From assembly GCA_001872285.1 (NCBI GenBank), contig MNXU01000074.1:1-64000 (forward strand): a stretch of DNA of 64,000 nt. Reading direction: 5' to 3'. The stretch comes from Betaproteobacteria bacterium CG2_30_68_42 (lineage in GTDB: Bacteria > Pseudomonadota > Gammaproteobacteria > Burkholderiales > Rhodocyclaceae). The notes below the pieces were generated by a model. It ran no database searches. It was not told where the DNA came from and saw only the letters and a list, made by a program, of their open reading frames with translations. The position numbers and the translations under genes are program-made. This document shows positions 1 to 64,000 of this stretch, in pieces; the first letter of the stretch is position 1; each line of letters begins with the position of its first letter.

Positions 1-794
1 TCGAACAACGAGAACAGCTTGCGCAGGCGGGCCATGTCGGAAGACAGGTCCTCGACCTCCAGCAGGTTGCGCTCGCCGGAGATCGCGTACTGGCCGGATG
101 CGTCCTCGAGTGCCTCGCCGCCGGCTTCCACCGCCGCGTTCATCAGCTCGGTGACATCGCTCTTGAGCTGGCGCAATTCGTCGTGCAGGCGGCCCCGGAT
201 CTCCTCGAAGGTGAGCCCGGCACAATGGCGATTGAGATAGTTCGCGGCGCGCACCAGTTCGGCCGCGCTGTAAGTGCGGCCGGTGAACAGGATGCGGTTC
301 TGCACGTCGCCCTCGCCGGTCACCAGGATCAGGAGCACGCGCTTGTCGGACAGGCTCAGGAATTCGATCCTGCGGATGCGCGGCTGGAGCCGGCGCGGCG
401 CGACGACGACGCCGGCGAAATGCGTGAGATGGGAAAGGAGCTGGGAGGCGGAACCGATCAGGCGCTGCGGTTGATCGCGCCGCAGCTCGCTCTCGATCTC
501 GTGGACGCGCTCCTGGGGGAGCGGGCGCACGGTGAGCAGGCAATCGACGAAGAAGCGGTAGCCGTGCGGTGTGGGAACCCGTCCGGCCGAGGTGTGGGGG
601 CTGGCGATGAAGCCCATCTCCTCGAGATCCGCCATGACGTTGCGCACCGTCGCCGGCGAGAGATCGAGTCCGGAGAACTTCGACAGCGCGCGCGAGCCGA
701 CCGGCTGGCCCTCGGCGATGTAGCGCTCGATCAGGGTCTTGAGCAGGACCTGGGCACGCTGGTCAAGCTGGTCGGGCGCGGATCGTCTTTCCAT
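1..794 (-). CDS. hrcA: Heat-inducible transcription repressor HrcA (C-terminus beyond window)
   Basis: HrcA represses class I heat-shock genes (groESL, dnaK) by binding CIRCE operators. Reading the minus strand gives 264 residues with the family's N-terminal winged-helix segment ([17 protein letters not shown], then SAGRVPT at about 68-74) followed by the GAF-like middle domain. The family is usually about 340 residues, so roughly 75 residues lie left of position 1. The start used is the ATG at 794; an in-frame ATG at 803 adds three residues and has a weak AGG nine bases upstream, so the start is open. It is divergent from nadK. No CIRCE element is seen in the 77-base gap. Confidence 0.93.
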
Positions 795-871
795 GGGAGG
801 CATTCTACAAAACCTGCGCCGGCGCGGGTGCGCTCGGCCGCTTCGAGTGCAAGTGTGCTTAAATTCGTCCG

Positions 872-1762
872 ATGCAGCCCATGTTCGAAACCGTCGCGCT
901 GATCGCGAAGATGCGCAGCCCCGAGATCGCGGCCGCGCTCGAGGAGCTTGCCGCCTGCCTGATCGAGGCCGGCTGCCGAGTGCTCGTCGAGGAGGGCACG
1001 GCAGGTTGCTTGGCGGCGGGCACCGCGACCGCGGCCGGCTTCGCGAGGATCGGCGAGGAGGCCGACCTCGCGCTGATCGTGGGCGGGGACGGAACGCTCC
1101 TCAGCGCGGCCCGCAGGCTCGCCGACTTCGAGGTGCCGCTGGTGGGCGTGAACCAGGGCCGGCTCGGATTCCTCACCGACATCGCGCGCACCTCGATGCG
1201 CTCGAGCCTGGCCGAGCTGCTCGCGGGCCGCTACGCGCGCGAGCGGCGCTGCCTGCTCGAAGCCGAAGTCCTGCGCGCGGGCGAGCGGGTGTTCGCCACA
1301 CTCGCGCTCAACGACGTGGTGGTGAACAAGGGCGAACTCGGCCGGATGATCGAGTTCGAGGTTCTCATCGACGGGGAGCCGATCTACAACCAGCGCAGCG
1401 ATGGCCTCATCGTCGCCACCCCGACCGGCTCGACCGCCTATGCGCTCTCGGCGAGCGGGCCGATCCTGCATCCGGCCGTGGCCGGCATCGTTCTGGTTCC
1501 GCTGTGCCCGCACGCGCTGTCCAACCGGCCGATCGTGGTGGGAGACGGCAGCCGCATCGAGATTCGCCTCATCCCGCCGCACGATGCGCGCGTGCATTGC
1601 GACGGCCAGGTCCGCTTCGATGCCCGCGCCGGAGACTGCGTGCGGGTCGAGCGCTCGGCGCGCAGCGTGACGCTGCTGCACCCGCCCGGCTACAGCTACT
1701 TCGCGATGCTGCGCGAGAAGCTGCGCTGGAGCGAAGCGCCGCGCGATCACGGGACCGACTGA
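872..1762 (+). CDS. nadK: NAD kinase
   Basis: ATP-dependent NAD kinase, which phosphorylates NAD to NADP in the cytosol and sets the NADP pool. The 296-residue product has the family hallmark GGDGT at residues 71-75, the [15 protein letters not shown] segment and the [16 protein letters not shown] nucleotide-binding segment, and has the usual full length. A second in-frame ATG three codons downstream is an equally plausible start. It is the first gene of a short run with recN, 20 bases away, an arrangement common in Betaproteobacteria, and is divergent from hrcA. Confidence 0.95.
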
Positions 1763-1782
1763 CCGGGTGCCGCGCCGGGGCG

Positions 1783-3453
1783 ATGCTGCGCCGACTCCAC
1801 ATCCGCGACTATGTCATCGTCGATGAGCTCGAACTCGCCTTCGACGCCGGCTTCGGGGCGCTGACCGGCGAGACCGGAACCGGCAAGTCCATCCTCGTCG
1901 ATGCCCTCGGGCTCGCGCTCGGCGCCCGCGCCGACGCCCGGGTGGTGCGCTCCGGGTGCGAGAGCGCCCGGATCGCCGCGGAATTCGATGCCGGGGGTGC
2001 GGCGGCCGACTGGCTGCGCGAGAACGATCTGGATTCCGGAGACTGCCTGCTGCGCCGCGTGGTGGATGCTGCCGGCCGCTCGCGCGCCTATGTCAATGGA
2101 GTTCCGGTCACCACGGGGAAACTCAAGGAGCTCGGCGAGCGCCTGGCCGATCTCCACGGCCAGCATGCCCATCTCGCGCTGCTGCGCGCCGAAGGCCAGC
2201 GCGCCCTGCTCGATGCGCACGGCGAGGCCGGTGCGCTGGCGGGCGAGGTGGGCGCGCGCTTCCGCGAATTTTCCGCCCTGCGCGAAGCGCGAGAGCGCAC
2301 GCAGGCAGCCGCCGCCGCCTTCGAGCGCGAGCGCGAACTGCTGGACTGGGAGCTGGCCGAGTTGCGCCGGCTCGCCTTCGATCCGGGACGCTGGAGCGAG
2401 ACGCTGCACGAGCAGCGCCGGCTCGCCCATGCCGTGAGCCTGATCGAGGGTAGCGGGCAGGCGCTGTCGGCGCTCGAAGATGGAGATGGGGCCGCAGTCG
2501 GGCGGCTCGGCCACGCGCTCGGGCAAGTCGAAACGCTCACCGGGGACGATCCCTCGCTCGGCGAGATCTCCGCCCTGCTGCGCAGCGCCCACAACGAACT
2601 CGCGGAAGCCTCGCGCGCGCTCAGGCAATACCGCGACCGCATCGAACCCGAACCGGAGCGGCTCTCGGAGCTCGAAGCCCGCATCGCCGCGGTCACCGCG
2701 GCCGCGCGCAGGCACCGCGTCGCGCCCGAGGAACTCGGCGAGGTGGAAGCGCGCCTCGCCCGCAGGCTGGACGAGCTGACTGCGGCTGCCGACCCCCGGC
2801 TCGCGGCCAGCCGCGAGGCCGAGGCGCGTGCGGCCTTCGAGCAAAGCGCCAGGGCGTTGAGCGCAATCAGGCAGCGCGCGGCCGGCCGGCTCTCGGAGGA
2901 AGTCACGCGGCTGATGCAGGATCTGGCGATGAAGGGCGGCGCCTTCGAGGCCGCCCTCGTCCCGCTCGCCGAGGGAAACGCGACCGGCATGGAGAGCCTC
3001 GAATTCCGCGTCTCGACCCGCGCCGGCCAGCCGCCCGGAGCCCTCGCGCGCGTGGCCTCCGGCGGCGAGCTCTCCCGCATCGGCCTGGCGATCCAGGTCG
3101 TGGCGAGCCGCGCGGGCGAAGCCCCGACGCTGATCTTCGACGAGGTCGATGTAGGCATCGGCGGGGCCACCGCGGAGATCGTCGGGCGCCTGCTGCGCGC
3201 GACCGCCCGCTCGCGCCAGGTGCTGTGCGTCACCCACCTGCCGCAGGTCGCCGCCCAGGCCGACTGGCAGTGGAGCGTCGCCAAGGTGGATCGCGGCGCA
3301 TCTGTGGTGAGCCGGGTGGTCGCGCTCGACGGGGAGCAGCGGATCGAGGAGATCGCCCGCATGCTCGGCGGCATCCGGGTGACCGAGACGACCCGCCGGC
3401 ATGCGCGCGAGATGCTGGCCCTCAGCTCGCCCGGTACGGGCACTCGGGCGTGA
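1783..3453 (+). CDS. recN: DNA repair protein RecN
   Basis: SMC-like ATPase acting early in recombinational repair of double-strand breaks. The 556-residue product carries Walker A GETGTGKS at residues 29-36, a long Arg/Glu/Ala-rich coiled-coil middle, the SGGELSR ABC signature near the C-terminus and Walker B LIFDEVDVGIGG. E. coli RecN has 553 residues, so it is complete. The frame stays open far upstream, but family alignment puts the start at ATG 1783, 20 bases after nadK. The 3' end runs 32 bases into the tail of the convergent fur gene. No LexA box was seen in the short upstream gap. Confidence 0.95.
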   Translation: MLRRLHIRDYVIVDELELAFDAGFGALTGETGTGKSILVDALGLALGARADARVVRSGCESARIAAEFDAGGAAADWLRENDLDSGDCLLRRVVDAAGRSRAYVNGVPVTTGKLKELGERLADLHGQHAHLALLRAEGQRALLDAHGEAGALAGEVGARFREFSALREARERTQAAAAAFERERELLDWELAELRRLAFDPGRWSETLHEQRRLAHAVSLIEGSGQALSALEDGDGAAVGRLGHALGQVETLTGDDPSLGEISALLRSAHNELAEASRALRQYRDRIEPEPERLSELEARIAAVTAAARRHRVAPEELGEVEARLARRLDELTAAADPRLAASREAEARAAFEQSARALSAIRQRAAGRLSEEVTRLMQDLAMKGGAFEAALVPLAEGNATGMESLEFRVSTRAGQPPGALARVASGGELSRIGLAIQVVASRAGEAPTLIFDEVDVGIGGATAEIVGRLLRATARSRQVLCVTHLPQVAAQADWQWSVAKVDRGASVVSRVVALDGEQRIEEIARMLGGIRVTETTRRHAREMLALSSPGTGTRA

Positions 3454-3850
3454 CGCAGTCGCAGTACAGGGTGAGCGCGTGGCTGCGCACGGCGAAACCG
3501 CGGGCCGCCGCGGCCTTCTGCTGGCGGGTCTCGATGCCCTGATCGAAGAATTCCTCTACCCGCCCGCACTGGATGCAGACGATGTGGTCATGATGGGCCG
3601 CTGCCTTCAGTTCGAATGCAGCCCTGCCCGACTCGAAGTAGTGCCGTTCCAGCAGTCCGGCCTCCTCGAACTGCGTGAGCACGCGGTAGATCGTCGCCAG
3701 GCCCACGTCCACGCCTTCTCCCGTGAGCGTGCGGTAGACATCCTCGGCGCTCATGTGGCGGGCCTGCGGGCGCCGGAACAGATCGAGGATGCGCAGCCGC
3801 GCCGAGGTGGCCTTGAGGCCGATGCTCTTCAGTTGTTGCGAATCGCTCAT
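3422..3850 (-). CDS. fur: Ferric uptake regulator Fur
   Basis: Iron-responsive repressor. The 142-residue product has the N-terminal winged helix (GLATIYRVLTQFEEAGLL at 50-67), the HHDH metal motif at 86-89, and cysteine pairs C92/C95 and C130/C132/C137 of the structural zinc site. Length and motifs match classical Fur rather than Zur or PerR. It is transcribed toward recN and overlaps its last 32 bases tail to tail; bamE lies divergently on the other side, the arrangement common in Betaproteobacteria. No convincing Fur box was found in its own promoter region. Confidence 0.95.
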   Translation of the reverse strand: MSDSQQLKSIGLKATSARLRILDLFRRPQARHMSAEDVYRTLTGEGVDVGLATIYRVLTQFEEAGLLERHYFESGRAAFELKAAAHHDHIVCIQCGRVEEFFDQGIETRQQKAAAARGFAVRSHALTLYCDCVTPECPYRAS

Positions 3851-3902
3851 GGATCGCTCCGGGCAGGTCGGGCGCCGCGCCGGCGGCGCTGGCACGCGCC
3901 CG

Positions 3903-3916
3903 TATGATATAGAATC
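3903..3916. promoter_or_regulatory. AT-rich core of the fur/bamE divergent promoter
   Basis: The only AT-rich patch in the 75-base fur-bamE gap contains TATGAT (3903-3908) and TAGAAT (3910-3915) on the plus strand and TATCAT-like hexamers on the minus strand. It lies 10-20 bases before the bamE ATG. No good -35 hexamer stands at 16-18 bases, so this is only a probable promoter core. Confidence 0.35.
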
Positions 3917-3925
3917 GGCGCCGCC

Positions 3926-5192
<1,267 letters not shown>

Positions 5193-5196
5193 GCCG

Positions 5197-5226
5197 TTGC
5201 CGGCAGCCCGGTGCCCGGGCTATAAT
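5197..5226 (+). promoter_or_regulatory. Sigma-70-type promoter for carAB
   Basis: TTGCCG at 5197-5202 and a perfect TATAAT at 5221-5226 are separated by 18 bases. Transcription would start near 5233, which leaves a leader of about 70 bases before the carA ATG. The match was judged by eye. Confidence 0.65.
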
Positions 5227-5235
5227 CCGCGGCCC

Positions 5236-5256
5236 ATGCGGCGGGACCGGCCTTGA
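5236..5256 (+). CDS. Putative carAB leader peptide, six residues (MRRDRP)
   Basis: A six-codon reading frame begins at an ATG about three bases after the predicted transcription start: Met-Arg-Arg-Asp-Arg-Pro-stop, with three CGG arginine codons. Its stop codon lies in the loop of the following hairpin. Arginine is an end product of the carbamoyl phosphate pathway, so an arginine-sensing leader is possible, but the frame has no ribosome binding site and may be chance in such GC-rich DNA. Confidence 0.3.
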
Positions 5257-5268
5257 GGCCTGTCCCGC
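5241..5268 (+). promoter_or_regulatory. Hairpin in the carAB leader, possible attenuator
   Basis: GCGGGAC and GTCCCGC at the two ends, plus an inner GGCC/GGCC, form a stem of about 11 pairs with one mismatch around the loop TTGA. It is followed by TTGT, a short U-rich tail. It sits at the very 5' end of the predicted carAB transcript, so it could act as an attenuator or an mRNA-stabilising cap. Confidence 0.45.
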
Positions 5269-5303
5269 TTGTCATGTGGCGCGTTTCCCCCACCGAGTGT
5301 CCG

Positions 5304-6446
5304 ATGAATTCTGCGCCAGAGACCCTGCCTGCCGCCCTGATCCTGGCCGACGGCACCGTGTTTCGGGGCACCGGAATCGGAGCCGCCGGAATGCGGGTCG
5401 GGGAGGTGGTGTTCAACACCTCGATCACCGGCTATCAGGAGATCCTCGGCGATCCCTCGTATTGCCGCCAGATCGTCACGCTGACCTATCCGCACATCGG
5501 CAACACCGGGGTCAACGAGGAGGATCGCGAGTCGGCGGGCGTGTTCGCGGCCGGCCTGGTGGTGCGCGACTGCCCGGCGCTCGCTTCGAGCTGGCGCATG
5601 GAACGCACGCTGCCGGAATACCTGCGCGCCGAGGACGTGGTGGCGATCGCGGGCATCGACACCCGCAGGCTGACCCGCATCCTGCGCGAGAAGGGCGCAC
5701 AGAGCGGCTGCCTGGTGGCCGGGGAGATCGACGAGGAGCGCGCGCTGCGCGAGGCGCGGGCCTTCCCCGGACTCGCCGGCATGGATCTGGCGAAGGTGGT
5801 CAGCACAGCACGGCCCTACCAGTGGAGCGAGGGCGAGTGGCGCCGGGGCGAGGGCTTCCGGGCGCCGCCGGCGCCGCGCTTCCACGTCGTGGCCTATGAC
5901 TTCGGCATCAAGCGCAACATCCTGCGCATGCTCGCGGCCCGCGGCTGCCGGCTCACCGTGGTGCCCGCGACGACCGGCGCGAAGGAGGCGATGGCGCTCG
6001 CGCCCGACGGCATCTTCCTCTCGAACGGGCCCGGCGACCCCGAGCCCTGCGGCTACGCGGTGGAGGCGATCCGGGAACTGGTGGCGGGCGGCATCCCGAC
6101 CTTCGGCATCTGCCTCGGGCATCAGTTGCTCGCGCTCGCCTCGGGGGCGGGCACGGTCAAGATGAAGTTCGGCCACCACGGCGCCAACCATCCGGTCAAG
6201 GACCTGGACAGCGGCCGCGTACTCATCACCAGCCAGAACCACGGCTTCGCCGTGGATGCGCAGGGCCTGCCGGCGAACCTGAGAGTCACCCACGTGTCGC
6301 TCTTCGACGGCAGCCTGCAGGGCATCGCGCGCACCGATGCGCCGGCATTCTCCTTCCAGGGGCATCCCGAGGCGAGTCCCGGCCCGCACGACATGGCCTA
6401 CCTGTTCGAGCGCTTCGTGGGCCTGATGGAAGAGGCGAAGGCCTGA
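5304..6446 (+). CDS. carA: Carbamoyl-phosphate synthase small subunit
   Basis: Glutamine amidotransferase subunit that feeds ammonia to CarB for carbamoyl phosphate, used for arginine and pyrimidines. The 380-residue product has the N-terminal CPSase small domain ([20 protein letters not shown]) and a class I amidotransferase domain with nucleophile Cys in [15 protein letters not shown] and the His-Glu pair in [13 protein letters not shown]. An in-frame ATG at 5274 would add ten residues that look nothing like the family, so 5304 is preferred. carB follows after four bases. Confidence 0.95.
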
Positions 6447-6450
6447 AGCC

Positions 6451-9656
<3,206 letters not shown>

Positions 9657-9660
<4 letters not shown>

Positions 9661-10133
9661 GCAAGAATCCGCTGACGATCCACGGCGCCGCGGCGCTGCG
9701 CGAGGAGCTCGCCCGGCTCAAGACCGTCGAGCGCCCCATGATCGTGGCGGCGATCGCGGAGGCCCGCGCCCATGGCGACCTGTCGGAGAACGCCGAGTAC
9801 TCCGCCGCCAAGGAGCGCCAGGGCTTCATCGAGGGGCGCATCCGGGAGATCGAATCGAAGCTGGCGAACGCGCAGATCATCGACCCGCGCCTGCTGGATG
9901 CCGACGGGCGCTGCGTGTTCGGCGCGACGGTCGAGATCGAGGACATGGAAAGCGGCACGCGGGTGCGTTACCAGATCGTCGGCGACGACGAGGCCGACAT
10001 CCGCCAGGGCAAGATCTCGATCGGCTCGCCGCTCGCGCGCGCCCTGATCGGCAAGTACGCCGGGGACGTCGTCGAGGTGCAGGCGCCGGGCGGCGTGCGC
10101 GAATACGAGATCTGCGACGTCCGCTACGTTTGA
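9657..10133 (+). CDS. greA: Transcription elongation factor GreA
   Basis: Binds the secondary channel of RNA polymerase and stimulates cleavage of backtracked RNA. The 158-residue product has the N-terminal coiled-coil hairpin with the acidic tip ([20 protein letters not shown] at about 37-56) and the C-terminal FKBP-like domain ([20 protein letters not shown]). The start overlaps the carB stop by four bases. carB-greA neighbours are common in Proteobacteria. Confidence 0.95.
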
Positions 10134-10145
10134 GAATCCGCGCCG

Positions 10146-10607
10146 ATGAGACGCATCGCGGATTCGCTCTACGCCATCTGCATCACGGCCTGGGTCGGGG
10201 GGCTGTGGGCGATCGGCTACCTCGCGGCCCCGACGCTGTTCCGTGCGCTCCCCGACCGGGCGCTCGCCGGCGAGCTGGCGGGCCGGCTGTTCGCGCTGAT
10301 CGGCTGGGTGGGCATCGCCTGCGCCGTCTACCTGCTGGCGTTTCTCCTCGTGCGGCGCGGCTGGCGGGCGTTCGCCGCGGCCCCGTTCTGGATCGTCGCG
10401 GCGATGGCCGCGATGACGCTCGCCGGGCAGTTCGGCATCCAGCCGCTGCTCGCCGAGCTCAAGGCCGATGCGCTCCCGCGCGAGGTGATGGAGAGCGTGC
10501 TGCGCAACCGGTTCGCGGTCTGGCACGGCGTGGCGAGCGTGCTCTACCTCATCGAGAGCCTGGCCGGCCTCGCGCTCGTCGTGCTGCACGCGCGGGCGGG
10601 GCGGTGA
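10146..10607 (+). CDS. DUF4149 domain membrane protein
   Basis: A 153-residue integral membrane protein with about four predicted helices (around residues 8-27, 48-68, 78-97 and 130-149). The opening (SLYAICITAWVGGLWAIGYLAAPTLF, shown only in part) is the pattern I associate with DUF4149 proteins that sit next to greA or rlmE/ftsH in Betaproteobacteria. The function is unknown. It lies 12 bases after greA and its stop overlaps the rlmE GTG start by four bases, so it is probably co-transcribed with both. Confidence 0.8.
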   Translation: MRRIADSLYAICITAWVGGLWAIGYLAAPTLFRALPDRALAGELAGRLFALIGWVGIACAVYLLAFLLVRRGWRAFAAAPFWIVAAMAAMTLAGQFGIQPLLAELKADALPREVMESVLRNRFAVWHGVASVLYLIESLAGLALVVLHARAGR

Positions 10608-11218
10608 GACGCAGCCGGAGTGCGGGCGCATGGCTGCGCCGGCATGTCTCGGACCCGTATGTGAGGCAGGCGCGGGCGGGCGGCTGGCGCTCGCGCGCCG
10701 CCTTCAAGCTGATCGAAATCGACCGGCGCGATGCGCTGCTGCGCCCCGGCGCCTTCGTGGTCGATCTCGGCGCGGCGCCCGGAAGCTGGTCGCAGGTGGC
10801 GGTGAGTCGCGCGGGTGCGGGGCGGGTGATCGGCATCGATCTGCTCCCGATCGCGCCGCTGGCGGGTGCGGTGTTCGTCCTGGGCGATGTGCGCAGCGCC
10901 GGCGATTCTGCGGCGATCGAGGCTCTGCTTCCGGACGGCGGCGCGGACCTTGTACTTTCGGACATGGCCCCCAATCTGTCGGGAGTGGCGGCGGCCGATC
11001 AGGCGCGCTCGGCCGAACTGGTCGAGGTGGCGGCCGAATTCAGCGCACGGGCCCTGAAGCGCGGCGGCGACCTGCTGGTCAAGGTGTTCCAGGGCTCGGA
11101 GTTCGTGCGTCTGCGCGCCCTGCTGACGTCGGCCTTCGAGCGGGTGCTGGTGCGCAAGCCCGGTGCCTCGCGCGGCGAGAGCGCCGAGTGCTATCTGCTG
11201 TGCCGGGGCCGGCGCTGA
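10604..11218 (+). CDS. rlmE: 23S rRNA (uridine-2'-O-)-methyltransferase RlmE (FtsJ)
   Basis: Methylates U2552 in the A-loop of 23S rRNA in the 50S particle. The 204-residue product begins with the typical SDPYVRQARAGGWRSRAAFKL, followed by the SAM-binding motif VVDLGAAPGSWSQ, the LSDMAPNLSG motif and the LLVKVFQG catalytic Lys segment of the K-D-K-E tetrad. The start is a GTG overlapping the preceding stop by four bases. Next downstream is ftsH, as in E. coli rlmE-ftsH, but with its own promoter in between. Confidence 0.93.
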   Translation: MRRSRSAGAWLRRHVSDPYVRQARAGGWRSRAAFKLIEIDRRDALLRPGAFVVDLGAAPGSWSQVAVSRAGAGRVIGIDLLPIAPLAGAVFVLGDVRSAGDSAAIEALLPDGGADLVLSDMAPNLSGVAAADQARSAELVEVAAEFSARALKRGGDLLVKVFQGSEFVRLRALLTSAFERVLVRKPGASRGESAECYLLCRGRR

Positions 11219-11239
11219 AGAAACCGCCGAACGTGCCGT

Positions 11240-11268
11240 TTGCTCGCAGGAACGATCGGTCTTAGAAT
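11240..11268 (+). promoter_or_regulatory. Promoter upstream of ftsH
   Basis: TTGCTC at 11240-11245 and TAGAAT at 11263-11268 with a 17-base spacer, in the 134-base gap after rlmE. Transcription from about 11275 would give a leader of about 78 bases if ftsH starts at 11353. A heat-shock (sigma-32) promoter was not evident. Confidence 0.5.
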
Positions 11269-11352
11269 CGGTCAATGTTCGGGCCGGAGCGCGTGGATCC
11301 TCCGGCGGCCCGGCGAATGTTCGCCCCGGCGGCGGGGCAGGCGAGGAGAGCG

Positions 11353-13236
<1,884 letters not shown>

Positions 13237-13241
13237 CCTTG

Positions 13242-13270
13242 CTGCGGCGCGCGCCGCACGCGCGCCGCAG
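13242..13270 (+). promoter_or_regulatory. Perfect 12-bp hairpin between ftsH and folP
   Basis: CTGCGGCGCGCG (13242-13253) pairs perfectly with CGCGCGCCGCAG (13259-13270) around the loop CCGCA. It ends eight bases before the folP ATG and occupies the place of the ribosome binding site. No T-run follows, so it is not a classical terminator; it may separate ftsH expression from folP/glmM. Confidence 0.55.
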
Positions 13271-13277
13271 CGCCACG

Positions 13278-14126
13278 ATGACCGCGAAGTTCCTCGCCTG
13301 CGGCCGCTTCCGCATCGACCTGTCGCACCCGCGGCTGATGGCGATCCTGAACGTCACCGAGGATTCCTTTTCCGGAGACGGGCTGGGTGCCGATCTGCGC
13401 GCCGCATGCGAGCGGGCACGGCGCTGCGTGGAGGAGGGTGCCGACCTCCTCGACATCGGCGCGGAGTCCACTCGCCCCGGCGCGCGACCGGTCTCCGCGG
13501 CCGAAGAGATCGCGCGCGTGATTCCGGCGGTCGAGGCGCTGCGCGGTGCCGGCGTGCCGCTCTCGGTCGATACGCGCCATGCCGAAGTCATGCGGGCGGC
13601 GCTCGCGGCGGGCGCCGACATGATCAACGACGTGGCCGCGCTGCGTGATCCCGGCGCGATTCAAGCGGTCGCCGCGAGCCGGGCCGCGGTCTGCCTCATG
13701 CACATGCGGGGGGAGCCTGCGACGATGCAGGAGCGCCCGCACTACGACGACGCGGTGGTGGAGATCGGTGCCTTCCTGCGCGGGCGCGCGCAGGCCGCGC
13801 GCGAGGCCGGCATCGATGCCGATCGCATCCTCCTCGATCCCGGCTTCGGCTTCGGAAAACGGCTCGAAGACAATCTCGCGCTGCTCAAGCGGCTCGGCAG
13901 AATTGCCGATATCGGGTACCCGGTGGCTGCGGGTCTCTCGCGCAAGTCCATGCTGGGGGCATTGACCGGGCGGCCGGTCGGAGAGCGGCTCGCTGCGAGT
14001 GTCGCCGCCGCGCTGATCGCGGCGGAAAACGGGGCGCGCGTGCTGCGCGTGCATGATGTCGCCGCGACGCGCGATGCGCTTGCGGTGCGCGAGGCGGTCG
14101 ATTCGTGGGGGGAGGACAGGGGATGA
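13278..14126 (+). CDS. folP: Dihydropteroate synthase
   Basis: Condenses 6-hydroxymethyl-dihydropterin diphosphate with p-aminobenzoate in folate synthesis; it is the sulfonamide target. The 282-residue product (a usual family length) has [15 protein letters not shown] near the N-terminus, [11 protein letters not shown] for substrate binding, [15 protein letters not shown] and the C-terminal SRKSMLG loop. The start is the ATG after the strong hairpin; no Shine-Dalgarno is visible. It follows ftsH and overlaps glmM by four bases, the conserved ftsH-folP-glmM order. Confidence 0.95.
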
Positions 14127-15481
14127 GCAGGAAGTATTTCGGCACTGACGGAATCCGCGGGCGGGTCGGAGAGGCACCGGTGACGCCCGAGTTCGTCATG
14201 CATCTGGGCTATGCCGCCGGCACCGTGCTCGCGGCGGCGAGCGGGGATCTGGGCGGGGCCGAGCGGCCCGCGGTGCTGATCGGCAAGGACACCCGCATCT
14301 CCGGCTACATGCTGGAATCCGCGCTCGAAGCGGGACTCTCTGCGGCCGGCGTCGATTCGGTGCTGGTCGGCCCGATGCCGACCCCGGCGGTGGCCTACCT
14401 GACCCGCGCGCTGCGGCTGCAGGCGGGCGCGGTCATCAGCGCCTCGCACAATCCGTACGAGGACAACGGCATCAAGTTCTTCTGCGCCCAGGGGCTCAAG
14501 CTTCCCGACGAGACGGAGGCGGCGATTGAGGCGGCGCTCGACCGCCCGATCGTGTGCCGGCCCACGGCGGAACTGGGCAAGGCGCGGCGGATGGACGATG
14601 CGGACGGGCGCTACATCGAGTTCTGCAAGAGCACCTTCCCCAACGAACTGGATCTGCGCGGCATGCGCATCGTGGTCGATTGCGCGCACGGCGCGGCCTA
14701 CCACCTCGCCCGCCACGTCTTCCACGAACTGGGTGCCGACGTCACCGCGATCGGCGTGAGCCCGAACGGCGTGAATATCAACAAGGGATGCGGCGCGACC
14801 CGGCCGGCCGCGCTCCAGCGATCGGTGACCGAACAGCACGCCGACCTCGGCATCGCGCTCGACGGCGACGGTGACCGCGTGGTGATCGCGGACGGCAGCG
14901 GGCGCCTCTACGACGGCGACATGCTGCTCTACGTGATCGCGCGGAGCCGCCAGGCGGCGGGAACGTTGCGCGGCGGCGTGGCGGGCACACTGATGACCAA
15001 CTTTGCCCTGGAGCGCGCGCTCGCCGCGATGGGGATCCCGTTCGCGCGGGCCAGGGTGGGCGACCGCTACGTCCTCGAGCTGCTGCAGAAGAACGGCTGG
15101 CAGCTCGGGGGCGAGAACTCCGGTCACATCGTCTGTCTGGACAAGCATACGACCGGCGACGGAATCATCTCGGCACTCCAGGTGCTGCACGCGATGCGGG
15201 CACGGGGCGCGAGCCTTGCGGAGATCACCGCCGGCTTCGAGCTCTATCCGCAGGTGCTCGTGAACGTGCGTGTGCCGAAGGGATTCGACTTCAGGGGACA
15301 CGGCGCGGTGCGCGACGCGGTGACGAGCGCGGAATCGGATCTGGCCGGAGCGGGCCGGGTGCTGTTGCGGCCCTCCGGAACCGAGCCCCTGCTGCGGGTG
15401 ATGGTGGAAGGGCGCGACGCGGCACATGTGGAAGCGCTCGCGCACCGGATCGCGGGCGTGGTCGAGCGGGCGGCGGCCTGA
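14123..15481 (+). CDS. glmM: Phosphoglucosamine mutase
   Basis: Interconverts glucosamine-6-phosphate and glucosamine-1-phosphate on the route to UDP-GlcNAc for cell wall and LPS. The 452-residue product has the N-terminal YFGTDGIRG, the phosphoserine loop ISASHNP with catalytic Ser108, the Mg-binding DGDGDR at 247-252, GGENSGH for sugar binding and the C-terminal phosphate loop [25 protein letters not shown] lies directly before the ATG, and the start overlaps the folP stop by four bases. Confidence 0.96.
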
Positions 15482-15489
15482 AGAACGAA

Positions 15490-15595
15490 ACCGCTTTCGA
15501 CGCAGAGAGCGCACAGGCGCAGAGGGCGCAGCGGGAGGCCGGGTTCGCCAGTCGGCCGATTCGCGTTTCTCTGCGTTCCCCGCGTCGAGTGCGGT
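15490..15595. repeat. MITE-like 106-bp inverted-repeat element
   Basis: The gap between glmM and pstS holds an element whose ends, ACCGCTTTCGACGC at 15490 and the reverse complement of GCGTCGAGTGCGGT ending at 15595, match at 12 of 14 positions. Inside, CGCAGAG-type motifs occur several times on the left and inverted on the right (TCTCTGCG). This resembles dispersed intergenic CGCAGAG repeats of proteobacterial genomes. No coding potential is seen. Confidence 0.55.
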
Positions 15596-15696
15596 AGTCT
15601 TGCGGACTCTCCCGTCGCTGCGCTCCACCATCGTCCCGTAACAATCGCCGCATAGACTTCCGGCGTCGCACTGTGGCGACGCAACCGGAGTTCGAC

Positions 15697-16695
15697 ATGC
15701 AGATCAAATGCAGGACGGCGGGCATGGCGGCTGCGGCCGTGGCGGTGGGGCTCGCTTCCTCTTCGGCACTCGCGCAGGCGCTGGTGAAGATCGACGGTTC
15801 CTCCACCGTGTACCCGATCACCGAGGCCGTGGCCGAGGAGTTCCAGAAGTCGAAGAAGAACGCCATCAAGGTCACCGTGGGCATTTCCGGCACGGGCGGC
15901 GGCTTCAAGAAGTTCTGCCGCGGCGAAACCGACATTTCCGACGCATCCCGCCCCATCGTCAGGAAGGAGATGGAAGCCTGCGCCGCCGTCGGCATCAAAT
16001 ACGTCGAGCTGCCGGTCGCCTTCGATGCGCTGACCGTCGTGCTCCATCCCAGCAACACCTTCGCCGCAAACCTGAAGCCGGAACAGCTCAAGGTGATGTG
16101 GGAGCCCGCCGCCCAGGGAAAGATCACCAACTGGAAGCAGGTCGACGCCAGCTTCCCCGACATGCCCCTCAAGCTCTACGGCCCGGGCGCGGATTCCGGC
16201 ACCTTCGAGAATTTCACCGAGGCCATCACCGGCAAGGCCAAGGCTTCGCGCGGCGACTACACCGCCTCCGAGGACGACAACGTCCTGGTGCAGGGCGTCT
16301 CCCGCGACAAGGGCGGCATCGGCTACTTCGGCTTCGCCTACTACATCGAGAATGCCAGCAAGCTGAAGGCCGCCGCCATCTGGAACGGCAAGCGCTTCGT
16401 GGCGCCCTCCGCCAAGGTGGTCGAGGACGGGTCCTACCAGCCGCTGGCCCGGCCGATCTTCATCTACATCAACGCCAAGTCCCTGGGGCGTCCGGAGGTC
16501 AGGGAGTTCGTGTATTTCTATATGAAGCATGGCGCCGCGCTGACGAAGGAAGTCAAGTACGTGCCGTTGCCTGCCAGGATCTACGAGATCAACTCCGAAC
16601 ACGTCAACAAGATGAAGCTGGGCACGGTGTTCCGCGGCGCGCCCGAGGTCGGCGTCAGGATCGACGAGCTCGTCAAGCGCGAGACCATGGGCTAG
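15697..16695 (+). CDS. pstS: Phosphate ABC transporter substrate-binding protein (PstS family)
   Basis: Periplasmic phosphate-binding protein. The 332-residue product has a Sec signal peptide (about residues 1-27, AXA-type site before LVKIDGSST) and the PBP-like domain with phosphate-loop segments DGSSTVYPI, SGTGGGFKKF and GADSGT. It is of the longer PstS family rather than the E. coli type. GGAG lies seven bases before the chosen ATG. It heads the cluster with one permease and pstB. No clear Pho box was found upstream, so phosphate control is unproven. Confidence 0.9.
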   Translation: MQIKCRTAGMAAAAVAVGLASSSALAQALVKIDGSSTVYPITEAVAEEFQKSKKNAIKVTVGISGTGGGFKKFCRGETDISDASRPIVRKEMEACAAVGIKYVELPVAFDALTVVLHPSNTFAANLKPEQLKVMWEPAAQGKITNWKQVDASFPDMPLKLYGPGADSGTFENFTEAITGKAKASRGDYTASEDDNVLVQGVSRDKGGIGYFGFAYYIENASKLKAAAIWNGKRFVAPSAKVVEDGSYQPLARPIFIYINAKSLGRPEVREFVYFYMKHGAALTKEVKYVPLPARIYEINSEHVNKMKLGTVFRGAPEVGVRIDELVKRETMG

Positions 16696-16717
16696 TCATC
16701 CTGCCGCCCTCGATCCC

Positions 16718-16771
16718 CTCGCGGCGGGAAGCCCGCGAGTGCGCCGCGCTGGCACATCACGCAGCGCGGCG
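16718..16771 (+). promoter_or_regulatory. Two strong stem-loops between pstS and the permease gene
   Basis: CTCGCGG/CCGCGAG (16718-16724 with 16733-16739) and, directly after, a perfect 10-bp stem CGCCGCGCTG/CAGCGCGGCG (16742-16751 with 16762-16771). Neither has a T-run. Stem-loops after a binding-protein gene often protect its mRNA and lower expression of the permease genes; that role is inferred here. Confidence 0.5.
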
Positions 16772-16889
16772 GGCTGGCGCCTGCGGGGGCTCACCCGCGG
16801 CGCCCTCGGTCCCGGAACGGAGCGATGGCCGGGTCGCCTTTCGTAGCGGCGTGTGATGGGTGGGATAATTGCGTCCGTTGCAAACCGAC

Positions 16890-17861
16890 ATGATCGCCGC
16901 GCCCCTCGGATCGTCCCTGCCTGCCGCCGGACGGATCAGCGACCGCCTGCGCAAGAGGGCTTCGCGCCACGTGCCGGAGCGCATCATCGAGTTTCTGCTG
17001 TTTGCTGCTGCTCTCGGGTCGGTGTTTACGACCGCGGCCATCGTCTATGTGCTGGTCAAGGAATCCTGGGTGTTCTTCCAGGCGGTGCCGCTCGCGCAGT
17101 TTCTGTTCGACACCCAGTGGACGCCGCTGTTCGACGATGCCCATTTCGCGATCATGGTGCTGCTGTCCGGCACCATCACCAGTTCGGCGGTGGCTCTGCT
17201 GGTGGCCATCCCGCTGGGCGCCGTCATCGCCATCTATCTTTCCGAATTCGCGCCGTTCGCGGTGCGCGAGGTGGCCAAGCCCTTCCTCGAGCTGCTCGCC
17301 GGCGTGCCTTCCATCGTCTATGGCCTGCTGGCGCTGGGCCTGTTCGTCTACGAGTTCGGCCTCGGCCAGAGCATCCTCTCGGCGGGTCTCACGCTCGCGC
17401 TGCTGATCCTGCCGGTGGTGATCGTCGCCACGCGCGAGGCGATCCGCGGCATTCCGAGAATCATCCGCGAGGGCGCCTACGCCTGCGGCGCGACCAACTG
17501 GCAGACGGTGCGGGACCACATTTTGCCCTATTCCACGCCGGGCATCCTGACCGGCGTGATCATTGGCATGGCGCGCGCGATCGGCGAGACCGCGCCGATC
17601 ATCACCATCGGTGCGCTGACCTTCATCGCCTTTCTGCCGCCGGCACCCTTTGCGGGAGATCCACCCGCGGGCCCGTTCGACTGGTTGTTCGCGCCCTTCA
17701 CCGTCATGCCGATCCAGATGTTCAACTGGACCTCGCGGCCGGAAGCCGCCTTTCAGGCCAACGCCGCGGCGGCCGGGTTCGTGCTGGTGCTGATGACGCT
17801 GGCGATGAACGCCGCGGCGATCTGGCTGCGTTACCGACTGCGGCGCGACATCAAATGGTGA
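16890..17861 (+). CDS. Phosphate ABC transporter permease, PstC-PstA-like chimera, only permease of the cluster
   Basis: Inner-membrane channel subunit for phosphate uptake, 323 residues with about six helices. Up to about residue 140 it reads like PstC (IIEFLLFAAALGSVFTT, the FLFDTQWTPLF segment, LLSGTITSS and AIYLSEFAP). From the shared motif LLAGVPSIVYG (135-145) onward it reads like PstA (LLALGLFVYEFG, then GETAPIITIGALTFIAFLPP and FTVMPIQMFNW). The EAA loop (EGAYACGA, HILP) is present. Normal clusters have separate pstC and pstA; here pstB follows after six bases. The start could also be a TTG at 16869. An in-frame fusion by deletion is inferred. Confidence 0.8.
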   Translation: MIAAPLGSSLPAAGRISDRLRKRASRHVPERIIEFLLFAAALGSVFTTAAIVYVLVKESWVFFQAVPLAQFLFDTQWTPLFDDAHFAIMVLLSGTITSSAVALLVAIPLGAVIAIYLSEFAPFAVREVAKPFLELLAGVPSIVYGLLALGLFVYEFGLGQSILSAGLTLALLILPVVIVATREAIRGIPRIIREGAYACGATNWQTVRDHILPYSTPGILTGVIIGMARAIGETAPIITIGALTFIAFLPPAPFAGDPPAGPFDWLFAPFTVMPIQMFNWTSRPEAAFQANAAAAGFVLVLMTLAMNAAAIWLRYRLRRDIKW

Positions 17862-17867
17862 GCGATC

Positions 17868-18680
17868 ATGATTGAGGTGACGACGAATCGGTCCGGCGGC
17901 GCGGCGCCTGAAGCGGCACCGCAGGCGAAGGCCGAGGTCTCGAACCTCAGCTTCTACTACGGTGACTTCCGGGCGCTGAAGGACGTGGGCATGCCCGTCT
18001 ACGACAAGAAGGTCACCGCCCTGATCGGACCGTCGGGCTGCGGAAAATCGACGCTGCTGCGCTGCTTCAACCGCATGCACGACCTCTACCCCGGCAACCG
18101 CTACGAGGGGCGAATCACACTGCATCCCGACGACACCAACCTGCTGGCCGCGGGTGTGGATCCGATCGAGGTGCGCATGCGCATCAGCATGGTGTTTCAG
18201 AAGCCGAATCCGTTTCCGAAGTCGATCTACGAGAACGTGGCCTACGGGCTGCGGGTGCGTGGGGTGCGGGGGCGCGTCGCGCTCGATGAGAGGGTCGAGC
18301 AGGCGTTGCGCGGCGCCTTCCTCTGGGACGAGGTGAAGGACCGGCTCCACGAGATGGGCGCGAATCTCTCCGACGGCCAGCAGCAGCGGCTGTGCATCGC
18401 GCGCGCGCTCGCCACGGAACCGGAGATCATCCTGTTCGACGAGCCGACCTCGGCCCTCGACCCGATCGCCACCGCGAGCATCGAGGAACTGGTGACGGAG
18501 CTCAAGGAACGCGTCGCCATCCTGATCATCACCCACAACATGCAGCAGGCGGCGCGCGTCTCGGAAACTACCGCCTACATGTACCTCGGTGAGCTGATCG
18601 AGTTCGGGCTGACCGACGAGATCTTCATCAAGCCGCGCAAGAAGCAGACCGAGGACTACATCACCGGGCGCTTCGGCTGA
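17868..18680 (+). CDS. pstB: Phosphate ABC transporter ATP-binding protein PstB
   Basis: ATPase of the phosphate importer, 270 residues. It has Walker [10 protein letters not shown] (54-62), a Q-loop in [10 protein letters not shown], Walker B IILFDEP (187-193), and the very conserved PstB C-terminus [11 protein letters not shown] followed by [13 protein letters not shown]. The ABC signature reads LSDGQ (167-171) instead of LSGGQ, a change at a residue that normally contacts the ATP of the partner subunit. It lies six bases after the permease gene; no phoU follows. Confidence 0.93.
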
Positions 18681-18710
18681 CCGCGCGGCGAAATTCCACC
18701 GCGACGAAGT

Positions 18711-18740
18711 TTGACCGCGTAGACCCCCGGGCGGTAGAAT
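18711..18740 (+). promoter_or_regulatory. Promoter for tpiA-secG
   Basis: TTGACC (18711-18716), an 18-base spacer and TAGAAT (18735-18740), 26 bases before the tpiA ATG. This is a good sigma-70 match. Confidence 0.65.
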
Positions 18741-18766
18741 CCGCCGGTTTCGATCGGGAGTGGCCC

Positions 18767-19519
18767 ATGCGGCGCAAGTTCGTCGCCGGAAACTGGAAGA
18801 TGCACGGAAGCCTCGCGGCCAACGAGGCGCTGCTTCGCGCGCTCCTCGCCGGGCTCGGGAACGGGTACGCCGCCGAGGTCTGCGTGTGCGCGCCGTTTCC
18901 GTATCTCGCGCAGTGCGCGTCGCTGCTCGCCGGATCGCGCATCGCCTGGGGCGCGCAGAACGCCTCGCAACACGATCACGGCGCCTACACGGGAGAAGTC
19001 AGCGCCGCGATGCTGCGTGAATTCGGCTGCCGCCACGTGATCGTCGGGCACTCGGAGCGGCGTGCGCTCTACGGGGAGACGGACGGGCTGGTCGCCGAGA
19101 AGGTCTCCGCGGTGCTCGCGCAGTCGCTCGTCCCCATCCTGTGCGTGGGCGAGCGCCTGGAGGAGCGCGAATCGGGAGTGGCCGAGCAGGTGATCGGGCA
19201 CCAGCTCGACGCGGTCCTCAGCCACTGCGGCATCGGCGCGTTCGCCGGGCTGGTCGTGGCCTATGAGCCGGTGTGGGCGATCGGCACCGGGCGCACCGCG
19301 ACGCCCGAACAGGCGCAGGCGGTGCACGCCTTCATCCGCGGCCGGATCGCGGCGCACGACGCGGCAATCGCGCAGGCGCTGGTGATCCAGTACGGCGGCA
19401 GCGTCAAGCCCGGGAATGCGGCGCAGCTCTTCGCGCAGCCCGACATCGACGGCGGCCTCATCGGCGGGGCCTCACTGGTGGCCGAAGACTTCATCGAAAT
19501 CGTCAGGGCGGCCGCATAG
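18767..19519 (+). CDS. tpiA: Triosephosphate isomerase
   Basis: Glycolytic/gluconeogenic enzyme interconverting dihydroxyacetone phosphate and glyceraldehyde-3-phosphate. The 250-residue TIM barrel has Asn9 and Lys11 in FVAGNWKM, catalytic His95 in VGHSERR, Glu167 in AYEPVWAIGTG (start of the flexible loop) and the phosphate loop YGGSVKP. It sits behind a good promoter and is followed by secG, a conserved pair in Proteobacteria. Confidence 0.97.
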   Translation: MRRKFVAGNWKMHGSLAANEALLRALLAGLGNGYAAEVCVCAPFPYLAQCASLLAGSRIAWGAQNASQHDHGAYTGEVSAAMLREFGCRHVIVGHSERRALYGETDGLVAEKVSAVLAQSLVPILCVGERLEERESGVAEQVIGHQLDAVLSHCGIGAFAGLVVAYEPVWAIGTGRTATPEQAQAVHAFIRGRIAAHDAAIAQALVIQYGGSVKPGNAAQLFAQPDIDGGLIGGASLVAEDFIEIVRAAA

Positions 19520-19546
19520 CGGGCCCGTCCTTCGGAGAACAATCGA

Positions 19547-19918
19547 ATGGGAAGCGGAATGCTGTTCTCGATCCTGCTCACGGTCCACATCGTGGTGGGC
19601 ATCACGGTCATCGGGTTGGTCCTGTTGCAGCACGGCAAGGGCGCCGACATGGGCGCGGCCTTCGGAGGCGGTTCCTCGGGCAGTCTGTTCGGTGCCTCGG
19701 GCTCGGCGAATTTCCTCAGCCGCACGACCGCCGCGCTCGCTACCGTTTTCTTCATCACCAGCCTCAGCCTCAGCTATCTGGCGGGCGCGAAGCCGCGCGA
19801 GCAGGCCAGCGTCATGGACCGCGCGGTGAAGACGCAGCCGGCACCGGCGGCCGAGAAGGCTGCGCCGCCGGCGGGTGGGCAGACCGGCGACTCGAAGGTG
19901 AAAGAAATTCCGAAGTAA
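19547..19918 (+). CDS. secG: Preprotein translocase subunit SecG
   Basis: Small auxiliary subunit of the SecYEG channel. The 123-residue product has two membrane helices (about 5-24 and 58-79) joined by the conserved cytoplasmic loop LLQHGKGADMGAAFGGGSS and the SLFGASGSANFLSR segment. The C-terminal tail is Ala/Pro/Lys-rich and probably disordered. Starts at 19547 or at the in-frame ATG 19559 are both possible. It follows tpiA by 27 bases. Confidence 0.93.
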   Translation: MGSGMLFSILLTVHIVVGITVIGLVLLQHGKGADMGAAFGGGSSGSLFGASGSANFLSRTTAALATVFFITSLSLSYLAGAKPREQASVMDRAVKTQPAPAAEKAAPPAGGQTGDSKVKEIPK

Positions 19919-19919
19919 G

Positions 19920-19948
19920 TTTCATTGCGGCGCAGCAGTCTGTATAAT
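19920..19948 (+). promoter_or_regulatory. Promoter for tRNA-Leu and possibly the nuo operon
   Basis: TTTCAT (19920-19925), a 17-base spacer and a perfect TATAAT (19943-19948). The predicted start near 19955 lies about 80 bases before the tRNA. No terminator was seen between the tRNA and nuoA, so read-through into nuo is possible. Confidence 0.55.
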
Positions 19949-20035
19949 CGTGCCTTCTGGATGCGTCAGCCGGCGAGATTCGATGCCGGTAGCGCTTCGG
20001 GACTTGCGGCCAGCGCCTCGTGAAAACTTGTAATA

Positions 20036-20120
20036 GCCGACGTGGTGGAATTGGTAGACACGCCGTCTTGAGGGGGCGGTGGCGAAAGCCGTATGAGTTC
20101 GAGTCTCATCGTCGGCACCA
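20036..20120 (+). tRNA. tRNA-Leu (anticodon GAG)
   Basis: An 85-base class II tRNA with encoded CCA. The acceptor stem GCCGACG/CGTCGGC pairs fully, followed by discriminator A. The D arm GTGGAATTGGTAGACAC, anticodon stem CCGTC/GGCGG with loop TTGAGGG (anticodon GAG), a long variable arm TGGCGAAAGCC and T arm ATGAG-TTCGAGT-CTCAT are all visible. It lies between secG and nuoA, its usual place in Betaproteobacteria. No integrase or attachment-site duplication is seen nearby. Confidence 0.97.
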
Positions 20121-20177
20121 GATTTTTGCCGCGGATGCAGCGCGGTACGACCGGTGCATTGCAGGCGTGTAATCGAA

Positions 20178-20534
20178 ATGCTGGCCAACTACCTTCCGGT
20201 GCTGCTGTTCATCCTCGTCGGCATCGCCTTCGGCTTTCTTCCCATCCTCATGGGGCGCATGCTCGGCCCGCACCGCCCCAACCCCGAAAAGCTTTCCGCC
20301 TACGAGTGCGGATTCGCGCCGTTCGAGGATGCGCGGATGAAGTTCGACGTCCGCTACTACCTGGTCGCCATCCTCTTCATCCTGTTCGATCTGGAAATCG
20401 CGTTCCTCTTTCCCTGGGCGATCGTACTCAAGGAAATCGGCATGTTCGGTTTCGTCGCGATGATGATCTTTCTCGGCATCCTGGTCATCGGGTTCGCCTA
20501 CGAATGGAAGAAGGGCGCGCTCGAATGGGATTGA
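20178..20534 (+). CDS. nuoA: NADH-quinone oxidoreductase subunit A
   Basis: Small membrane subunit of complex I at the junction with the peripheral arm. The 118-residue product has three membrane helices and the conserved loop [24 protein letters not shown], given here only in part (YECGF at about 43-47), plus [12 protein letters not shown] in helix 2. The ATG at 20178 is chosen over an upstream in-frame start at 20154 because the family begins this way. It is the first of 14 nuo genes in uninterrupted order. Confidence 0.95.
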
Positions 20535-20590
20535 CGCCGCGCAGGACGATGAACGCGCCGGCACGCGCGATGCGGCGCGGGGACTGATCG

Positions 20591-21067
20591 ATGGGCATCG
20601 AGGGCGTTTTCCAGCAAGGCTTCGTCACCACGACGCTGGACAAGGTCATCAACTGGACGCGCACCGGGTCGCTGTGGCCGATGACGTTCGGGCTCGCCTG
20701 CTGTGCGGTCGAGATGATGCACGCCGGCTGCGCGCGCTATGACCTGGACCGCTTCGGCATCATGTTCCGGCCCAGCCCGCGCCAGTCCGACCTGATGATC
20801 GTCGCGGGCACGCTGTGCAACAAGATGGCGCCGGCCCTGCGCAAGGTCTATGAGCAGATGGCCGAGCCGCGCTGGGTGCTCTCGATGGGCTCGTGCGCGA
20901 ACGGCGGCGGCTACTATCACTACTCGTATTCGGTGGTGCGCGGGTGCGATCGCATCGTGCCGGTGGACATCTATGTGCCGGGATGCCCGCCGACCGCGGA
21001 GGCTCTGCTCTACGGGCTGCTGCAACTCCAGAACAAGATCCGGCGCACCGAAACGATCGCCCGCTAG
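20591..21067 (+). CDS. nuoB: NADH-quinone oxidoreductase subunit B
   Basis: Carries the terminal 4Fe-4S cluster N2 that passes electrons to quinone. The 158-residue product shows the expected ligands: the adjacent pair Cys37-Cys38 (GLACCAVEM), Cys101 (MGSCANGGG) and Cys131 (VPGCPPT). The length is typical for Betaproteobacteria. It follows nuoA by 56 bases. Confidence 0.96.
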
Positions 21068-21085
21068 AACCCGAAGACACCGCCG

Positions 21086-21691
21086 ATGAGCGCCAAGCCG
21101 GAACTGCTGTGCCAGAAATTGCAGGACGTGCTGGGCGCCGATCTCGCCACGCTCGAACTGGCATGCGGCGAGGTCACCATCGAAGTCGAGCCGCAGCGTT
21201 ACCTGGCGGTCGCCGGCCTGCTGCGCGACCATCCGGAACTGCGCTTCGAACAGCTCATCGACCTGTGCGGCGTCGATTACTCCGGCCATGCGGGAGCGCG
21301 CACGGACAAGCGCCGCTTCGCCGCCGTCTCGCACCTCACCTCGGTCACGCACAACTGGCGCGTGCGCCTTCGCACCCACGCGCAAGACGACGCATTCCCG
21401 GTGGTGGACTCGCTCACCGAGGTGTGGCCCAGCGCAAACTGGTACGAGCGCGAGGCGTTCGACCTGTTCGGCATCCTGTTCAGCGGCCATCCGGATCTGC
21501 GCCGCATCCTGACCGACTACGGATTCGTCGGACATCCGTTCCGGAAGGATTTCCCGATCTCAGGCAACGTCGAGATGCGCTACGACGCCGAGCAGGGACG
21601 TGTGGTCTACCAGCCGGTCACGATCGAACCGCGCGAGATCACGCCGCGCATCGTGCGCGAGGAGCACTACGGGGAATCCGGCAATGGCTGA
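21086..21691 (+). CDS. nuoC: NADH-quinone oxidoreductase subunit C
   Basis: Hydrophilic 30-kDa-type subunit of the peripheral arm. The 201-residue product has the signature [20 protein letters not shown] followed by RRILTDYGF and GHPFRKDFP. It is a separate gene, not fused to nuoD as in enterobacteria. It overlaps nuoD by eight bases, suggesting coupled translation. Confidence 0.95.
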
Positions 21692-22937
21692 GATCCGCAA
21701 CTACACCCTGAACATGGGCCCGCAGCACCCGGCCGCCCACGGTGTGCTGCGGCTGGTGCTGGAGCTGGACGGCGAGGTGGTCGAGCGCGCCGATCCCCAT
21801 ATCGGCCTGCTGCACCGGGGGACCGAGAAGCTCGCCGAGACGCGCACCTGGATCCAGTCGGTGCCCTACATGGACCGGCTCGACTACGTGTCCATGATGT
21901 GCAACGAGCACGCCTATGTCATGGCCATCGAGCGGCTGCTGGGCATCGAGGTGCCGCTGCGCGCCCAATACATCCGGGTGCTGTTCGACGAGATCACGCG
22001 GCTGCTCAACCACCTGCTGAGCGTGGGCACGCACGGGCTGGACGTGGGCGCGATGACGATGGTCCTGTACACGTTCCGCGAGCGCGAGGATCTGATGGAC
22101 ATGTACGAGGCGGTGTCCGGGGCGCGCATGCATGCGGCGTACTATCGGCCGGGCGGCGTGTATCGCGACCTTCCCGATCGCATGCCGCGCTACGAGGTCA
22201 CGCCCTTCAAGAACGCCGAGACCGTGCGCCGCCTGAACGCCGCGCGCGAGGGTTCGCTGCTCGACTACATCGAGGACTTCACCGAGCGCTTTCCCAAGTG
22301 CGTCGACGACTACGAGACGCTGCTCACGGACAACCGCATCTGGAAGCAGCGCACGGTGGGCATCGGCGTGGTGCCGCCCGAGCGCGCGCTGGCGCTCGGC
22401 TTCAGCGGGCCCATGCTGCGCGGCTCCGGGATCGAGTGGGACCTGCGCAAGAAGCAGCCCTACGAGGTCTACGACCGGGTCGAGTTCGACATCCCGGTCG
22501 GCGTCAATGGCGACTGCTACGACCGTTACCTGGTGCGCATCGAGGAGATGCGTCAGGCCAACCGCATCATCCGGCAATGCGTCGACTGGCTGCGCAAGAA
22601 CCCCGGACCGGTGATCACCGCCGACCACAAGGTCGCCCCCCCCAGGCGCGAGGAGATGAAGGGTGGGATGGAAGATCTGATCCATCATTTCAAGTTCTTC
22701 ACCGAAGGCATCCACGTGCCGGCCGGCGAGGCCTACGCGGCGGTCGAGCATCCCAAGGGCGAGTTCGGCGTGTATCTGATTTCGGACGGGGCCAACAAGC
22801 CCTTCCGGATGAAGCTGCGGGCGCCCGGCTTCGCCCATCTGTCCGCGATGAACGAGATGGCGAAGGGGCACATGATCGCGGACGTGGTGGCGATCATCGG
22901 CACGATGGACATCGTCTTCGGCGAGATCGACCGTTAG
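21684..22937 (+). CDS. nuoD: NADH-quinone oxidoreductase subunit D
   Basis: 49-kDa-type subunit that forms the quinone pocket with NuoB. The 417-residue product starts with the typical [19 protein letters not shown] containing the quinone-site His, followed by [12 protein letters not shown], and ends DIVFGEIDR. Length and ends are complete. The start overlaps the nuoC stop. Confidence 0.96.
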
Positions 22938-22941
22938 GAAA

Positions 22942-23415
22942 ATGCTGAGCGAAGAAGCGAAGAGGAAGATCGACCGCGAGATCGCCAAGTACCCGGACGG
23001 CCAGCGGCAGTCCGCGGTGATGGCGGCGCTTGCGATCGCGCAGGACGAGCACGGCTGGCTTCCCTCCGGGGCGATCGAGGCGGTCGCGCACTACCTCGGG
23101 ATGCCGCCGATCGCCGTCCACGAGGTCGCGAGCTTCTACAACATGTACGACCTCGCGCCGGTCGGGAGGTACAAGCTCACGGTGTGCACCAACCTTCCCT
23201 GCGCGCTCTCGGGCGGCAACCACGCGGCCGAATATCTCAAGGGCAAGCTCGGCATCGATTTCGACGAAACCACCGCCGACGGCAAGTTCACGCTGAAGGA
23301 AGGCGAGTGCATGGGTGCGTGCGGCGACGCGCCGGTCGTGCTGGTCAACAACAAGCGCATGTGCAGCTGGATGACTCCCGAGCAGATCGACAGGCTGCTC
23401 GCCGAGCTGGAGTGA
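22942..23415 (+). CDS. nuoE: NADH-quinone oxidoreductase subunit E
   Basis: 24-kDa-type subunit with the 2Fe-2S cluster N1a next to the FMN site. The 157-residue product has the thioredoxin-like domain with ligands Cys82, Cys87 (CTNLPC), Cys123 and Cys127 (CMGAC). It lies four bases after nuoD and six bases before nuoF. Confidence 0.96.
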   Translation: MLSEEAKRKIDREIAKYPDGQRQSAVMAALAIAQDEHGWLPSGAIEAVAHYLGMPPIAVHEVASFYNMYDLAPVGRYKLTVCTNLPCALSGGNHAAEYLKGKLGIDFDETTADGKFTLKEGECMGACGDAPVVLVNNKRMCSWMTPEQIDRLLAELE

Positions 23416-23421
23416 CCGGCG

Positions 23422-24732
23422 GTGGATAGCATCATCCTGGCGGGGCTGGACGGCGAGCGCACATGGTCGATCGAGCACTACCTCGCGCGCGGCGGCTATC
23501 GGGCGCTGCGCAAGCTGGTGGAGGAGAAGATCCCGCCCGGGGACGTGATCGCGGAGGTCAAGAAGTCGGTGCTCCGGGGGCGCGGCGGCGCGGGCTTTCC
23601 GACCGGGCTCAAGTGGAGCTTCATGCCGCGCGGGGCGGGCATCGAGAAGTACCTGGTGTGCAACTCGGACGAAGGCGAGCCGGGCACGTTCAAGGATCGC
23701 GACATCCTGCGCTACAACCCGCACGCGGTCATCGAGGGCATGGCGATCGCCGCCTGGGCGACCGGTGCGCAGCGCGGCTACAACTACATTCACGGCGAGG
23801 TTTGGGCGATCTACGAGCGCTTCGAGCAGGCGATCGCGCAGGCGCGCGCGCACGGCTTCCTCGGCCCGAACATCCTCGGAACGGATTTCGGCTTCGAACT
23901 GAACGCCCACCACGGCTGGGGCGCCTACATCTGCGGCGAGGAGACCGGGCTGCTCGAATCGATCGAGGGCAAGAAGGGACAGCCGCGCTACAAGCCGCCG
24001 TTTCCGGCGAGCTTCGGGCTGTACGGAAAGCCGACGACGATCAACAATACCGAGACCTTCGCCGCGGTGCCCTGGATCATCCTCAACGGCGCCGACAAGT
24101 ATCTCGAGCTGGGCAAGCCGAACAACGGCGGAACCAAGATCTTCTCCGTCTCGGGGCACGTCGAGCGCCCCGGCGTGCATGAGTTGCCGCTCGGCACGCC
24201 GTTCGCGCGGCTGCTGGAGCTGTGCGGCGGAGTGCGCGGCGGGCGCAGCCTCAAGGCCTGCATTCCGGGTGGCTCGTCGGCCCCGGTGCTGCCCGGCGCA
24301 ATCATGATGGATCTGACGCTGGATTATGACGCCATCGCGAAGGCCGGCTCCATGCTCGGCTCGGGCGCGGTGATCGTGATGGACGAGACCGTGTGCATGG
24401 TGCGGGCGCTCGAGCGACTGTCGTATTTCTATCACGAGGAGTCCTGCGGCCAGTGCACGCCCTGCCGCGAGGGCACCGGCTGGCTCTATCGCCTGGTGCA
24501 CCGGATCGAGCACGGGCGGGGGCGCCCGGAGGATCTCGACCTGCTGGACAACGTGGCCGGCAACATCATGGGGCGCACGATCTGCGCCCTCGGAGACGCC
24601 GCCGCCATGCCGGTGCGCAGCTTCGTGAAGCACTTCCGGGACGAATTCGCCTACCACATCGAACACGGAAAATGCCTCGTGCCCCGGGAAGTGCAGCGGG
24701 AAGGCAGCACCTTCCACGTGGCGCCCCGCTAG
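23422..24732 (+). CDS. nuoF: NADH-quinone oxidoreductase subunit F
   Basis: 51-kDa-type subunit that binds NADH and FMN and holds cluster N3. The 436-residue product has the NADH/FMN glycine-rich segment [13 protein letters not shown] near residue 53, [13 protein letters not shown], and the 4Fe-4S ligands CGQCTPC starting at Cys342 with the fourth in TICALGDAA. The start codon is GTG; no strong ribosome binding site is visible. Confidence 0.95.
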
Positions 24733-24747
24733 AGGCGACGAACGCTC

Positions 24748-27099
24748 ATGCCAGAGATCGAAATCGACGGCCGCCAGATCGAAGTGCCCGAGGGCATCAC
24801 GGTCATGGAAGCGGCGCACGGAATCGGAACCTACATTCCGCACTTCTGCTACCACAAGAAGCTCTCCATCGCCGCCAACTGCCGCATGTGCCTGGTGAGC
24901 GTCGAGAAGGTGCCCAAGCCGGTGCCGGCCTGCGCGACCGTAGTCGCGAAGGGGATGAAGGTCACCACCCGCGGCGAGTTCGTGGTTCGCGCGCAGCGCT
25001 CGGTGATGGAGTTCCTGCTCATCAACCATCCCCTCGACTGCCCGATCTGCGACCAGGGCGGCGAGTGCCAGCTCCAGGATCTCGCGGTCGGTTACGGCGG
25101 CAGCGCATCGCGCTACGCGGAGGAAAAGCGGGTGATTGCGCCCAAGAACCTGGGGCCGCTCGTCTCCGCCCAGGAGATGAACCGCTGCATCCACTGCACG
25201 CGCTGCGTGCGCTTCGGCCAGGAGATCGCCGGGGTGATGGAACTGGGCATGGCCGGGCGCGGTGATCGCTCGGAGATCCTGTCCTTCGTCGGGCGCTCGG
25301 TCGACTCCGAGCTGTCCGGCAACATGATCGATCTGTGCCCGGTGGGGGCGCTCACCTCCAAACCGTTCCGCTTCAGCGCGCGCACCTGGGAGCTCGCCCG
25401 GCGCCGCTCGGTGAGCCCGCACGACGGGCTCGGCGCGAATCTCGTCGTCCAGGTCAAGCACGACCGCGTGATGCGCGTGCTGCCGCTGGAGAACGAGCAA
25501 GTCAACGAGTGCTGGATCACGGACAAGGATCGCTTCTCCTACGAGGCGCTCAATTCCGGGAGCCGGCTGCTGCGGCCGATGATCAAGCAGGACGGCGAGT
25601 GGCGGGAGGTCGAGTGGCAGGCCGCCCTCGACTATGCTGCCCATGCCCTGAAGGATATCGTCGCCAGTCACGGCGCCGATGCGATCGGTGCGGCTGCCTC
25701 GCCGCACGCGACCCTCGAAGAGCTGTTCCTGCTGCGGAAACTCATGCGCGGCCTGGGCAGCGACAACATCGACTTCCGCCTGCGCCAGTCGGATTTCGGC
25801 GCGGACGGCAGGCGCCGCGGGGCACCCTGGCTGGGGATGCGCATCGCGGAGCTGAACGCGCTCGATCGCGTGCTGGTCGTCGGCAGCTTCCTGCGCAAGG
25901 ACCACCCGCTGATCTGCCAGCGGCTGCGCCAGGCGGTGAAGCACGGGGCGCAATTGAGCGTGATCCACCCTTGCGCAGACGATCTCGCGCTTGCGGTCCA
26001 TGCGCGCGCGCTCGGCGCACCCGCCGAGCTGCCCGGACTGCTCGTCCAGGTGCTGGTCGCCTTGGCCGAACGCAACGGCGCGGCGCCCTCCGCCTCGCTC
26101 GGACCGCTCCTTTCCGGGATCCGGGCCGGGGACGAGGCGCGAGGCATCGCCGCGAGCCTGGCCGAGGCCGGAAACGGCGCAGTGCTGCTCGGCAATCTGG
26201 CGCAACACCACCCCACGGCCTCCGTGCTGCACGCGCTCGCCCAGGAACTCGCCCGCATCGGCGCGCTCAGGTTCGGCTTCCTCGGGGAGGCCGCGAACTC
26301 GGTCGGAGGCTACATCGCCGGCGCGGTTCCCGCGGCCTCCGGCGCCGACGCCGCGCAGATGTTCGCCCAGCCCCGCAAGGGTTATTTCCTGCTGCACGCG
26401 GAGCCGGAACTGGACTGCGCCAATCCGGGCCGCGCGATCGCGGCGCTCGATCGGGCCGAATCGGTGATCGTCGCTTCGGCGTTCACGAGCGGCGCGGCGC
26501 TCGCCTACGCCGATTGCCTGCTGCCGGTGGCCCCCTTCACCGAGACTTCGGGCACGTTCATCAACACCGAGGGTCGCGTGCAGAGCTTCCATGCGGTCGT
26601 GGCGCCCGCCGGCGAGGCGCGTCCGGCGTGGAAGGTGCTGCGCGTGCTCGGCAACCTGACCGGCGCCGCGGGCTTCGACTACGAGAGCAGCGAGCAGGTG
26701 CGCGACGAGGTGCTCGGCGCCGAGAACGAGTTCGTCTCCTCGCGCCTCGACAATGCGATCGACCCTGTGGCGCTGGCCCTGCCTGCCCGCAGCGGGGGCC
26801 TGGAGCGGGTCGCCGACGTGCCGATCCACTTCGCCGATCCGCTGGCGAGGCGCGCCACGGCGCTGCAAGGCACGCGAGATGCGGCGCCCCCGCGCGCTCG
26901 CATGGCGGCGCAGACGCTGGCGGCGCTCGGACTTTCCGGGGGCGAGCGCGTGCGCGTGCGCCAGGGCGGCGGAGAGGCACTGCTGGACGCCGAGATCGAC
27001 GATGCGCTCGCGCCGGGCTGCGTTCGCGTCGCGGCCGGCCATCCTTGCGTCGCCGCCCTCGGCGAGTATTTCGGCGAGATCACGGTGGAGCGTGCCTGA
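24748..27099 (+). CDS. nuoG: NADH-quinone oxidoreductase subunit G
   Basis: 75-kDa-type subunit with the iron-sulfur chain and a molybdopterin-oxidoreductase-like C-terminal half without cofactor. The 783-residue product has the N-terminal 2Fe-2S ferredoxin (CYHKKL, CRMC), the His-plus-Cys site [14 protein letters not shown], a 4Fe-4S set CIHCTRC and [11 protein letters not shown]. Length is as in other Betaproteobacteria, shorter than E. coli (about 900). The stop overlaps the nuoH start by one base. Confidence 0.95.
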
Positions 27100-28184
27100 T
27101 GGAAACTGCGGTCCTTCGGTTCTTCCAGTCGTTCTGGGGCGCCTGGTGGGATCCGCTGTGGTCGGTCGTGCAGCCTGTGTGGCCTGGGGTCTGGGCGCTC
27201 GTGAAGATCGTCGTGCTGCTCGTCCCGCTGATGCTGTGCGTGGCCTACCTCACCTTCGCCGAGCGCAAGATCATCGGCTACATGCAGGTGCGCATCGGGC
27301 CGAACCGCGTCGGCCCGAAAGGCTGGCTCCAGCCGATCGCCGATGCGCTGAAGCTGCTGTTCAAGGAAGTCATCCTGCCGACGCGGGCGAACAAGGTCCT
27401 CTACTTCATCGGGCCGGTGCTCGCCATCGCGCCGGCGCTGGCGGCCTGGGCGGTGATCCCGTTCGACCGCAACCTGGTGCTGGCGGACATCGATGCGGGT
27501 CTGCTCTACATCCTCGGGATCACCTCGATCGGTGTCTACGGGGTGATCGTCTCCGGCTGGGCGTCGAACTCGAAGTACGCCTTCCTTGGCAGCATGCGTT
27601 CCGCCGCACAGATGGTCTCCTACGAACTGGCGATGGGCTTCGCGCTGGTGTGCGTGCTGATGGTCTCGGGCAGCCTCAATCTCAACCAGATCGTGCTCCA
27701 GCAGGCGCAGGGCCGCTTCGCCGACCTCGGGCTCGGCTTCCTGTCGTGGAACTGGCTGCCGCTGCTGCCGATGTTCGTGGTCTACTTCGTCTCGGGGGTC
27801 GCCGAGACCAATCGCTCCCCGTTCGACGTCGTCGAGGGCGAGTCCGAGATCGTCGCCGGCCACATGATTGAGTACAGCGGCATGGGTTTCGCGGTGTTCT
27901 TCCTTGCCGAGTACGCGAACATGATCCTGGTCTCGACGCTGGTGTCGGTCATGTTCCTCGGCGGCTGGCTTTCGCCGGTCGGCTTCCTGCCCGACGGGCT
28001 GTGGTGGCTGGCGATGAAGGTCGCCTTCTTCCTGTTCTGCTTCCTGTGGTTTCGGGCGACCTTCCCGCGCTATCGCTACGACCAGATCATGCGGCTGGGC
28101 TGGAAGGTGTTCATTCCGCTCACGCTGATCTGGATTGCCGTCGTCGGCGCCTGGATGATGTCGCCGCTTTCAATCTGGAAATAG
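27099..28184 (+). CDS. nuoH: NADH-quinone oxidoreductase subunit H
   Basis: Membrane subunit at the quinone tunnel and the start of the proton path. The 361-residue product has about eight helices and the signatures [20 protein letters not shown] and [19 protein letters not shown], whose charged loop contacts the quinone site. The start ATG shares one base with the nuoG stop. Confidence 0.96.
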
Positions 28185-28192
28185 GGGCCGAG

Positions 28193-28681
28193 ATGGGATC
28201 GATGAAGGATCTGCTGTCCAGCCTGACGCTGCGCGAGCTCGCCAAGGGGCTCGGCGTCACCGGCCGGCATCTGTTCGCGCGCAAGATCACGATCTTCTAC
28301 CCGGAGGAGAAGACGCCGCTCTCGCCGCGCTTCCGCGGCCTGCACGCACTGCGCCGCTATCCGAACGGCGAGGAGCGCTGCATCGCCTGCAAGCTGTGCG
28401 AGGCGGTGTGCCCGGCGCTCGCGATCACCATCGAGTCGGCGCAGCGCGAGGACGGCACGCGCCGCACGACGCGCTACGACATCGATCTCACCAAGTGCAT
28501 CTTCTGCGGCTTCTGCGAGGAGGCCTGCCCGGTGGATGCGATCGTGGAGACCCCGATCCTGGAATACCACGGAGAGAAGCGCGGCGACCTCTACTACACC
28601 AAGCAGATGCTGCTCGCGGTCGGGGACCGCTACGAGGAGCGGATCGCGAAGGACCGCGAGGCCGATGCGAAATATCGATGA
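28193..28681 (+). CDS. nuoI: NADH-quinone oxidoreductase subunit I
   Basis: Carries clusters N6a and N6b. The 162-residue product has two 4Fe-4S motifs, [12 protein letters not shown] and [12 protein letters not shown], in the order expected. The ATG at 28193 has GGGG about seven bases upstream; the in-frame ATG at 28202 is an alternative, but the longer form fits betaproteobacterial NuoI. Confidence 0.95.
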
Positions 28682-28702
28682 ACGCCGGATGCGTCGCGTC
28701 GC

Positions 28703-28737
28703 GTGCCGCTCGAATCCGACCCGCGGGCGCGCGGCAC
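28703..28737 (+). other. Stem-loop in the nuoI-nuoJ gap
   Basis: GTGCCGC (28703-28709) pairs with GCGGCAC (28731-28737); the loop contains the palindrome CCCGCGGG. This 80-base gap is the longest inside the nuo operon. No T-run follows, so a terminator is unlikely; the role is unknown. Confidence 0.3.
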
Positions 28738-28761
28738 CTGCCGGCAACTGAGCGCTAGCCC

Positions 28762-29358
28762 ATGGAATTCAAGACCTTCGTCTTCTACTGCCTGTCGGCC
28801 GTCATGGTCTTCGCCGCGCTGCGCGTGATCACCGCGCGCAACCCGGTGCATGCCGTACTGTTCCTGGTGCTCGCCTTCTTCACCATGTCCGGCGTATGGC
28901 TGCTGCTGGAAGCGGAGTTCCTGGCGATTACGCTGGTGCTCGTGTATGTCGGTGCGGTGATGGTGCTGTTCCTGTTCGTGGTGATGATGCTCGACATCAA
29001 CATCGAGCGGCTGCGCGAGCATTTCTGGAGCTACCTGCCGATGGGCGCGCTGGTCGGGCTGCTCATGGTGGCGGAGATGGTGCTCGTGGTGGGCGGGCGC
29101 TACCTGTCCGCGCCCGGAGCGCCCGCAGCCCAGGCAGCCGGCTACAGCAATACGCGGGAGATCGGCCTGCTGCTCTACACGGACTACGTTTACCCGTTCG
29201 AACTGGCGGCGGTGATCCTGCTGGTCGCGATCATCGCGGCGATCGCGCTCACCCAGCGCCGGCGCAAGGACTCGAAGCGGATCGATCCCGCCCGCCAGGT
29301 CGCGGTGAAGGCGCGCGAGCGCGTGCGCATCGTGCCCATGCGTGCGGAAAAGGACTGA
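28762..29358 (+). CDS. nuoJ: NADH-quinone oxidoreductase subunit J
   Basis: Membrane subunit with five helices in the 198-residue product, including the conserved AEFLAITLVLVYVGAVMVLF segment in helix 3 whose pi-bulge is important for coupling. The C-terminal tail is basic and cytoplasmic. It lies 80 bases after nuoI and three bases before nuoK. Confidence 0.95.
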   Translation: MEFKTFVFYCLSAVMVFAALRVITARNPVHAVLFLVLAFFTMSGVWLLLEAEFLAITLVLVYVGAVMVLFLFVVMMLDINIERLREHFWSYLPMGALVGLLMVAEMVLVVGGRYLSAPGAPAAQAAGYSNTREIGLLLYTDYVYPFELAAVILLVAIIAAIALTQRRRKDSKRIDPARQVAVKARERVRIVPMRAEKD

Positions 29359-29361
29359 CCG

Positions 29362-29667
29362 ATGCTCTCGCTCTCGCATTACCTCGTTCTCGCCGCGGTG
29401 CTCTTCGCCATCAGCGTGGTCGGCATCTTCCTCAACCGGAAGAACCTGATCGTGCTGCTGATGGCGATCGAGCTGATGCTGTTGTCGGTGAACCTGAACT
29501 TCGTCGCGTTCTCGAGTCATTTCGGCGATCTGGCCGGACAGATCTTCGTGTTCTTCATCCTCACGGTGGCGGCTGCCGAGTCGGCGATCGGGCTCGCGAT
29601 CCTGGTGCTGCTGTTCCGCAACCTGAGCACCATCCACGTGGATGACCTGGACAGCCTGAAGGGCTAG
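29362..29667 (+). CDS. nuoK: NADH-quinone oxidoreductase subunit K
   Basis: Small subunit with three helices (101 residues) that holds two glutamates of the proton path, seen here in [17 protein letters not shown] and [13 protein letters not shown]. Length and sequence are typical (MrpC-like). It is three bases after nuoJ. Confidence 0.96.
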
Positions 29668-29674
29668 CGCGGCG

Positions 29675-31657
29675 ATGGACATGAAGACCCTCTACCTCCT
29701 CGTTCCCCTGGCGCCGCTCGCGGGGGCGATCCTGGCCGGCCTGTTCGGGCGCTGGATCGGCCGCAGCCTCTCGCACTGGGCGGCGATCCTCGGCGTGGCG
29801 ACCTCGTTCGCGCTCTCCTGCCTGATCTATCTCGACGTGCGCGAGGGCCACACCTTCGACGGCGCCCTCTACACCTGGGCCACCAGCGGGGCGTTGCGCT
29901 TCGAGGTCGGCTTCCTGATCGACAAGCTCACCGTGACCATGATGGTGGTGGTGAGCTTCGTGTCGCTGATGGTGCACATCTACACCGTCGGCTACATGGC
30001 GGAGGACCCCGGCTACCAGCGCTTCTTCAGCTACATCGCGCTGTTCACGTTCTCGATGTTGATGCTGGTGATGGCCAACAACTTCCTCCAGCTCTTCTTC
30101 GGCTGGGAAGCGGTCGGCCTGATGTCCTACCTGCTGATCGGCTTCTGGTACACGCGCCCGAGCGCGATCTACGCGAGCCTCAAGGCCTTCCTCGTCAACC
30201 GGGTCGGCGACTTCGGCTTCCTGCTGGGCATCGGGCTGGTCGCCGCTTACACCGACTCGCTCGACTATGCGACCGTGTTCGCGCGCGCCCGGGAGCTCGC
30301 CGCCACGACGATCGAGCTGTTCGCGGGCACGTCCTGGTCGCTCGTTTCCGTGATCTGCATCGCTCTGTTCGTCGGCGCGATGGGCAAGTCGGCGCAGTTT
30401 CCGCTGCATGTGTGGCTGCCCGATTCGATGGAAGGCCCGACCCCGATCTCCGCGCTGATCCACGCCGCGACCATGGTCACCGCGGGCATCTTCATGGTGG
30501 CGCGCATGTCGCCGCTGTTCGAACTGTCGGAGGCGGCGCTCTCCTTCGTGCTCGCGATCGGCGCGATCACCGCCTTCTTCATGGCACTGGTGGCGATCGT
30601 GCAGAACGACATCAAGCGGGTGGTGGCCTATTCGACGCTCTCGCAGCTCGGCTACATGACCGTCGCGCTCGGCGCTTCGGCCTATTCCGCGGCGATCTTC
30701 CACCTGATGACGCACGCCTTCTTCAAGGCGCTACTGTTCCTCGGCGCCGGCTCGGTGATCATCGCCATGCACCACGAGCAGGACATGCGCAAGATGGGCG
30801 GGCTGAAGAAGTACATGCCCGTCACCTACTGGACGATGGTCATCGGCGCGCTTGCGAACGCAGGCGTGGACGGCTTCTCCGGATTCTTCTCCAAGGAGAG
30901 CATCATCGAGGCGGTGAGGCTGAGCTCCATTCCAGGCGCATCGATCGCCTATCTGGCGGTCGCCTCCGGGGTGTTCATCACCGGGCTGTACACCTTCCGG
31001 CTGCTGTTCCTGACCTTCCACGGGGAGGAGCGCTTCCGCGAGTCCGGGGGCCACGCGGAGCACGGCGGACACGGGCACGGCGGCGTCCCGCACGAATCCC
31101 CTGCGGTGGTCACGGTGCCGCTCATCCTGCTGGCGATCCCGAGCCTTGCCATCGGCTGGCTGGTGGGTCCGGTGCTGTTCGGAGGCTACTTCGGCGACTC
31201 GATCACCGTCGCCTCCGGGCACAAGGCGCTCGCCCTCCTCGGCGAGGAATTCCATGGCGTGCCGGCGATGATGCTGCATGCCCTCTCGACCGTTCCCTTC
31301 TGGCTGACGCTCGGCGGCATCGGAACGGCGGTGTACCTGTATCTGGTACGGCCCGACCTGCCGGCCAAGATCCGTTCCGCGCTGCGGCCGATCGCGATCG
31401 TCCTGGAGCACAAGTACGGCTTCGACGAGTTCAACGACTGGTTCTTCGCCGGGGGAGCGCGACTGGTGGGCCGCGGCCTGTGGAAGGCTGGAGACGAAAC
31501 CATCATCGACGGCTGGATCGTGAACGGGTCGGCGCGCCTGGTGGACTGGTTCGCGCGCGCGTCGAGACTCCTGCAGTCCGGACACATCTACCAGTACGCC
31601 TTCTCGATGATCATCGGCGTGTTCGTGCTGCTCACCCTTTGGATGAACCGGAGCTAG
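29675..31657 (+). CDS. nuoL: NADH-quinone oxidoreductase subunit L
   Basis: Distal antiporter-like proton-pumping subunit, 660 residues with many helices and the long C-terminal lateral helix. Signatures: FFGWEAVGLMSYLLIGFWY with the key Glu, KSAQFPLHVWLPDSMEGPTP with the key Lys, and HAFFKALLFLGAGS. A His/Gly-rich cytoplasmic or periplasmic loop (GHAEHGGHGHGG) stands near residue 465. It begins seven bases after nuoK. Confidence 0.96.
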   Translation: MDMKTLYLLVPLAPLAGAILAGLFGRWIGRSLSHWAAILGVATSFALSCLIYLDVREGHTFDGALYTWATSGALRFEVGFLIDKLTVTMMVVVSFVSLMVHIYTVGYMAEDPGYQRFFSYIALFTFSMLMLVMANNFLQLFFGWEAVGLMSYLLIGFWYTRPSAIYASLKAFLVNRVGDFGFLLGIGLVAAYTDSLDYATVFARARELAATTIELFAGTSWSLVSVICIALFVGAMGKSAQFPLHVWLPDSMEGPTPISALIHAATMVTAGIFMVARMSPLFELSEAALSFVLAIGAITAFFMALVAIVQNDIKRVVAYSTLSQLGYMTVALGASAYSAAIFHLMTHAFFKALLFLGAGSVIIAMHHEQDMRKMGGLKKYMPVTYWTMVIGALANAGVDGFSGFFSKESIIEAVRLSSIPGASIAYLAVASGVFITGLYTFRLLFLTFHGEERFRESGGHAEHGGHGHGGVPHESPAVVTVPLILLAIPSLAIGWLVGPVLFGGYFGDSITVASGHKALALLGEEFHGVPAMMLHALSTVPFWLTLGGIGTAVYLYLVRPDLPAKIRSALRPIAIVLEHKYGFDEFNDWFFAGGARLVGRGLWKAGDETIIDGWIVNGSARLVDWFARASRLLQSGHIYQYAFSMIIGVFVLLTLWMNRS

Positions 31658-31692
31658 AGCCCGCGCGCAACGCGGCTTCGTAGCCAACACTC

Positions 31693-33174
31693 ATGACCGC
31701 CTATCCACTGCTCAGCATCGCCATCTGGGTGCCCATCGCCGGGGGGCTGCTCGTGCTCGCCACCGGTTCCGACCGCAACGCGCCGCTCGCGCGCATGCTC
31801 TCGCTCGCCGCGGCGGTGATCGGCTTCCTGGTGACGCTGCCGCTCTACACCGGGTTCGAGACCGCGCGCAGCACCATGCAGTTCGTCGAGATCTACGAGT
31901 GGATCCCGCGCTTCAACATCAAGTACTTCCTCGGCATCGACGGGATCTCGCTGTGGTTCGTCCTGCTCAACAGCTTCATCACCGTCATTGTCGTCATCGC
32001 CGGCTGGCAGGTGATCCGCAGCCGGGTCGCCCAGTACATGGCCTGCTTCCTCATCATGTCGGGACTGATGAACGGCGTGTTCGCGGCGATGGATGCGGTG
32101 CTGTTCTACGTGTTCTTCGAGGCCTCGCTGATCCCGCTCTACCTCGTGATCGGCATCTGGGGTGGGCCGAACCGGATCTACGCGGCGCTCAAGTTCTTCC
32201 TCTACACCCTGGTCGGCTCGGTGCTGCTGCTCGTCGCGCTGCTCTACCTGTTCATGGAATCCGGCGGCAGCTTCAGCCTGCTCGACTGGCGCGAGGCGCG
32301 GCTCGCGCTCCAGCCGCAGATCTGGGTCTTCCTCGCCTTCCTGGTCGCCTTCGCGGTGAAGGTGCCGATGTGGCCGGTGCACACCTGGCTGCCGGACGCC
32401 CACGTGGAAGCGCCCACCGGCGGCTCGGTCGTGCTGGCCGCGATCACGCTCAAGCTCGGCGCCTACGGCTTCATCCGCTTCGCGCTGCCGATCGTGCCCG
32501 ACGCCGCGAAGGAACTGGCGTGGCTGATGATCGGGGCTTCGCTGATCGCGGTGATCTACATCGGCTTCGTCGCCCTCGTCCAGACCGACATGAAGAAGCT
32601 GATCGCCTATTCGTCGATCTCGCACATGGGCTTCGTCACGCTCGGCTTCTTCCTCTTCAATCCGCTCGGGGTGGAAGGCGCGCTGGCGCAGATGATCTCG
32701 CACGGCTTCGTCGCCGCGGCGATGTTCCTGTGCGTCGGCGTCATGTACGACCGCATGCACACACGCGCGATCGCCGACTACGGCGGGGTGGTCAATACGA
32801 TGCCGAAGTTCGCCGCGTTCTTCATGCTGTTCGCCATGGCCAACGCCGGGCTGCCCGCGACCAGCGGCTTCGTCGGCGAATTCATGGTGGTGCTGGGCGC
32901 GATCCGGCAGAACTTCTGGATCGGCTTCGCCGCGGCGACGACGATGATCCTGGGGGCGTCCTACACGCTGTGGATGTACAAGCGGGTGGCCTTCGGCGCG
33001 GTCGCGAACGACCATGTCGCCGCGCTTATCGACATCGACGGGCGCGAATTTGCCTTCCTGCTCGCGCTCGCGGTCGCCGTGCTGGGCCTGGGCCTGTATC
33101 CGTTCCCCTTCACCGAGGTGATGCACGCTTCGGTCAATGACCTGTTGCGGCATGTCGCCGCGGGCAAGCTCTGA
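31693..33174 (+). CDS. nuoM: NADH-quinone oxidoreductase subunit M
   Basis: Antiporter-like proton-pumping subunit, 493 residues and about 14 helices. Signatures: FYVFFEASLIPLYLVIGIWG with the conserved Glu, FAVKVPMWPVHTWLPDAH with the conserved Lys, and YSSISHMGFVTLGFF. It lies 35 bases after nuoL. Confidence 0.96.
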   Translation: MTAYPLLSIAIWVPIAGGLLVLATGSDRNAPLARMLSLAAAVIGFLVTLPLYTGFETARSTMQFVEIYEWIPRFNIKYFLGIDGISLWFVLLNSFITVIVVIAGWQVIRSRVAQYMACFLIMSGLMNGVFAAMDAVLFYVFFEASLIPLYLVIGIWGGPNRIYAALKFFLYTLVGSVLLLVALLYLFMESGGSFSLLDWREARLALQPQIWVFLAFLVAFAVKVPMWPVHTWLPDAHVEAPTGGSVVLAAITLKLGAYGFIRFALPIVPDAAKELAWLMIGASLIAVIYIGFVALVQTDMKKLIAYSSISHMGFVTLGFFLFNPLGVEGALAQMISHGFVAAAMFLCVGVMYDRMHTRAIADYGGVVNTMPKFAAFFMLFAMANAGLPATSGFVGEFMVVLGAIRQNFWIGFAAATTMILGASYTLWMYKRVAFGAVANDHVAALIDIDGREFAFLLALAVAVLGLGLYPFPFTEVMHASVNDLLRHVAAGKL

Positions 33175-33195
33175 GAGCGCCGAGACCTCCGCACG

Positions 33196-34674
33196 ATGAA
33201 CTTCGCGATGCCCGACCTGTATCCCGCCTCGGCGGAAATCTTCCTGCTGATCATGGCCTGCGTGGTGCTGCTCGCGGATCTCGCCGCGGGGGCGCGCAGC
33301 CGCTGGCTCACCTACTTCCTCGCGCAGGCAACGCTGCTGGGCGCGGTGGCGATCACCCTGGTGCTGGTGTTCACGATCGGCGGACAGAGCGTTCCGACCC
33401 TCGGGCGCATGATGGTCTTCGACCTGTTCGGGGCGCTGCTCAAACTGCTGGTGTATCTGGCGGTGGCCGTCGCGCTCGTCTATGGCCGCGGCTACATGGC
33501 GCTGCGCGGCATCGACCGCGGCGAGTACTACCTGCTCGTGCTCTTCGCCACGCTCGGCATGGCGGTGATGATCTCGGCGAACCACCTGCTGAGCGTCTAT
33601 CTCGGACTGGAACTGCTCTCGCTCTCGCTCTATGCGCTGGTGGCCATGCAGCGCGATTCGGCCGTGGCAGCCGAGGCGGCGATGAAGTATTTCGTGCTCG
33701 GTGCGCTCGCCTCCGGGCTGCTGCTCTACGGCATGTCGATGATCTACGGCGCGACCGGGACGCTGGAGCTCTCGGCGATCTCCGGCGAGATCGCGGGGGC
33801 CGCGGTCGACAAGACGGTGCTGGTGTTCGGGCTGGTGTTCCTGGTGGCGGGGATCGCGTTCAAGCTCGGCGTGGTGCCCTTCCACATGTGGATTCCCGAC
33901 GTCTATCAGGGCGCGCCCACCGCCGTCACGCTGTTCATCGGCTCCGCGCCCAAGCTCGCGGCGTTCGCGATGGCCATGCGGCTGCTGGTCTATGGCGTCT
34001 TCGATCTGGTCGAACACTGGCAGGCGATGCTGACCCTGCTCGCGATGGCTTCGATCGCGCTCGGCAACGTCGCGGCGATCGCGCAGACCAACATCAAGCG
34101 CATGCTCGCCTATTCGACCATCTCCCACATGGGCTTCATGCTGCTGGGCCTCATTGCGGGCGTGGTCGGCGGCGACCGCCATTACGCGCTGAACGCCTAC
34201 AGCTCGGCGATGTTCTATGTGGTCGCCTACGTGCTGATGAGCCTCGCGGCCTTCGGCATGGTGATCCTGCTTTCGCGCAGCGGCTTCGAGGCGGACAGGC
34301 TCGACGATTTCAAGGGTCTGAACCAGCGCAGTCCGTGGTTCGCCGCGATGATGCTGATCGTGATGTTCTCGATGGCCGGCATCCCGTTCTTCGTCGGATT
34401 TTTCGCCAAGTTCTCGGTGTTCCAGGCGATCGTGGCCGCCGGCTACATCTGGCTCGCCGTCTATGCCGTGTTCTTCTCGCTGGTGGGCGCCTTCTTCTAC
34501 CTGCGGGTGGTCAAGCTCATGTATTTCGACGCGCCGCTCGACGCCTCGCCGATCCAGGCCGGCGTCGACATGCGCGTGCTGATCTCTGCCAACGCCTTGG
34601 CGATCGCGGCGGTCGGACTGATGCCGCAGGCGCTGATGAGCCTGTGCGCCTACGCCCTGCTGCGCTCGCTCTGA
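33196..34674 (+). CDS. nuoN: NADH-quinone oxidoreductase subunit N
   Basis: Third antiporter-like proton-pumping subunit, 492 residues. Signatures: [36 protein letters not shown] and [14 protein letters not shown]. It ends the 14-gene nuo operon. A GC stem-loop (34787-34809, CGCCGGC/GCCGGCG) lies downstream without a T-run, and may help to end transcription. Confidence 0.96.
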
Positions 34675-34874
34675 TTCCACCCGAGGTTCTTTCGCTGCGA
34701 GCGCCGCCCGCGCAGCACGCGCACCCGCCCGCGCGGATCATCGACGCTATACTGCGGCCACGGCGGCACGCGACCGACCCTCGTCGCGCCGGCGGCCGGA
34801 AAGCCGGCGTCCTGACGTGAGCCTCGCGTGCAACATATCGGAAACGTTTGGTCGGGGGCTGCAAGAATGTTGCC

Positions 34875-35441
34875 ATGGTCAGCGAAATGAGCGCGGCCGA
34901 TGCCTTCAGCGAAACCACCCTCGCCAGCACCCGGGTGTTCGACGGCCGCCTCCTCAAGGTGCGTGTCGACCGGGTGCGGCTGCCGGCGGGCGGCGAGCAC
35001 GTGCGCGAATACATCGAGCATCCGGGGGCGGTGATGGTGATCCCGGTGCTGGACAGCGGTGCGCTGGTCTTCGAACGCCAGTACCGCTATGCGCTGCGGC
35101 GGGTGCTGCTCGAACTGCCGGCGGGCAAGATCGATCCGGGCGAGGCCGTCGAGGCGACCGCCGCGCGCGAACTGCGCGAGGAAACCGGTTACGCGGCGGG
35201 CTTCTGGCGGCACCTGGGAACGATCCACCCGTGCATCGGCTATTCCGACGAGCGCATCGAGATCTTCCTCGCCCGCGGGCTCAGTCAGGCGGGGGCCGCG
35301 CCCGAACACGGGGAACTGATCGAGGTGTGCGAGCTCTCACTCGACGAGGCGATCGATGCGGTGGCGGGCGGCGCGATCACCGACGGGAAGACGGTCGCCG
35401 GGCTGTTCTGGGCGGAGAAGGTGCTGAAGAGCGGCTGGTGA
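34875..35441 (+). CDS. NUDIX hydrolase, probable ADP-ribose pyrophosphatase
   Basis: Likely splits ADP-ribose into AMP and ribose-5-phosphate. The 188-residue product carries a full Nudix box, GKIDPGE at 84-90 followed by RELREETGY at 98-106, in a fold like NudF (N-terminal VRVDRVRLPAGGEHVREYIEHPG beta-domain, HPCIGYSDE after the box). ATG 34875 is used; ATG 34887 is also possible and neither has a strong ribosome binding site. It follows nuoN as in many Betaproteobacteria, where hydrolysis of NAD breakdown products next to complex I makes sense. Confidence 0.88.
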   Translation: MVSEMSAADAFSETTLASTRVFDGRLLKVRVDRVRLPAGGEHVREYIEHPGAVMVIPVLDSGALVFERQYRYALRRVLLELPAGKIDPGEAVEATAARELREETGYAAGFWRHLGTIHPCIGYSDERIEIFLARGLSQAGAAPEHGELIEVCELSLDEAIDAVAGGAITDGKTVAGLFWAEKVLKSGW

Positions 35442-35466
35442 GGCAACCGCCGCAATGGAGGAGCGG

Positions 35467-36696
35467 ATGCTGCTCGAGGGCGATGGATTGAAGCTGGCGC
35501 AAGCCTCCGGCGCGGAGGGCGCGGCGCGCAACTTCCAGGCCCTGCGCGTGCTCTCGGAGGTCGCGACCGGGCTCGCCGGCGAAGCGGACATCGAGGCGCT
35601 GCTCAAGCGCTTCCTCGGCACCATGATCCGGCTGGTCGGCGCCTCGGCCGGCGCGGTGCGCGTGCTGACCTCCGACGGCATGCACCTGCGGCTGGTGGGC
35701 GCCACGGGCCTGCCCGAGGACGTCGTCGAGCACGAGAAGCTGGTGAGTCTCGAGTGCAGCCTGTGCGGCAGCGCGGTGATGCACGACCGCGTCCATCACA
35801 TGGTGCCGGTGCGCTCCTGCGCGGAGCATACGGGCCTTGCCTTCTTCCAGCGCGACTGCCACGCGATGGTGGTCGTGCCGCTGATGTTCCGCGGCAGGGT
35901 GCATGGCACCTACAACCTGTATTTCAGCGAGCTGCGCGAAGTGCCCGAGGAGGTGAGCGTGGTCTTCCGCTCGATCGGCGAGCACCTCGGCGCCGCGCTG
36001 GAGAATGCGCGGCTCACGCGCGAGAACCTGCGCATCACGCTCATGAACGAGCGCCAGATGATGGCCAACGAGGTGCACGACTCGCTCGCGCAGACGCTCG
36101 CCTACATGAAGATGCGGCTCGCGCTGATGCAGGACGCGCTGCGCGCAAAAGAGCCCGAGCGCGCGCTCAAGTTCGCCGCGGACGCCAAGGGCGCACTCGA
36201 CGCGGCCTACGCCGGCCTGCGCGAGCTGCTCTCGCAGTTCCGCAACCGCATGGACCCGCTCGGACTGCTGCACGCGCTGGACGCGCTCGCCCGCGATTTC
36301 CTCGACCGCACCGGCATCGAGCTCGATTACGACAACCGGGTGAGCGACCTGAATCTCAGCGTCGAGGACGAGGCGCAGGTGTTCCACATCGTCCAGGAGG
36401 CGCTCGCCAACGTCGTGCGCCACGCCGGCGCCACCCGCGCCCGGCTCACGGTGGATCTGCGAGCGGGCCACTACGAGGTCACGGTGGAGGACAACGGCAA
36501 GGGATTCTTCGCGCTCGGCAATCCGCTCGGCAGCTTCGACGAACACCCCGGGTTGCGCCAGCACCTGGGCATCAGCATCATGCGCGAGCGCGCCGAGCGC
36601 ATCGGCGGGCGCATCGAACTGGCGAACCTCCGGAAAGGGGGCGCGCGCACGCGGCTCACCGTTCCGGTGCCGCAGATCGGAGCGAAGGCGCGATGA
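35467..36696 (+). CDS. Cytoplasmic GAF-domain histidine kinase, NarX-like output
   Basis: Sensor kinase of a two-component pair, 409 residues, with no membrane helix. A GAF domain (about 30-180) carries four cysteines, C97 and C100 (ECSLCG), C118 and C131, which could bind a metal cluster or act as redox sensor. HisKA_3 follows with phospho-acceptor His204 (NEVHDSLAQTL), then the HATPase_c domain (NVVRHA, DNGKGF, GISIMRERAERIGG). ATG 35467 is chosen because GGAGGAG lies right before it; ATG 35455 adds four residues. The signal is unknown. It overlaps the response regulator by four bases. Confidence 0.88.
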   Translation: MLLEGDGLKLAQASGAEGAARNFQALRVLSEVATGLAGEADIEALLKRFLGTMIRLVGASAGAVRVLTSDGMHLRLVGATGLPEDVVEHEKLVSLECSLCGSAVMHDRVHHMVPVRSCAEHTGLAFFQRDCHAMVVVPLMFRGRVHGTYNLYFSELREVPEEVSVVFRSIGEHLGAALENARLTRENLRITLMNERQMMANEVHDSLAQTLAYMKMRLALMQDALRAKEPERALKFAADAKGALDAAYAGLRELLSQFRNRMDPLGLLHALDALARDFLDRTGIELDYDNRVSDLNLSVEDEAQVFHIVQEALANVVRHAGATRARLTVDLRAGHYEVTVEDNGKGFFALGNPLGSFDEHPGLRQHLGISIMRERAERIGGRIELANLRKGGARTRLTVPVPQIGAKAR

Positions 36697-37361
36697 GCGA
36701 GCCGATCCAGGTCCTGCTGGCCGACGATCACACGCTCTTCCGCAAGGGTCTCGCAGAACTGCTGGAGCGCAGCGGCAGCATCCGCGTGGTGGGCATCAGC
36801 GGCAACGGGGACGATGCCCTGTGGCTGGTCGAGAATCGCAAGCCTGATGCCATCATCATCGATCTCAACATGCCGCCGCACGGCGGCCTCGGGCTGCTGC
36901 GGCGGCTGCGCGCCGACGGCTGGATGGGCCCGGCGCTGATCCTGACCGTGAGCGACGAGCAGGCCGATCTCGAAGCGGCGCTGCGGGCCGGCGCGCGCGG
37001 CTACCTACTCAAGGACATGGAGCCCGACGAGGTCGTCGACGCGGTGCGCCGCGCGTGCGCGGGCGAGATGGTGGTCGCGCCCGCGATGACGCTGAAGCTG
37101 CTGCGCACGCTGCAGGCCGGCGGCACCAGCGCGCCCAGGCCCGATCCGCTGCACAGCCTCACCGCGCGCGAGCGCGAGATCCTCCAGCACCTCGCGCAGG
37201 GCCTGTCGAACAAGGCGATCGCGCGCGAGCTCGCCATCAGCTATGACACGGTGAAGCTGCACGTGCGCCACATCCTGTCAAAGCTCAACTTCACCTCGCG
37301 CGTCGAGGCCGCCGTCTTTGCCGTGGAGCACGGCCGCAAGGACGGGAACCACACGCAGTGA
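36693..37361 (+). CDS. NarL/LuxR-family response regulator
   Basis: Output partner of the kinase just upstream, 222 residues. The receiver domain has the acidic pocket DD (11-12), phospho-acceptor Asp57 (IIIDLNMP), the conserved Thr/Ser and Lys106-type segment GYLLKDM. The C-terminal LuxR HTH (LTAREREILQHLAQGLSNK, then YDTVKLHVRHILSKL) binds DNA. Translationally coupled by ATGA overlap. The regulon cannot be told from the window; the neighbours nuo, DUF302 and the redox fusion gene point to respiration or redox. Confidence 0.9.
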   Translation: MSEPIQVLLADDHTLFRKGLAELLERSGSIRVVGISGNGDDALWLVENRKPDAIIIDLNMPPHGGLGLLRRLRADGWMGPALILTVSDEQADLEAALRAGARGYLLKDMEPDEVVDAVRRACAGEMVVAPAMTLKLLRTLQAGGTSAPRPDPLHSLTAREREILQHLAQGLSNKAIARELAISYDTVKLHVRHILSKLNFTSRVEAAVFAVEHGRKDGNHTQ

Positions 37362-37376
37362 GCGGCCCGCGGCCGC
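37362..37376. terminator. Short GC stem-loop between convergent genes
   Basis: GCGGCC-CGC-GGCCGC directly after the response regulator stop and ahead of the convergent DUF302 gene. The stem is short and no T-run follows, so it is a weak terminator candidate. Confidence 0.3.
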
Positions 37377-37385
37377 GTGCCCACC

Positions 37386-37775
37386 CTACAGCGCGGCCAT
37401 CACCCGGTCGAGCCGCTCGCGCACCTCGTGCGCGAGTGCGGCGATGCCGGGCCGGTCGACGAGTTTCAGGATCGCGATCGGATCCATGAACTCGACCCAC
37501 ACGCTGCCCGCCGCATCCTGCCGTACCAGCACGTTGCACGGCAGCAGCAGGCCGATGGAGGGCTCTGCGGCGATCGCGCGGCTGGCGAGCGAGGGATTGC
37601 AGGCGCCGAGGATGCGATAGGGCGGCATCGCGATGCCGAGCTTCTTCTTCAGCGTGGCCGAAGCGTCGATCTCGGTGAGCACGCCGAAGCCTTCCGCGGC
37701 GAGCGCTTCGGTGACCTTCGCCAGCGCCGCGTCGAAGGACAGCGCGACGGTCTTGCCGAATCCGTAGTTGCTCAT
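37386..37775 (-). CDS. DUF302 domain protein
   Basis: A 129-residue soluble protein with the DUF302 pattern: VALSFDAALAKVTEALAAEG, ASATLKKKLG, YRILGACNPSLASRAI and IGLLLPCNVLVRQD. The biochemical role of the family is not known; members are frequent near redox and sulfur genes. A good GGAG stands eight bases before the ATG. It lies 38 bases after the ferredoxin-reductase fusion gene on the same strand, so the two are probably one transcript. Confidence 0.85.
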   Translation of the reverse strand: MSNYGFGKTVALSFDAALAKVTEALAAEGFGVLTEIDASATLKKKLGIAMPPYRILGACNPSLASRAIAAEPSIGLLLPCNVLVRQDAAGSVWVEFMDPIAILKLVDRPGIAALAHEVRERLDRVMAAL

Positions 37776-37813
37776 GGGTTTCTCCAGGACGATGGGTCGA
37801 ACGGCCCGCAGGC

Positions 37814-39298
37814 TCACTCGCAGACCGTGCGCGCGAACTGCGTAGCCGGCAGGCCGCGCCCGCACAGCCGCCGCTGTACTTCGTCGAGGATGGGCTGCGG
37901 GCCGGCGGCATACACGTGGAGCGCCGCGAGTCCGGCGAAGTTCCCCTCGATCGCCCGGCAGAGCGCATCCGCGTTTTCCTGCGCAGAGCGGCCCGCCCCG
38001 TCGATCGGCAGGTAGAGGAAGTCGTCGAGCGCCTCGCTCCATGCGCGGCACAGGTTGCCGAGGTAGTGCCCGTCGGGCCGGGTGGCGAGCCGGACCAGGC
38101 AGATGCGCTCCGCATTTTCGAGCGCGAGCGCGTGTTCGACGAGGCTCTTCACCGGCGCGAATCCGGTGTCGCAGGCGATGAAGGCGAGCTGCCTGGCAGC
38201 CTCGTCGCGCAGCACGAAATCGCCGATCGGCCCGAACACCGTCACCGGGTCGTTGCGCCCGAGCACGCCCGCGAACAGGTGCTCGGCGAAGCTGGAAGAT
38301 GGGTCGCGCGCGATGTGGAAATGCAGGTTGCGGTCGTCGCAGGGGCAGCTCGCGATCGGGAATTCCTCGCTGCCCGCCGGGTGGAAGCCGAGCACGGCCG
38401 ACTGTCCGGCGAAGAAGCGCAGGCGGTTGCTGCGTGGGGTCTGCAGGTGAAGCAGCACGATGTCGGCGGAGGCGCGCTCGATCGCGCGCACCCGCGCGCT
38501 GATCGTCTGCTCCGGGATGTCCTGCGGGCCGAGCGCCTCGAGGGCCTCGAGCACGACGTCGGACACCGGCGCGTAGCTGCACGCCAGCGTGACGCCGGAG
38601 CGCTTCTCGGCTTCGCTCAGGACATAGTCGTGCGGGTGCATCCGGCGCACCTGGCCCGAGGCCACGCGGACCTTGCACAGGCCGCAGGTGCCGCTGCTGC
38701 ATCCGTAGTTGAGCGCGAGCCCGGCCTTCAGCGCCCCCTCCAGGAGGGTGTCCGCGCCCTGCACGAAATACTCGTGCCCGCTCGGCCGCAGCACGACATG
38801 GGAGGCCACGAGGCTCAGCATGTCGTCCATGATCTCGATCGCATTGGGGGATTCTCCTTCTCCGAGGATGACCGCGAGATGCCGGTCCAGCGTGTCCGCG
38901 AGTTCCCGCATCTGCGCGCGCAGCGCTCCCTCGCCGTCCCCGGCCAGCGCGCGGATGCGTTCGCCCAGGTCTACGACCAGCAGGTGGTATTTCTGCAGGT
39001 GCGCGCGGGTGTCGGCGAGCTCGCGCGCGTGCTCGAAAAGCCGCTCCGCGAGCAGCTCCTGACTGGGCAGGGTGCGTTCGCGCACGCGCTTGCCGAAGGC
39101 GCGTTCCTTGATCTCGGTCACCCGCTCGAAGGCGCCATCGACATCGAGCCTGGCGTCCGGATAGAGCCTCAGCAGCTCGTCGGCCTCGACCATGCCATCC
39201 ATCGAGGCGAGCTCGCCGCTGCGGATGCGCGCCTGGAGCGCGGCACGGGTCACGCCGACGAGGCGCGCGGCGCGCGAGAGGTTGAGTGCGTGCGGCAT
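37814..39298 (-). CDS. HTH-ferredoxin-FNR fusion oxidoreductase
   Basis: A 494-residue, three-part protein. Residues 1-50 look like a MerR/excisionase-type helix-turn-helix (LSRAARLVGVTRAALQARIR, then LYPDARL). Residues 55-165 are charged and probably coiled-coil. Residues 166-255 are a plant-type 2Fe-2S ferredoxin with Cys200, Cys205, Cys208 and Cys240. Residues 262-490 are a ferredoxin-NADP reductase-like FAD/NAD(P) module (CDTGFAPVKSLVEH, YAAGPQPILDEV). The ferredoxin-reductase half is like phenol or benzoate dioxygenase reductases; the HTH addition is unusual. Substrate unknown; it may couple NAD(P)H redox state to DNA binding or to a partner. Confidence 0.8.
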   Translation of the reverse strand: MPHALNLSRAARLVGVTRAALQARIRSGELASMDGMVEADELLRLYPDARLDVDGAFERVTEIKERAFGKRVRERTLPSQELLAERLFEHARELADTRAHLQKYHLLVVDLGERIRALAGDGEGALRAQMRELADTLDRHLAVILGEGESPNAIEIMDDMLSLVASHVVLRPSGHEYFVQGADTLLEGALKAGLALNYGCSSGTCGLCKVRVASGQVRRMHPHDYVLSEAEKRSGVTLACSYAPVSDVVLEALEALGPQDIPEQTISARVRAIERASADIVLLHLQTPRSNRLRFFAGQSAVLGFHPAGSEEFPIASCPCDDRNLHFHIARDPSSSFAEHLFAGVLGRNDPVTVFGPIGDFVLRDEAARQLAFIACDTGFAPVKSLVEHALALENAERICLVRLATRPDGHYLGNLCRAWSEALDDFLYLPIDGAGRSAQENADALCRAIEGNFAGLAALHVYAAGPQPILDEVQRRLCGRGLPATQFARTVCE

Positions 39299-39463
39299 CG
39301 CTGTGCGGCCGGTTTGGGAACATGCGCGGCAGGCGCAACTCTACCCCAGAGCGGGCGCGCTGCGCAGCAGGCCGCGTGCGGCCCCCTCGGCGGCTCCTGC
39401 ACGGGGGGCGACTTTTCGGCGCGGCTCCGGTAATGTTCGAGCTTCCCAATCATTGGGGTGTCC

Positions 39464-40672
39464 ATGAAACACGAACGTCCCTCGCCCGCGATGCTGGCGC
39501 TCGCCTGCGGCGGAGTGGTGCTGATGCTCTCGCTCGGGATCCGCCACGGCTTCGGCCTGTTCCTCAAGCCGATGAGCATGGACCTCGGTTGGGGGCGCGA
39601 GACGTTCGCCTTCGCCGTCGCGCTGCAGAACCTCGTGTGGGGGCTCTCGCAGCCGGTCACCGGGATGCTGGCCGACCGCTACGGCGCCTGGAAGATGGTT
39701 GCGGCAGGCGGACTGTGCTATGCGCTGGGGCTGCTGGTGATGGCCTCGGCCACCAGCCCGTGGTCGCTGGGCATGGGCGCCGGGGTGCTGGTCGGGCTGG
39801 GGCTCTCGGGGACGAGCTTCAGCGTCATCTACGGTGTGCTGGGGCGCGCCTTCCCGGCCTCGAAGCGCAGCCAGGTGCTGGGCATCGCCGGCGCGGCGGG
39901 CTCGTTCGGGCAGTTCGTCCTGCTGCCCGCCGAGCAGGGCCTGATCTCGTCCCTGGGATGGCTGCCGGCGCTGCTGGCACTGTCGTTCGCCGCCGCCCTG
40001 ATGGTGCCGCTCGCGGCCGGGGTCGTCGAGCGCGATGCGGGTGCGCACCAGGCCCGCGGCCTCACGGTGCGCGAGGCGCTCGCGGAGGTGGCGCGCAGCC
40101 GCGATTTCTGGCTGCTGTGCTTCGGCTTCTTCGTGTGCGGCTTCCAGGTCGTGTTCATCCAGGTGCACCTTCCGGCCTACCTCGTCGATGGCGGCCTGTC
40201 GGGCAACGTGGGAGTGGGGGCTCTCGCGCTCATCGGCCTGTTCAACATCGCCGGCACCTACGGCGCCGGCCGGCTCGGCGCGAGACACCGCAAGCCGATG
40301 CTGCTCTCGGTGATCTACGCGCTGCGCGGAGTCGTGATCGGCATCTTCCTGCTCGCTCCGCTGTCGGCATGGAGCGCCTGGCTTTTCGCCGCGGCGATGG
40401 GGCTGCTGTGGCTATCGACGGTTCCGCTCACCAACGGTACGATCGCCTCACAGTTCGGCGTCAGGCACCTCTCGATGCTCTCCGGGATCGTGTTCCTGTT
40501 CCACCAGATCGGGTCGTTCGCGGGCGCCTGGTTCGGCGGCGTCCTCTATGACCGTACCGGCTCCTACGGGGCGGTGTGGGCGATCGCGATCGGGCTCTCG
40601 GCGACGGCGACCGCGCTGAACTGGCCGATCCGGGAGCGCGCACTCGGGGCGATGGCGAGGGAGGGCGCGTGA
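39464..40672 (+). CDS. MFS transporter, oxalate/formate-antiporter or monocarboxylate-like
   Basis: A 402-residue carrier with 12 predicted helices. The opening SLGIRHGFGLFLKPMSMDLGWGRE, here given only as the pattern RHGFGLFL and LGWGRETF, and the loop GMLADRYGAWK are those of the OFA/monocarboxylate subgroup of the major facilitator family. GGGGTG lies just before ATG 39464; a GTG six bases upstream is possible. It is the first gene of a run with glycerate kinase and glycolate dehydrogenase, so a small organic acid such as glycolate is the likely but unproven substrate. Confidence 0.83.
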   Translation: MKHERPSPAMLALACGGVVLMLSLGIRHGFGLFLKPMSMDLGWGRETFAFAVALQNLVWGLSQPVTGMLADRYGAWKMVAAGGLCYALGLLVMASATSPWSLGMGAGVLVGLGLSGTSFSVIYGVLGRAFPASKRSQVLGIAGAAGSFGQFVLLPAEQGLISSLGWLPALLALSFAAALMVPLAAGVVERDAGAHQARGLTVREALAEVARSRDFWLLCFGFFVCGFQVVFIQVHLPAYLVDGGLSGNVGVGALALIGLFNIAGTYGAGRLGARHRKPMLLSVIYALRGVVIGIFLLAPLSAWSAWLFAAAMGLLWLSTVPLTNGTIASQFGVRHLSMLSGIVFLFHQIGSFAGAWFGGVLYDRTGSYGAVWAIAIGLSATATALNWPIRERALGAMAREGA

Positions 40673-40805
40673 GCAGCGCAGGGGGACCCGTGAGCGAAGC
40701 GAGCGGGGGCGAAGCGGCCGCGAACGGCGCCGGGCCGCCAAGCCTTCCGCAGATCGCACGGCGAGGCCGGTTCGGAGGCGGCGGCGTGAGCAGCGCAGGC
40801 GGACC
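40667..40805 (+). repeat. Direct repeat around two alternative starts of the small membrane protein
   Basis: A 22-base segment at 40667-40688 (GCGTGAGCAGCGCAGG and six more bases) recurs at 40784-40805 with one mismatch. The offset is 117 bases, exactly 39 codons, so both copies read in the same frame (VSSAGGP). The stretch between them is GC-rich low-complexity coding. Confidence 0.6.
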
Positions 40806-40932
40806 TGCGCGCGTGTTGCGGATCGTCGGCTGGATTGCGGCGGCGGCGGCGCTCGCGCTGGCGTGGCGCGCCTATCGCAGCCCGGATTTTCTGGGCGAGT
40901 GGATGTCGCTGCTTTCCGCCTGTTTCGCCTAG
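40669..40932 (+). CDS. Small single-pass membrane protein of unknown function
   Basis: Starts with GTG overlapping the MFS stop by four bases, with GGAGGG upstream, and gives 87 residues. Only the last 45 or so look like a real protein: a helix (VLRIVGWIAAAAALALAWRA) and a short conserved-looking end (SPDFLGEWMSLLSACFA). The first 39 residues are low-complexity Gly/Ala/Ser. A near-identical start region, with its own GGAGG, recurs in frame at GTG 40786, which would give a 48-residue protein. Position suggests a partner of the carrier; not otherwise recognised. Confidence 0.55.
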   Translation: MSSAGGPVSEASGGEAAANGAGPPSLPQIARRGRFGGGGVSSAGGPARVLRIVGWIAAAAALALAWRAYRSPDFLGEWMSLLSACFA

Positions 40933-40934
40933 TC

Positions 40935-42212
40935 ATGACGATCGGCGATTCGCGGGCCTTCCTGCTCGAACTGTTCCGCAGCGCCGTCGCTGCGGCCGAC
41001 CCCGCGCGCTGCCTGCCGCCGCACCTGCCGCCTGCCCCGCGCGGGCGCACCGTGGTGGTGGGTGGCGGCAAGGCGGCAGCGGCGATGGCCCGCGCGGTCG
41101 AGGATCACTGGGACGGGCCGCTCTCCGGCCTGGTGGTGACCCGCTACGGACATGGGCTCGCGTGCCGGCGCATCGAGGTGATCGAGGCCGCGCACCCGGT
41201 CCCCGACAGCGCCGGGCAGGCCGCCGCAGCACGCATGCTGGAGCTCGTGCACGGGCTGAACCCGGACGATCTCGTCCTGGCGCTCGTCTCGGGTGGCGGC
41301 TCGGCGCTGCTCTCGGCGCCGGCGGCGGGGGTGAGCCTCGCCGACAAGCAGCAGGTCACGCGCGCACTGCTGCGCAGCGGTGCCGGCATCCACGAGATCA
41401 ACTGCGTGCGCAGCCATCTCTCGGCGATCAAGGGCGGGCGGCTGGGCGCGGCCGCGGCGCCGGCGCGGCTGGTGAGCCTGATCCTCTCCGACGTGCCGGG
41501 AGACGATCCGGCGGTGGTCGCATCGGGCCCGACGCTGCCCGATCCGCGCACCCGCGCCGAGGCGCGCGCGGTGCTGGAACGCCACCGGATCGAAGCGCCG
41601 CCAGCAGTGCTGGCCTGGCTGAACGATCCGCGCAGCGAGACGCCCAAACCGGGCGATCCGGCCTTCGCCGGGGCAGGCGCGACCATCGTCGCGAGCGCCC
41701 GCGTCTCGCTCGATGCGGCCGCCTCCAGCGCACGTGAGCGCGGCATCGCGGCCCTCGTGCTGGGCGACCGGATCGAGGGCGAGGCGCGCGAGGTCGCGCT
41801 GGTGCTGGCGGCGATCGCGCGCTCCTGCGCCGCCGACGGCATCCCGCTCGCCCCGCCCTGCGTCATCCTCTCGGGAGGCGAGACGACGGTCACGGTGCGC
41901 GGCAAGGGGCGAGGCGGGCGTAATGCCGAGTTCTTGCTCGCGGCCGCGCTCGCGCTCGATGCCACGCCCGGCATCCACGCCATCGCCTGCGATACCGACG
42001 GCATCGACGGATCGGAGGAAAATGCCGGCGCGCTGATCGCGCCCGACACGCTCGCGCGCGCCCGCTGCGCGGGGCTCGACGCGGCAGCGCGGCTGGCCGA
42101 CAATGACGCCTACGGCTTCTTCGCCGAACTGGGGGACCTGGTGGTGACCGGACCCACGCGCACCAACGTCAACGACTTCCGGGCGATCCTGGTGGAGGCT
42201 CGACGGCTGTGA
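40935..42212 (+). CDS. Glycerate 2-kinase (DUF4147/MOFRL family)
   Basis: Phosphorylates D-glycerate to 2-phosphoglycerate; relatives are often annotated as hydroxypyruvate reductase TtuD or as GckA. The 425-residue product has VVVGGGKAAAAMA, the LVSGGGSALLSAP phosphate loop, SDVPGDDPAVVASGPT and the C-terminal MOFRL domain (SGGETTVTV, GRGGRNAEF, DTDGIDGSE). It lies two bases after the small membrane protein and overlaps glcD by four bases (GTGA), which ties glycerate use to glycolate oxidation. Confidence 0.9.
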   Translation: MTIGDSRAFLLELFRSAVAAADPARCLPPHLPPAPRGRTVVVGGGKAAAAMARAVEDHWDGPLSGLVVTRYGHGLACRRIEVIEAAHPVPDSAGQAAAARMLELVHGLNPDDLVLALVSGGGSALLSAPAAGVSLADKQQVTRALLRSGAGIHEINCVRSHLSAIKGGRLGAAAAPARLVSLILSDVPGDDPAVVASGPTLPDPRTRAEARAVLERHRIEAPPAVLAWLNDPRSETPKPGDPAFAGAGATIVASARVSLDAAASSARERGIAALVLGDRIEGEAREVALVLAAIARSCAADGIPLAPPCVILSGGETTVTVRGKGRGGRNAEFLLAAALALDATPGIHAIACDTDGIDGSEENAGALIAPDTLARARCAGLDAAARLADNDAYGFFAELGDLVVTGPTRTNVNDFRAILVEARRL

Positions 42213-43729
42213 GTCCCATGGAGACGGCCGGCGTCGAACCCGCGGATTTCCTCGCCGAGCGCGATTTCGGCGGGCGCGACCGCGAGGCGCTGCTGAGCGA
42301 ACTCTCGCGCGTGCTCCCGCGCGGCGCGCTGCTGGTCTCGCCCGAGGACGCCCGCCCGTACGAGTGCGACGGGCTGACCGCCTACCGGCAGCTTCCGCTC
42401 GCGGTCGCGCTGCCGGACTCGGAGGACCAGGTGCGGGCGATCCTGCGCATCTGCGCGAGCCTGGACGTGCCGGTGGTGGCGCGCGGCGCGGGCACCAGCC
42501 TGTCGGGCGGCGCGATGCCGCACAAGGACGGGGTCGTGCTCTCGCTCGCACGCTTGCGCTCCATCCTCGCGCTCGATCCGCTCGCACGCACCGCCCGCGT
42601 CCAGCCGGGGGTGCGCAACCTGGCGATCTCCGAGGCCGCCGCCGCCCACGGCCTGTACTACGCCCCCGATCCGTCCTCGCAGATCGCGTGCACGATCGGC
42701 GGCAACGTGGCGGAGAACTCTGGCGGCGTGCATTGCCTGAAGTACGGCCTCACGGTGCACAACGTGCTGCGGGTGCGCGCGATCACCATCGAGGGCGAGG
42801 CGCTCGAGATCGGGAGCGAAGCGCCGGATGCGCCCGGCTACGACCTGGCGGCCCTGATCAACGGCTCGGAAGGAATGCTCGCGGTGATCACCGAGATCAC
42901 CGTGCGGCTCACCCCGAAGCCGCTGACGGCGAAGGTGGTGCTCGCCGCCTTCGACGATGTGGTCCATGCGGGCGACGCGGTGGCCGCGGTGATCGCCGCC
43001 GGCATCATCCCGGCCGGCATGGAGATGATGGACCAGCCCGCCACCCGCGCGGTCGAGCCTTTCGTGCATGCCGGCTATCCGCTCGATGCGAAGGCGCTCC
43101 TGCTCGCCGAATCCGACGGCACGCCCGAGGAAGTGGAGGAGGAGATCGGGCGCATCCGCGAAGTGATGGCCGCGAACGGGGCGACCGGGATCCGGGTCTC
43201 GCGCGACGAGGCCGAACGGCTGCGCTTCTGGTCCGGGCGCAAGGCCGCTTTTCCCGCGGTCGGGCGCATCTCGCCCGACTATTACTGCATGGACGGAACC
43301 ATCCCGCGCAAGCGGCTCGCCGAGATGCTCACGGCGATCGCCACGCTCGAGGGCAAATACGGCCTGCGCTGCTGCAACGTCTTCCATGCCGGCGACGGCA
43401 ACCTGCATCCGCTCATCCTGTACGATGCGAACGCAGCGGGCGAGCTGGAGCGGGCCGAGGAATTCGGCGGCGAGATCCTCGAGCTTTCGGTCGAGTACGG
43501 CGGCACCATCACCGGCGAGCATGGCGTGGGCATCGAGAAGATCGGCCAGATGTGCTCCCAGTTCTCGCGGCAGGAGCTGGCGATGTTCCATCGCGTCAAG
43601 GCGGCGTTCGATCCGCGCGGGCTGCTCAATCCGGGCAAGGCGATCCCGACGCTCAACCGTTGCGTGGAGTTCGGCCGGCTGCACGTGCACAAGGGCGGAG
43701 TGCCGCATCCCGAACTGCCGAGGTTCTGA
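42209..43729 (+). CDS. glcD: Glycolate dehydrogenase FAD-binding subunit GlcD
   Basis: FAD subunit of glycolate dehydrogenase (glycolate to glyoxylate, electrons to the quinone pool). The 506-residue product has the PCMH-type FAD domain (VVARGAGTSLSGGAMPHKDG, given in part as GAGTSLSGGA; CTIGGNVAENSGGVHCLKYG) and the FAD-oxidase C-terminal domain (NVFHAGDGNLHPLI, TGEHGVGIEK). Start is the GTG overlapping the kinase stop, or ATG 42218. Followed by glcE after ten bases. Confidence 0.93.
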   Translation: MSPMETAGVEPADFLAERDFGGRDREALLSELSRVLPRGALLVSPEDARPYECDGLTAYRQLPLAVALPDSEDQVRAILRICASLDVPVVARGAGTSLSGGAMPHKDGVVLSLARLRSILALDPLARTARVQPGVRNLAISEAAAAHGLYYAPDPSSQIACTIGGNVAENSGGVHCLKYGLTVHNVLRVRAITIEGEALEIGSEAPDAPGYDLAALINGSEGMLAVITEITVRLTPKPLTAKVVLAAFDDVVHAGDAVAAVIAAGIIPAGMEMMDQPATRAVEPFVHAGYPLDAKALLLAESDGTPEEVEEEIGRIREVMAANGATGIRVSRDEAERLRFWSGRKAAFPAVGRISPDYYCMDGTIPRKRLAEMLTAIATLEGKYGLRCCNVFHAGDGNLHPLILYDANAAGELERAEEFGGEILELSVEYGGTITGEHGVGIEKIGQMCSQFSRQELAMFHRVKAAFDPRGLLNPGKAIPTLNRCVEFGRLHVHKGGVPHPELPRF

Positions 43730-43739
43730 GGCCGCGGCG

Positions 43740-44789
43740 ATGATCGAGCGCTTCCGGGAAACCATCCGTGCCGCCGCGTCGCAGAAACGGGCCCTGCGCA
43801 TCCGCGGCGGCGGCACCAAGGATTTCTACGGCGGGCCGCTGCGGGGCGAGATTCTCGACACCCGGGATCATGCCGGCGTCGTATCGTACGAGCCGACCGA
43901 GCTGGTGGTGACCGCGCGCTGCGGCACGCGGCTGGACGAACTCGAGCGGATGCTCGCCGAACGGGGCCAGAGGCTCGCCTTCGAACCGCCGCATTTCGGC
44001 GAGACCGCCACCCTGGGCGGCTGCGTGGCCGCGGGCCTGTCGGGGCCGCGCCGGATGGCCGCCGGGGCACTGCGCGACTTCGTGCTCGGCGCGAAGATCA
44101 TCGACGGGCGCGGCGATTCTCTCTCCTTCGGCGGGCAGGTGATGAAGAACGTCGCCGGCTACGACGTCGCCCGGTTGATGGCGGGATCGCTGGGCACGCT
44201 GGGCGTCATCGTCGAGGTCTCGCTGAAGGTGCTGCCGATGCCTGCCTCCGAGGCGACGCTACGCTTCGAGATGACGCAGGAGGATGCCATCGGGACCATG
44301 AACCGCTGGGCGGGGCGGCCGCTGCCCATCAGCGCGACCTGCTGGCATGCGGGCCAATTGATGGTGCGCCTGTCTGGCGCCGCTGCTGGGGTCGCCGCGG
44401 CGCAGCGCGATCTCGGCGGCGAGACCGTCGAGGAAGGTGCGCGGTTCTGGTGTGAGCTTCGCGAGCAGCGACACCGCTTCTTCGAAGGACCCGCGCCGTT
44501 GTGGCGGCTGGCGCTGCCGCCCGCCACGGCTCCCGTGCCGCTCGCCGGAGAGCCGCTGATCGAATGGGGCGGCGGCGAGCGCTGGTTGAGGAGCGAGGCG
44601 CCGGCGGAGGTGCTGCGCGAGGCGGCACGCGCAGCCGGCGGGCACGCGTGCCTGTTCCGCGCCCCCTTCGAGACCGCCGAGCCGTTCCAGCCGCTCGCCC
44701 AGGCACTCGCCAGGATCCACCGCAGCCTCAAGGCTGCGTTCGATCCGAACGGAGTATTCAACCGGGGCAGGATGTATCCGGAATGGTGA
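43740..44789 (+). CDS. glcE: Glycolate dehydrogenase FAD-binding subunit GlcE
   Basis: Second flavin subunit of glycolate dehydrogenase, 349 residues, shorter than GlcD and with only part of the FAD-binding fold: LRIRGGGTKDFYGG, VVSYEPTELVVTARCGT, FGETATLGGCVAAGLSGP and the ending AFDPNGVFNRGRMYPEW. All are GlcE hallmarks. It stands between glcD and glcF in the standard order. A heptad-repeat spacer of 52 bases separates it from glcF. Confidence 0.93.
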   Translation: MIERFRETIRAAASQKRALRIRGGGTKDFYGGPLRGEILDTRDHAGVVSYEPTELVVTARCGTRLDELERMLAERGQRLAFEPPHFGETATLGGCVAAGLSGPRRMAAGALRDFVLGAKIIDGRGDSLSFGGQVMKNVAGYDVARLMAGSLGTLGVIVEVSLKVLPMPASEATLRFEMTQEDAIGTMNRWAGRPLPISATCWHAGQLMVRLSGAAAGVAAAQRDLGGETVEEGARFWCELREQRHRFFEGPAPLWRLALPPATAPVPLAGEPLIEWGGGERWLRSEAPAEVLREAARAAGGHACLFRAPFETAEPFQPLAQALARIHRSLKAAFDPNGVFNRGRMYPEW

Positions 44790-44839
44790 GTTCCAGGTTC
44801 CCTGCGCGCGCGTCCCTTTTCGCACCTGAAACCTGAAAT
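44790..44839. repeat. Heptanucleotide GTTYCAR units, inverted pair, in the glcE-glcF gap
   Basis: Right after the glcE stop stand GTTCCAG and GTTCCCT in direct orientation (44790-44803); just before the glcF start stand the reverse complements CTGAAAC and CTGAAAT (44826-44839). The two arms can pair imperfectly and the right arm takes the place of the glcF ribosome binding site. Same unit as the array at 61871-61940. Confidence 0.5.
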
Positions 44840-44841
44840 CG

Positions 44842-46071
44842 ATGCAGACGAATCTCGCCGATTTCATCCGCGACACGCCCGAAGGCAGGGAGGCGGACGG
44901 GATCCTGCGCAAGTGCGTGCATTGCGGTTTTTGCACCGCGACCTGCCCGACCTATCAACTGCTGGGCGACGAACTGGACGGGCCGCGCGGGCGCATCTAC
45001 CTCATCAAGGAGATGCTGGAAGGCGTGGCGGTGAGCGGCCGCACCCGGCTGCACCTGGATCGCTGCCTCACCTGCCGTTCGTGCGAGACGACCTGCCCCT
45101 CGGGCGTGCAGTACGCGCGCCTCGTCGACATCGGCCGCGCGGTGGTGGATCGGCTGAGGCCTCGTCCCGCCGCAGATCGCCTCCGGCGCGCCCTGCTCAA
45201 GGAGTCGCTCCCGCGGCCGGCGCTCTTCGGAGCCGCGCTCGCGCTCGGGCAGGCGTTCAGGCCGATCCTGCCCGGCGCGCTCGCCGCTCAGGTGCCGCGC
45301 ACGAGCGGGCGCGGCACCTGGCCGCAGCCTCGCCATGCACGCCGCATGATCGTGCCCGCGGGTTGCGTGCAGCCGGCGCTCGCCCCCGACATCAATGCCG
45401 CCGCGGCCCGCGTGCTCGACCGCCTGGGGATTTCGCTGATCGAGGTGCCGCGGGCGGGTTGCTGCGGCGCACTGCGTTTCCACCTCGGCGACCAGGAGGG
45501 CGGGCGCCGCGACGCGCGAACGATGATCGACGCCTGGTGGCCGTACCTCTCGCAGGGGGTCGAGGCGATCGTGATGACGGCATCCGGCTGCGGGGCCTTC
45601 GTGCGCGAATACGATCATCTGCTCGAACGGGATTCCCGCTACGCGGAGAAGGCGAAGCGCATCGCTTCGCTGGTGCGGGACGTGTCCGAAGTCGTCGCCG
45701 CAGGGGAGGCGAGGCTCGCCGAGTGCGCACAGCGGTCGAAGCCGGCGCCGCTGCGGCTCGCGTTCCACTCGCCCTGCTCGCTCCAGCACGGCCAGAAGCT
45801 GCGCGGGGTGGTCGAGCCGCTGCTCGTCGCGACCGGATGCGAGCTGACCCCGGTCGCGGATGCCCACCTGTGCTGCGGCTCCGCAGGCACCTACTCGATC
45901 CTCCAGCCGGAGATCGCGGGCAGGTTGCGCGAGGCCAAGCTCGCAGCGCTCGGTGCCGGCGCTCCCGAGGCGATCGCCACCGCCAACATCGGCTGCCTCG
46001 CCCACCTGCAGGCGGGCACGGCGACGAGGGTGCGGCACTGGATCGAGGTGATCGACGAGCGGCTCGACTGA
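44842..46071 (+). CDS. glcF: Glycolate dehydrogenase iron-sulfur subunit GlcF
   Basis: Iron-sulfur subunit carrying electrons from GlcD/E toward the respiratory chain. The 409-residue product has two 4Fe-4S motifs, CVHCGFCTATCPT (25-37) and CLTCRSCETTCPSG, and two cysteine-rich CCG domains (AGCCGALRFH; LCCGSAGTYS). The complex has no transmembrane helix and sits at the inner membrane face. No Shine-Dalgarno is visible; the heptad repeat lies there. Confidence 0.94.
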   Translation: MQTNLADFIRDTPEGREADGILRKCVHCGFCTATCPTYQLLGDELDGPRGRIYLIKEMLEGVAVSGRTRLHLDRCLTCRSCETTCPSGVQYARLVDIGRAVVDRLRPRPAADRLRRALLKESLPRPALFGAALALGQAFRPILPGALAAQVPRTSGRGTWPQPRHARRMIVPAGCVQPALAPDINAAAARVLDRLGISLIEVPRAGCCGALRFHLGDQEGGRRDARTMIDAWWPYLSQGVEAIVMTASGCGAFVREYDHLLERDSRYAEKAKRIASLVRDVSEVVAAGEARLAECAQRSKPAPLRLAFHSPCSLQHGQKLRGVVEPLLVATGCELTPVADAHLCCGSAGTYSILQPEIAGRLREAKLAALGAGAPEAIATANIGCLAHLQAGTATRVRHWIEVIDERLD

Positions 46072-46125
46072 GGCCGCAGGGCGTGCCGCGGCGGGCGGCG
46101 CGGGATCGGGAAGGAGGAGGAGACC

Positions 46126-47775
46126 ATGGTTCTGGACGGTGAAGCCAAGGACTACGAAGCGCTGTGCGCGAGCTTCCGCTGGGAGACGCCGCGGCGCTAC
46201 AACATCGGCTGGGAGTGCTGCGGGCGCTGGGCGCAGGACCGCGCCCGCTTCGCGCTGTACTTCGAGGACGAGGCGGGGACGCGGCAGGCATGGACGTTCT
46301 GGGACCTCCAGCGCGAGGCCAACCGGCTGTCCAACGCGCTCGCCGCACTCGGGGTGCGGCGCGGCGACCGGGTCGGCATCCTGCTCTCGCAGCGCCCGGA
46401 GACCGGCGTGGCGCACATCGCCTGCTACCAGATGGGTGCCATCGCGCTGCCGCTCTCGCACCTGTTCGGACCCGACGCGCTCGAATACCGCCTCGGCAAC
46501 AGCGAAGCCGATGTGGCGATCGTCGATGAGAGCACGCTGCCCAAGCTCTGGCAGGTGCGCGAACGGCTGCCCGCGCTCAGGCATGTGATCGGGGTCGCGG
46601 GGGCGCGCGAGACCGGTGTCCATGACTGGCAGCGGCTGCTCGAATATGCATCGAGCGCCTACACGCCGCTCGCCACTTCCGCCGACGACCCGGCACTCAT
46701 CATCTATACCAGCGGCACGACCGGAAACCCGAAGGGCGCGCTGATGGCGCAGCGCACGCTGCTGGGCAACCTGCCCGGCTTCGTGTGTTCGCACAACTTC
46801 TATCCGCAGCCGCGCGACCTGTTCTGGTCGCCTGCCGACTGGGCGTGGACCGGTGGGCTGTTCGACGCGCTGCTGCCGGCATGGGCGTTCGGGCAGCCGA
46901 TCCTGGGCTATCTCGGCCGCTTCGATCCCGAGAAGGCGTTCTGGCTGATCGAGCGCTACGGCGTGCGCAACAGCTTCCTGTTCCCGACCGCGCTCAAGAT
47001 GATGATGAAGGCGGTGCCGGAGCCGAGGCAGCGCTACGGCATCGAGCTGCGCACGATCATGAGCGCCGGCGAGGCGGTCGGCGAGACCGTGTTCGAGTGG
47101 GCGCGCGCGCAGCTCGGCGTCACCATCAACGAGATGTTCGGCCAGACCGAGATCAACTACATCGTCGGCAACTGCTCGCCGGTGTATGCGCCCAGGCCGG
47201 GCTCGATGGGGCGCGCCTATCCCGGCCACCGGGTTGCGGTGCTCGGCGAGGACGGGCGGCCCGCGCCCCCCGGCACGGCAGGCGAGGTCGCGGTGCAGCG
47301 GCGCGACGACCCGGTGTTCCTGCTCGAGTACTGGAAGAACCCGAAGGCCACGGCCGACAAGTACATCGGCGCGGGGCCGGATGCCTGGGCCCGCACCGGT
47401 GACCAGGCCATGACGGACGAGGACGGCTACTTCTGGTACCAGGGGCGCAGCGACGATGTCATCAAGAGCGCCGGCTACCGCATCGGTCCGGCCGAGGTCG
47501 AGAACTGCCTGCTGCGGCATCCGTCGGTCGCCAACGCCGCGGTGATCGGGGTGCCGGACGCCACCCGCGGCACGCTGGTCAAGGCCTTCATCGTGCTCCA
47601 GCCCGATGTGCGGCCGTCCGCCGCGCTGGAGGCGGAACTGACCGCGCACGTGAAGGCCCGGCTCGCGCCCTACGAGACACCGCGCGCGTTCGAGTTCATC
47701 GATGCGCTGCCCATGACCACCACCGGCAAGGTGCAGCGCCGCGTGCTGCGCGAACGGCAGCAGGGCGGAGGCTGA
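46126..47775 (+). CDS. AMP-dependent acyl-CoA synthetase/ligase
   Basis: ANL-family enzyme that activates a carboxylic acid with ATP and CoA, 549 residues. It has the P-loop YTSGTTGNPKGAL, the A5 segment NEMFGQTEINY, TGDQAMTDEDGYFWYQGRSDDVIK, and the catalytic Lys in TTTGKVQRRVLRE. It resembles medium-chain or acetyl/propionyl-type ligases (RYNIGWECCGRWA at the start); the exact acid is unknown. GGAAGGAGGAG lies six to 15 bases upstream. It ends the run from the MFS gene; six bases separate its stop from the convergent MaoC gene. Confidence 0.88.
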   Translation: MVLDGEAKDYEALCASFRWETPRRYNIGWECCGRWAQDRARFALYFEDEAGTRQAWTFWDLQREANRLSNALAALGVRRGDRVGILLSQRPETGVAHIACYQMGAIALPLSHLFGPDALEYRLGNSEADVAIVDESTLPKLWQVRERLPALRHVIGVAGARETGVHDWQRLLEYASSAYTPLATSADDPALIIYTSGTTGNPKGALMAQRTLLGNLPGFVCSHNFYPQPRDLFWSPADWAWTGGLFDALLPAWAFGQPILGYLGRFDPEKAFWLIERYGVRNSFLFPTALKMMMKAVPEPRQRYGIELRTIMSAGEAVGETVFEWARAQLGVTINEMFGQTEINYIVGNCSPVYAPRPGSMGRAYPGHRVAVLGEDGRPAPPGTAGEVAVQRRDDPVFLLEYWKNPKATADKYIGAGPDAWARTGDQAMTDEDGYFWYQGRSDDVIKSAGYRIGPAEVENCLLRHPSVANAAVIGVPDATRGTLVKAFIVLQPDVRPSAALEAELTAHVKARLAPYETPRAFEFIDALPMTTTGKVQRRVLRERQQGGG

Positions 47776-47781
47776 ATGCGG

Positions 47782-48228
47782 CTAGGCGCGAGCGTTCTCG
47801 ACCAGCAGACTGGCACTCGCCTCCGCGATCGAGGCGCCGTCCTGGTTGCAACAGGTGCCCTCGAAATAAACGATCCCGCCGCCATGCCGCGGCTTGGGCT
47901 CCTTGCGGGCGAGCCTCCAGGTGGCGGTGAGCGTGTCCCCGGCCCGCGCCGGCGCGGTGAAGCGGCAGCGATGCTCGAGGTAGGCGACCGCCGTGCCGTG
48001 GAAGGCCATGCCGAGGGCGGCGGCCATGAAGGAACTGGTCTGGTAGCCGTGGGCGATCCGGCCCTTGAAGCGCGAAGCCGCCGCGAACCGGGCATTCACA
48101 TGCAGCGGGTTGATGTCCCCGTACAGCCCCGCGCCGAGCACGAGATGGGTCTCGGTGAGGGTCATCGAGTACTCCAGCGCTTCGCCCGGTTCGATCTCGT
48201 CGAACCCGATGCCGACCCTGAATGTCAC
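47782..48228 (-). CDS. MaoC-like (R)-specific enoyl-CoA hydratase/dehydratase domain protein
   Basis: Hot-dog fold protein of the MaoC family, likely hydrating an enoyl-CoA. The 148-residue product contains the hydratase-2 motif in the form GDINPLHVNARFAAASRF, with the Asp and His expected, then GRIAHGYQTSSFM. The GTG at 48228 is chosen since GGGAG lies eight bases before it; an upstream ATG (48285) would add 19 residues. It is convergent with the acyl-CoA synthetase and divergent from the PP2C gene. Confidence 0.82.
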   Translation of the reverse strand: MTFRVGIGFDEIEPGEALEYSMTLTETHLVLGAGLYGDINPLHVNARFAAASRFKGRIAHGYQTSSFMAAALGMAFHGTAVAYLEHRCRFTAPARAGDTLTATWRLARKEPKPRHGGGIVYFEGTCCNQDGASIAEASASLLVENARA

Positions 48229-48353
48229 ATTCGTTCTCCCGCGCCGTGGATCGATGCGCGCGATGATAACAGGGCGTTCGTGCACAAATTCCGTAAGCCA
48301 CGGGCATTCGCGGCCGTAATCTCGTACAGTTTCCTGACCGAGCGGAGGGGGTG

Positions 48354-49163
48354 ATGTCGATTCGGGTCGATGCCTGCGTGGCGCAGCATATCGGGGACCG
48401 CGCCGAACAGCAGGATCGTGCCGCTCTGTTTCGCCATCCGCGCCGCGACGACGTGCTGATGGCCGTGGTGGCCGACGGCATGGGCGGACACAGCGGCGGG
48501 GCGATCGCCGCCGAGCAGGTGCTGCACAAGGCGCGGCAGAGTTTCGAGACCTTCGCCCCCGGCGCGGAATCCCCTGGCGAGCTGCTGCAGGCCATCGTTC
48601 GCGAGGCGCATCTCATCATCAAGCTCGCCCGTTTCACCAGCGTGCAGGATCCCCACAGCACGGCGGCGGTGCTCCTGCTCCAGCCGGGACGGGCCGACTG
48701 GGCCTATTGTGGAGACTCGCGCATCTACCACTACCGCGGCACGAGCCTCCTCGCCAGGAGCGAGGACCACTCCCTGGTCGCGCAACTGCTCCGCCAGGGG
48801 CGGATCACCGTCGAGCAGGCGCGCAGCCATCCGCAACGCAGCCTCCTGCTGAGCTGCCTGGGGGACGAACGCGAGCCCACGGTCGATTCGGGCAGCGCCG
48901 AGCCGGTTTTGGCACAGGACACGTTCGTGCTGTGTTCCGACGGCCTCTGGAGCCATTTCAGCGACGGCGAGATCGGCGAGGTCGTCACTGCGCGAGCGTC
49001 CCGGCTCGCCGCCGAGGAGCTCGTGCTCGGCGCGCGCCAGCGTGCCCGCGGCACCGGCGACAACGTTTCGCTGATCGTGCTCAAACTGTCCCGCCAGGTG
49101 GAAAAGGCCGCTGCGAAGCCCAAGGCGGCCGGCGCGCCGCTGCGCATCTCGGTAGTTCGCTGA
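48354..49163 (+). CDS. PP2C-type protein serine/threonine phosphatase
   Basis: Metal-dependent PPM phosphatase, 269 residues, soluble. It has the metal-binding motifs VVADGMGGHSGG (about residues 39-50), CGDSRIYHYR, SDGLWSHFSD and GTGDNVSLIVL. GGAGGGGG lies just before ATG 48354 (a GTG three bases upstream is in frame too). No cognate protein kinase is in the window, so its substrate is unknown. It is a stand-alone gene, divergent from the MaoC gene. Confidence 0.9.
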   Translation: MSIRVDACVAQHIGDRAEQQDRAALFRHPRRDDVLMAVVADGMGGHSGGAIAAEQVLHKARQSFETFAPGAESPGELLQAIVREAHLIIKLARFTSVQDPHSTAAVLLLQPGRADWAYCGDSRIYHYRGTSLLARSEDHSLVAQLLRQGRITVEQARSHPQRSLLLSCLGDEREPTVDSGSAEPVLAQDTFVLCSDGLWSHFSDGEIGEVVTARASRLAAEELVLGARQRARGTGDNVSLIVLKLSRQVEKAAAKPKAAGAPLRISVVR

Positions 49164-49373
49164 GCGGCGCTGCGTCCCCGGTGCCGCTGCGGGTCGCGGT
49201 CTCGGACCGCACCCTTCGCACGCAATTGCCTGCGGTCGCCGGCGAAACCGCAGTTCCATTGATGCCGGTATAGGAAACGGCGATGGATTTCAGTATCATT
49301 GCCGCCCGTGGCGCCGCGTCGCAGCATGCGCGCCCGACTGGCCGTTCCGAACAATGAAAACGGGAGTGTATCC

Positions 49374-50498
49374 ATGCCCCTCACGATCGGCGTGACGAGG
49401 GAGAGCGTCGAGGGCGAGCATCGCGTCGCCCTGGTTCCGGAAGTCTCCAAGAAGTTCAAGTCGCTGGGCGTCGGGATCGCGTTGGAAGCGGGAGCGGGAA
49501 GCCTCGCCCATTTTCGCGACGAGGACTATGGCGATGCGACGATCATGGCGAGCCGCGCCGAAGTGCTGGCGGCCGCCGGGGTGGTGCTCAAGGTGCAGCC
49601 GCCGAGCGCGGAGGAAATCGCGGCGATGCGGCCGGGCACGGTGCTGATCGGATTTCTCCAGCCGTATTCCGATCCGCCCCGACTCCGGCTGCTGGCCGAA
49701 AGGAACATCACCAGCTTCGCGGTGGAACTGATTCCGCGCATCTCGCGGGCGCAGTCGATGGATGCGCTCAGCTCGCAGGCGGCGGTGTCCGGATACTTGT
49801 GCGTGCTGCTGGCGGCGGCGGCCGCGCCCAAGTTCTTCCCGATGATGACCTATGCCGCGGGAACGCTGCGGCCGGCCCAGGTGCTGGTGATCGGTGCCGG
49901 CGTGGCGGGGCTGCAGGCGATCGCCACCGCGCGGCGCCTGGGTGCCATCGTGGCTGCCTATGACGTGCGCCCCGAGACGAAGGAGCAGATCGAGTCGCTC
50001 GGCGCCAAGTTCGTCGACACCGGTGTTTCGGCGGCCGGCAGCGGGGGCTACGCGCGCGAGCTCACCGAAGAGGAAAAGAAGCAGCAGGCGGAAAAGCTGG
50101 GACGCGCGGTGGCGCAGGCCGACGCGCTGATCACGACCGCGGCGGTGCCGGGGCGGCGCGCGCCGCTCATCATCAGCGCCGAGATGGTCGCCCGGATGAA
50201 GAGCGGCGCCGTGGTGGTGGACATGGCGGCCGAGACCGGCGGCAACGTGGCCGGCACGCGTGCCGGCGAGACCGTCCGGGCGGGTGGGGCGAGCATCATC
50301 GGGCCGGTCAACCTGCCCTCGCGCATGCCGGTGCATGCCTCGGAGATGTACTCGAAGAACCTGTTCAACTTCGTCGCGCCGCTGGTGAAGGACGGCGAGC
50401 TCGCGCTCGATTGGAACGACGAGGTCGTCTCCGGTGCCTGCCTGACCCACGAGGGCCAGGTGCGGCATGCGGGCGTGCGCAAGGCGCTGGGACTCTAG
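49374..50498 (+). CDS. pntAA: NAD(P) transhydrogenase subunit alpha part 1 (PntAA)
   Basis: NAD(H)-binding domain I of the proton-translocating transhydrogenase, as a separate soluble subunit of 374 residues. It has GEHRVALVPE at the N-terminus, the Rossmann motif GAGVAGLQAIATARRLGA, YDVRPETKEQ and TAAVPGRRAP. The transhydrogenase moves hydride between NADH and NADP using the proton gradient. It is followed by pntAB and pntB, the three-gene type found in many Proteobacteria. GGGAG lies nine bases before the ATG. Confidence 0.95.
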   Translation: MPLTIGVTRESVEGEHRVALVPEVSKKFKSLGVGIALEAGAGSLAHFRDEDYGDATIMASRAEVLAAAGVVLKVQPPSAEEIAAMRPGTVLIGFLQPYSDPPRLRLLAERNITSFAVELIPRISRAQSMDALSSQAAVSGYLCVLLAAAAAPKFFPMMTYAAGTLRPAQVLVIGAGVAGLQAIATARRLGAIVAAYDVRPETKEQIESLGAKFVDTGVSAAGSGGYARELTEEEKKQQAEKLGRAVAQADALITTAAVPGRRAPLIISAEMVARMKSGAVVVDMAAETGGNVAGTRAGETVRAGGASIIGPVNLPSRMPVHASEMYSKNLFNFVAPLVKDGELALDWNDEVVSGACLTHEGQVRHAGVRKALGL

Positions 50499-50659
50499 CG
50501 CCGATGGTCGCGGGAGCCGCCCCCGCGGGGCATGAGAGCGCGCAGGACATGGACACCCGCCCCCTCCCGTCCTCCCTCTCGTGGGGCAGGCGACCGTTCG
50601 CTGCGCGCGAAATGCGACCGGGCATCGAATCGTGTTCTTTCACGTCAAGGGGAAATTGA

Positions 50660-50962
50660 ATGGAAGGTTTCGCTGCACTGTACATCTTCATGCTCGCGGC
50701 ATTCACGGGCTATGAGGTCATCTCGCGGGTGCCGGTGATCCTGCATACCCCCCTCATGAGTGGATCGAACTTCGTCCATGGGGTCGTCCTGGTGGGCGCG
50801 ATGGTGGCCCTCGGGGAGGCCGATCCGCACGATCCGCTCCAGCTTGCGATCGGCTTCGGTGCCGTGCTACTGGGCGCGGCCAACGCCGCCGGCGGCTACG
50901 TCGTGACCGAGCGCATGCTCGGCATGTTCAAGGCCGGCGGCCAGAAAGGCGGGGCGAAATGA
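50660..50962 (+). CDS. pntAB: NAD(P) transhydrogenase subunit alpha part 2 (PntAB)
   Basis: Membrane part of the alpha chain, 100 residues with three helices (about 2-22, 36-52 and 59-82), including the segment EVISRVPVILHTPLMSGSN. AAGGGG lies nine bases upstream. A 161-base gap without visible genes separates it from pntAA; its stop overlaps the pntB start by four bases. Confidence 0.95.
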   Translation: MEGFAALYIFMLAAFTGYEVISRVPVILHTPLMSGSNFVHGVVLVGAMVALGEADPHDPLQLAIGFGAVLLGAANAAGGYVVTERMLGMFKAGGQKGGAK

Positions 50963-52338
50963 GCGCCAGGATCCTCATCAGCGCCTCGTATTTCGTCGTC
51001 GCCATCCTGTTCATCCTCGGGCTCAAGAGCATGAGCTCGCCGGTGAGCGCACGCAAGGGGATCGTGTGGGCGGGCGCGGGCATGCTGATCGCCACGCTGG
51101 TGACCTTCCTCTCGCCGGGGATGCAAAACTTCGCGCTGATGGTGATCGCGCTCGCGATCGGCGGGGGCATCGCCTGGTGGGGCGGCAAGGTCGTCAAGAT
51201 GACGGACATGCCGCAGATGGTGGCGATCTACAACGGCATGGGGGGCGGCGCCGCGGCGCTGATCGCGGCCATGGAGTTCGCGCGCGGCGAAATGCACGGA
51301 TCGGTAGTCGCCGCGCTTGCGACCCTCGGCGCGTTGATCGGCGCGGTGTCCTTTTCCGGTTCGGTCATCGCCTTCACCAAGCTGCAAGGGCTGATGAAGA
51401 GGGCCCACCGCCTTCCCGGCCAGAACCTGTGGAACATCGGCGTGGCGGCCTTCACCGTCCTGGTCGGGGCCGGGATGGTGGCCTCGGGCGAACCCGCGCC
51501 GTTGCAGATCCTCGTGTTCTTCGCGCTCGCGCTCGCGCTCGGGGTGATCATCACGCTTCCGATCGGCGGCGCCGACATGCCGGTGGTGATCTCGCTGTAC
51601 AACGCCCTCACCGGGCTCGCGGTGGGTTTCGAGGGTTACGTGCTGGGCAACCCGGCACTGATCATCGCCGGGATCGTCGTGGGCGCGGCCGGCTCGCTGC
51701 TCACCCAGTTGATGGCCAAGGCGATGAACCGCCCGCTCACCAACATCATCTTCAGCCCGATCACCGGCGAGGCACAGGCGGGAGGCAGCCAGATCGCCGG
51801 CTCGATGAAGGAAGTCACCGGTCTGGATGCGGCCGCGATGATGCGCTACGCGCAGAAGGTCATCGTCGTTCCGGGTTACGGCATGGCGGTCGCCCAGGCC
51901 CAGCACAAGGTGTGGGAGATGGCCGAGCTGCTCGAGGCCGAGGGGGTGGAAGTCAAGTTCGCGATCCACCCCGTCGCCGGCCGCATGCCGGGCCACATGA
52001 ACGTGCTGCTCGCCGAGGCCGGCGTGCCCTACGACAAGATCTTCGACATGGAGGAGATCAACGCCGAGTTCGAGCAGGCCGATGTCGCCCTGGTGATCGG
52101 CGCCAATGACGTCGTCAATCCGGCGGCGCGCACCGCCAAGTCGAGCCCGATCTACGGCATGCCCATCCTCAACGCCGACCGCGCGCGCAACGTCATCTGC
52201 GTCAAGCGCGGCAAGGGTGCGGGCTATTCGGGGATCGAGAACGCGCTGTTCTACGGCGAGAACACGCGCATGCTCTACGGCAGCGCACAGAAGGCGATCG
52301 CCGAGGTGATCGCCCACATCAAGGAGCTGTCGGCCTGA
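50959..52338 (+). CDS. pntB: NAD(P) transhydrogenase subunit beta (PntB)
   Basis: Beta chain of the transhydrogenase, 459 residues: about nine membrane helices in the first 260 residues (proton channel) and the NADP-binding domain III at the C-terminus (IVVPGYGMAVAQAQHKV, AGRMPGHMNVLLAEAGV, VIGANDVVNPAA). Start overlaps pntAB by four bases. Convergent with rhlE. Confidence 0.96.
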   Translation: MSARILISASYFVVAILFILGLKSMSSPVSARKGIVWAGAGMLIATLVTFLSPGMQNFALMVIALAIGGGIAWWGGKVVKMTDMPQMVAIYNGMGGGAAALIAAMEFARGEMHGSVVAALATLGALIGAVSFSGSVIAFTKLQGLMKRAHRLPGQNLWNIGVAAFTVLVGAGMVASGEPAPLQILVFFALALALGVIITLPIGGADMPVVISLYNALTGLAVGFEGYVLGNPALIIAGIVVGAAGSLLTQLMAKAMNRPLTNIIFSPITGEAQAGGSQIAGSMKEVTGLDAAAMMRYAQKVIVVPGYGMAVAQAQHKVWEMAELLEAEGVEVKFAIHPVAGRMPGHMNVLLAEAGVPYDKIFDMEEINAEFEQADVALVIGANDVVNPAARTAKSSPIYGMPILNADRARNVICVKRGKGAGYSGIENALFYGENTRMLYGSAQKAIAEVIAHIKELSA

Positions 52339-52346
52339 CCGGGCCT

Positions 52347-52372
52347 GGCGGGCGGCTTCGAGCCGCCACGCC
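52347..52372. terminator. Stem-loop between convergent pntB and rhlE
   Basis: GGCGGCT-TCG-AGCCGCC (52351-52367) forms a perfect 7-bp stem, extended outward by GGCG/CGCC. It sits in the 37-base gap between two convergent stops, a natural place for a two-way terminator, though no T-run is seen. Confidence 0.45.
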
Positions 52373-52375
52373 GTC

Positions 52376-53815
52376 TCAGGAAGGTTTCTTCCCGAGACCG
52401 CCGAGCAGCGCCGCAACCGGGCGTTGTCCCCGCCGGGGGGGCAGCGGGGCGCTTTCCACCGTGGCCGCCTCCGCGAGCGCGAGCGGCGAAGGCTCGTAGG
52501 GCTTCGACCAATCGAAACCGTCGGCCGCGGGCCTGGGCTGTGGCAGACCCGGGGGCCCAGTGCGCGGTGGTACTGCGCGCGGCGGCATCCGGGAGCCGCG
52601 CCGGGAGGGTCCCCAGGCGTCGCGTTCCCCGCGCGCATGACGGGCTCTCCCGGCCGGCTCTGCGCTCGCGGGCTCCTCGTCGAATCCGCGCACCGTCACC
52701 GCTTCGATGCGGATCTTGAGCAGGCGCTCGATCTCCGCGAACCGCCCGCGATCCTCGGGGCACACGAGCGAGATCGCCTCGCCCGGCTTGCCGGCGCGCC
52801 CGGTGCGCCCGATGCGGTGGATGTAGTCCTCCGGCACATGGGGCATGTCGAAGTTGATGACGTTGGGGAGGTCCTCGATGTCCAGGCCGCGCGCCGCCAC
52901 ATCGGTGGCCACGAGCACCTGCACCGTGCCGTTCTTGAACGCCTCCAGCACTTCGAGCCGCTGCTGCTGGCTCTTGTCGCCGTGGATCGCTCCTGCCGCG
53001 ATGCCCTCGCGCACGAGGTAGTGGGCGAGCCGGCTGCAGCCGAACTTGGTGCCCACGAAAACCAGCGCCTGTTTCAGGTCGAGCGATCGGATCAGGTGGG
53101 CGAGCAGACGGCGCTTGAGCGCGGCGGCCACCGGATAGACATGGTGGGTGATGGTTTCCGCCGCTGTATTGCGCCGTGCCACCTCGATGAGCAGCGGATC
53201 GCGCAGCATGGTGTCGGCGAGCTTCCTGATCTCGTTCGAGAAGGTGGCCGAGAACAGCAGGCTCTGGCGGTTCTCCGGCAGGGCCGCGAGGATGCGGCGC
53301 ACGTCGGGGATGAAACCCATGTCGAGCATGCGATCGGCCTCGTCGAGCACCAGCGCCTCGACCTGGTTGAGCATGATGCTGCGGCCCTGGAGATGGTCGA
53401 GGAGCCGCCCCGGCGTGGCCACGACGATCTCTGCGCCGCGGCGCAGTTCCTCGATCTGCGGCTTGATGTCCATGCCGCCGAACACGCACGCGCTGCGCAG
53501 CGGGAGGTACCTGGCGTACATCTTCACGTTCTCGTGGTTCTGGATCGCCAGTTCGCGGGTCGGGCACACGATCAGCACGCGAACCGGATGGCGCGCCGGC
53601 GAGGAGCTGGTGTTGGCGTGGCGCGCGATGCGCTGGAGCAGCGGCAGGGTGAATCCGGCGGTCTTGCCGGTGCCGGTCTGGGCGCCGCCCATCACGTCGC
53701 GTCCGGCCAGCACCGGCGGAATCGCCTGGCTCTGGATCGGCGTCGGCTCGGTGTAACCGGCGTCGGCCACCGCCTTGAGCAGTTCGGGCATCAGCCCGAG
53801 TTCGTCGAACGTCAT
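52376..53815 (-). CDS. rhlE: DEAD-box ATP-dependent RNA helicase, RhlE type
   Basis: RNA helicase of 479 residues. All core motifs are present: Q motif TPIQSQAIP, motif I AQTGTGKT, PTRELA, TPGRLLDH, DEAD in LDEADRMLDMGF, SAT, VATDVAARGLDIEDLP and HRIGRTGRAG. The C-terminal 110 residues are Pro/Arg/Gly-rich and basic, as in RhlE, likely for RNA binding. GGAG lies about seven bases before the ATG. A TATAAT on the minus strand at 53961-53956 probably belongs to its promoter. Confidence 0.92.
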   Translation of the reverse strand: MTFDELGLMPELLKAVADAGYTEPTPIQSQAIPPVLAGRDVMGGAQTGTGKTAGFTLPLLQRIARHANTSSSPARHPVRVLIVCPTRELAIQNHENVKMYARYLPLRSACVFGGMDIKPQIEELRRGAEIVVATPGRLLDHLQGRSIMLNQVEALVLDEADRMLDMGFIPDVRRILAALPENRQSLLFSATFSNEIRKLADTMLRDPLLIEVARRNTAAETITHHVYPVAAALKRRLLAHLIRSLDLKQALVFVGTKFGCSRLAHYLVREGIAAGAIHGDKSQQQRLEVLEAFKNGTVQVLVATDVAARGLDIEDLPNVINFDMPHVPEDYIHRIGRTGRAGKPGEAISLVCPEDRGRFAEIERLLKIRIEAVTVRGFDEEPASAEPAGRARHARGERDAWGPSRRGSRMPPRAVPPRTGPPGLPQPRPAADGFDWSKPYEPSPLALAEAATVESAPLPPRRGQRPVAALLGGLGKKPS

Positions 53816-54124
53816 CGAAACTCCTGGATTGGCCCGCCGGGCCGGGTGCTGCGGTCAACGCTTGACGCCCAGCGACGCCGGGGTGCGGGCAGCAGGCCGC
53901 CAGCGGGCGGTCGTGCGCGTGGGAAGAATTCCCGTCGCGATGAAATCTGTCCGGCATTATACACCGGCACCACGCGGCGCCGGGCCGGTTCAAGCCGCAG
54001 CCCCGGCGGACGTTAATTCAAGCACACGCCCGAGGCCGGCACGGGGATCCGCGAGCACTCCCGCACGCCGGCCCCGACTCCGGCAGAACGTCCGGCCGTC
54101 GCGACAGGAATCCGGGACTGCGAG
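53816..54124. other. Intergenic region between divergent rhlE and motD
   Basis: 309 bases without a recognisable gene. It holds a minus-strand TATAAT (53961-53956) with no good -35 at the right distance, probably for rhlE, and a small AT-rich patch GTTAATTCAAG near 54010. No sigma-28 or sigma-54 pattern for motD was found. Confidence 0.5.
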
Positions 54125-54946
54125 ATGGCACGCCGCAAGCACGAGGAGGCCGCCGAGAACCACGACCGGTGGCTGGTGTCGTATGCCGATTTCATTACCC
54201 TGCTGTTCGCGTTCTTCGTCGTCATGTACGCGGTGTCCTCGGTGAGCGAGGGCAAGTACCGGGTGCTCTCGGATTCGCTGGTCGCGGCCTTCCGCAACGT
54301 CACCACCAATTCCAGGGGCATCGAGATGGCGGTGCGCCCGCAGCCGCCGGCGCTCGCGACCGTGCTTCCCAAGCCGCGGCGGGCGGCGCGCGAGGACAAG
54401 GCCGAGGTGCAGCGGCGCGAGGTGAAGGAGAAGATGCGCAGCATGGCCACGGAGATCGCGCGCATCCTCCAACCGCTGGTGAAGGAGGGCCATGTGCGGG
54501 TCACCGAGACTGCGCTCGGCGTCACCGTCGAGATCAATGCCAGCGTGTTGTTCGCGGTCGGAGATGCGCGGCTGGCGCCGAGCGCGGCGAATGCCCTGCG
54601 CTCGCTGGCCGGCGTGCTCTCCGCCACCGAATTTCCGGTCACGGTCGAGGGTCACACCGACGACAGCCCGATCAGCACGCCGCAGTTTCCGTCCAACTGG
54701 GAGCTGTCCGTGGTGCGCGCCTCGAGCGTGGTACGCCTGTTCGTCGAGGCCGGAGTGCCGGCCCGGCGGCTGACCGCGACCGGCTACGGCGAGCAGCGCC
54801 CGGTCGGCGACAACCAGACCCCCGAAGGCCGCGCGCGCAACCGCAGGGTCGCGATCCTGATCGAGGCCCCGACCGTCACCGGAATTCCCTCGGACGTCCC
54901 GCTCGCGAATCCGGTCGCCGGCTCGCCGATGCCCGGGCGCGGGTGA
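54125..54946 (+). CDS. motD: Flagellar motor stator protein, MotD/MotB type
   Basis: Peptidoglycan-anchored stator subunit of the flagellar motor, 273 residues. One helix near residues 19-39 holds the proton-carrying Asp22 in SYADFITLLFAFF, and the OmpA-like peptidoglycan-binding domain follows (VEGHTDDSPISTPQFPSNWE, cut here; LSVVRA, then GYGEQRPVGDNQTPEGRARNRR). The longer linker and GYG..NQTPEGR end fit MotD. MotD genes are usually paired with motC, which is absent next to it. Weak ribosome binding site. Confidence 0.85.
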   Translation: MARRKHEEAAENHDRWLVSYADFITLLFAFFVVMYAVSSVSEGKYRVLSDSLVAAFRNVTTNSRGIEMAVRPQPPALATVLPKPRRAAREDKAEVQRREVKEKMRSMATEIARILQPLVKEGHVRVTETALGVTVEINASVLFAVGDARLAPSAANALRSLAGVLSATEFPVTVEGHTDDSPISTPQFPSNWELSVVRASSVVRLFVEAGVPARRLTATGYGEQRPVGDNQTPEGRARNRRVAILIEAPTVTGIPSDVPLANPVAGSPMPGRG

Positions 54947-54958
54947 GCCGCGCGTTCG

Positions 54959-55444
54959 CTATGCGAGATCGATCTGTCTGCCGGAAGGCCGCGGCTGGGC
55001 CTGGCCGTCCGGGCCGTAGAGCGCCGCCTGGTCGGCCAGCGAGAGCAGCAGGGCGAGCGCCTGCCGGTTGTGCAGGAGCCGCATGCGGATGAGTTCGCCG
55101 TTGCGGCGGTTGATGTCGTGCGCCCGTGCCGCCGCATCGCGCAACCGCTGCCAGCGCGCGCGTGCGGGCGCTTTCTCGGGCAGGCGTGCGAGCCATGCCT
55201 CGAACGCCTCGGGACGGCCTCCGAAACCGGCACCGATCAGGGTCTCGGCTCGCCGCCGGCCGATCGCGGCGAGCCGCGAAAAAGCCGCGGCCTTCTCTTC
55301 CGCCAGCACGACCAGGCGATCGACCTCGCCGGCGCCCAGGGCGCCCTGTTCGCGTTCGAGCAGGCGCAGAAAACCGTCGAGCTCGTGGTTCTCCTCGTCG
55401 AGGAGGGCCGCGAGCCGTTCATCGGCAAAGCTGGGATTCGTCAC
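54959..55444 (-). CDS. flgN: Flagellar hook-filament junction chaperone FlgN
   Basis: Export chaperone for FlgK and FlgL, 161 residues, all-helical: LDEENHELDGFLRLLEREQ near the N-terminus, long heptad-like helices and the closing NRRNGELIRMRLLHNRQALALL typical of FlgN. It starts with GTG overlapping the flgM stop by four bases, the classical flgMN pair. Confidence 0.88.
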   Translation of the reverse strand: MTNPSFADERLAALLDEENHELDGFLRLLEREQGALGAGEVDRLVVLAEEKAAAFSRLAAIGRRRAETLIGAGFGGRPEAFEAWLARLPEKAPARARWQRLRDAAARAHDINRRNGELIRMRLLHNRQALALLLSLADQAALYGPDGQAQPRPSGRQIDLA

Positions 55445-55746
55445 GCGGCGCCGGATTGGGCGGCGAGCATCTGCCGCACGCTTTCGATGAGGCCGTCGGC
55501 AACCTTCTCGGCGTCGACCCGGAACCGGCCCTCGGCGATCGCCTGCCTGATCTCGGCGACGCGTGCGGGGTCGGCCAACGGAACGTTGGCCAGCATGGAT
55601 TCGATCTCGTGCATCCGGCCCGCAGCCGAGGAGATGTCGACCGTGGCGGCGGCTGGCGCTGCCGGGCCGGCAGGACCCTTGGCCGGGTGCGCACGTGCAT
55701 TGGGCAGCGAGCCGATCGACTTGTGCGAAGCATTGTCGATTTTCAT
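55441..55746 (-). CDS. flgM: Anti-sigma-28 factor FlgM
   Basis: Binds and inhibits sigma-28 (FliA) until the hook is built and FlgM is exported. The 101-residue product has a disordered N-terminus and the sigma-28-binding C-terminal half: AEIRQAIAEGRFRVDAEKVADGLI, shown in part, with the RFRVDAEKVA core at about 74-83. It is preceded by its own sigma-28 promoter and AAAGG before the ATG. Confidence 0.93.
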   Translation of the reverse strand: MKIDNASHKSIGSLPNARAHPAKGPAGPAAPAAATVDISSAAGRMHEIESMLANVPLADPARVAEIRQAIAEGRFRVDAEKVADGLIESVRQMLAAQSGAA

Positions 55747-55780
55747 CGTACTGACCTTTCTGTGAGCATTCTCAGCCCAG

Positions 55781-55807
55781 CTTACGGCGCACTCGGCGAA
55801 AGCTTTA
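55781..55807 (-). promoter_or_regulatory. Sigma-28 (FliA) promoter of flgMN
   Basis: On the minus strand TAAAGCTT (55807-55800), 11 bases, then GCCGTAAG (55788-55781). This matches the sigma-28 consensus TAAAGTTT-N11-GCCGATAA closely. Transcription would start near 55774, about 28 bases before the flgM ATG. Confidence 0.75.
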
Positions 55808-55849
55808 GCGGGGCGCGGCCGGGGCTGCGTGCATTATGCCTGCTTCGGC

Positions 55850-56539
55850 TCAGAACCGTATCTCGACCGCGCCGTCCGCGCGGGCCAGGCCGCTGAGCGT
55901 CCTGCCCCCGGCGGTCCGCACCTGCGTGACCTGTCCGGCGGCGGCCGGGTTGAGGGCGCGCCCTTCGGTCGAGACGTCGAAGCCCGGCCCGCGGGCGAAC
56001 ACCTTGACCGTCTGACCCTGCAGGATGGCGTTGGGGGCACGCAACTGATCGGCGCGCAGCGGCCGCCCGGCCGCGAATCCGCCCTGCGCCTGGCGGCCGA
56101 TGGCCTGGGAAGGATCGGTGAGCGCGTTCGCGGGCATCTCCGCGAGGTCGCCGCGACGGGTGCCGAGATCGTCCGGCCCGATCAGCGTTCCGGCGGCGAG
56201 CGGGCGCGCCGCGACCAGGTAATCGGCCTCGACGCGCACCTGAACCGGCACGAAGATGCTCCAGCCCGGCTGCGCCCGACAGCGCACACCCACTGCCGTG
56301 CGGCCCCACGCGCGCGCGCCCGCGGGCAGGAACGCTTCCAGCGCCGCCGGGCAGGGCGGGAGGCTGTTCTGCGCGTCGATGTCGCGCACCGTGAAGCTCG
56401 CCTCGCCGGGCAGTGCCTGGGTCTCACCACGCAGGAAGCGTTCGACCGCCAGCCGCACGGGCTGGGGATCCTGACGGGCGAGGGTGGGGCTCGCGGCGCC
56501 GGCCGCGACGACGAGCAGAGCGAGTGTGATGGGTTTCAT
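55850..56539 (-). CDS. flgA: Flagellar P-ring assembly chaperone FlgA
   Basis: Periplasmic chaperone for the P-ring protein FlgI. The 229-residue product has a Sec signal (about 1-22), a central SAF domain (PLAAGTLIGPDDLGTRRGDL) and the C-terminal ILQGQTVKVFARGPGF and ALNPAAAGQVTQVR segments of FlgA. ATG 56539 is chosen for the best signal peptide; ATG 56557 adds six residues. It is divergent from flgB, the usual layout. Confidence 0.92.
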   Translation of the reverse strand: MKPITLALLVVAAGAASPTLARQDPQPVRLAVERFLRGETQALPGEASFTVRDIDAQNSLPPCPAALEAFLPAGARAWGRTAVGVRCRAQPGWSIFVPVQVRVEADYLVAARPLAAGTLIGPDDLGTRRGDLAEMPANALTDPSQAIGRQAQGGFAAGRPLRADQLRAPNAILQGQTVKVFARGPGFDVSTEGRALNPAAAGQVTQVRTAGGRTLSGLARADGAVEIRF

Positions 56540-56569
56540 GGCGGATGCCCGGGTCATGTGACGCGCCCG

Positions 56570-56628
56570 ATTGAAGCACGGCCCCGCCGGCCGGCTTTGC
56601 GCGAACAGGATGCGAAACCGGCCTCAAT
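56570..56628. repeat. Nested inverted repeat between flgA and flgB
   Basis: GCCGGCTTTGC (56590-56600) and GCGAAACCGGC (56612-56622) are inverted with 9 of 11 matches, flanked by ATTGA (56570) and TCAAT (56628). It lies in the 259-base divergent promoter region. It could be a binding site for a flagellar regulator, but no known consensus was recognised. Confidence 0.35.
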
Positions 56629-56798
56629 TTCGGCCACCGCTGCGCGCGCGCTCCAACGAGAATCCGCGCCGGCGCTCCGCCAGCGGCGCCGGAGATGGGG
56701 CAGGAAAACCCCGCTAATTCCGCATTCGGATGGATCGCCCACCACGTAGGATGGCCCGCGTCTTCATCGCGTCCCGTCGCCGGGACCAGGGAGCAGAA

Positions 56799-57203
56799 AT
56801 GGTCGATGCGGTTCGTGATCCCCTGCAGTTCCATGCGCAGGCGCTGGCGTTGCGGGCGCAGCGCCAGCAACTGCTCGCCTCGAACATCGCCAACGCCGAC
56901 ACGCCGCACTACAAGGCACGCGACTTCGACTTCCGCCAGGCGCTCGCGAACGCGCAGGGCACGGGCAGCGCGCCGCCCGCCCTCGCCCGCAGCGCGCCCG
57001 CCCACCTTCCCGGCAAGGGCCCGGAAGCGCCGGTCGCGGCGATGCTCTACCGCACGGAGCGTCAGGGCAGCGTGGATGGCAACACGGTGGATCTCGACGT
57101 CGAGCGCGCCGCGTTCGCCGAGAACGCAATCCATTATGAAGCCAACATCGGTTTCATCAACGCCTACCTGCGCATGCTGCAGACCGCCATCCAGGGTCAG
57201 TGA
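56799..57203 (+). CDS. flgB: Flagellar basal-body rod protein FlgB
   Basis: Proximal rod subunit, 134 residues. The N-terminal motif [21 protein letters not shown] is the rod/hook/axial signature ([13 protein letters not shown]). No signal peptide: it leaves by the flagellar type III apparatus. GGAG lies seven bases before ATG 56799; an upstream in-frame ATG at 56730 lacks support. First gene of flgBCDEFGHIJ. Confidence 0.93.
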
Positions 57204-57214
57204 AGGAGTGCCTC

Positions 57215-57619
57215 ATGAGTGTCCTGAACATCATGCAGATCGCCGGCTCCGCGCTCACCGCGCAGTCGGCGCGCCTCAATGCGGTGGCGAGCAACCTCGC
57301 CAACGCGGACAGCGTCGCCGGGCCGGACGGCCGCCCCTACCGCGCGAGGCAGGTGGTGTTCGAGGCCGCGCCCTCGGACACCCCGGGTGCCGTCGGAGTG
57401 CGGGTGTCGGGGGTGGTGGAAGACACCTCGCCGCCGCGGCTCGCCTACGATCCCAAGAATCCGGCCGCCGACGACAAGGGTTACGTCGCGATGCCGAACG
57501 TGAATGTCGTCGAGGAAATGGTGAACATGATCTCGGCATCGCGTTCCTACCAGGCCAACGCAGAACTGATGAACACCGCGAAGCAGCTCGCGCTGCGCAC
57601 GCTCGCGATCGGACAGTGA
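57215..57619 (+). CDS. flgC: Flagellar basal-body rod protein FlgC
   Basis: Proximal rod subunit, 134 residues: N-terminal [19 protein letters not shown] with [12 protein letters not shown], and C-terminal [22 protein letters not shown], the two coiled-coil ends of axial proteins. AAGGAG stands seven bases before ATG 57215, 11 bases after flgB. Confidence 0.95.
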
Positions 57620-57632
57620 GGGAGAACGATCG

Positions 57633-58307
57633 ATGACGGCCCCGGTACAAGCCGCAACCGCGCAGGAATCGGTGCTCGCCGGATTGAACGCGGCGCGTAG
57701 AAGCGCGGGTGCATCGAAGGAGGATTCGCAGAATCGCTTCCTGACGCTGCTGGTGACCCAGCTTCGCAACCAGGACCCGCTCAATCCGATGGACAACGCG
57801 CAGGTGACCTCGCAGCTCGCGCAGATCAGCACCGTGGACGGCATCGAGCGCCTGAACCGGACGCTGGAGGCGCTGGTCACGAACTCGAGCGACGGCCAGG
57901 CGCTGCAGGCGGCCGCATTGGTCGGCCGCCAGGTCGCCGTTCCGGGGCAGGTGCTGCGGGTCTTCGAGGGCACGGGTCTGGCGGGGATCGAACTCGCGGC
58001 TCCCGCCGAGCGGGTGCGGGTGACGATCAAGGACGCCAACGGCCTGCCCATGCGCAGCCTCGACCTGGGAGCCGCCGCGGCCGGCACTCGGCTCTTCCAG
58101 TGGGACGGCAAGACCGACGCCGGTGCGGCGGTCGTCGACGGCGCCTACACCTTCGAGGTAAGCGCAACGGCGGCCGAACAGCAGGTTTCCGCGACCGCGC
58201 TGGAGGTGGGCCCGGTCACCGGCGTCGTGCGCGATGCGTCCGGCATCGGGCTGGAAGTGGGCACGCTGGGGATGTTCAAGGTGGCGGACGTCAGACAAAT
58301 CTACTAA
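57633..58307 (+). CDS. flgD: Flagellar hook assembly protein FlgD (hook cap)
   Basis: Scaffold for hook polymerisation, discarded later. The 224-residue product has the N-terminal export and cap motif NRFLTLLVTQLRNQDPLNPMDN (cut; LLVTQLRNQDPLNPMDN), STVDGIERLN, and the C-terminal FlgD Tudor/Ig-like domain (LFQWDGKTDAGAAVVDGAYTF). It lies 13 bases after flgC. Confidence 0.94.
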   Translation: MTAPVQAATAQESVLAGLNAARRSAGASKEDSQNRFLTLLVTQLRNQDPLNPMDNAQVTSQLAQISTVDGIERLNRTLEALVTNSSDGQALQAAALVGRQVAVPGQVLRVFEGTGLAGIELAAPAERVRVTIKDANGLPMRSLDLGAAAAGTRLFQWDGKTDAGAAVVDGAYTFEVSATAAEQQVSATALEVGPVTGVVRDASGIGLEVGTLGMFKVADVRQIY

Positions 58308-58322
58308 GGCGGAGACGAAGAC

Positions 58323-59582
58323 ATGAGTTTTCAGCAGGGATTGAGCGGATTGAACGGCGCCCAGCGGGCGCTGGACGTGATCGGCAACAACGTCGCGAAC
58401 ACCTCGACCGTGGGTTTCAAGCAGGCGCGGGCGCAGTTCGCCGACGTCTTTGCGGCGACGCTGGAAGGCGCGGCCGGAAGCCAGGTCGGCATCGGCACGA
58501 CGGTCGATTCGGTCGCCCAGCAATTCACCCAGGGCAACATCACGATCAGCGACAACCCGCTGGACGTGGCGATCAACGGCCAGGGCTTCTACCGCATGAG
58601 CCGCGACGGCGCGATCAGCTACACGCGCAACGGCCAGTTCGGCACCGACAAGGACGGCTTTCTCGTGAACGCCGGGAACTACCGGCTCACCGGCTATCTG
58701 GCGGATGCGACCGGAACCATCCTGCCCTCGCTGCCGGCCGAGATCCGGATCGACACTTCCGATCTGGTTCCGCAGGCGACGGCGAGCGCCACGGTCGGCC
58801 TGAATCTCGATTCGCGCGAGGCCGTGGCGACCGGCGCCGCGGCCTGGACCGGGGCGTTCCTCGCCTCGGGCGCGCTGCCGACCCCCGACATGTATAACAG
58901 TTCGACCGCGCTCACCGCCTTCGATACGCTCGGCAATGCACATGTGCTCACGCTCTATTTCGTGAAGCAGGCCGCGGCCGGTGCCTGGGACGCCTATTCC
59001 CAGATGGACACCCCGAGCGCAGCCAATCCGGTGCAGCTCGCCGGCGCCTCGCCCGCGCTCGCATTCGACACGAGCGGTCAGCTCGCCAGCGCGATGCCGC
59101 TGTCCCTGTCGTTCCCGGTCACGAGCGGCGCCGCGAGCCCGCTCGCGTTCGGTCTCGACTTCACCGGCAGCACCCAGTTCGGCACCGCCTTCGGCGTCAA
59201 TCGGCTGGCGCAGGACGGCTACACCGCCGGGCGCCTGGCCGGAGTGACGGTCGGCGCCGACGGCGTGGTGCAGGGACGCTACACGAACGGGCAGGCGCGC
59301 GACATGGCCCAGGTCGTGCTCTCCGATTTCGCGAATCCGAACGGCCTGGTCTCGCTGGGCGGCAACCAGTGGGCCGAGACCTCGGAGTCGGGCGTACCGC
59401 TCACCGGCGCACCCGGCAGCGGCAGCCTGGGCGTGCTGCAATCGGCCGCACTCGAGGAGTCCAACGTCGACCTCACCGAGGAGCTGGTGAACATGATCAC
59501 GCAGCAGCGCAGCTATCAGGCCAACGCGCAGTCGATCCGCACCCAGGATCAGCTCATGCAGACGCTGGTGAACCTGAGGTGA
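58323..59582 (+). CDS. flgE: Flagellar hook protein FlgE
   Basis: Hook subunit, 419 residues. N-terminal SGLNGAQRALDVIGNNVANT and VGFKQARAQFADVFA, a variable middle with the hook D1/D2 domains, and C-terminal ESNVDLTEELVNMITQQRSY with QANAQSIRTQDQLMQT, the axial coiled-coil ends. Length is normal for Betaproteobacteria. AGGCGGAG precedes the ATG. Confidence 0.95.
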   Translation: MSFQQGLSGLNGAQRALDVIGNNVANTSTVGFKQARAQFADVFAATLEGAAGSQVGIGTTVDSVAQQFTQGNITISDNPLDVAINGQGFYRMSRDGAISYTRNGQFGTDKDGFLVNAGNYRLTGYLADATGTILPSLPAEIRIDTSDLVPQATASATVGLNLDSREAVATGAAAWTGAFLASGALPTPDMYNSSTALTAFDTLGNAHVLTLYFVKQAAAGAWDAYSQMDTPSAANPVQLAGASPALAFDTSGQLASAMPLSLSFPVTSGAASPLAFGLDFTGSTQFGTAFGVNRLAQDGYTAGRLAGVTVGADGVVQGRYTNGQARDMAQVVLSDFANPNGLVSLGGNQWAETSESGVPLTGAPGSGSLGVLQSAALEESNVDLTEELVNMITQQRSYQANAQSIRTQDQLMQTLVNLR

Positions 59583-59624
59583 GCGCTTCGCTGATCCGAT
59601 GACGCAGCCACGCGGGGTACCTCC

Positions 59625-60365
59625 ATGGACCGGCTGATCTATGTCGCGATGAGCGGGGCGAAGAGCACCCTCGGCCGCCAGGACGCCTCCGCGCTCAATC
59701 TCGCGAACGCGGCCTCGACCGGCTACCGGGCGGAGGAACACCGCCTGCGCGCGGTCGAGGTCCGCTCGCCCGCGCTTCCCACCCGCGCCTTCGTCATCGA
59801 GGCGAGCGTGGGCGCCAATTTCACGCCTGGCGTGCTGCAGCCGACCGGGCGCACGCTCGATGTCGCGCTCCAGGGTGCGGGCTGGATCGCGCTCGCCCCG
59901 CCCGACGGCGGCGAAGCCTACACCCGCAACGGCAGCCTCCAGCTCGATTCCACCGGCATCCTCCAGACGAAGGCCGGGATCCCGGTGCTGGGCGACGGCG
60001 GCCCGATCACGATCCCGCCCGGCGCGCAGATCACCATCGCCGGCGACGGCACCGTGTCGAGCGTGCCCGCGGGCAGCTCCGCCGCTTCGGTGGTCGTGCT
60101 CGGCCGCATCAAGCTCGTCAATCCGCCGGAGAAGGATCTGGCGCGCGGGGACGACGGCCTGTTCCGGGTGCGCGGCGGTGGCTCCGCCGAGACCGATCCC
60201 AAGGCCGTACTGGTTCCCGGACATCTCGAGGCGGCCAACGTGAACGCGGTCGAGGAGATGGTGAACATGATCTCGGCCGCGCGGCAGTTCGAGATTCAGG
60301 TGCAGATGCTGCGCAATGCGGAGGAGAACGACCGCACCGCGACGCAACTGCTCTCCAACCGGTGA
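59625..60365 (+). CDS. flgF: Flagellar basal-body rod protein FlgF
   Basis: Proximal rod subunit, 246 residues. N-terminal [20 protein letters not shown] and [16 protein letters not shown], the [12 protein letters not shown] segment and C-terminal [20 protein letters not shown]. It lies 42 bases after flgE. Confidence 0.94.
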
Positions 60366-60411
60366 GGGCGCGCGCGCCGCGGCTGTCCGGTTCGACGACG
60401 AGGAGTTCCGA

Positions 60412-61194
60412 ATGATACGTTCGCTGTGGATCGCAAAGACCGGCCTGGAAGCGCAGCAGGTCCAGCTCGATGTCATCACCAACAACCTGGCCAACGTCAG
60501 CACCAACGGCTTCAAGCGGGTTCGCGCCGTGTTCGAGGATCTGCTCTACCAGACGCTGCGCCAGCCGGGTGCGCAGTCCTCGCAGCAGACCCAGATCCCC
60601 TCCGGCCTCCAGGTCGGGCTGGGCGCGCGTCCGATCTCCTCGGAACGCATCCACATCCAGGGCAGTCTCCAGCAGACCGGAAACAACCTCGACCTCGCGA
60701 TCCAGGGGCAGGGATTCTTCCAGGTGCTGCTTCCCGACGGCAGCACCGCCTATACGCGCGACGGCGCCTTCCAGCGCGATGCGCAGGGGCAGATCGTGAC
60801 TTCGAGCGGCTATGCGCTCCAGCCCGCGATCACGATTCCGGCCAACACGACCTCGATCACGGTCGGCCGCGACGGCATCGTGAGCATCACCCAGGGCGGG
60901 TCGACCGCCCCCACCCAGATCGGAAACATCCAGCTCGCCAGCTTCATCAACCCGGGCGGACTCATGAGCACCGGCGAAAACCTCTACGTCGAGACGGCGG
61001 CGAGCGGCACGGCCTCGCTCGGCTCCCCCGGCTCCAGCGGTTCCGGCCTGCTCAACCAGGGCTACGTCGAGACTTCCAACGTGAGCGTGGTCGAGGAGCT
61101 GGTCAACATGATCCAGACCCAGCGCGCCTATGAGATCAACTCGAAGGCGATCCAGACTTCCGACCAGATGCTCGCCCGGCTCGCCCAGTTGTGA
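60412..61194 (+). CDS. flgG: Flagellar distal rod protein FlgG
   Basis: Distal rod subunit, 260 residues, the usual length. N-terminal [20 protein letters not shown] and [14 protein letters not shown], the [13 protein letters not shown] segment and C-terminal [20 protein letters not shown] with [19 protein letters not shown] lies seven bases upstream. Confidence 0.96.
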
Positions 61195-61208
61195 GCGCCG
61201 TGAGACCG

Positions 61209-61868
61209 ATGCGCAGGCTCCTCCCGCTGCTGGCATTTGCGCTTGCCGGCTGCGTGTCGACCACGCCGCCCACCGGCGTACACCAGCCGATGAGCGCGCG
61301 GCCGGCGCCGCACGCGCAGCCGGCGATCGCGAACGGCGCGATCTACCAGGTGGCGAATGCGCGGCCGCTGTTCGAGGACCGGCGTGCGCGCTTCGTCGGC
61401 GACACGCTCACCATCCAGCTCGCCGAAAAGACCCAGGCATCCAAGAAGTCCTCCACCGCGGCCGATCGCAGCCAGAAGGTCGATGTCTCGGTGCCGACGA
61501 TCATCGGGGTTCCCGGCAAGAGCGCGCAGGGACTGACCGTGAGCGCGACCGGCTCCTCGAACTTCTCGGGCAAGGGGGACACGGATGCGATGAACGACTT
61601 CACCGGCACCATCACCGTCACCGTCATCGAGGCGCTTCCGAACGGCAACCTGCTGGTGTCGGGAGAAAAACAGATCGCGATCAACCAGGGGCAGGAGTTC
61701 GTGCGCTTCTCGGGGGTGGTCAATCCGATCCACATCACCGGTGCCAACACCGTGCAGTCCACCCAGGTGGCGGATGCGCGCATCGAGTACAAGGCGAGCG
61801 GTTTCCTGAACGAGGCCCAGGTGATGGGATGGCTGGCGCGGTTCTTCCTGACGTTCCTGCCTTTCTAA
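61209..61868 (+). CDS. flgH: Flagellar L-ring protein FlgH
   Basis: Lipoprotein forming the outer-membrane L ring. The 219-residue product has a signal with lipobox FALAGC (Cys15 lipidated), then [21 protein letters not shown], cut at [27 protein letters not shown] and the ending with [14 protein letters not shown] 61209 gives the best signal; a GTG at 61191 overlapping flgG is in frame too. Confidence 0.93.
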
Positions 61869-61870
61869 CG

Positions 61871-61940
61871 GTTTCACGTTTCAAGTTCCAGGTTTCAAGT
61901 TCCAGGTTCCAGGTTTCGGGTTGCAGGTTCGGGTTTCGAG
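61871..61940 (+). repeat. Heptanucleotide GTTYCAR tandem array between flgH and flgI
   Basis: About ten consecutive 7-base units, from 61871: GTTTCAC, GTTTCAA, GTTCCAG, GTTTCAA, GTTCCAG, GTTCCAG, GTTTCGG, GTTGCAG, GTTCGGG, TTTCGAG. The array begins two bases after the flgH stop and ends 14 bases before the flgI ATG. It is less GC-rich than the surrounding DNA and does not code. Confidence 0.85.
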
Positions 61941-61954
61941 TCGGGGGCGGGATC

Positions 61955-63061
61955 ATGAACGGGTTCGGAAAACTGGCGGTCGTGTTCCTGGTGGCGGTTG
62001 CGGCATCGGCTCCGCTGCGGGCCGAGCGCATCAAGGATCTCGCCTCGGTCCAGGGCGTGCGCGAGAACCAGCTCGCCGGCTACGGGCTGGTGGTGGGGCT
62101 GGACGGCACCGGAGACCAGACCACGCAGACGCCCTTCACCGTCCAGGCGATCATCAGCATGCTGGGCAACCTGGGCGTCCAGGTGCCTCCGGGAACCTCG
62201 CTCCAGCTCAAGAATGTCGCCGCGGTCATGGTCACCGCCGCGCTGCCGCCGTTCGCGCGCGCGGGCAGCCGCATCGACGTCACCGTGTCCTCGATCGGAA
62301 ACGCCAAGTCGCTTCGCGGCGGCACGCTCCTGATGACCCCGCTCAAGGGCGCGGACGGCCAGGTCTATGCGGTCGCGCAGGGCAACCTCGCCGTCGGCGG
62401 CGTCGGTGCGCAGGGCGGCGGCTCGAGCGTGCAGGTCAATCATCTCGCGGTCGGCCGGATCGCGGCCGGTGCGACGGTGGAGCGCGAGGTGCCGATGCCG
62501 GTCGGCACCGGCGAGGCGGTGTACCTCGAACTTCACGCGGGCGACTTCGGAACCGCCAATCGCGTGGTCGAGGCGATCAACCGCAGCCTCGGCCCGGCGA
62601 CCGCGCAGGCGCTCGATGCGCGGCGCATCCAGGTGCGTGCGCCGCTCGCGCGGCAGGACCGGGTGGCCTTCCTCGGGCGCGTCGAGAACCTCGATGTCAC
62701 GCCGATGCAGAGCGCGGCGAAGGTCATCGTCAACAGCCGCAGCGGCTCGGTGGTGATGAACCAGGCGGTGACGATCGAGACCGTGGCGGTCGCCCACGGC
62801 AACCTCTCGGTGACCGTATCGACCGAGCCGGTGATCAGCCAGCCGAGGCCGAATTCGGCGGGCCAGACGGTGCAGACCGAGCGCGCGCAGATCGACATCC
62901 GCCAGGAGGGCGGCGCGCTGGTGCAGCTCAGCCGCGGCGCCTCGCTCGCCGAGGTGGTGAAGGCGCTCAACGCGATCGGGGCCAACCCGCAGGATCTGAT
63001 CGCCATCCTCCAGGCGATGAAGGCGGCCGGCGCGCTGCGCGCCGAACTCGAGATCATCTGA
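61955..63061 (+). CDS. flgI: Flagellar P-ring protein FlgI
   Basis: Periplasmic P-ring subunit, 368 residues. Sec signal (about 1-23, cut before [12 protein letters not shown]), [35 protein letters not shown], cut at [16 protein letters not shown] and the FlgI end with [27 protein letters not shown] lies before ATG 61955. Its chaperone FlgA is encoded 5 kb upstream. Confidence 0.96.
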
Positions 63062-63073
63062 CGGACCCCCCGC

Positions 63074-64000
63074 ATGATCGCCAACGGCATCGGAACCGAA
63101 CTCGCCTTCGACGCCAATGCGCTCGCCGCGCTCAAGCGGCAGGCGAAGGCCGATCCCAGGGCCGGGCTGCGACAGGCGAGCCAGCAGTTCGAGGCGCTGT
63201 TCATGCAGATGATGCTGAAGGCGATGCGCGATGCGGTGCCGCGCAGCGGCCTGCTCGCCGACGACAGCGGCAGAATGTACGAAAGCATGCTCGACCAGCA
63301 GCTCGCGCAGGTGCTGGCTTCCCGTTCGGGCACCGGACTTGCCACGGCGATCGAGCGCCAGCTCGGCGCGCAGCTCGCCGCTGGTGAAGCCGCGCCCGTG
63401 GCGAAGGATCCTGCTTCTCCCGGCACCACGGCACCGGCGGCAGGCGCGACACGCAGCGAGGCGATTCCGGCCGCGGCCCCGGTGCAGCCGGCGGGCGCTT
63501 CGCCACAGGCGGGCGCATCGCAGGCCACGGGTGCGTCGCCGCAGGCGCGTGAGTTCGTCGATCGGCTCTGGCCGCATGCGGAGCAGGCGAGCCGCGCGAC
63601 CGGCATTCCGGCGCGTTTCCTGATCGCGCAGGCCGCACTCGAGACCGGCTGGGGCCGCTCCGAGATCCGCCTTCCCGAAGGGCGCAACAGCCACAATCTG
63701 TTCAACATCAAGGCCGGGCGCAACTGGCCGGGGCCGACCGTGGACGCGATGACCACCGAATTTTCCGGCGGCGCGGCGCACCGGCAGGTGGAGCGCTTCC
63801 GCGCCTATGGCTCCTACGGCGAGGCCTTCGCCGACTATGCCCGCCTCATCCGCTCGCGCTACGCGACCGCACTGGGCGCCGGCGAGCCGGCCGCCTTCGC
63901 CGGCGCCCTCCAGGCGGGAGGCTATGCGAGCGACCCGGCCTACGCCGCGAAGCTCACGCGCATCATCGAAGGCGCGACGCTGCGCGCGAGTCTCGCTGGG
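63074..64000 (+). CDS. flgJ: Peptidoglycan hydrolase FlgJ (end beyond window)
   Basis: Rod-capping protein and muramidase that opens the wall for the rod. 309 residues are visible and the frame is still open at 64000. The N-terminal rod-binding domain (QASQQFEALFMQMMLKAMRD at about 36-55) is joined by an Ala/Pro/Ser linker with GASPQA-like repeats (about 140-157) to the glucosaminidase/muramidase domain (PARFLIAQAALETGWG with the catalytic Glu, NLFNIKAG, AFADYARLI). Only a short C-terminal piece is missing. Confidence 0.93.
   Translation, partial: MIANGIGTELAFDANALAALKRQAKADPRAGLRQASQQFEALFMQMMLKAMRDAVPRSGLLADDSGRMYESMLDQQLAQVLASRSGTGLATAIERQLGAQLAAGEAAPVAKDPASPGTTAPAAGATRSEAIPAAAPVQPAGASPQAGASQATGASPQAREFVDRLWPHAEQASRATGIPARFLIAQAALETGWGRSEIRLPEGRNSHNLFNIKAGRNWPGPTVDAMTTEFSGGAAHRQVERFRAYGSYGEAFADYARLIRSRYATALGAGEPAAFAGALQAGGYASDPAYAAKLTRIIEGATLRASLAG

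Follow-up and report, generated by a model that had tools for sequence, protein, structure and literature searches.

Why would a head of DNA-binding type be joined to a ferredoxin and a reductase fold? The question is raised by an open reading frame on the reverse strand of a 64,000-nucleotide stretch from Betaproteobacteria bacterium CG2_30_68_42 (the window), which begins with an ATG at 39298, stops at 37814 and encodes 494 amino acids. The sequence-only reading had seen in its product a MerR/excisionase-type segment joined to a ferredoxin and a ferredoxin-NAD(P) reductase (FNR), and Pfam matches, AlphaFold2 models and full-length orthologues confirm that the fusion is real. From the N-terminus, it comprises a predicted winged helix-turn-helix (HTH) of MerR/BldC/Xis type (residues 3–48; 39155–39292), long helices forming a probable coiled coil (residues 55–144; 38867–39136; modeled helices 56–76, 80–121, and 125–144, of low confidence in the full model), a plant-type [2Fe-2S] ferredoxin with C200, C205, C208, and C240 (residues 166–252; 38543–38803), and an FNR-fold module with an altered FAD site (residues 262–492; 37823–38515), all on the reverse strand. 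Within the last of these, C318-P319-C320 (38339–38347, reverse strand) adjoins the place of a lost RxYS/RxFS motif. Pfam placed Fer2 at residues 172–243 (E 1.3e-12) and NAD_binding_1, below threshold, at 373–475, and FAD_binding_6 was absent from the Pfam results for this protein; the nearest NCBIfam models were BenC-like and far under their cut-offs. The whole-protein AlphaFold2 model (15 rows; mean pLDDT 78.8) shows a winged HTH, long helices, and a ferredoxin plus FNR fold, and its FNR-fold matches were carbazole dioxygenase ferredoxin reductase, GcoB, T4moF, and BenC, in agreement with the profile matches.

By predicted fold, the head is a MerR/BldC/Xis-type winged HTH and a putative DNA-binding domain. 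AlphaFold2 built the N-terminus as a beta-HTH-beta-helix (strand 4–6, helices 7–14 and 18–27, strand 36–38, helix 39–45) with block pLDDT of 79–89 over residues 11–50, bearing out the earlier proposal, and a model of the N-terminal 161 residues alone (mean pLDDT 74.5) agreed with the full model on the HTH at 4–45 and the helices at 55–144. The best solved-structure match of the N-terminal model in VIA-align was BldC (6ama; Z 7.5, 47 residues, rmsd 1.6), followed by phage Xis (4j2n; Z 7.3 over 47 residues) and RdfS (Z 5.8), middling values for a predicted model, given that Z below 8 can reflect a common arrangement. Foldseek matches were mostly MerR-like (Xis 4j2n, BldC 6ama, RacA 5i44, RdfS 8dgl, SoxR, CueR, and CadR), with E-values all at least 0.07 and some unrelated rows among them; the helical part matched many unrelated helical proteins. 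It is because the HTH-type matches are consistent among themselves that we take the head for an HTH. Profile searches gave a divided answer: HTH_17 was matched at E ≤ 0.05 by 7 of 10 members (best 0.0011), with a top score of 21.5 bits (L106) under the curated cut-off of 27 bits, while the window protein was not among the seven and gave only a weak HTH_8 match (residues 6–26, E 0.1). Across 88 HTH sequences R18 (94%), Q22 (97%), and G35 (100%) are fixed, the pattern that recognition of a single kind of site would predict. In contrast to the basic wings of HTH_17 proteins, this wing carries an acidic residue before its Gly ([DE]34-G35); the fold matches of the head also include CbpM, a MerR-like HTH used in protein binding.

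A chance N-terminal extension is ruled out by conservation in many genera. A protein search of the window's own genome and 100 relatives found the full-length fusion in 15 of 101 genomes, the other 14 copies having 45–55% identity and an N-terminal segment that aligns from residue 1–5 onward; one further genome, G010, has a close ferredoxin-FNR and the accompanying gene run without the HTH, both in this search and on re-search. A scan of genome contigs gave 15 loci, including nine further full-length fusions (L033–L041), two cut or shortened copies (L042 and L047), three ferredoxin-FNR genes without a fused HTH (L044–L046), and L043 (Sulfurisoma sediminicola), a duplicate of the G046 record; L042, L044–L047, and L043 were left out of the fusion alignment. 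L046 comes from a genome that appears to be G283, where the HTH is a gene of its own. L047 shows at about 5944–7080 an apparent in-frame loss of some 105 residues between HTH and ferredoxin, either an assembly error or a real deletion.

Beyond the close relatives, a profile of the HTH and coiled-coil region matched 68 of 369 genomes of the window's class (taken to be Gammaproteobacteria as GTDB defines it), or 65 once the weak matches in G192, G365, and G396 were dropped before counting. This search scored up to 10 candidates per genome; when all candidates were scored in 28 dsrA-bearing, HTH-negative genomes (19 from the class sample), 27 had no match and the remaining one gave a 32-residue HTH match at E 0.006, which suggests that few copies were missed. 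The 65 genomes hold 66 HTH copies, of which 34 are fused, 8 are separate but adjoining (within 52 bp of, or overlapping, the ferredoxin-FNR frame), and 24 lie in retrieved stretches that contain no ferredoxin-FNR and that in some cases run out at a contig end. Since the HTH occurs fused, beside a ferredoxin-FNR gene, or alone, the two halves go together when both are present. In a maximum-likelihood tree of 88 sequences, from which L162 was left out, 57 fused rows and six of the eight adjacent pairs group together with 97/97 support and 23 stand-alone rows fall outside; the fused label requires two changes, compared with 25.9 when labels are shuffled. The best ferredoxin-FNR of the 24 stand-alone-HTH genomes carries Cys-Pro-Cys in 14 (13 SCPC, one NCPC), keeps just the first of the two Cys in one (G333), and belongs to another kind in nine; in four of the 14 (G115, G142, G188, and G283) the Cys-Pro-Cys ferredoxin-FNR lies 12.7–15.4 kb from dsrA. 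G364 carries a fused copy together with a separate HTH and ferredoxin-FNR pair (C4 and C111; L150 and L151).

The reductase half has changed more than the sequence-only reading allowed when it spoke of a usual electron-transfer module with its own NAD(P)H-to-2Fe-2S chain. We aligned 70 family members (69 loci) with 16 paralogues. The ferredoxin ligands are intact in all 70 members, with spacing C-x4-C-x2-C-x31-C. In the FNR family RxYS binds FAD and sits at the flavin, and the complete R-x-F/Y-S motif is present in 16/16 paralogues and 0/70 members (Arg alone in 7, Ser alone in 15). The Cys-x-Cys of A-S-C-P-C shows the reverse pattern, with 70/70 members against 0/16 paralogues, which have A/P/Q and H at the two Cys positions; the intervening Pro is found in 69 of 70, and the G333 copy, outside the 70, reads C-P-T and lacks the second Cys. 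At position 335, which we take to be the second FAD contact, Gly occurs in 1/70 members (mostly Asp or Asn instead) and in 16/16 paralogues, in a column that gaps make less sure. Alignment to the BenC profile shows the same replacement of the FAD motif. The NAD loop is partly kept, with G379 and F380 in 67/70 and TGFA complete in 37/70; the residue before TGFA, Gly in the G-T-G-x-A-P loop, is D or E in 55/70. Further conserved positions are C417 (63/70), R418 (68/70), and W420 (70/70, shared with the paralogues). Profile score was tried as a classifier and rejected: members (272–564 bits) and RxFS paralogues (203–288 bits) overlap, and Cys-Pro-Cys members were therefore told apart by the motif itself. 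With the FAD motif gone from every member and Cys-x-Cys in all of them, an NADH-FAD-2Fe-2S electron chain in the fusion protein appears doubtful.

What sets fusion-bearing genomes apart is dissimilatory sulfite reductase. dsrA (TIGR02064) is present in 23 of the 101 genomes, 21 of them above cut-off, with the fragmented genes of G001 and G074 counted as present. It occurs in 14/15 fusion-bearing genomes, the exception being G025, compared with 9/86 of those without the fusion (Fisher p = 2e-10), and within the window's family in 10/11 compared with 6/50 (p = 9e-7); these p-values, like that for the class below, treat genomes as independent, which they are not, a problem that testing within the family reduces without solving. 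In the class sample, dsrA was found in 118/369 genomes (E at most 1e-40; 112 above cut-off), including 59/65 of those with the HTH (p = 4e-28); three of the six HTH-bearing genomes without it are 72–81% complete and three are 95–100% complete. Genomes reached through the contig loci had dsrA in 13/14 cases (11 above cut-off), one of these genomes looking the same as G283. The HTH/fusion family thus occurs with dsrA more often than expected and is Dsr-associated. The association is one-sided, in that 59/118 dsrA-bearing class genomes have no HTH.

As a control we counted soxB, a marker of thiosulfate oxidation, which is present in 46/101 genomes and in 14/15 fusion-bearing ones (p = 9e-5). Among soxB-positive genomes the fusion is present in 13/20 with dsrA and 1/26 without (p = 9e-6); because it follows dsrA there, the fusion is tied more closely to Dsr than to sulfur oxidation in general. 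In the window's own genome the genes near dsrA (L164) include dsrB, DsrF, DsrH, DsrK, and a DsrC-family gene, each above cut-off, and the dsrEFH-type genes beside dsrAB mark this Dsr system as of the oxidative type. An NAD(P)-binding flavoprotein nearby was taken for DsrL.

The gene neighborhood of the fusion had been read as a two-component system, a DUF302 gene, and complex I, and domain matches find all three present. The DUF302 gene (37386–37775, reverse strand; Pfam E 8.7e-28) lies directly downstream of the fusion across a 38-bp gap. On the forward strand, and convergent with it, are a GAF-HisKA_3 sensor kinase (35455–36696), which is NarQ/NarX-like at scores below those models' cut-offs, and a LuxR/NarL-type response regulator with Response_reg and GerE domains (36696–37361). 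The complex-I-type membrane subunit matches Proton_antipo_M. Complex I as functional context was rejected, a comparison of gene clusters having shown no such cluster in common with the other loci; the informative context is the dsr gene set instead. L044 (4666–8885) repeats the arrangement of the window at 35455–39298: its ferredoxin-FNR gene, here without HTH, converges on genes for a LuxR-type regulator and a GAF-HisKA_3 kinase, and a sirohaem synthase gene lies on its other side.

Around the 14 fusion genes of relatives, nine stretches contain part of a shared same-strand gene set and five contain none of it. Strand and order suggest that these sets are operons. The recurring genes are Sfum_1244, a small YIYR protein, and a Cys-bearing family of about 150 amino acids (8/14 each), an S24-like protein (7), MoxR AAA, DUF2201 VWA, and an uncharacterised third gene (4 each), and DUF302 (1); the last is the copy in the gene run of G019 (L055; 64% identity), with none in the stretches of the other 13. 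MoxR AAA and DUF2201 VWA genes also adjoin the ferredoxin-FNR of L046. A scan of these shared same-strand genes found no oxygenase. The genome from which the window comes has the set divided: contig C81 groups the S24-like, YIYR, Cys-bearing, and Sfum_1244 genes at a distance of about 22 kb from dsrA, and the fusion and DUF302 are in the window. Sfum_1244 (NF045620/DUF6866; for example G000:C81:36141-37112) accompanies dsrA in 15/15 relatives and 73/81 class genomes that have it, and by coordinates 38 of those 73 have it no more than 25 kb from dsrA on one contig; from this distribution it looks like an unrecognised Dsr accessory gene, for which a search of the open-access literature found no paper. 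The S24-like genes (for example L056, 12214–12597) encode a LexA/UmuD-type S24 domain without an HTH, in which most members keep GDSM at the Ser region and single members have GDAM or GESM; FRQL or similar stands at what is presumably the position of the LexA catalytic Lys, and the proteins may therefore be inactive proteases. A TauD-family dioxygenase, a CMD-Rieske fusion, a DsrC-family gene, and an unassigned gene occur together at L042 (3590–6073), and this neighborhood recurs in L033, L036, and L047 near the genes downstream of the fusion.

Over-represented tetramer dyads were sought as candidate operators in the 250 bp preceding each of 85 HTH genes, and none rose above the null (top score 8.6, compared with 8.3 in shuffled sequence). 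Upstream of dsrA a palindrome, TACYY-N4/5-RRGTA, stands out in 14 relatives, with instances such as TACCCCTTTCGGGTA at about 110–310 bp from the gene (L164–L177 and L208–L215). We considered it as the operator of the fusion protein and rejected it as probably not its site, since it is present both with and without the HTH protein: in a table that holds the best palindrome per promoter, so that other spacings may hide some, exact N4/N5 copies occur in 15/22 genomes of the window's order, namely 10/14 (9/13 with the HTH, plus G010) compared with 5/8 dsrA-bearing relatives without it. Among 16 deeper HTH-bearing promoters no exact copy was found. The window's own genome has the exact N5 palindrome once, on contig C48, and the control pattern 10 times. 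The palindrome resembles NarL heptamer pairs, and a NarL-type two-component pair adjoins the fusion gene in the window.

We tentatively favor reading the fusion as a dimeric DNA-binding regulator tied to Dsr sulfur oxidation and sensing redox or sulfur state, so that the earlier interpretation is partly supported: its redox-controlled regulator is kept as a best guess, with the protein's own NAD(P)H-to-2Fe-2S chain in doubt. The winged HTH would bind DNA, the long helices would pair two copies, and the [2Fe-2S] cluster, the Cys-Pro-Cys pair in the flavin-site region, or both would read the redox or reactive-sulfur state, with a consequent change in DNA affinity or bending; the genes controlled would most likely be the linked accessory genes, the dsr genes, or both. 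We prefer this reading because the head has the fold of a DNA binder, with R18 and Q22 fixed, occurs alone, and follows one pathway, and because the tail keeps its cluster ligands but not the FAD signature. Our commitment to it is limited by the empty operator search, the acidic wing, the CbpM precedent, the G010 gene run that lacks the HTH, the half of dsrA-bearing class genomes that do without it, the loci L044–L046, and the link to soxB. A more specific version, that the FNR module gave up FAD and that Cys-Pro-Cys in the flavin-site region, acting as a redox or persulfide sensor, together with the cluster controls the MerR-like head as a dedicated transcription switch for Dsr sulfur oxidation, fused in one clade and made of separate chains in others, strikes us as rather unlikely in that full form.

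Close behind the regulator ranks a reading, possible though less probable, in which the protein serves the Dsr machinery as a redox or cofactor-maturation factor, its HTH-coil docking onto other proteins instead of binding DNA; it would pass electrons or sulfur to a target, for example in the assembly or repair of sulfite reductase with MoxR-DUF2201. MoxR-VWA pairs load metals or cofactors, and such a pair adjoins the fusion in four of the 14 other fusion-bearing relatives as well as the ferredoxin-FNR of L046. The intact 2Fe-2S ligands, the four stand-alone-HTH genomes with a Cys-Pro-Cys ferredoxin-FNR near dsrA, and the use of a MerR-like HTH in a protein complex by CbpM point the same way, but the HTH is free-standing in 24/66 copies, in nine of whose genomes the best ferredoxin-FNR is not of the Cys-Pro-Cys kind, and loss of the FAD motif weakens the case for electron transfer from NAD(P)H. 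That loss, together with the invariant Cys pair, also argues against an ordinary NAD(P)H-dependent BenC/T4moF-type reductase that serves an oxygenase and whose N-terminal extension plays no part in regulation. The fold and best profiles (BenC, T4moF, GcoB, and carbazole dioxygenase reductase), the largely kept G379/F380 of the NAD loop, though not the whole TGFA, and a TauD-family dioxygenase near some loci (L042, with the same cluster in six loci) speak for such an enzyme, which we nonetheless consider improbable given that the shared genes include no oxygenase and that the HTH is conserved with a distribution of its own. Equally improbable in our view is a nucleoid- or complex-associated HTH of BldC/RacA type that brings a ferredoxin-type protein to DNA with no classical switch: the fold matches BldC and RacA, the helical region is long, and no operator emerged, but the strong tie to one energy pathway suggests a pathway-specific role.

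Among known systems, SoxR of the MerR family resembles the fusion in combining a MerR-type HTH, a helical stretch, and a [2Fe-2S] center in one chain. SoxR holds its cluster in a short C-terminal Cys motif and has neither ferredoxin nor FNR, whereas the fusion carries a full plant-type ferredoxin with four Cys, followed by an FNR-fold module, and the SoxR-type motif was not found in it; with cluster ligands of the ferredoxin kind, it is distinct from SoxR, although it may act in a similar way. BenC, T4moF, GcoB, and carbazole dioxygenase reductase share the order of ferredoxin and then FNR fold; the fusion differs from them in its added HTH-coil, in Cys-x-Cys for the FAD motif, and in a dsr rather than an oxygenase context. 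BldC, phage Xis, and the RdfS excisionase share the fold of residues 2–48 and are small stand-alone proteins, whereas the HTH here comes with a redox module, in one chain or as a pair.

In its proposed logic the fusion also resembles sHdrR and the ArsR-type SoxR, described in PMC10451225 and PMC12423496 as sulfane-sulfur-responsive repressors of sulfur oxidation, which likewise sense reactive sulfur as regulators of a sulfur-oxidation pathway; these are ArsR-type repressors of an alphaproteobacterium that differ from it in fold and pathway. In the relevant passages, PMC3368242 and PMC5944118 go no further than to cite studies of how dsr genes are regulated in Allochromatium, and PMC13293266 deals with DsrEFH type II and contains neither "ferredoxin" nor "helix-turn-helix." Our search of the open-access literature, judged partly by title, found no paper on the fusion or its gene context among those listed; in the literature searched, neither the architecture nor the altered FNR site nor the association with dsr has a precedent, and the logic resembles that of SoxR.

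According to PMC10451225, the sensing of inorganic sulfur compounds by sulfur oxidisers is poorly understood. How sulfur oxidation is switched on is largely open, and this family offers a concrete candidate with a phyletic signature, accompanied by linked uncharacterised genes (Sfum_1244/DUF6866, the S24-like protein, and two small families). If the regulatory reading is true, a reductase fold, an FNR with a conserved Cys-x-Cys in its flavin-site region, would have been reused as a sensor.
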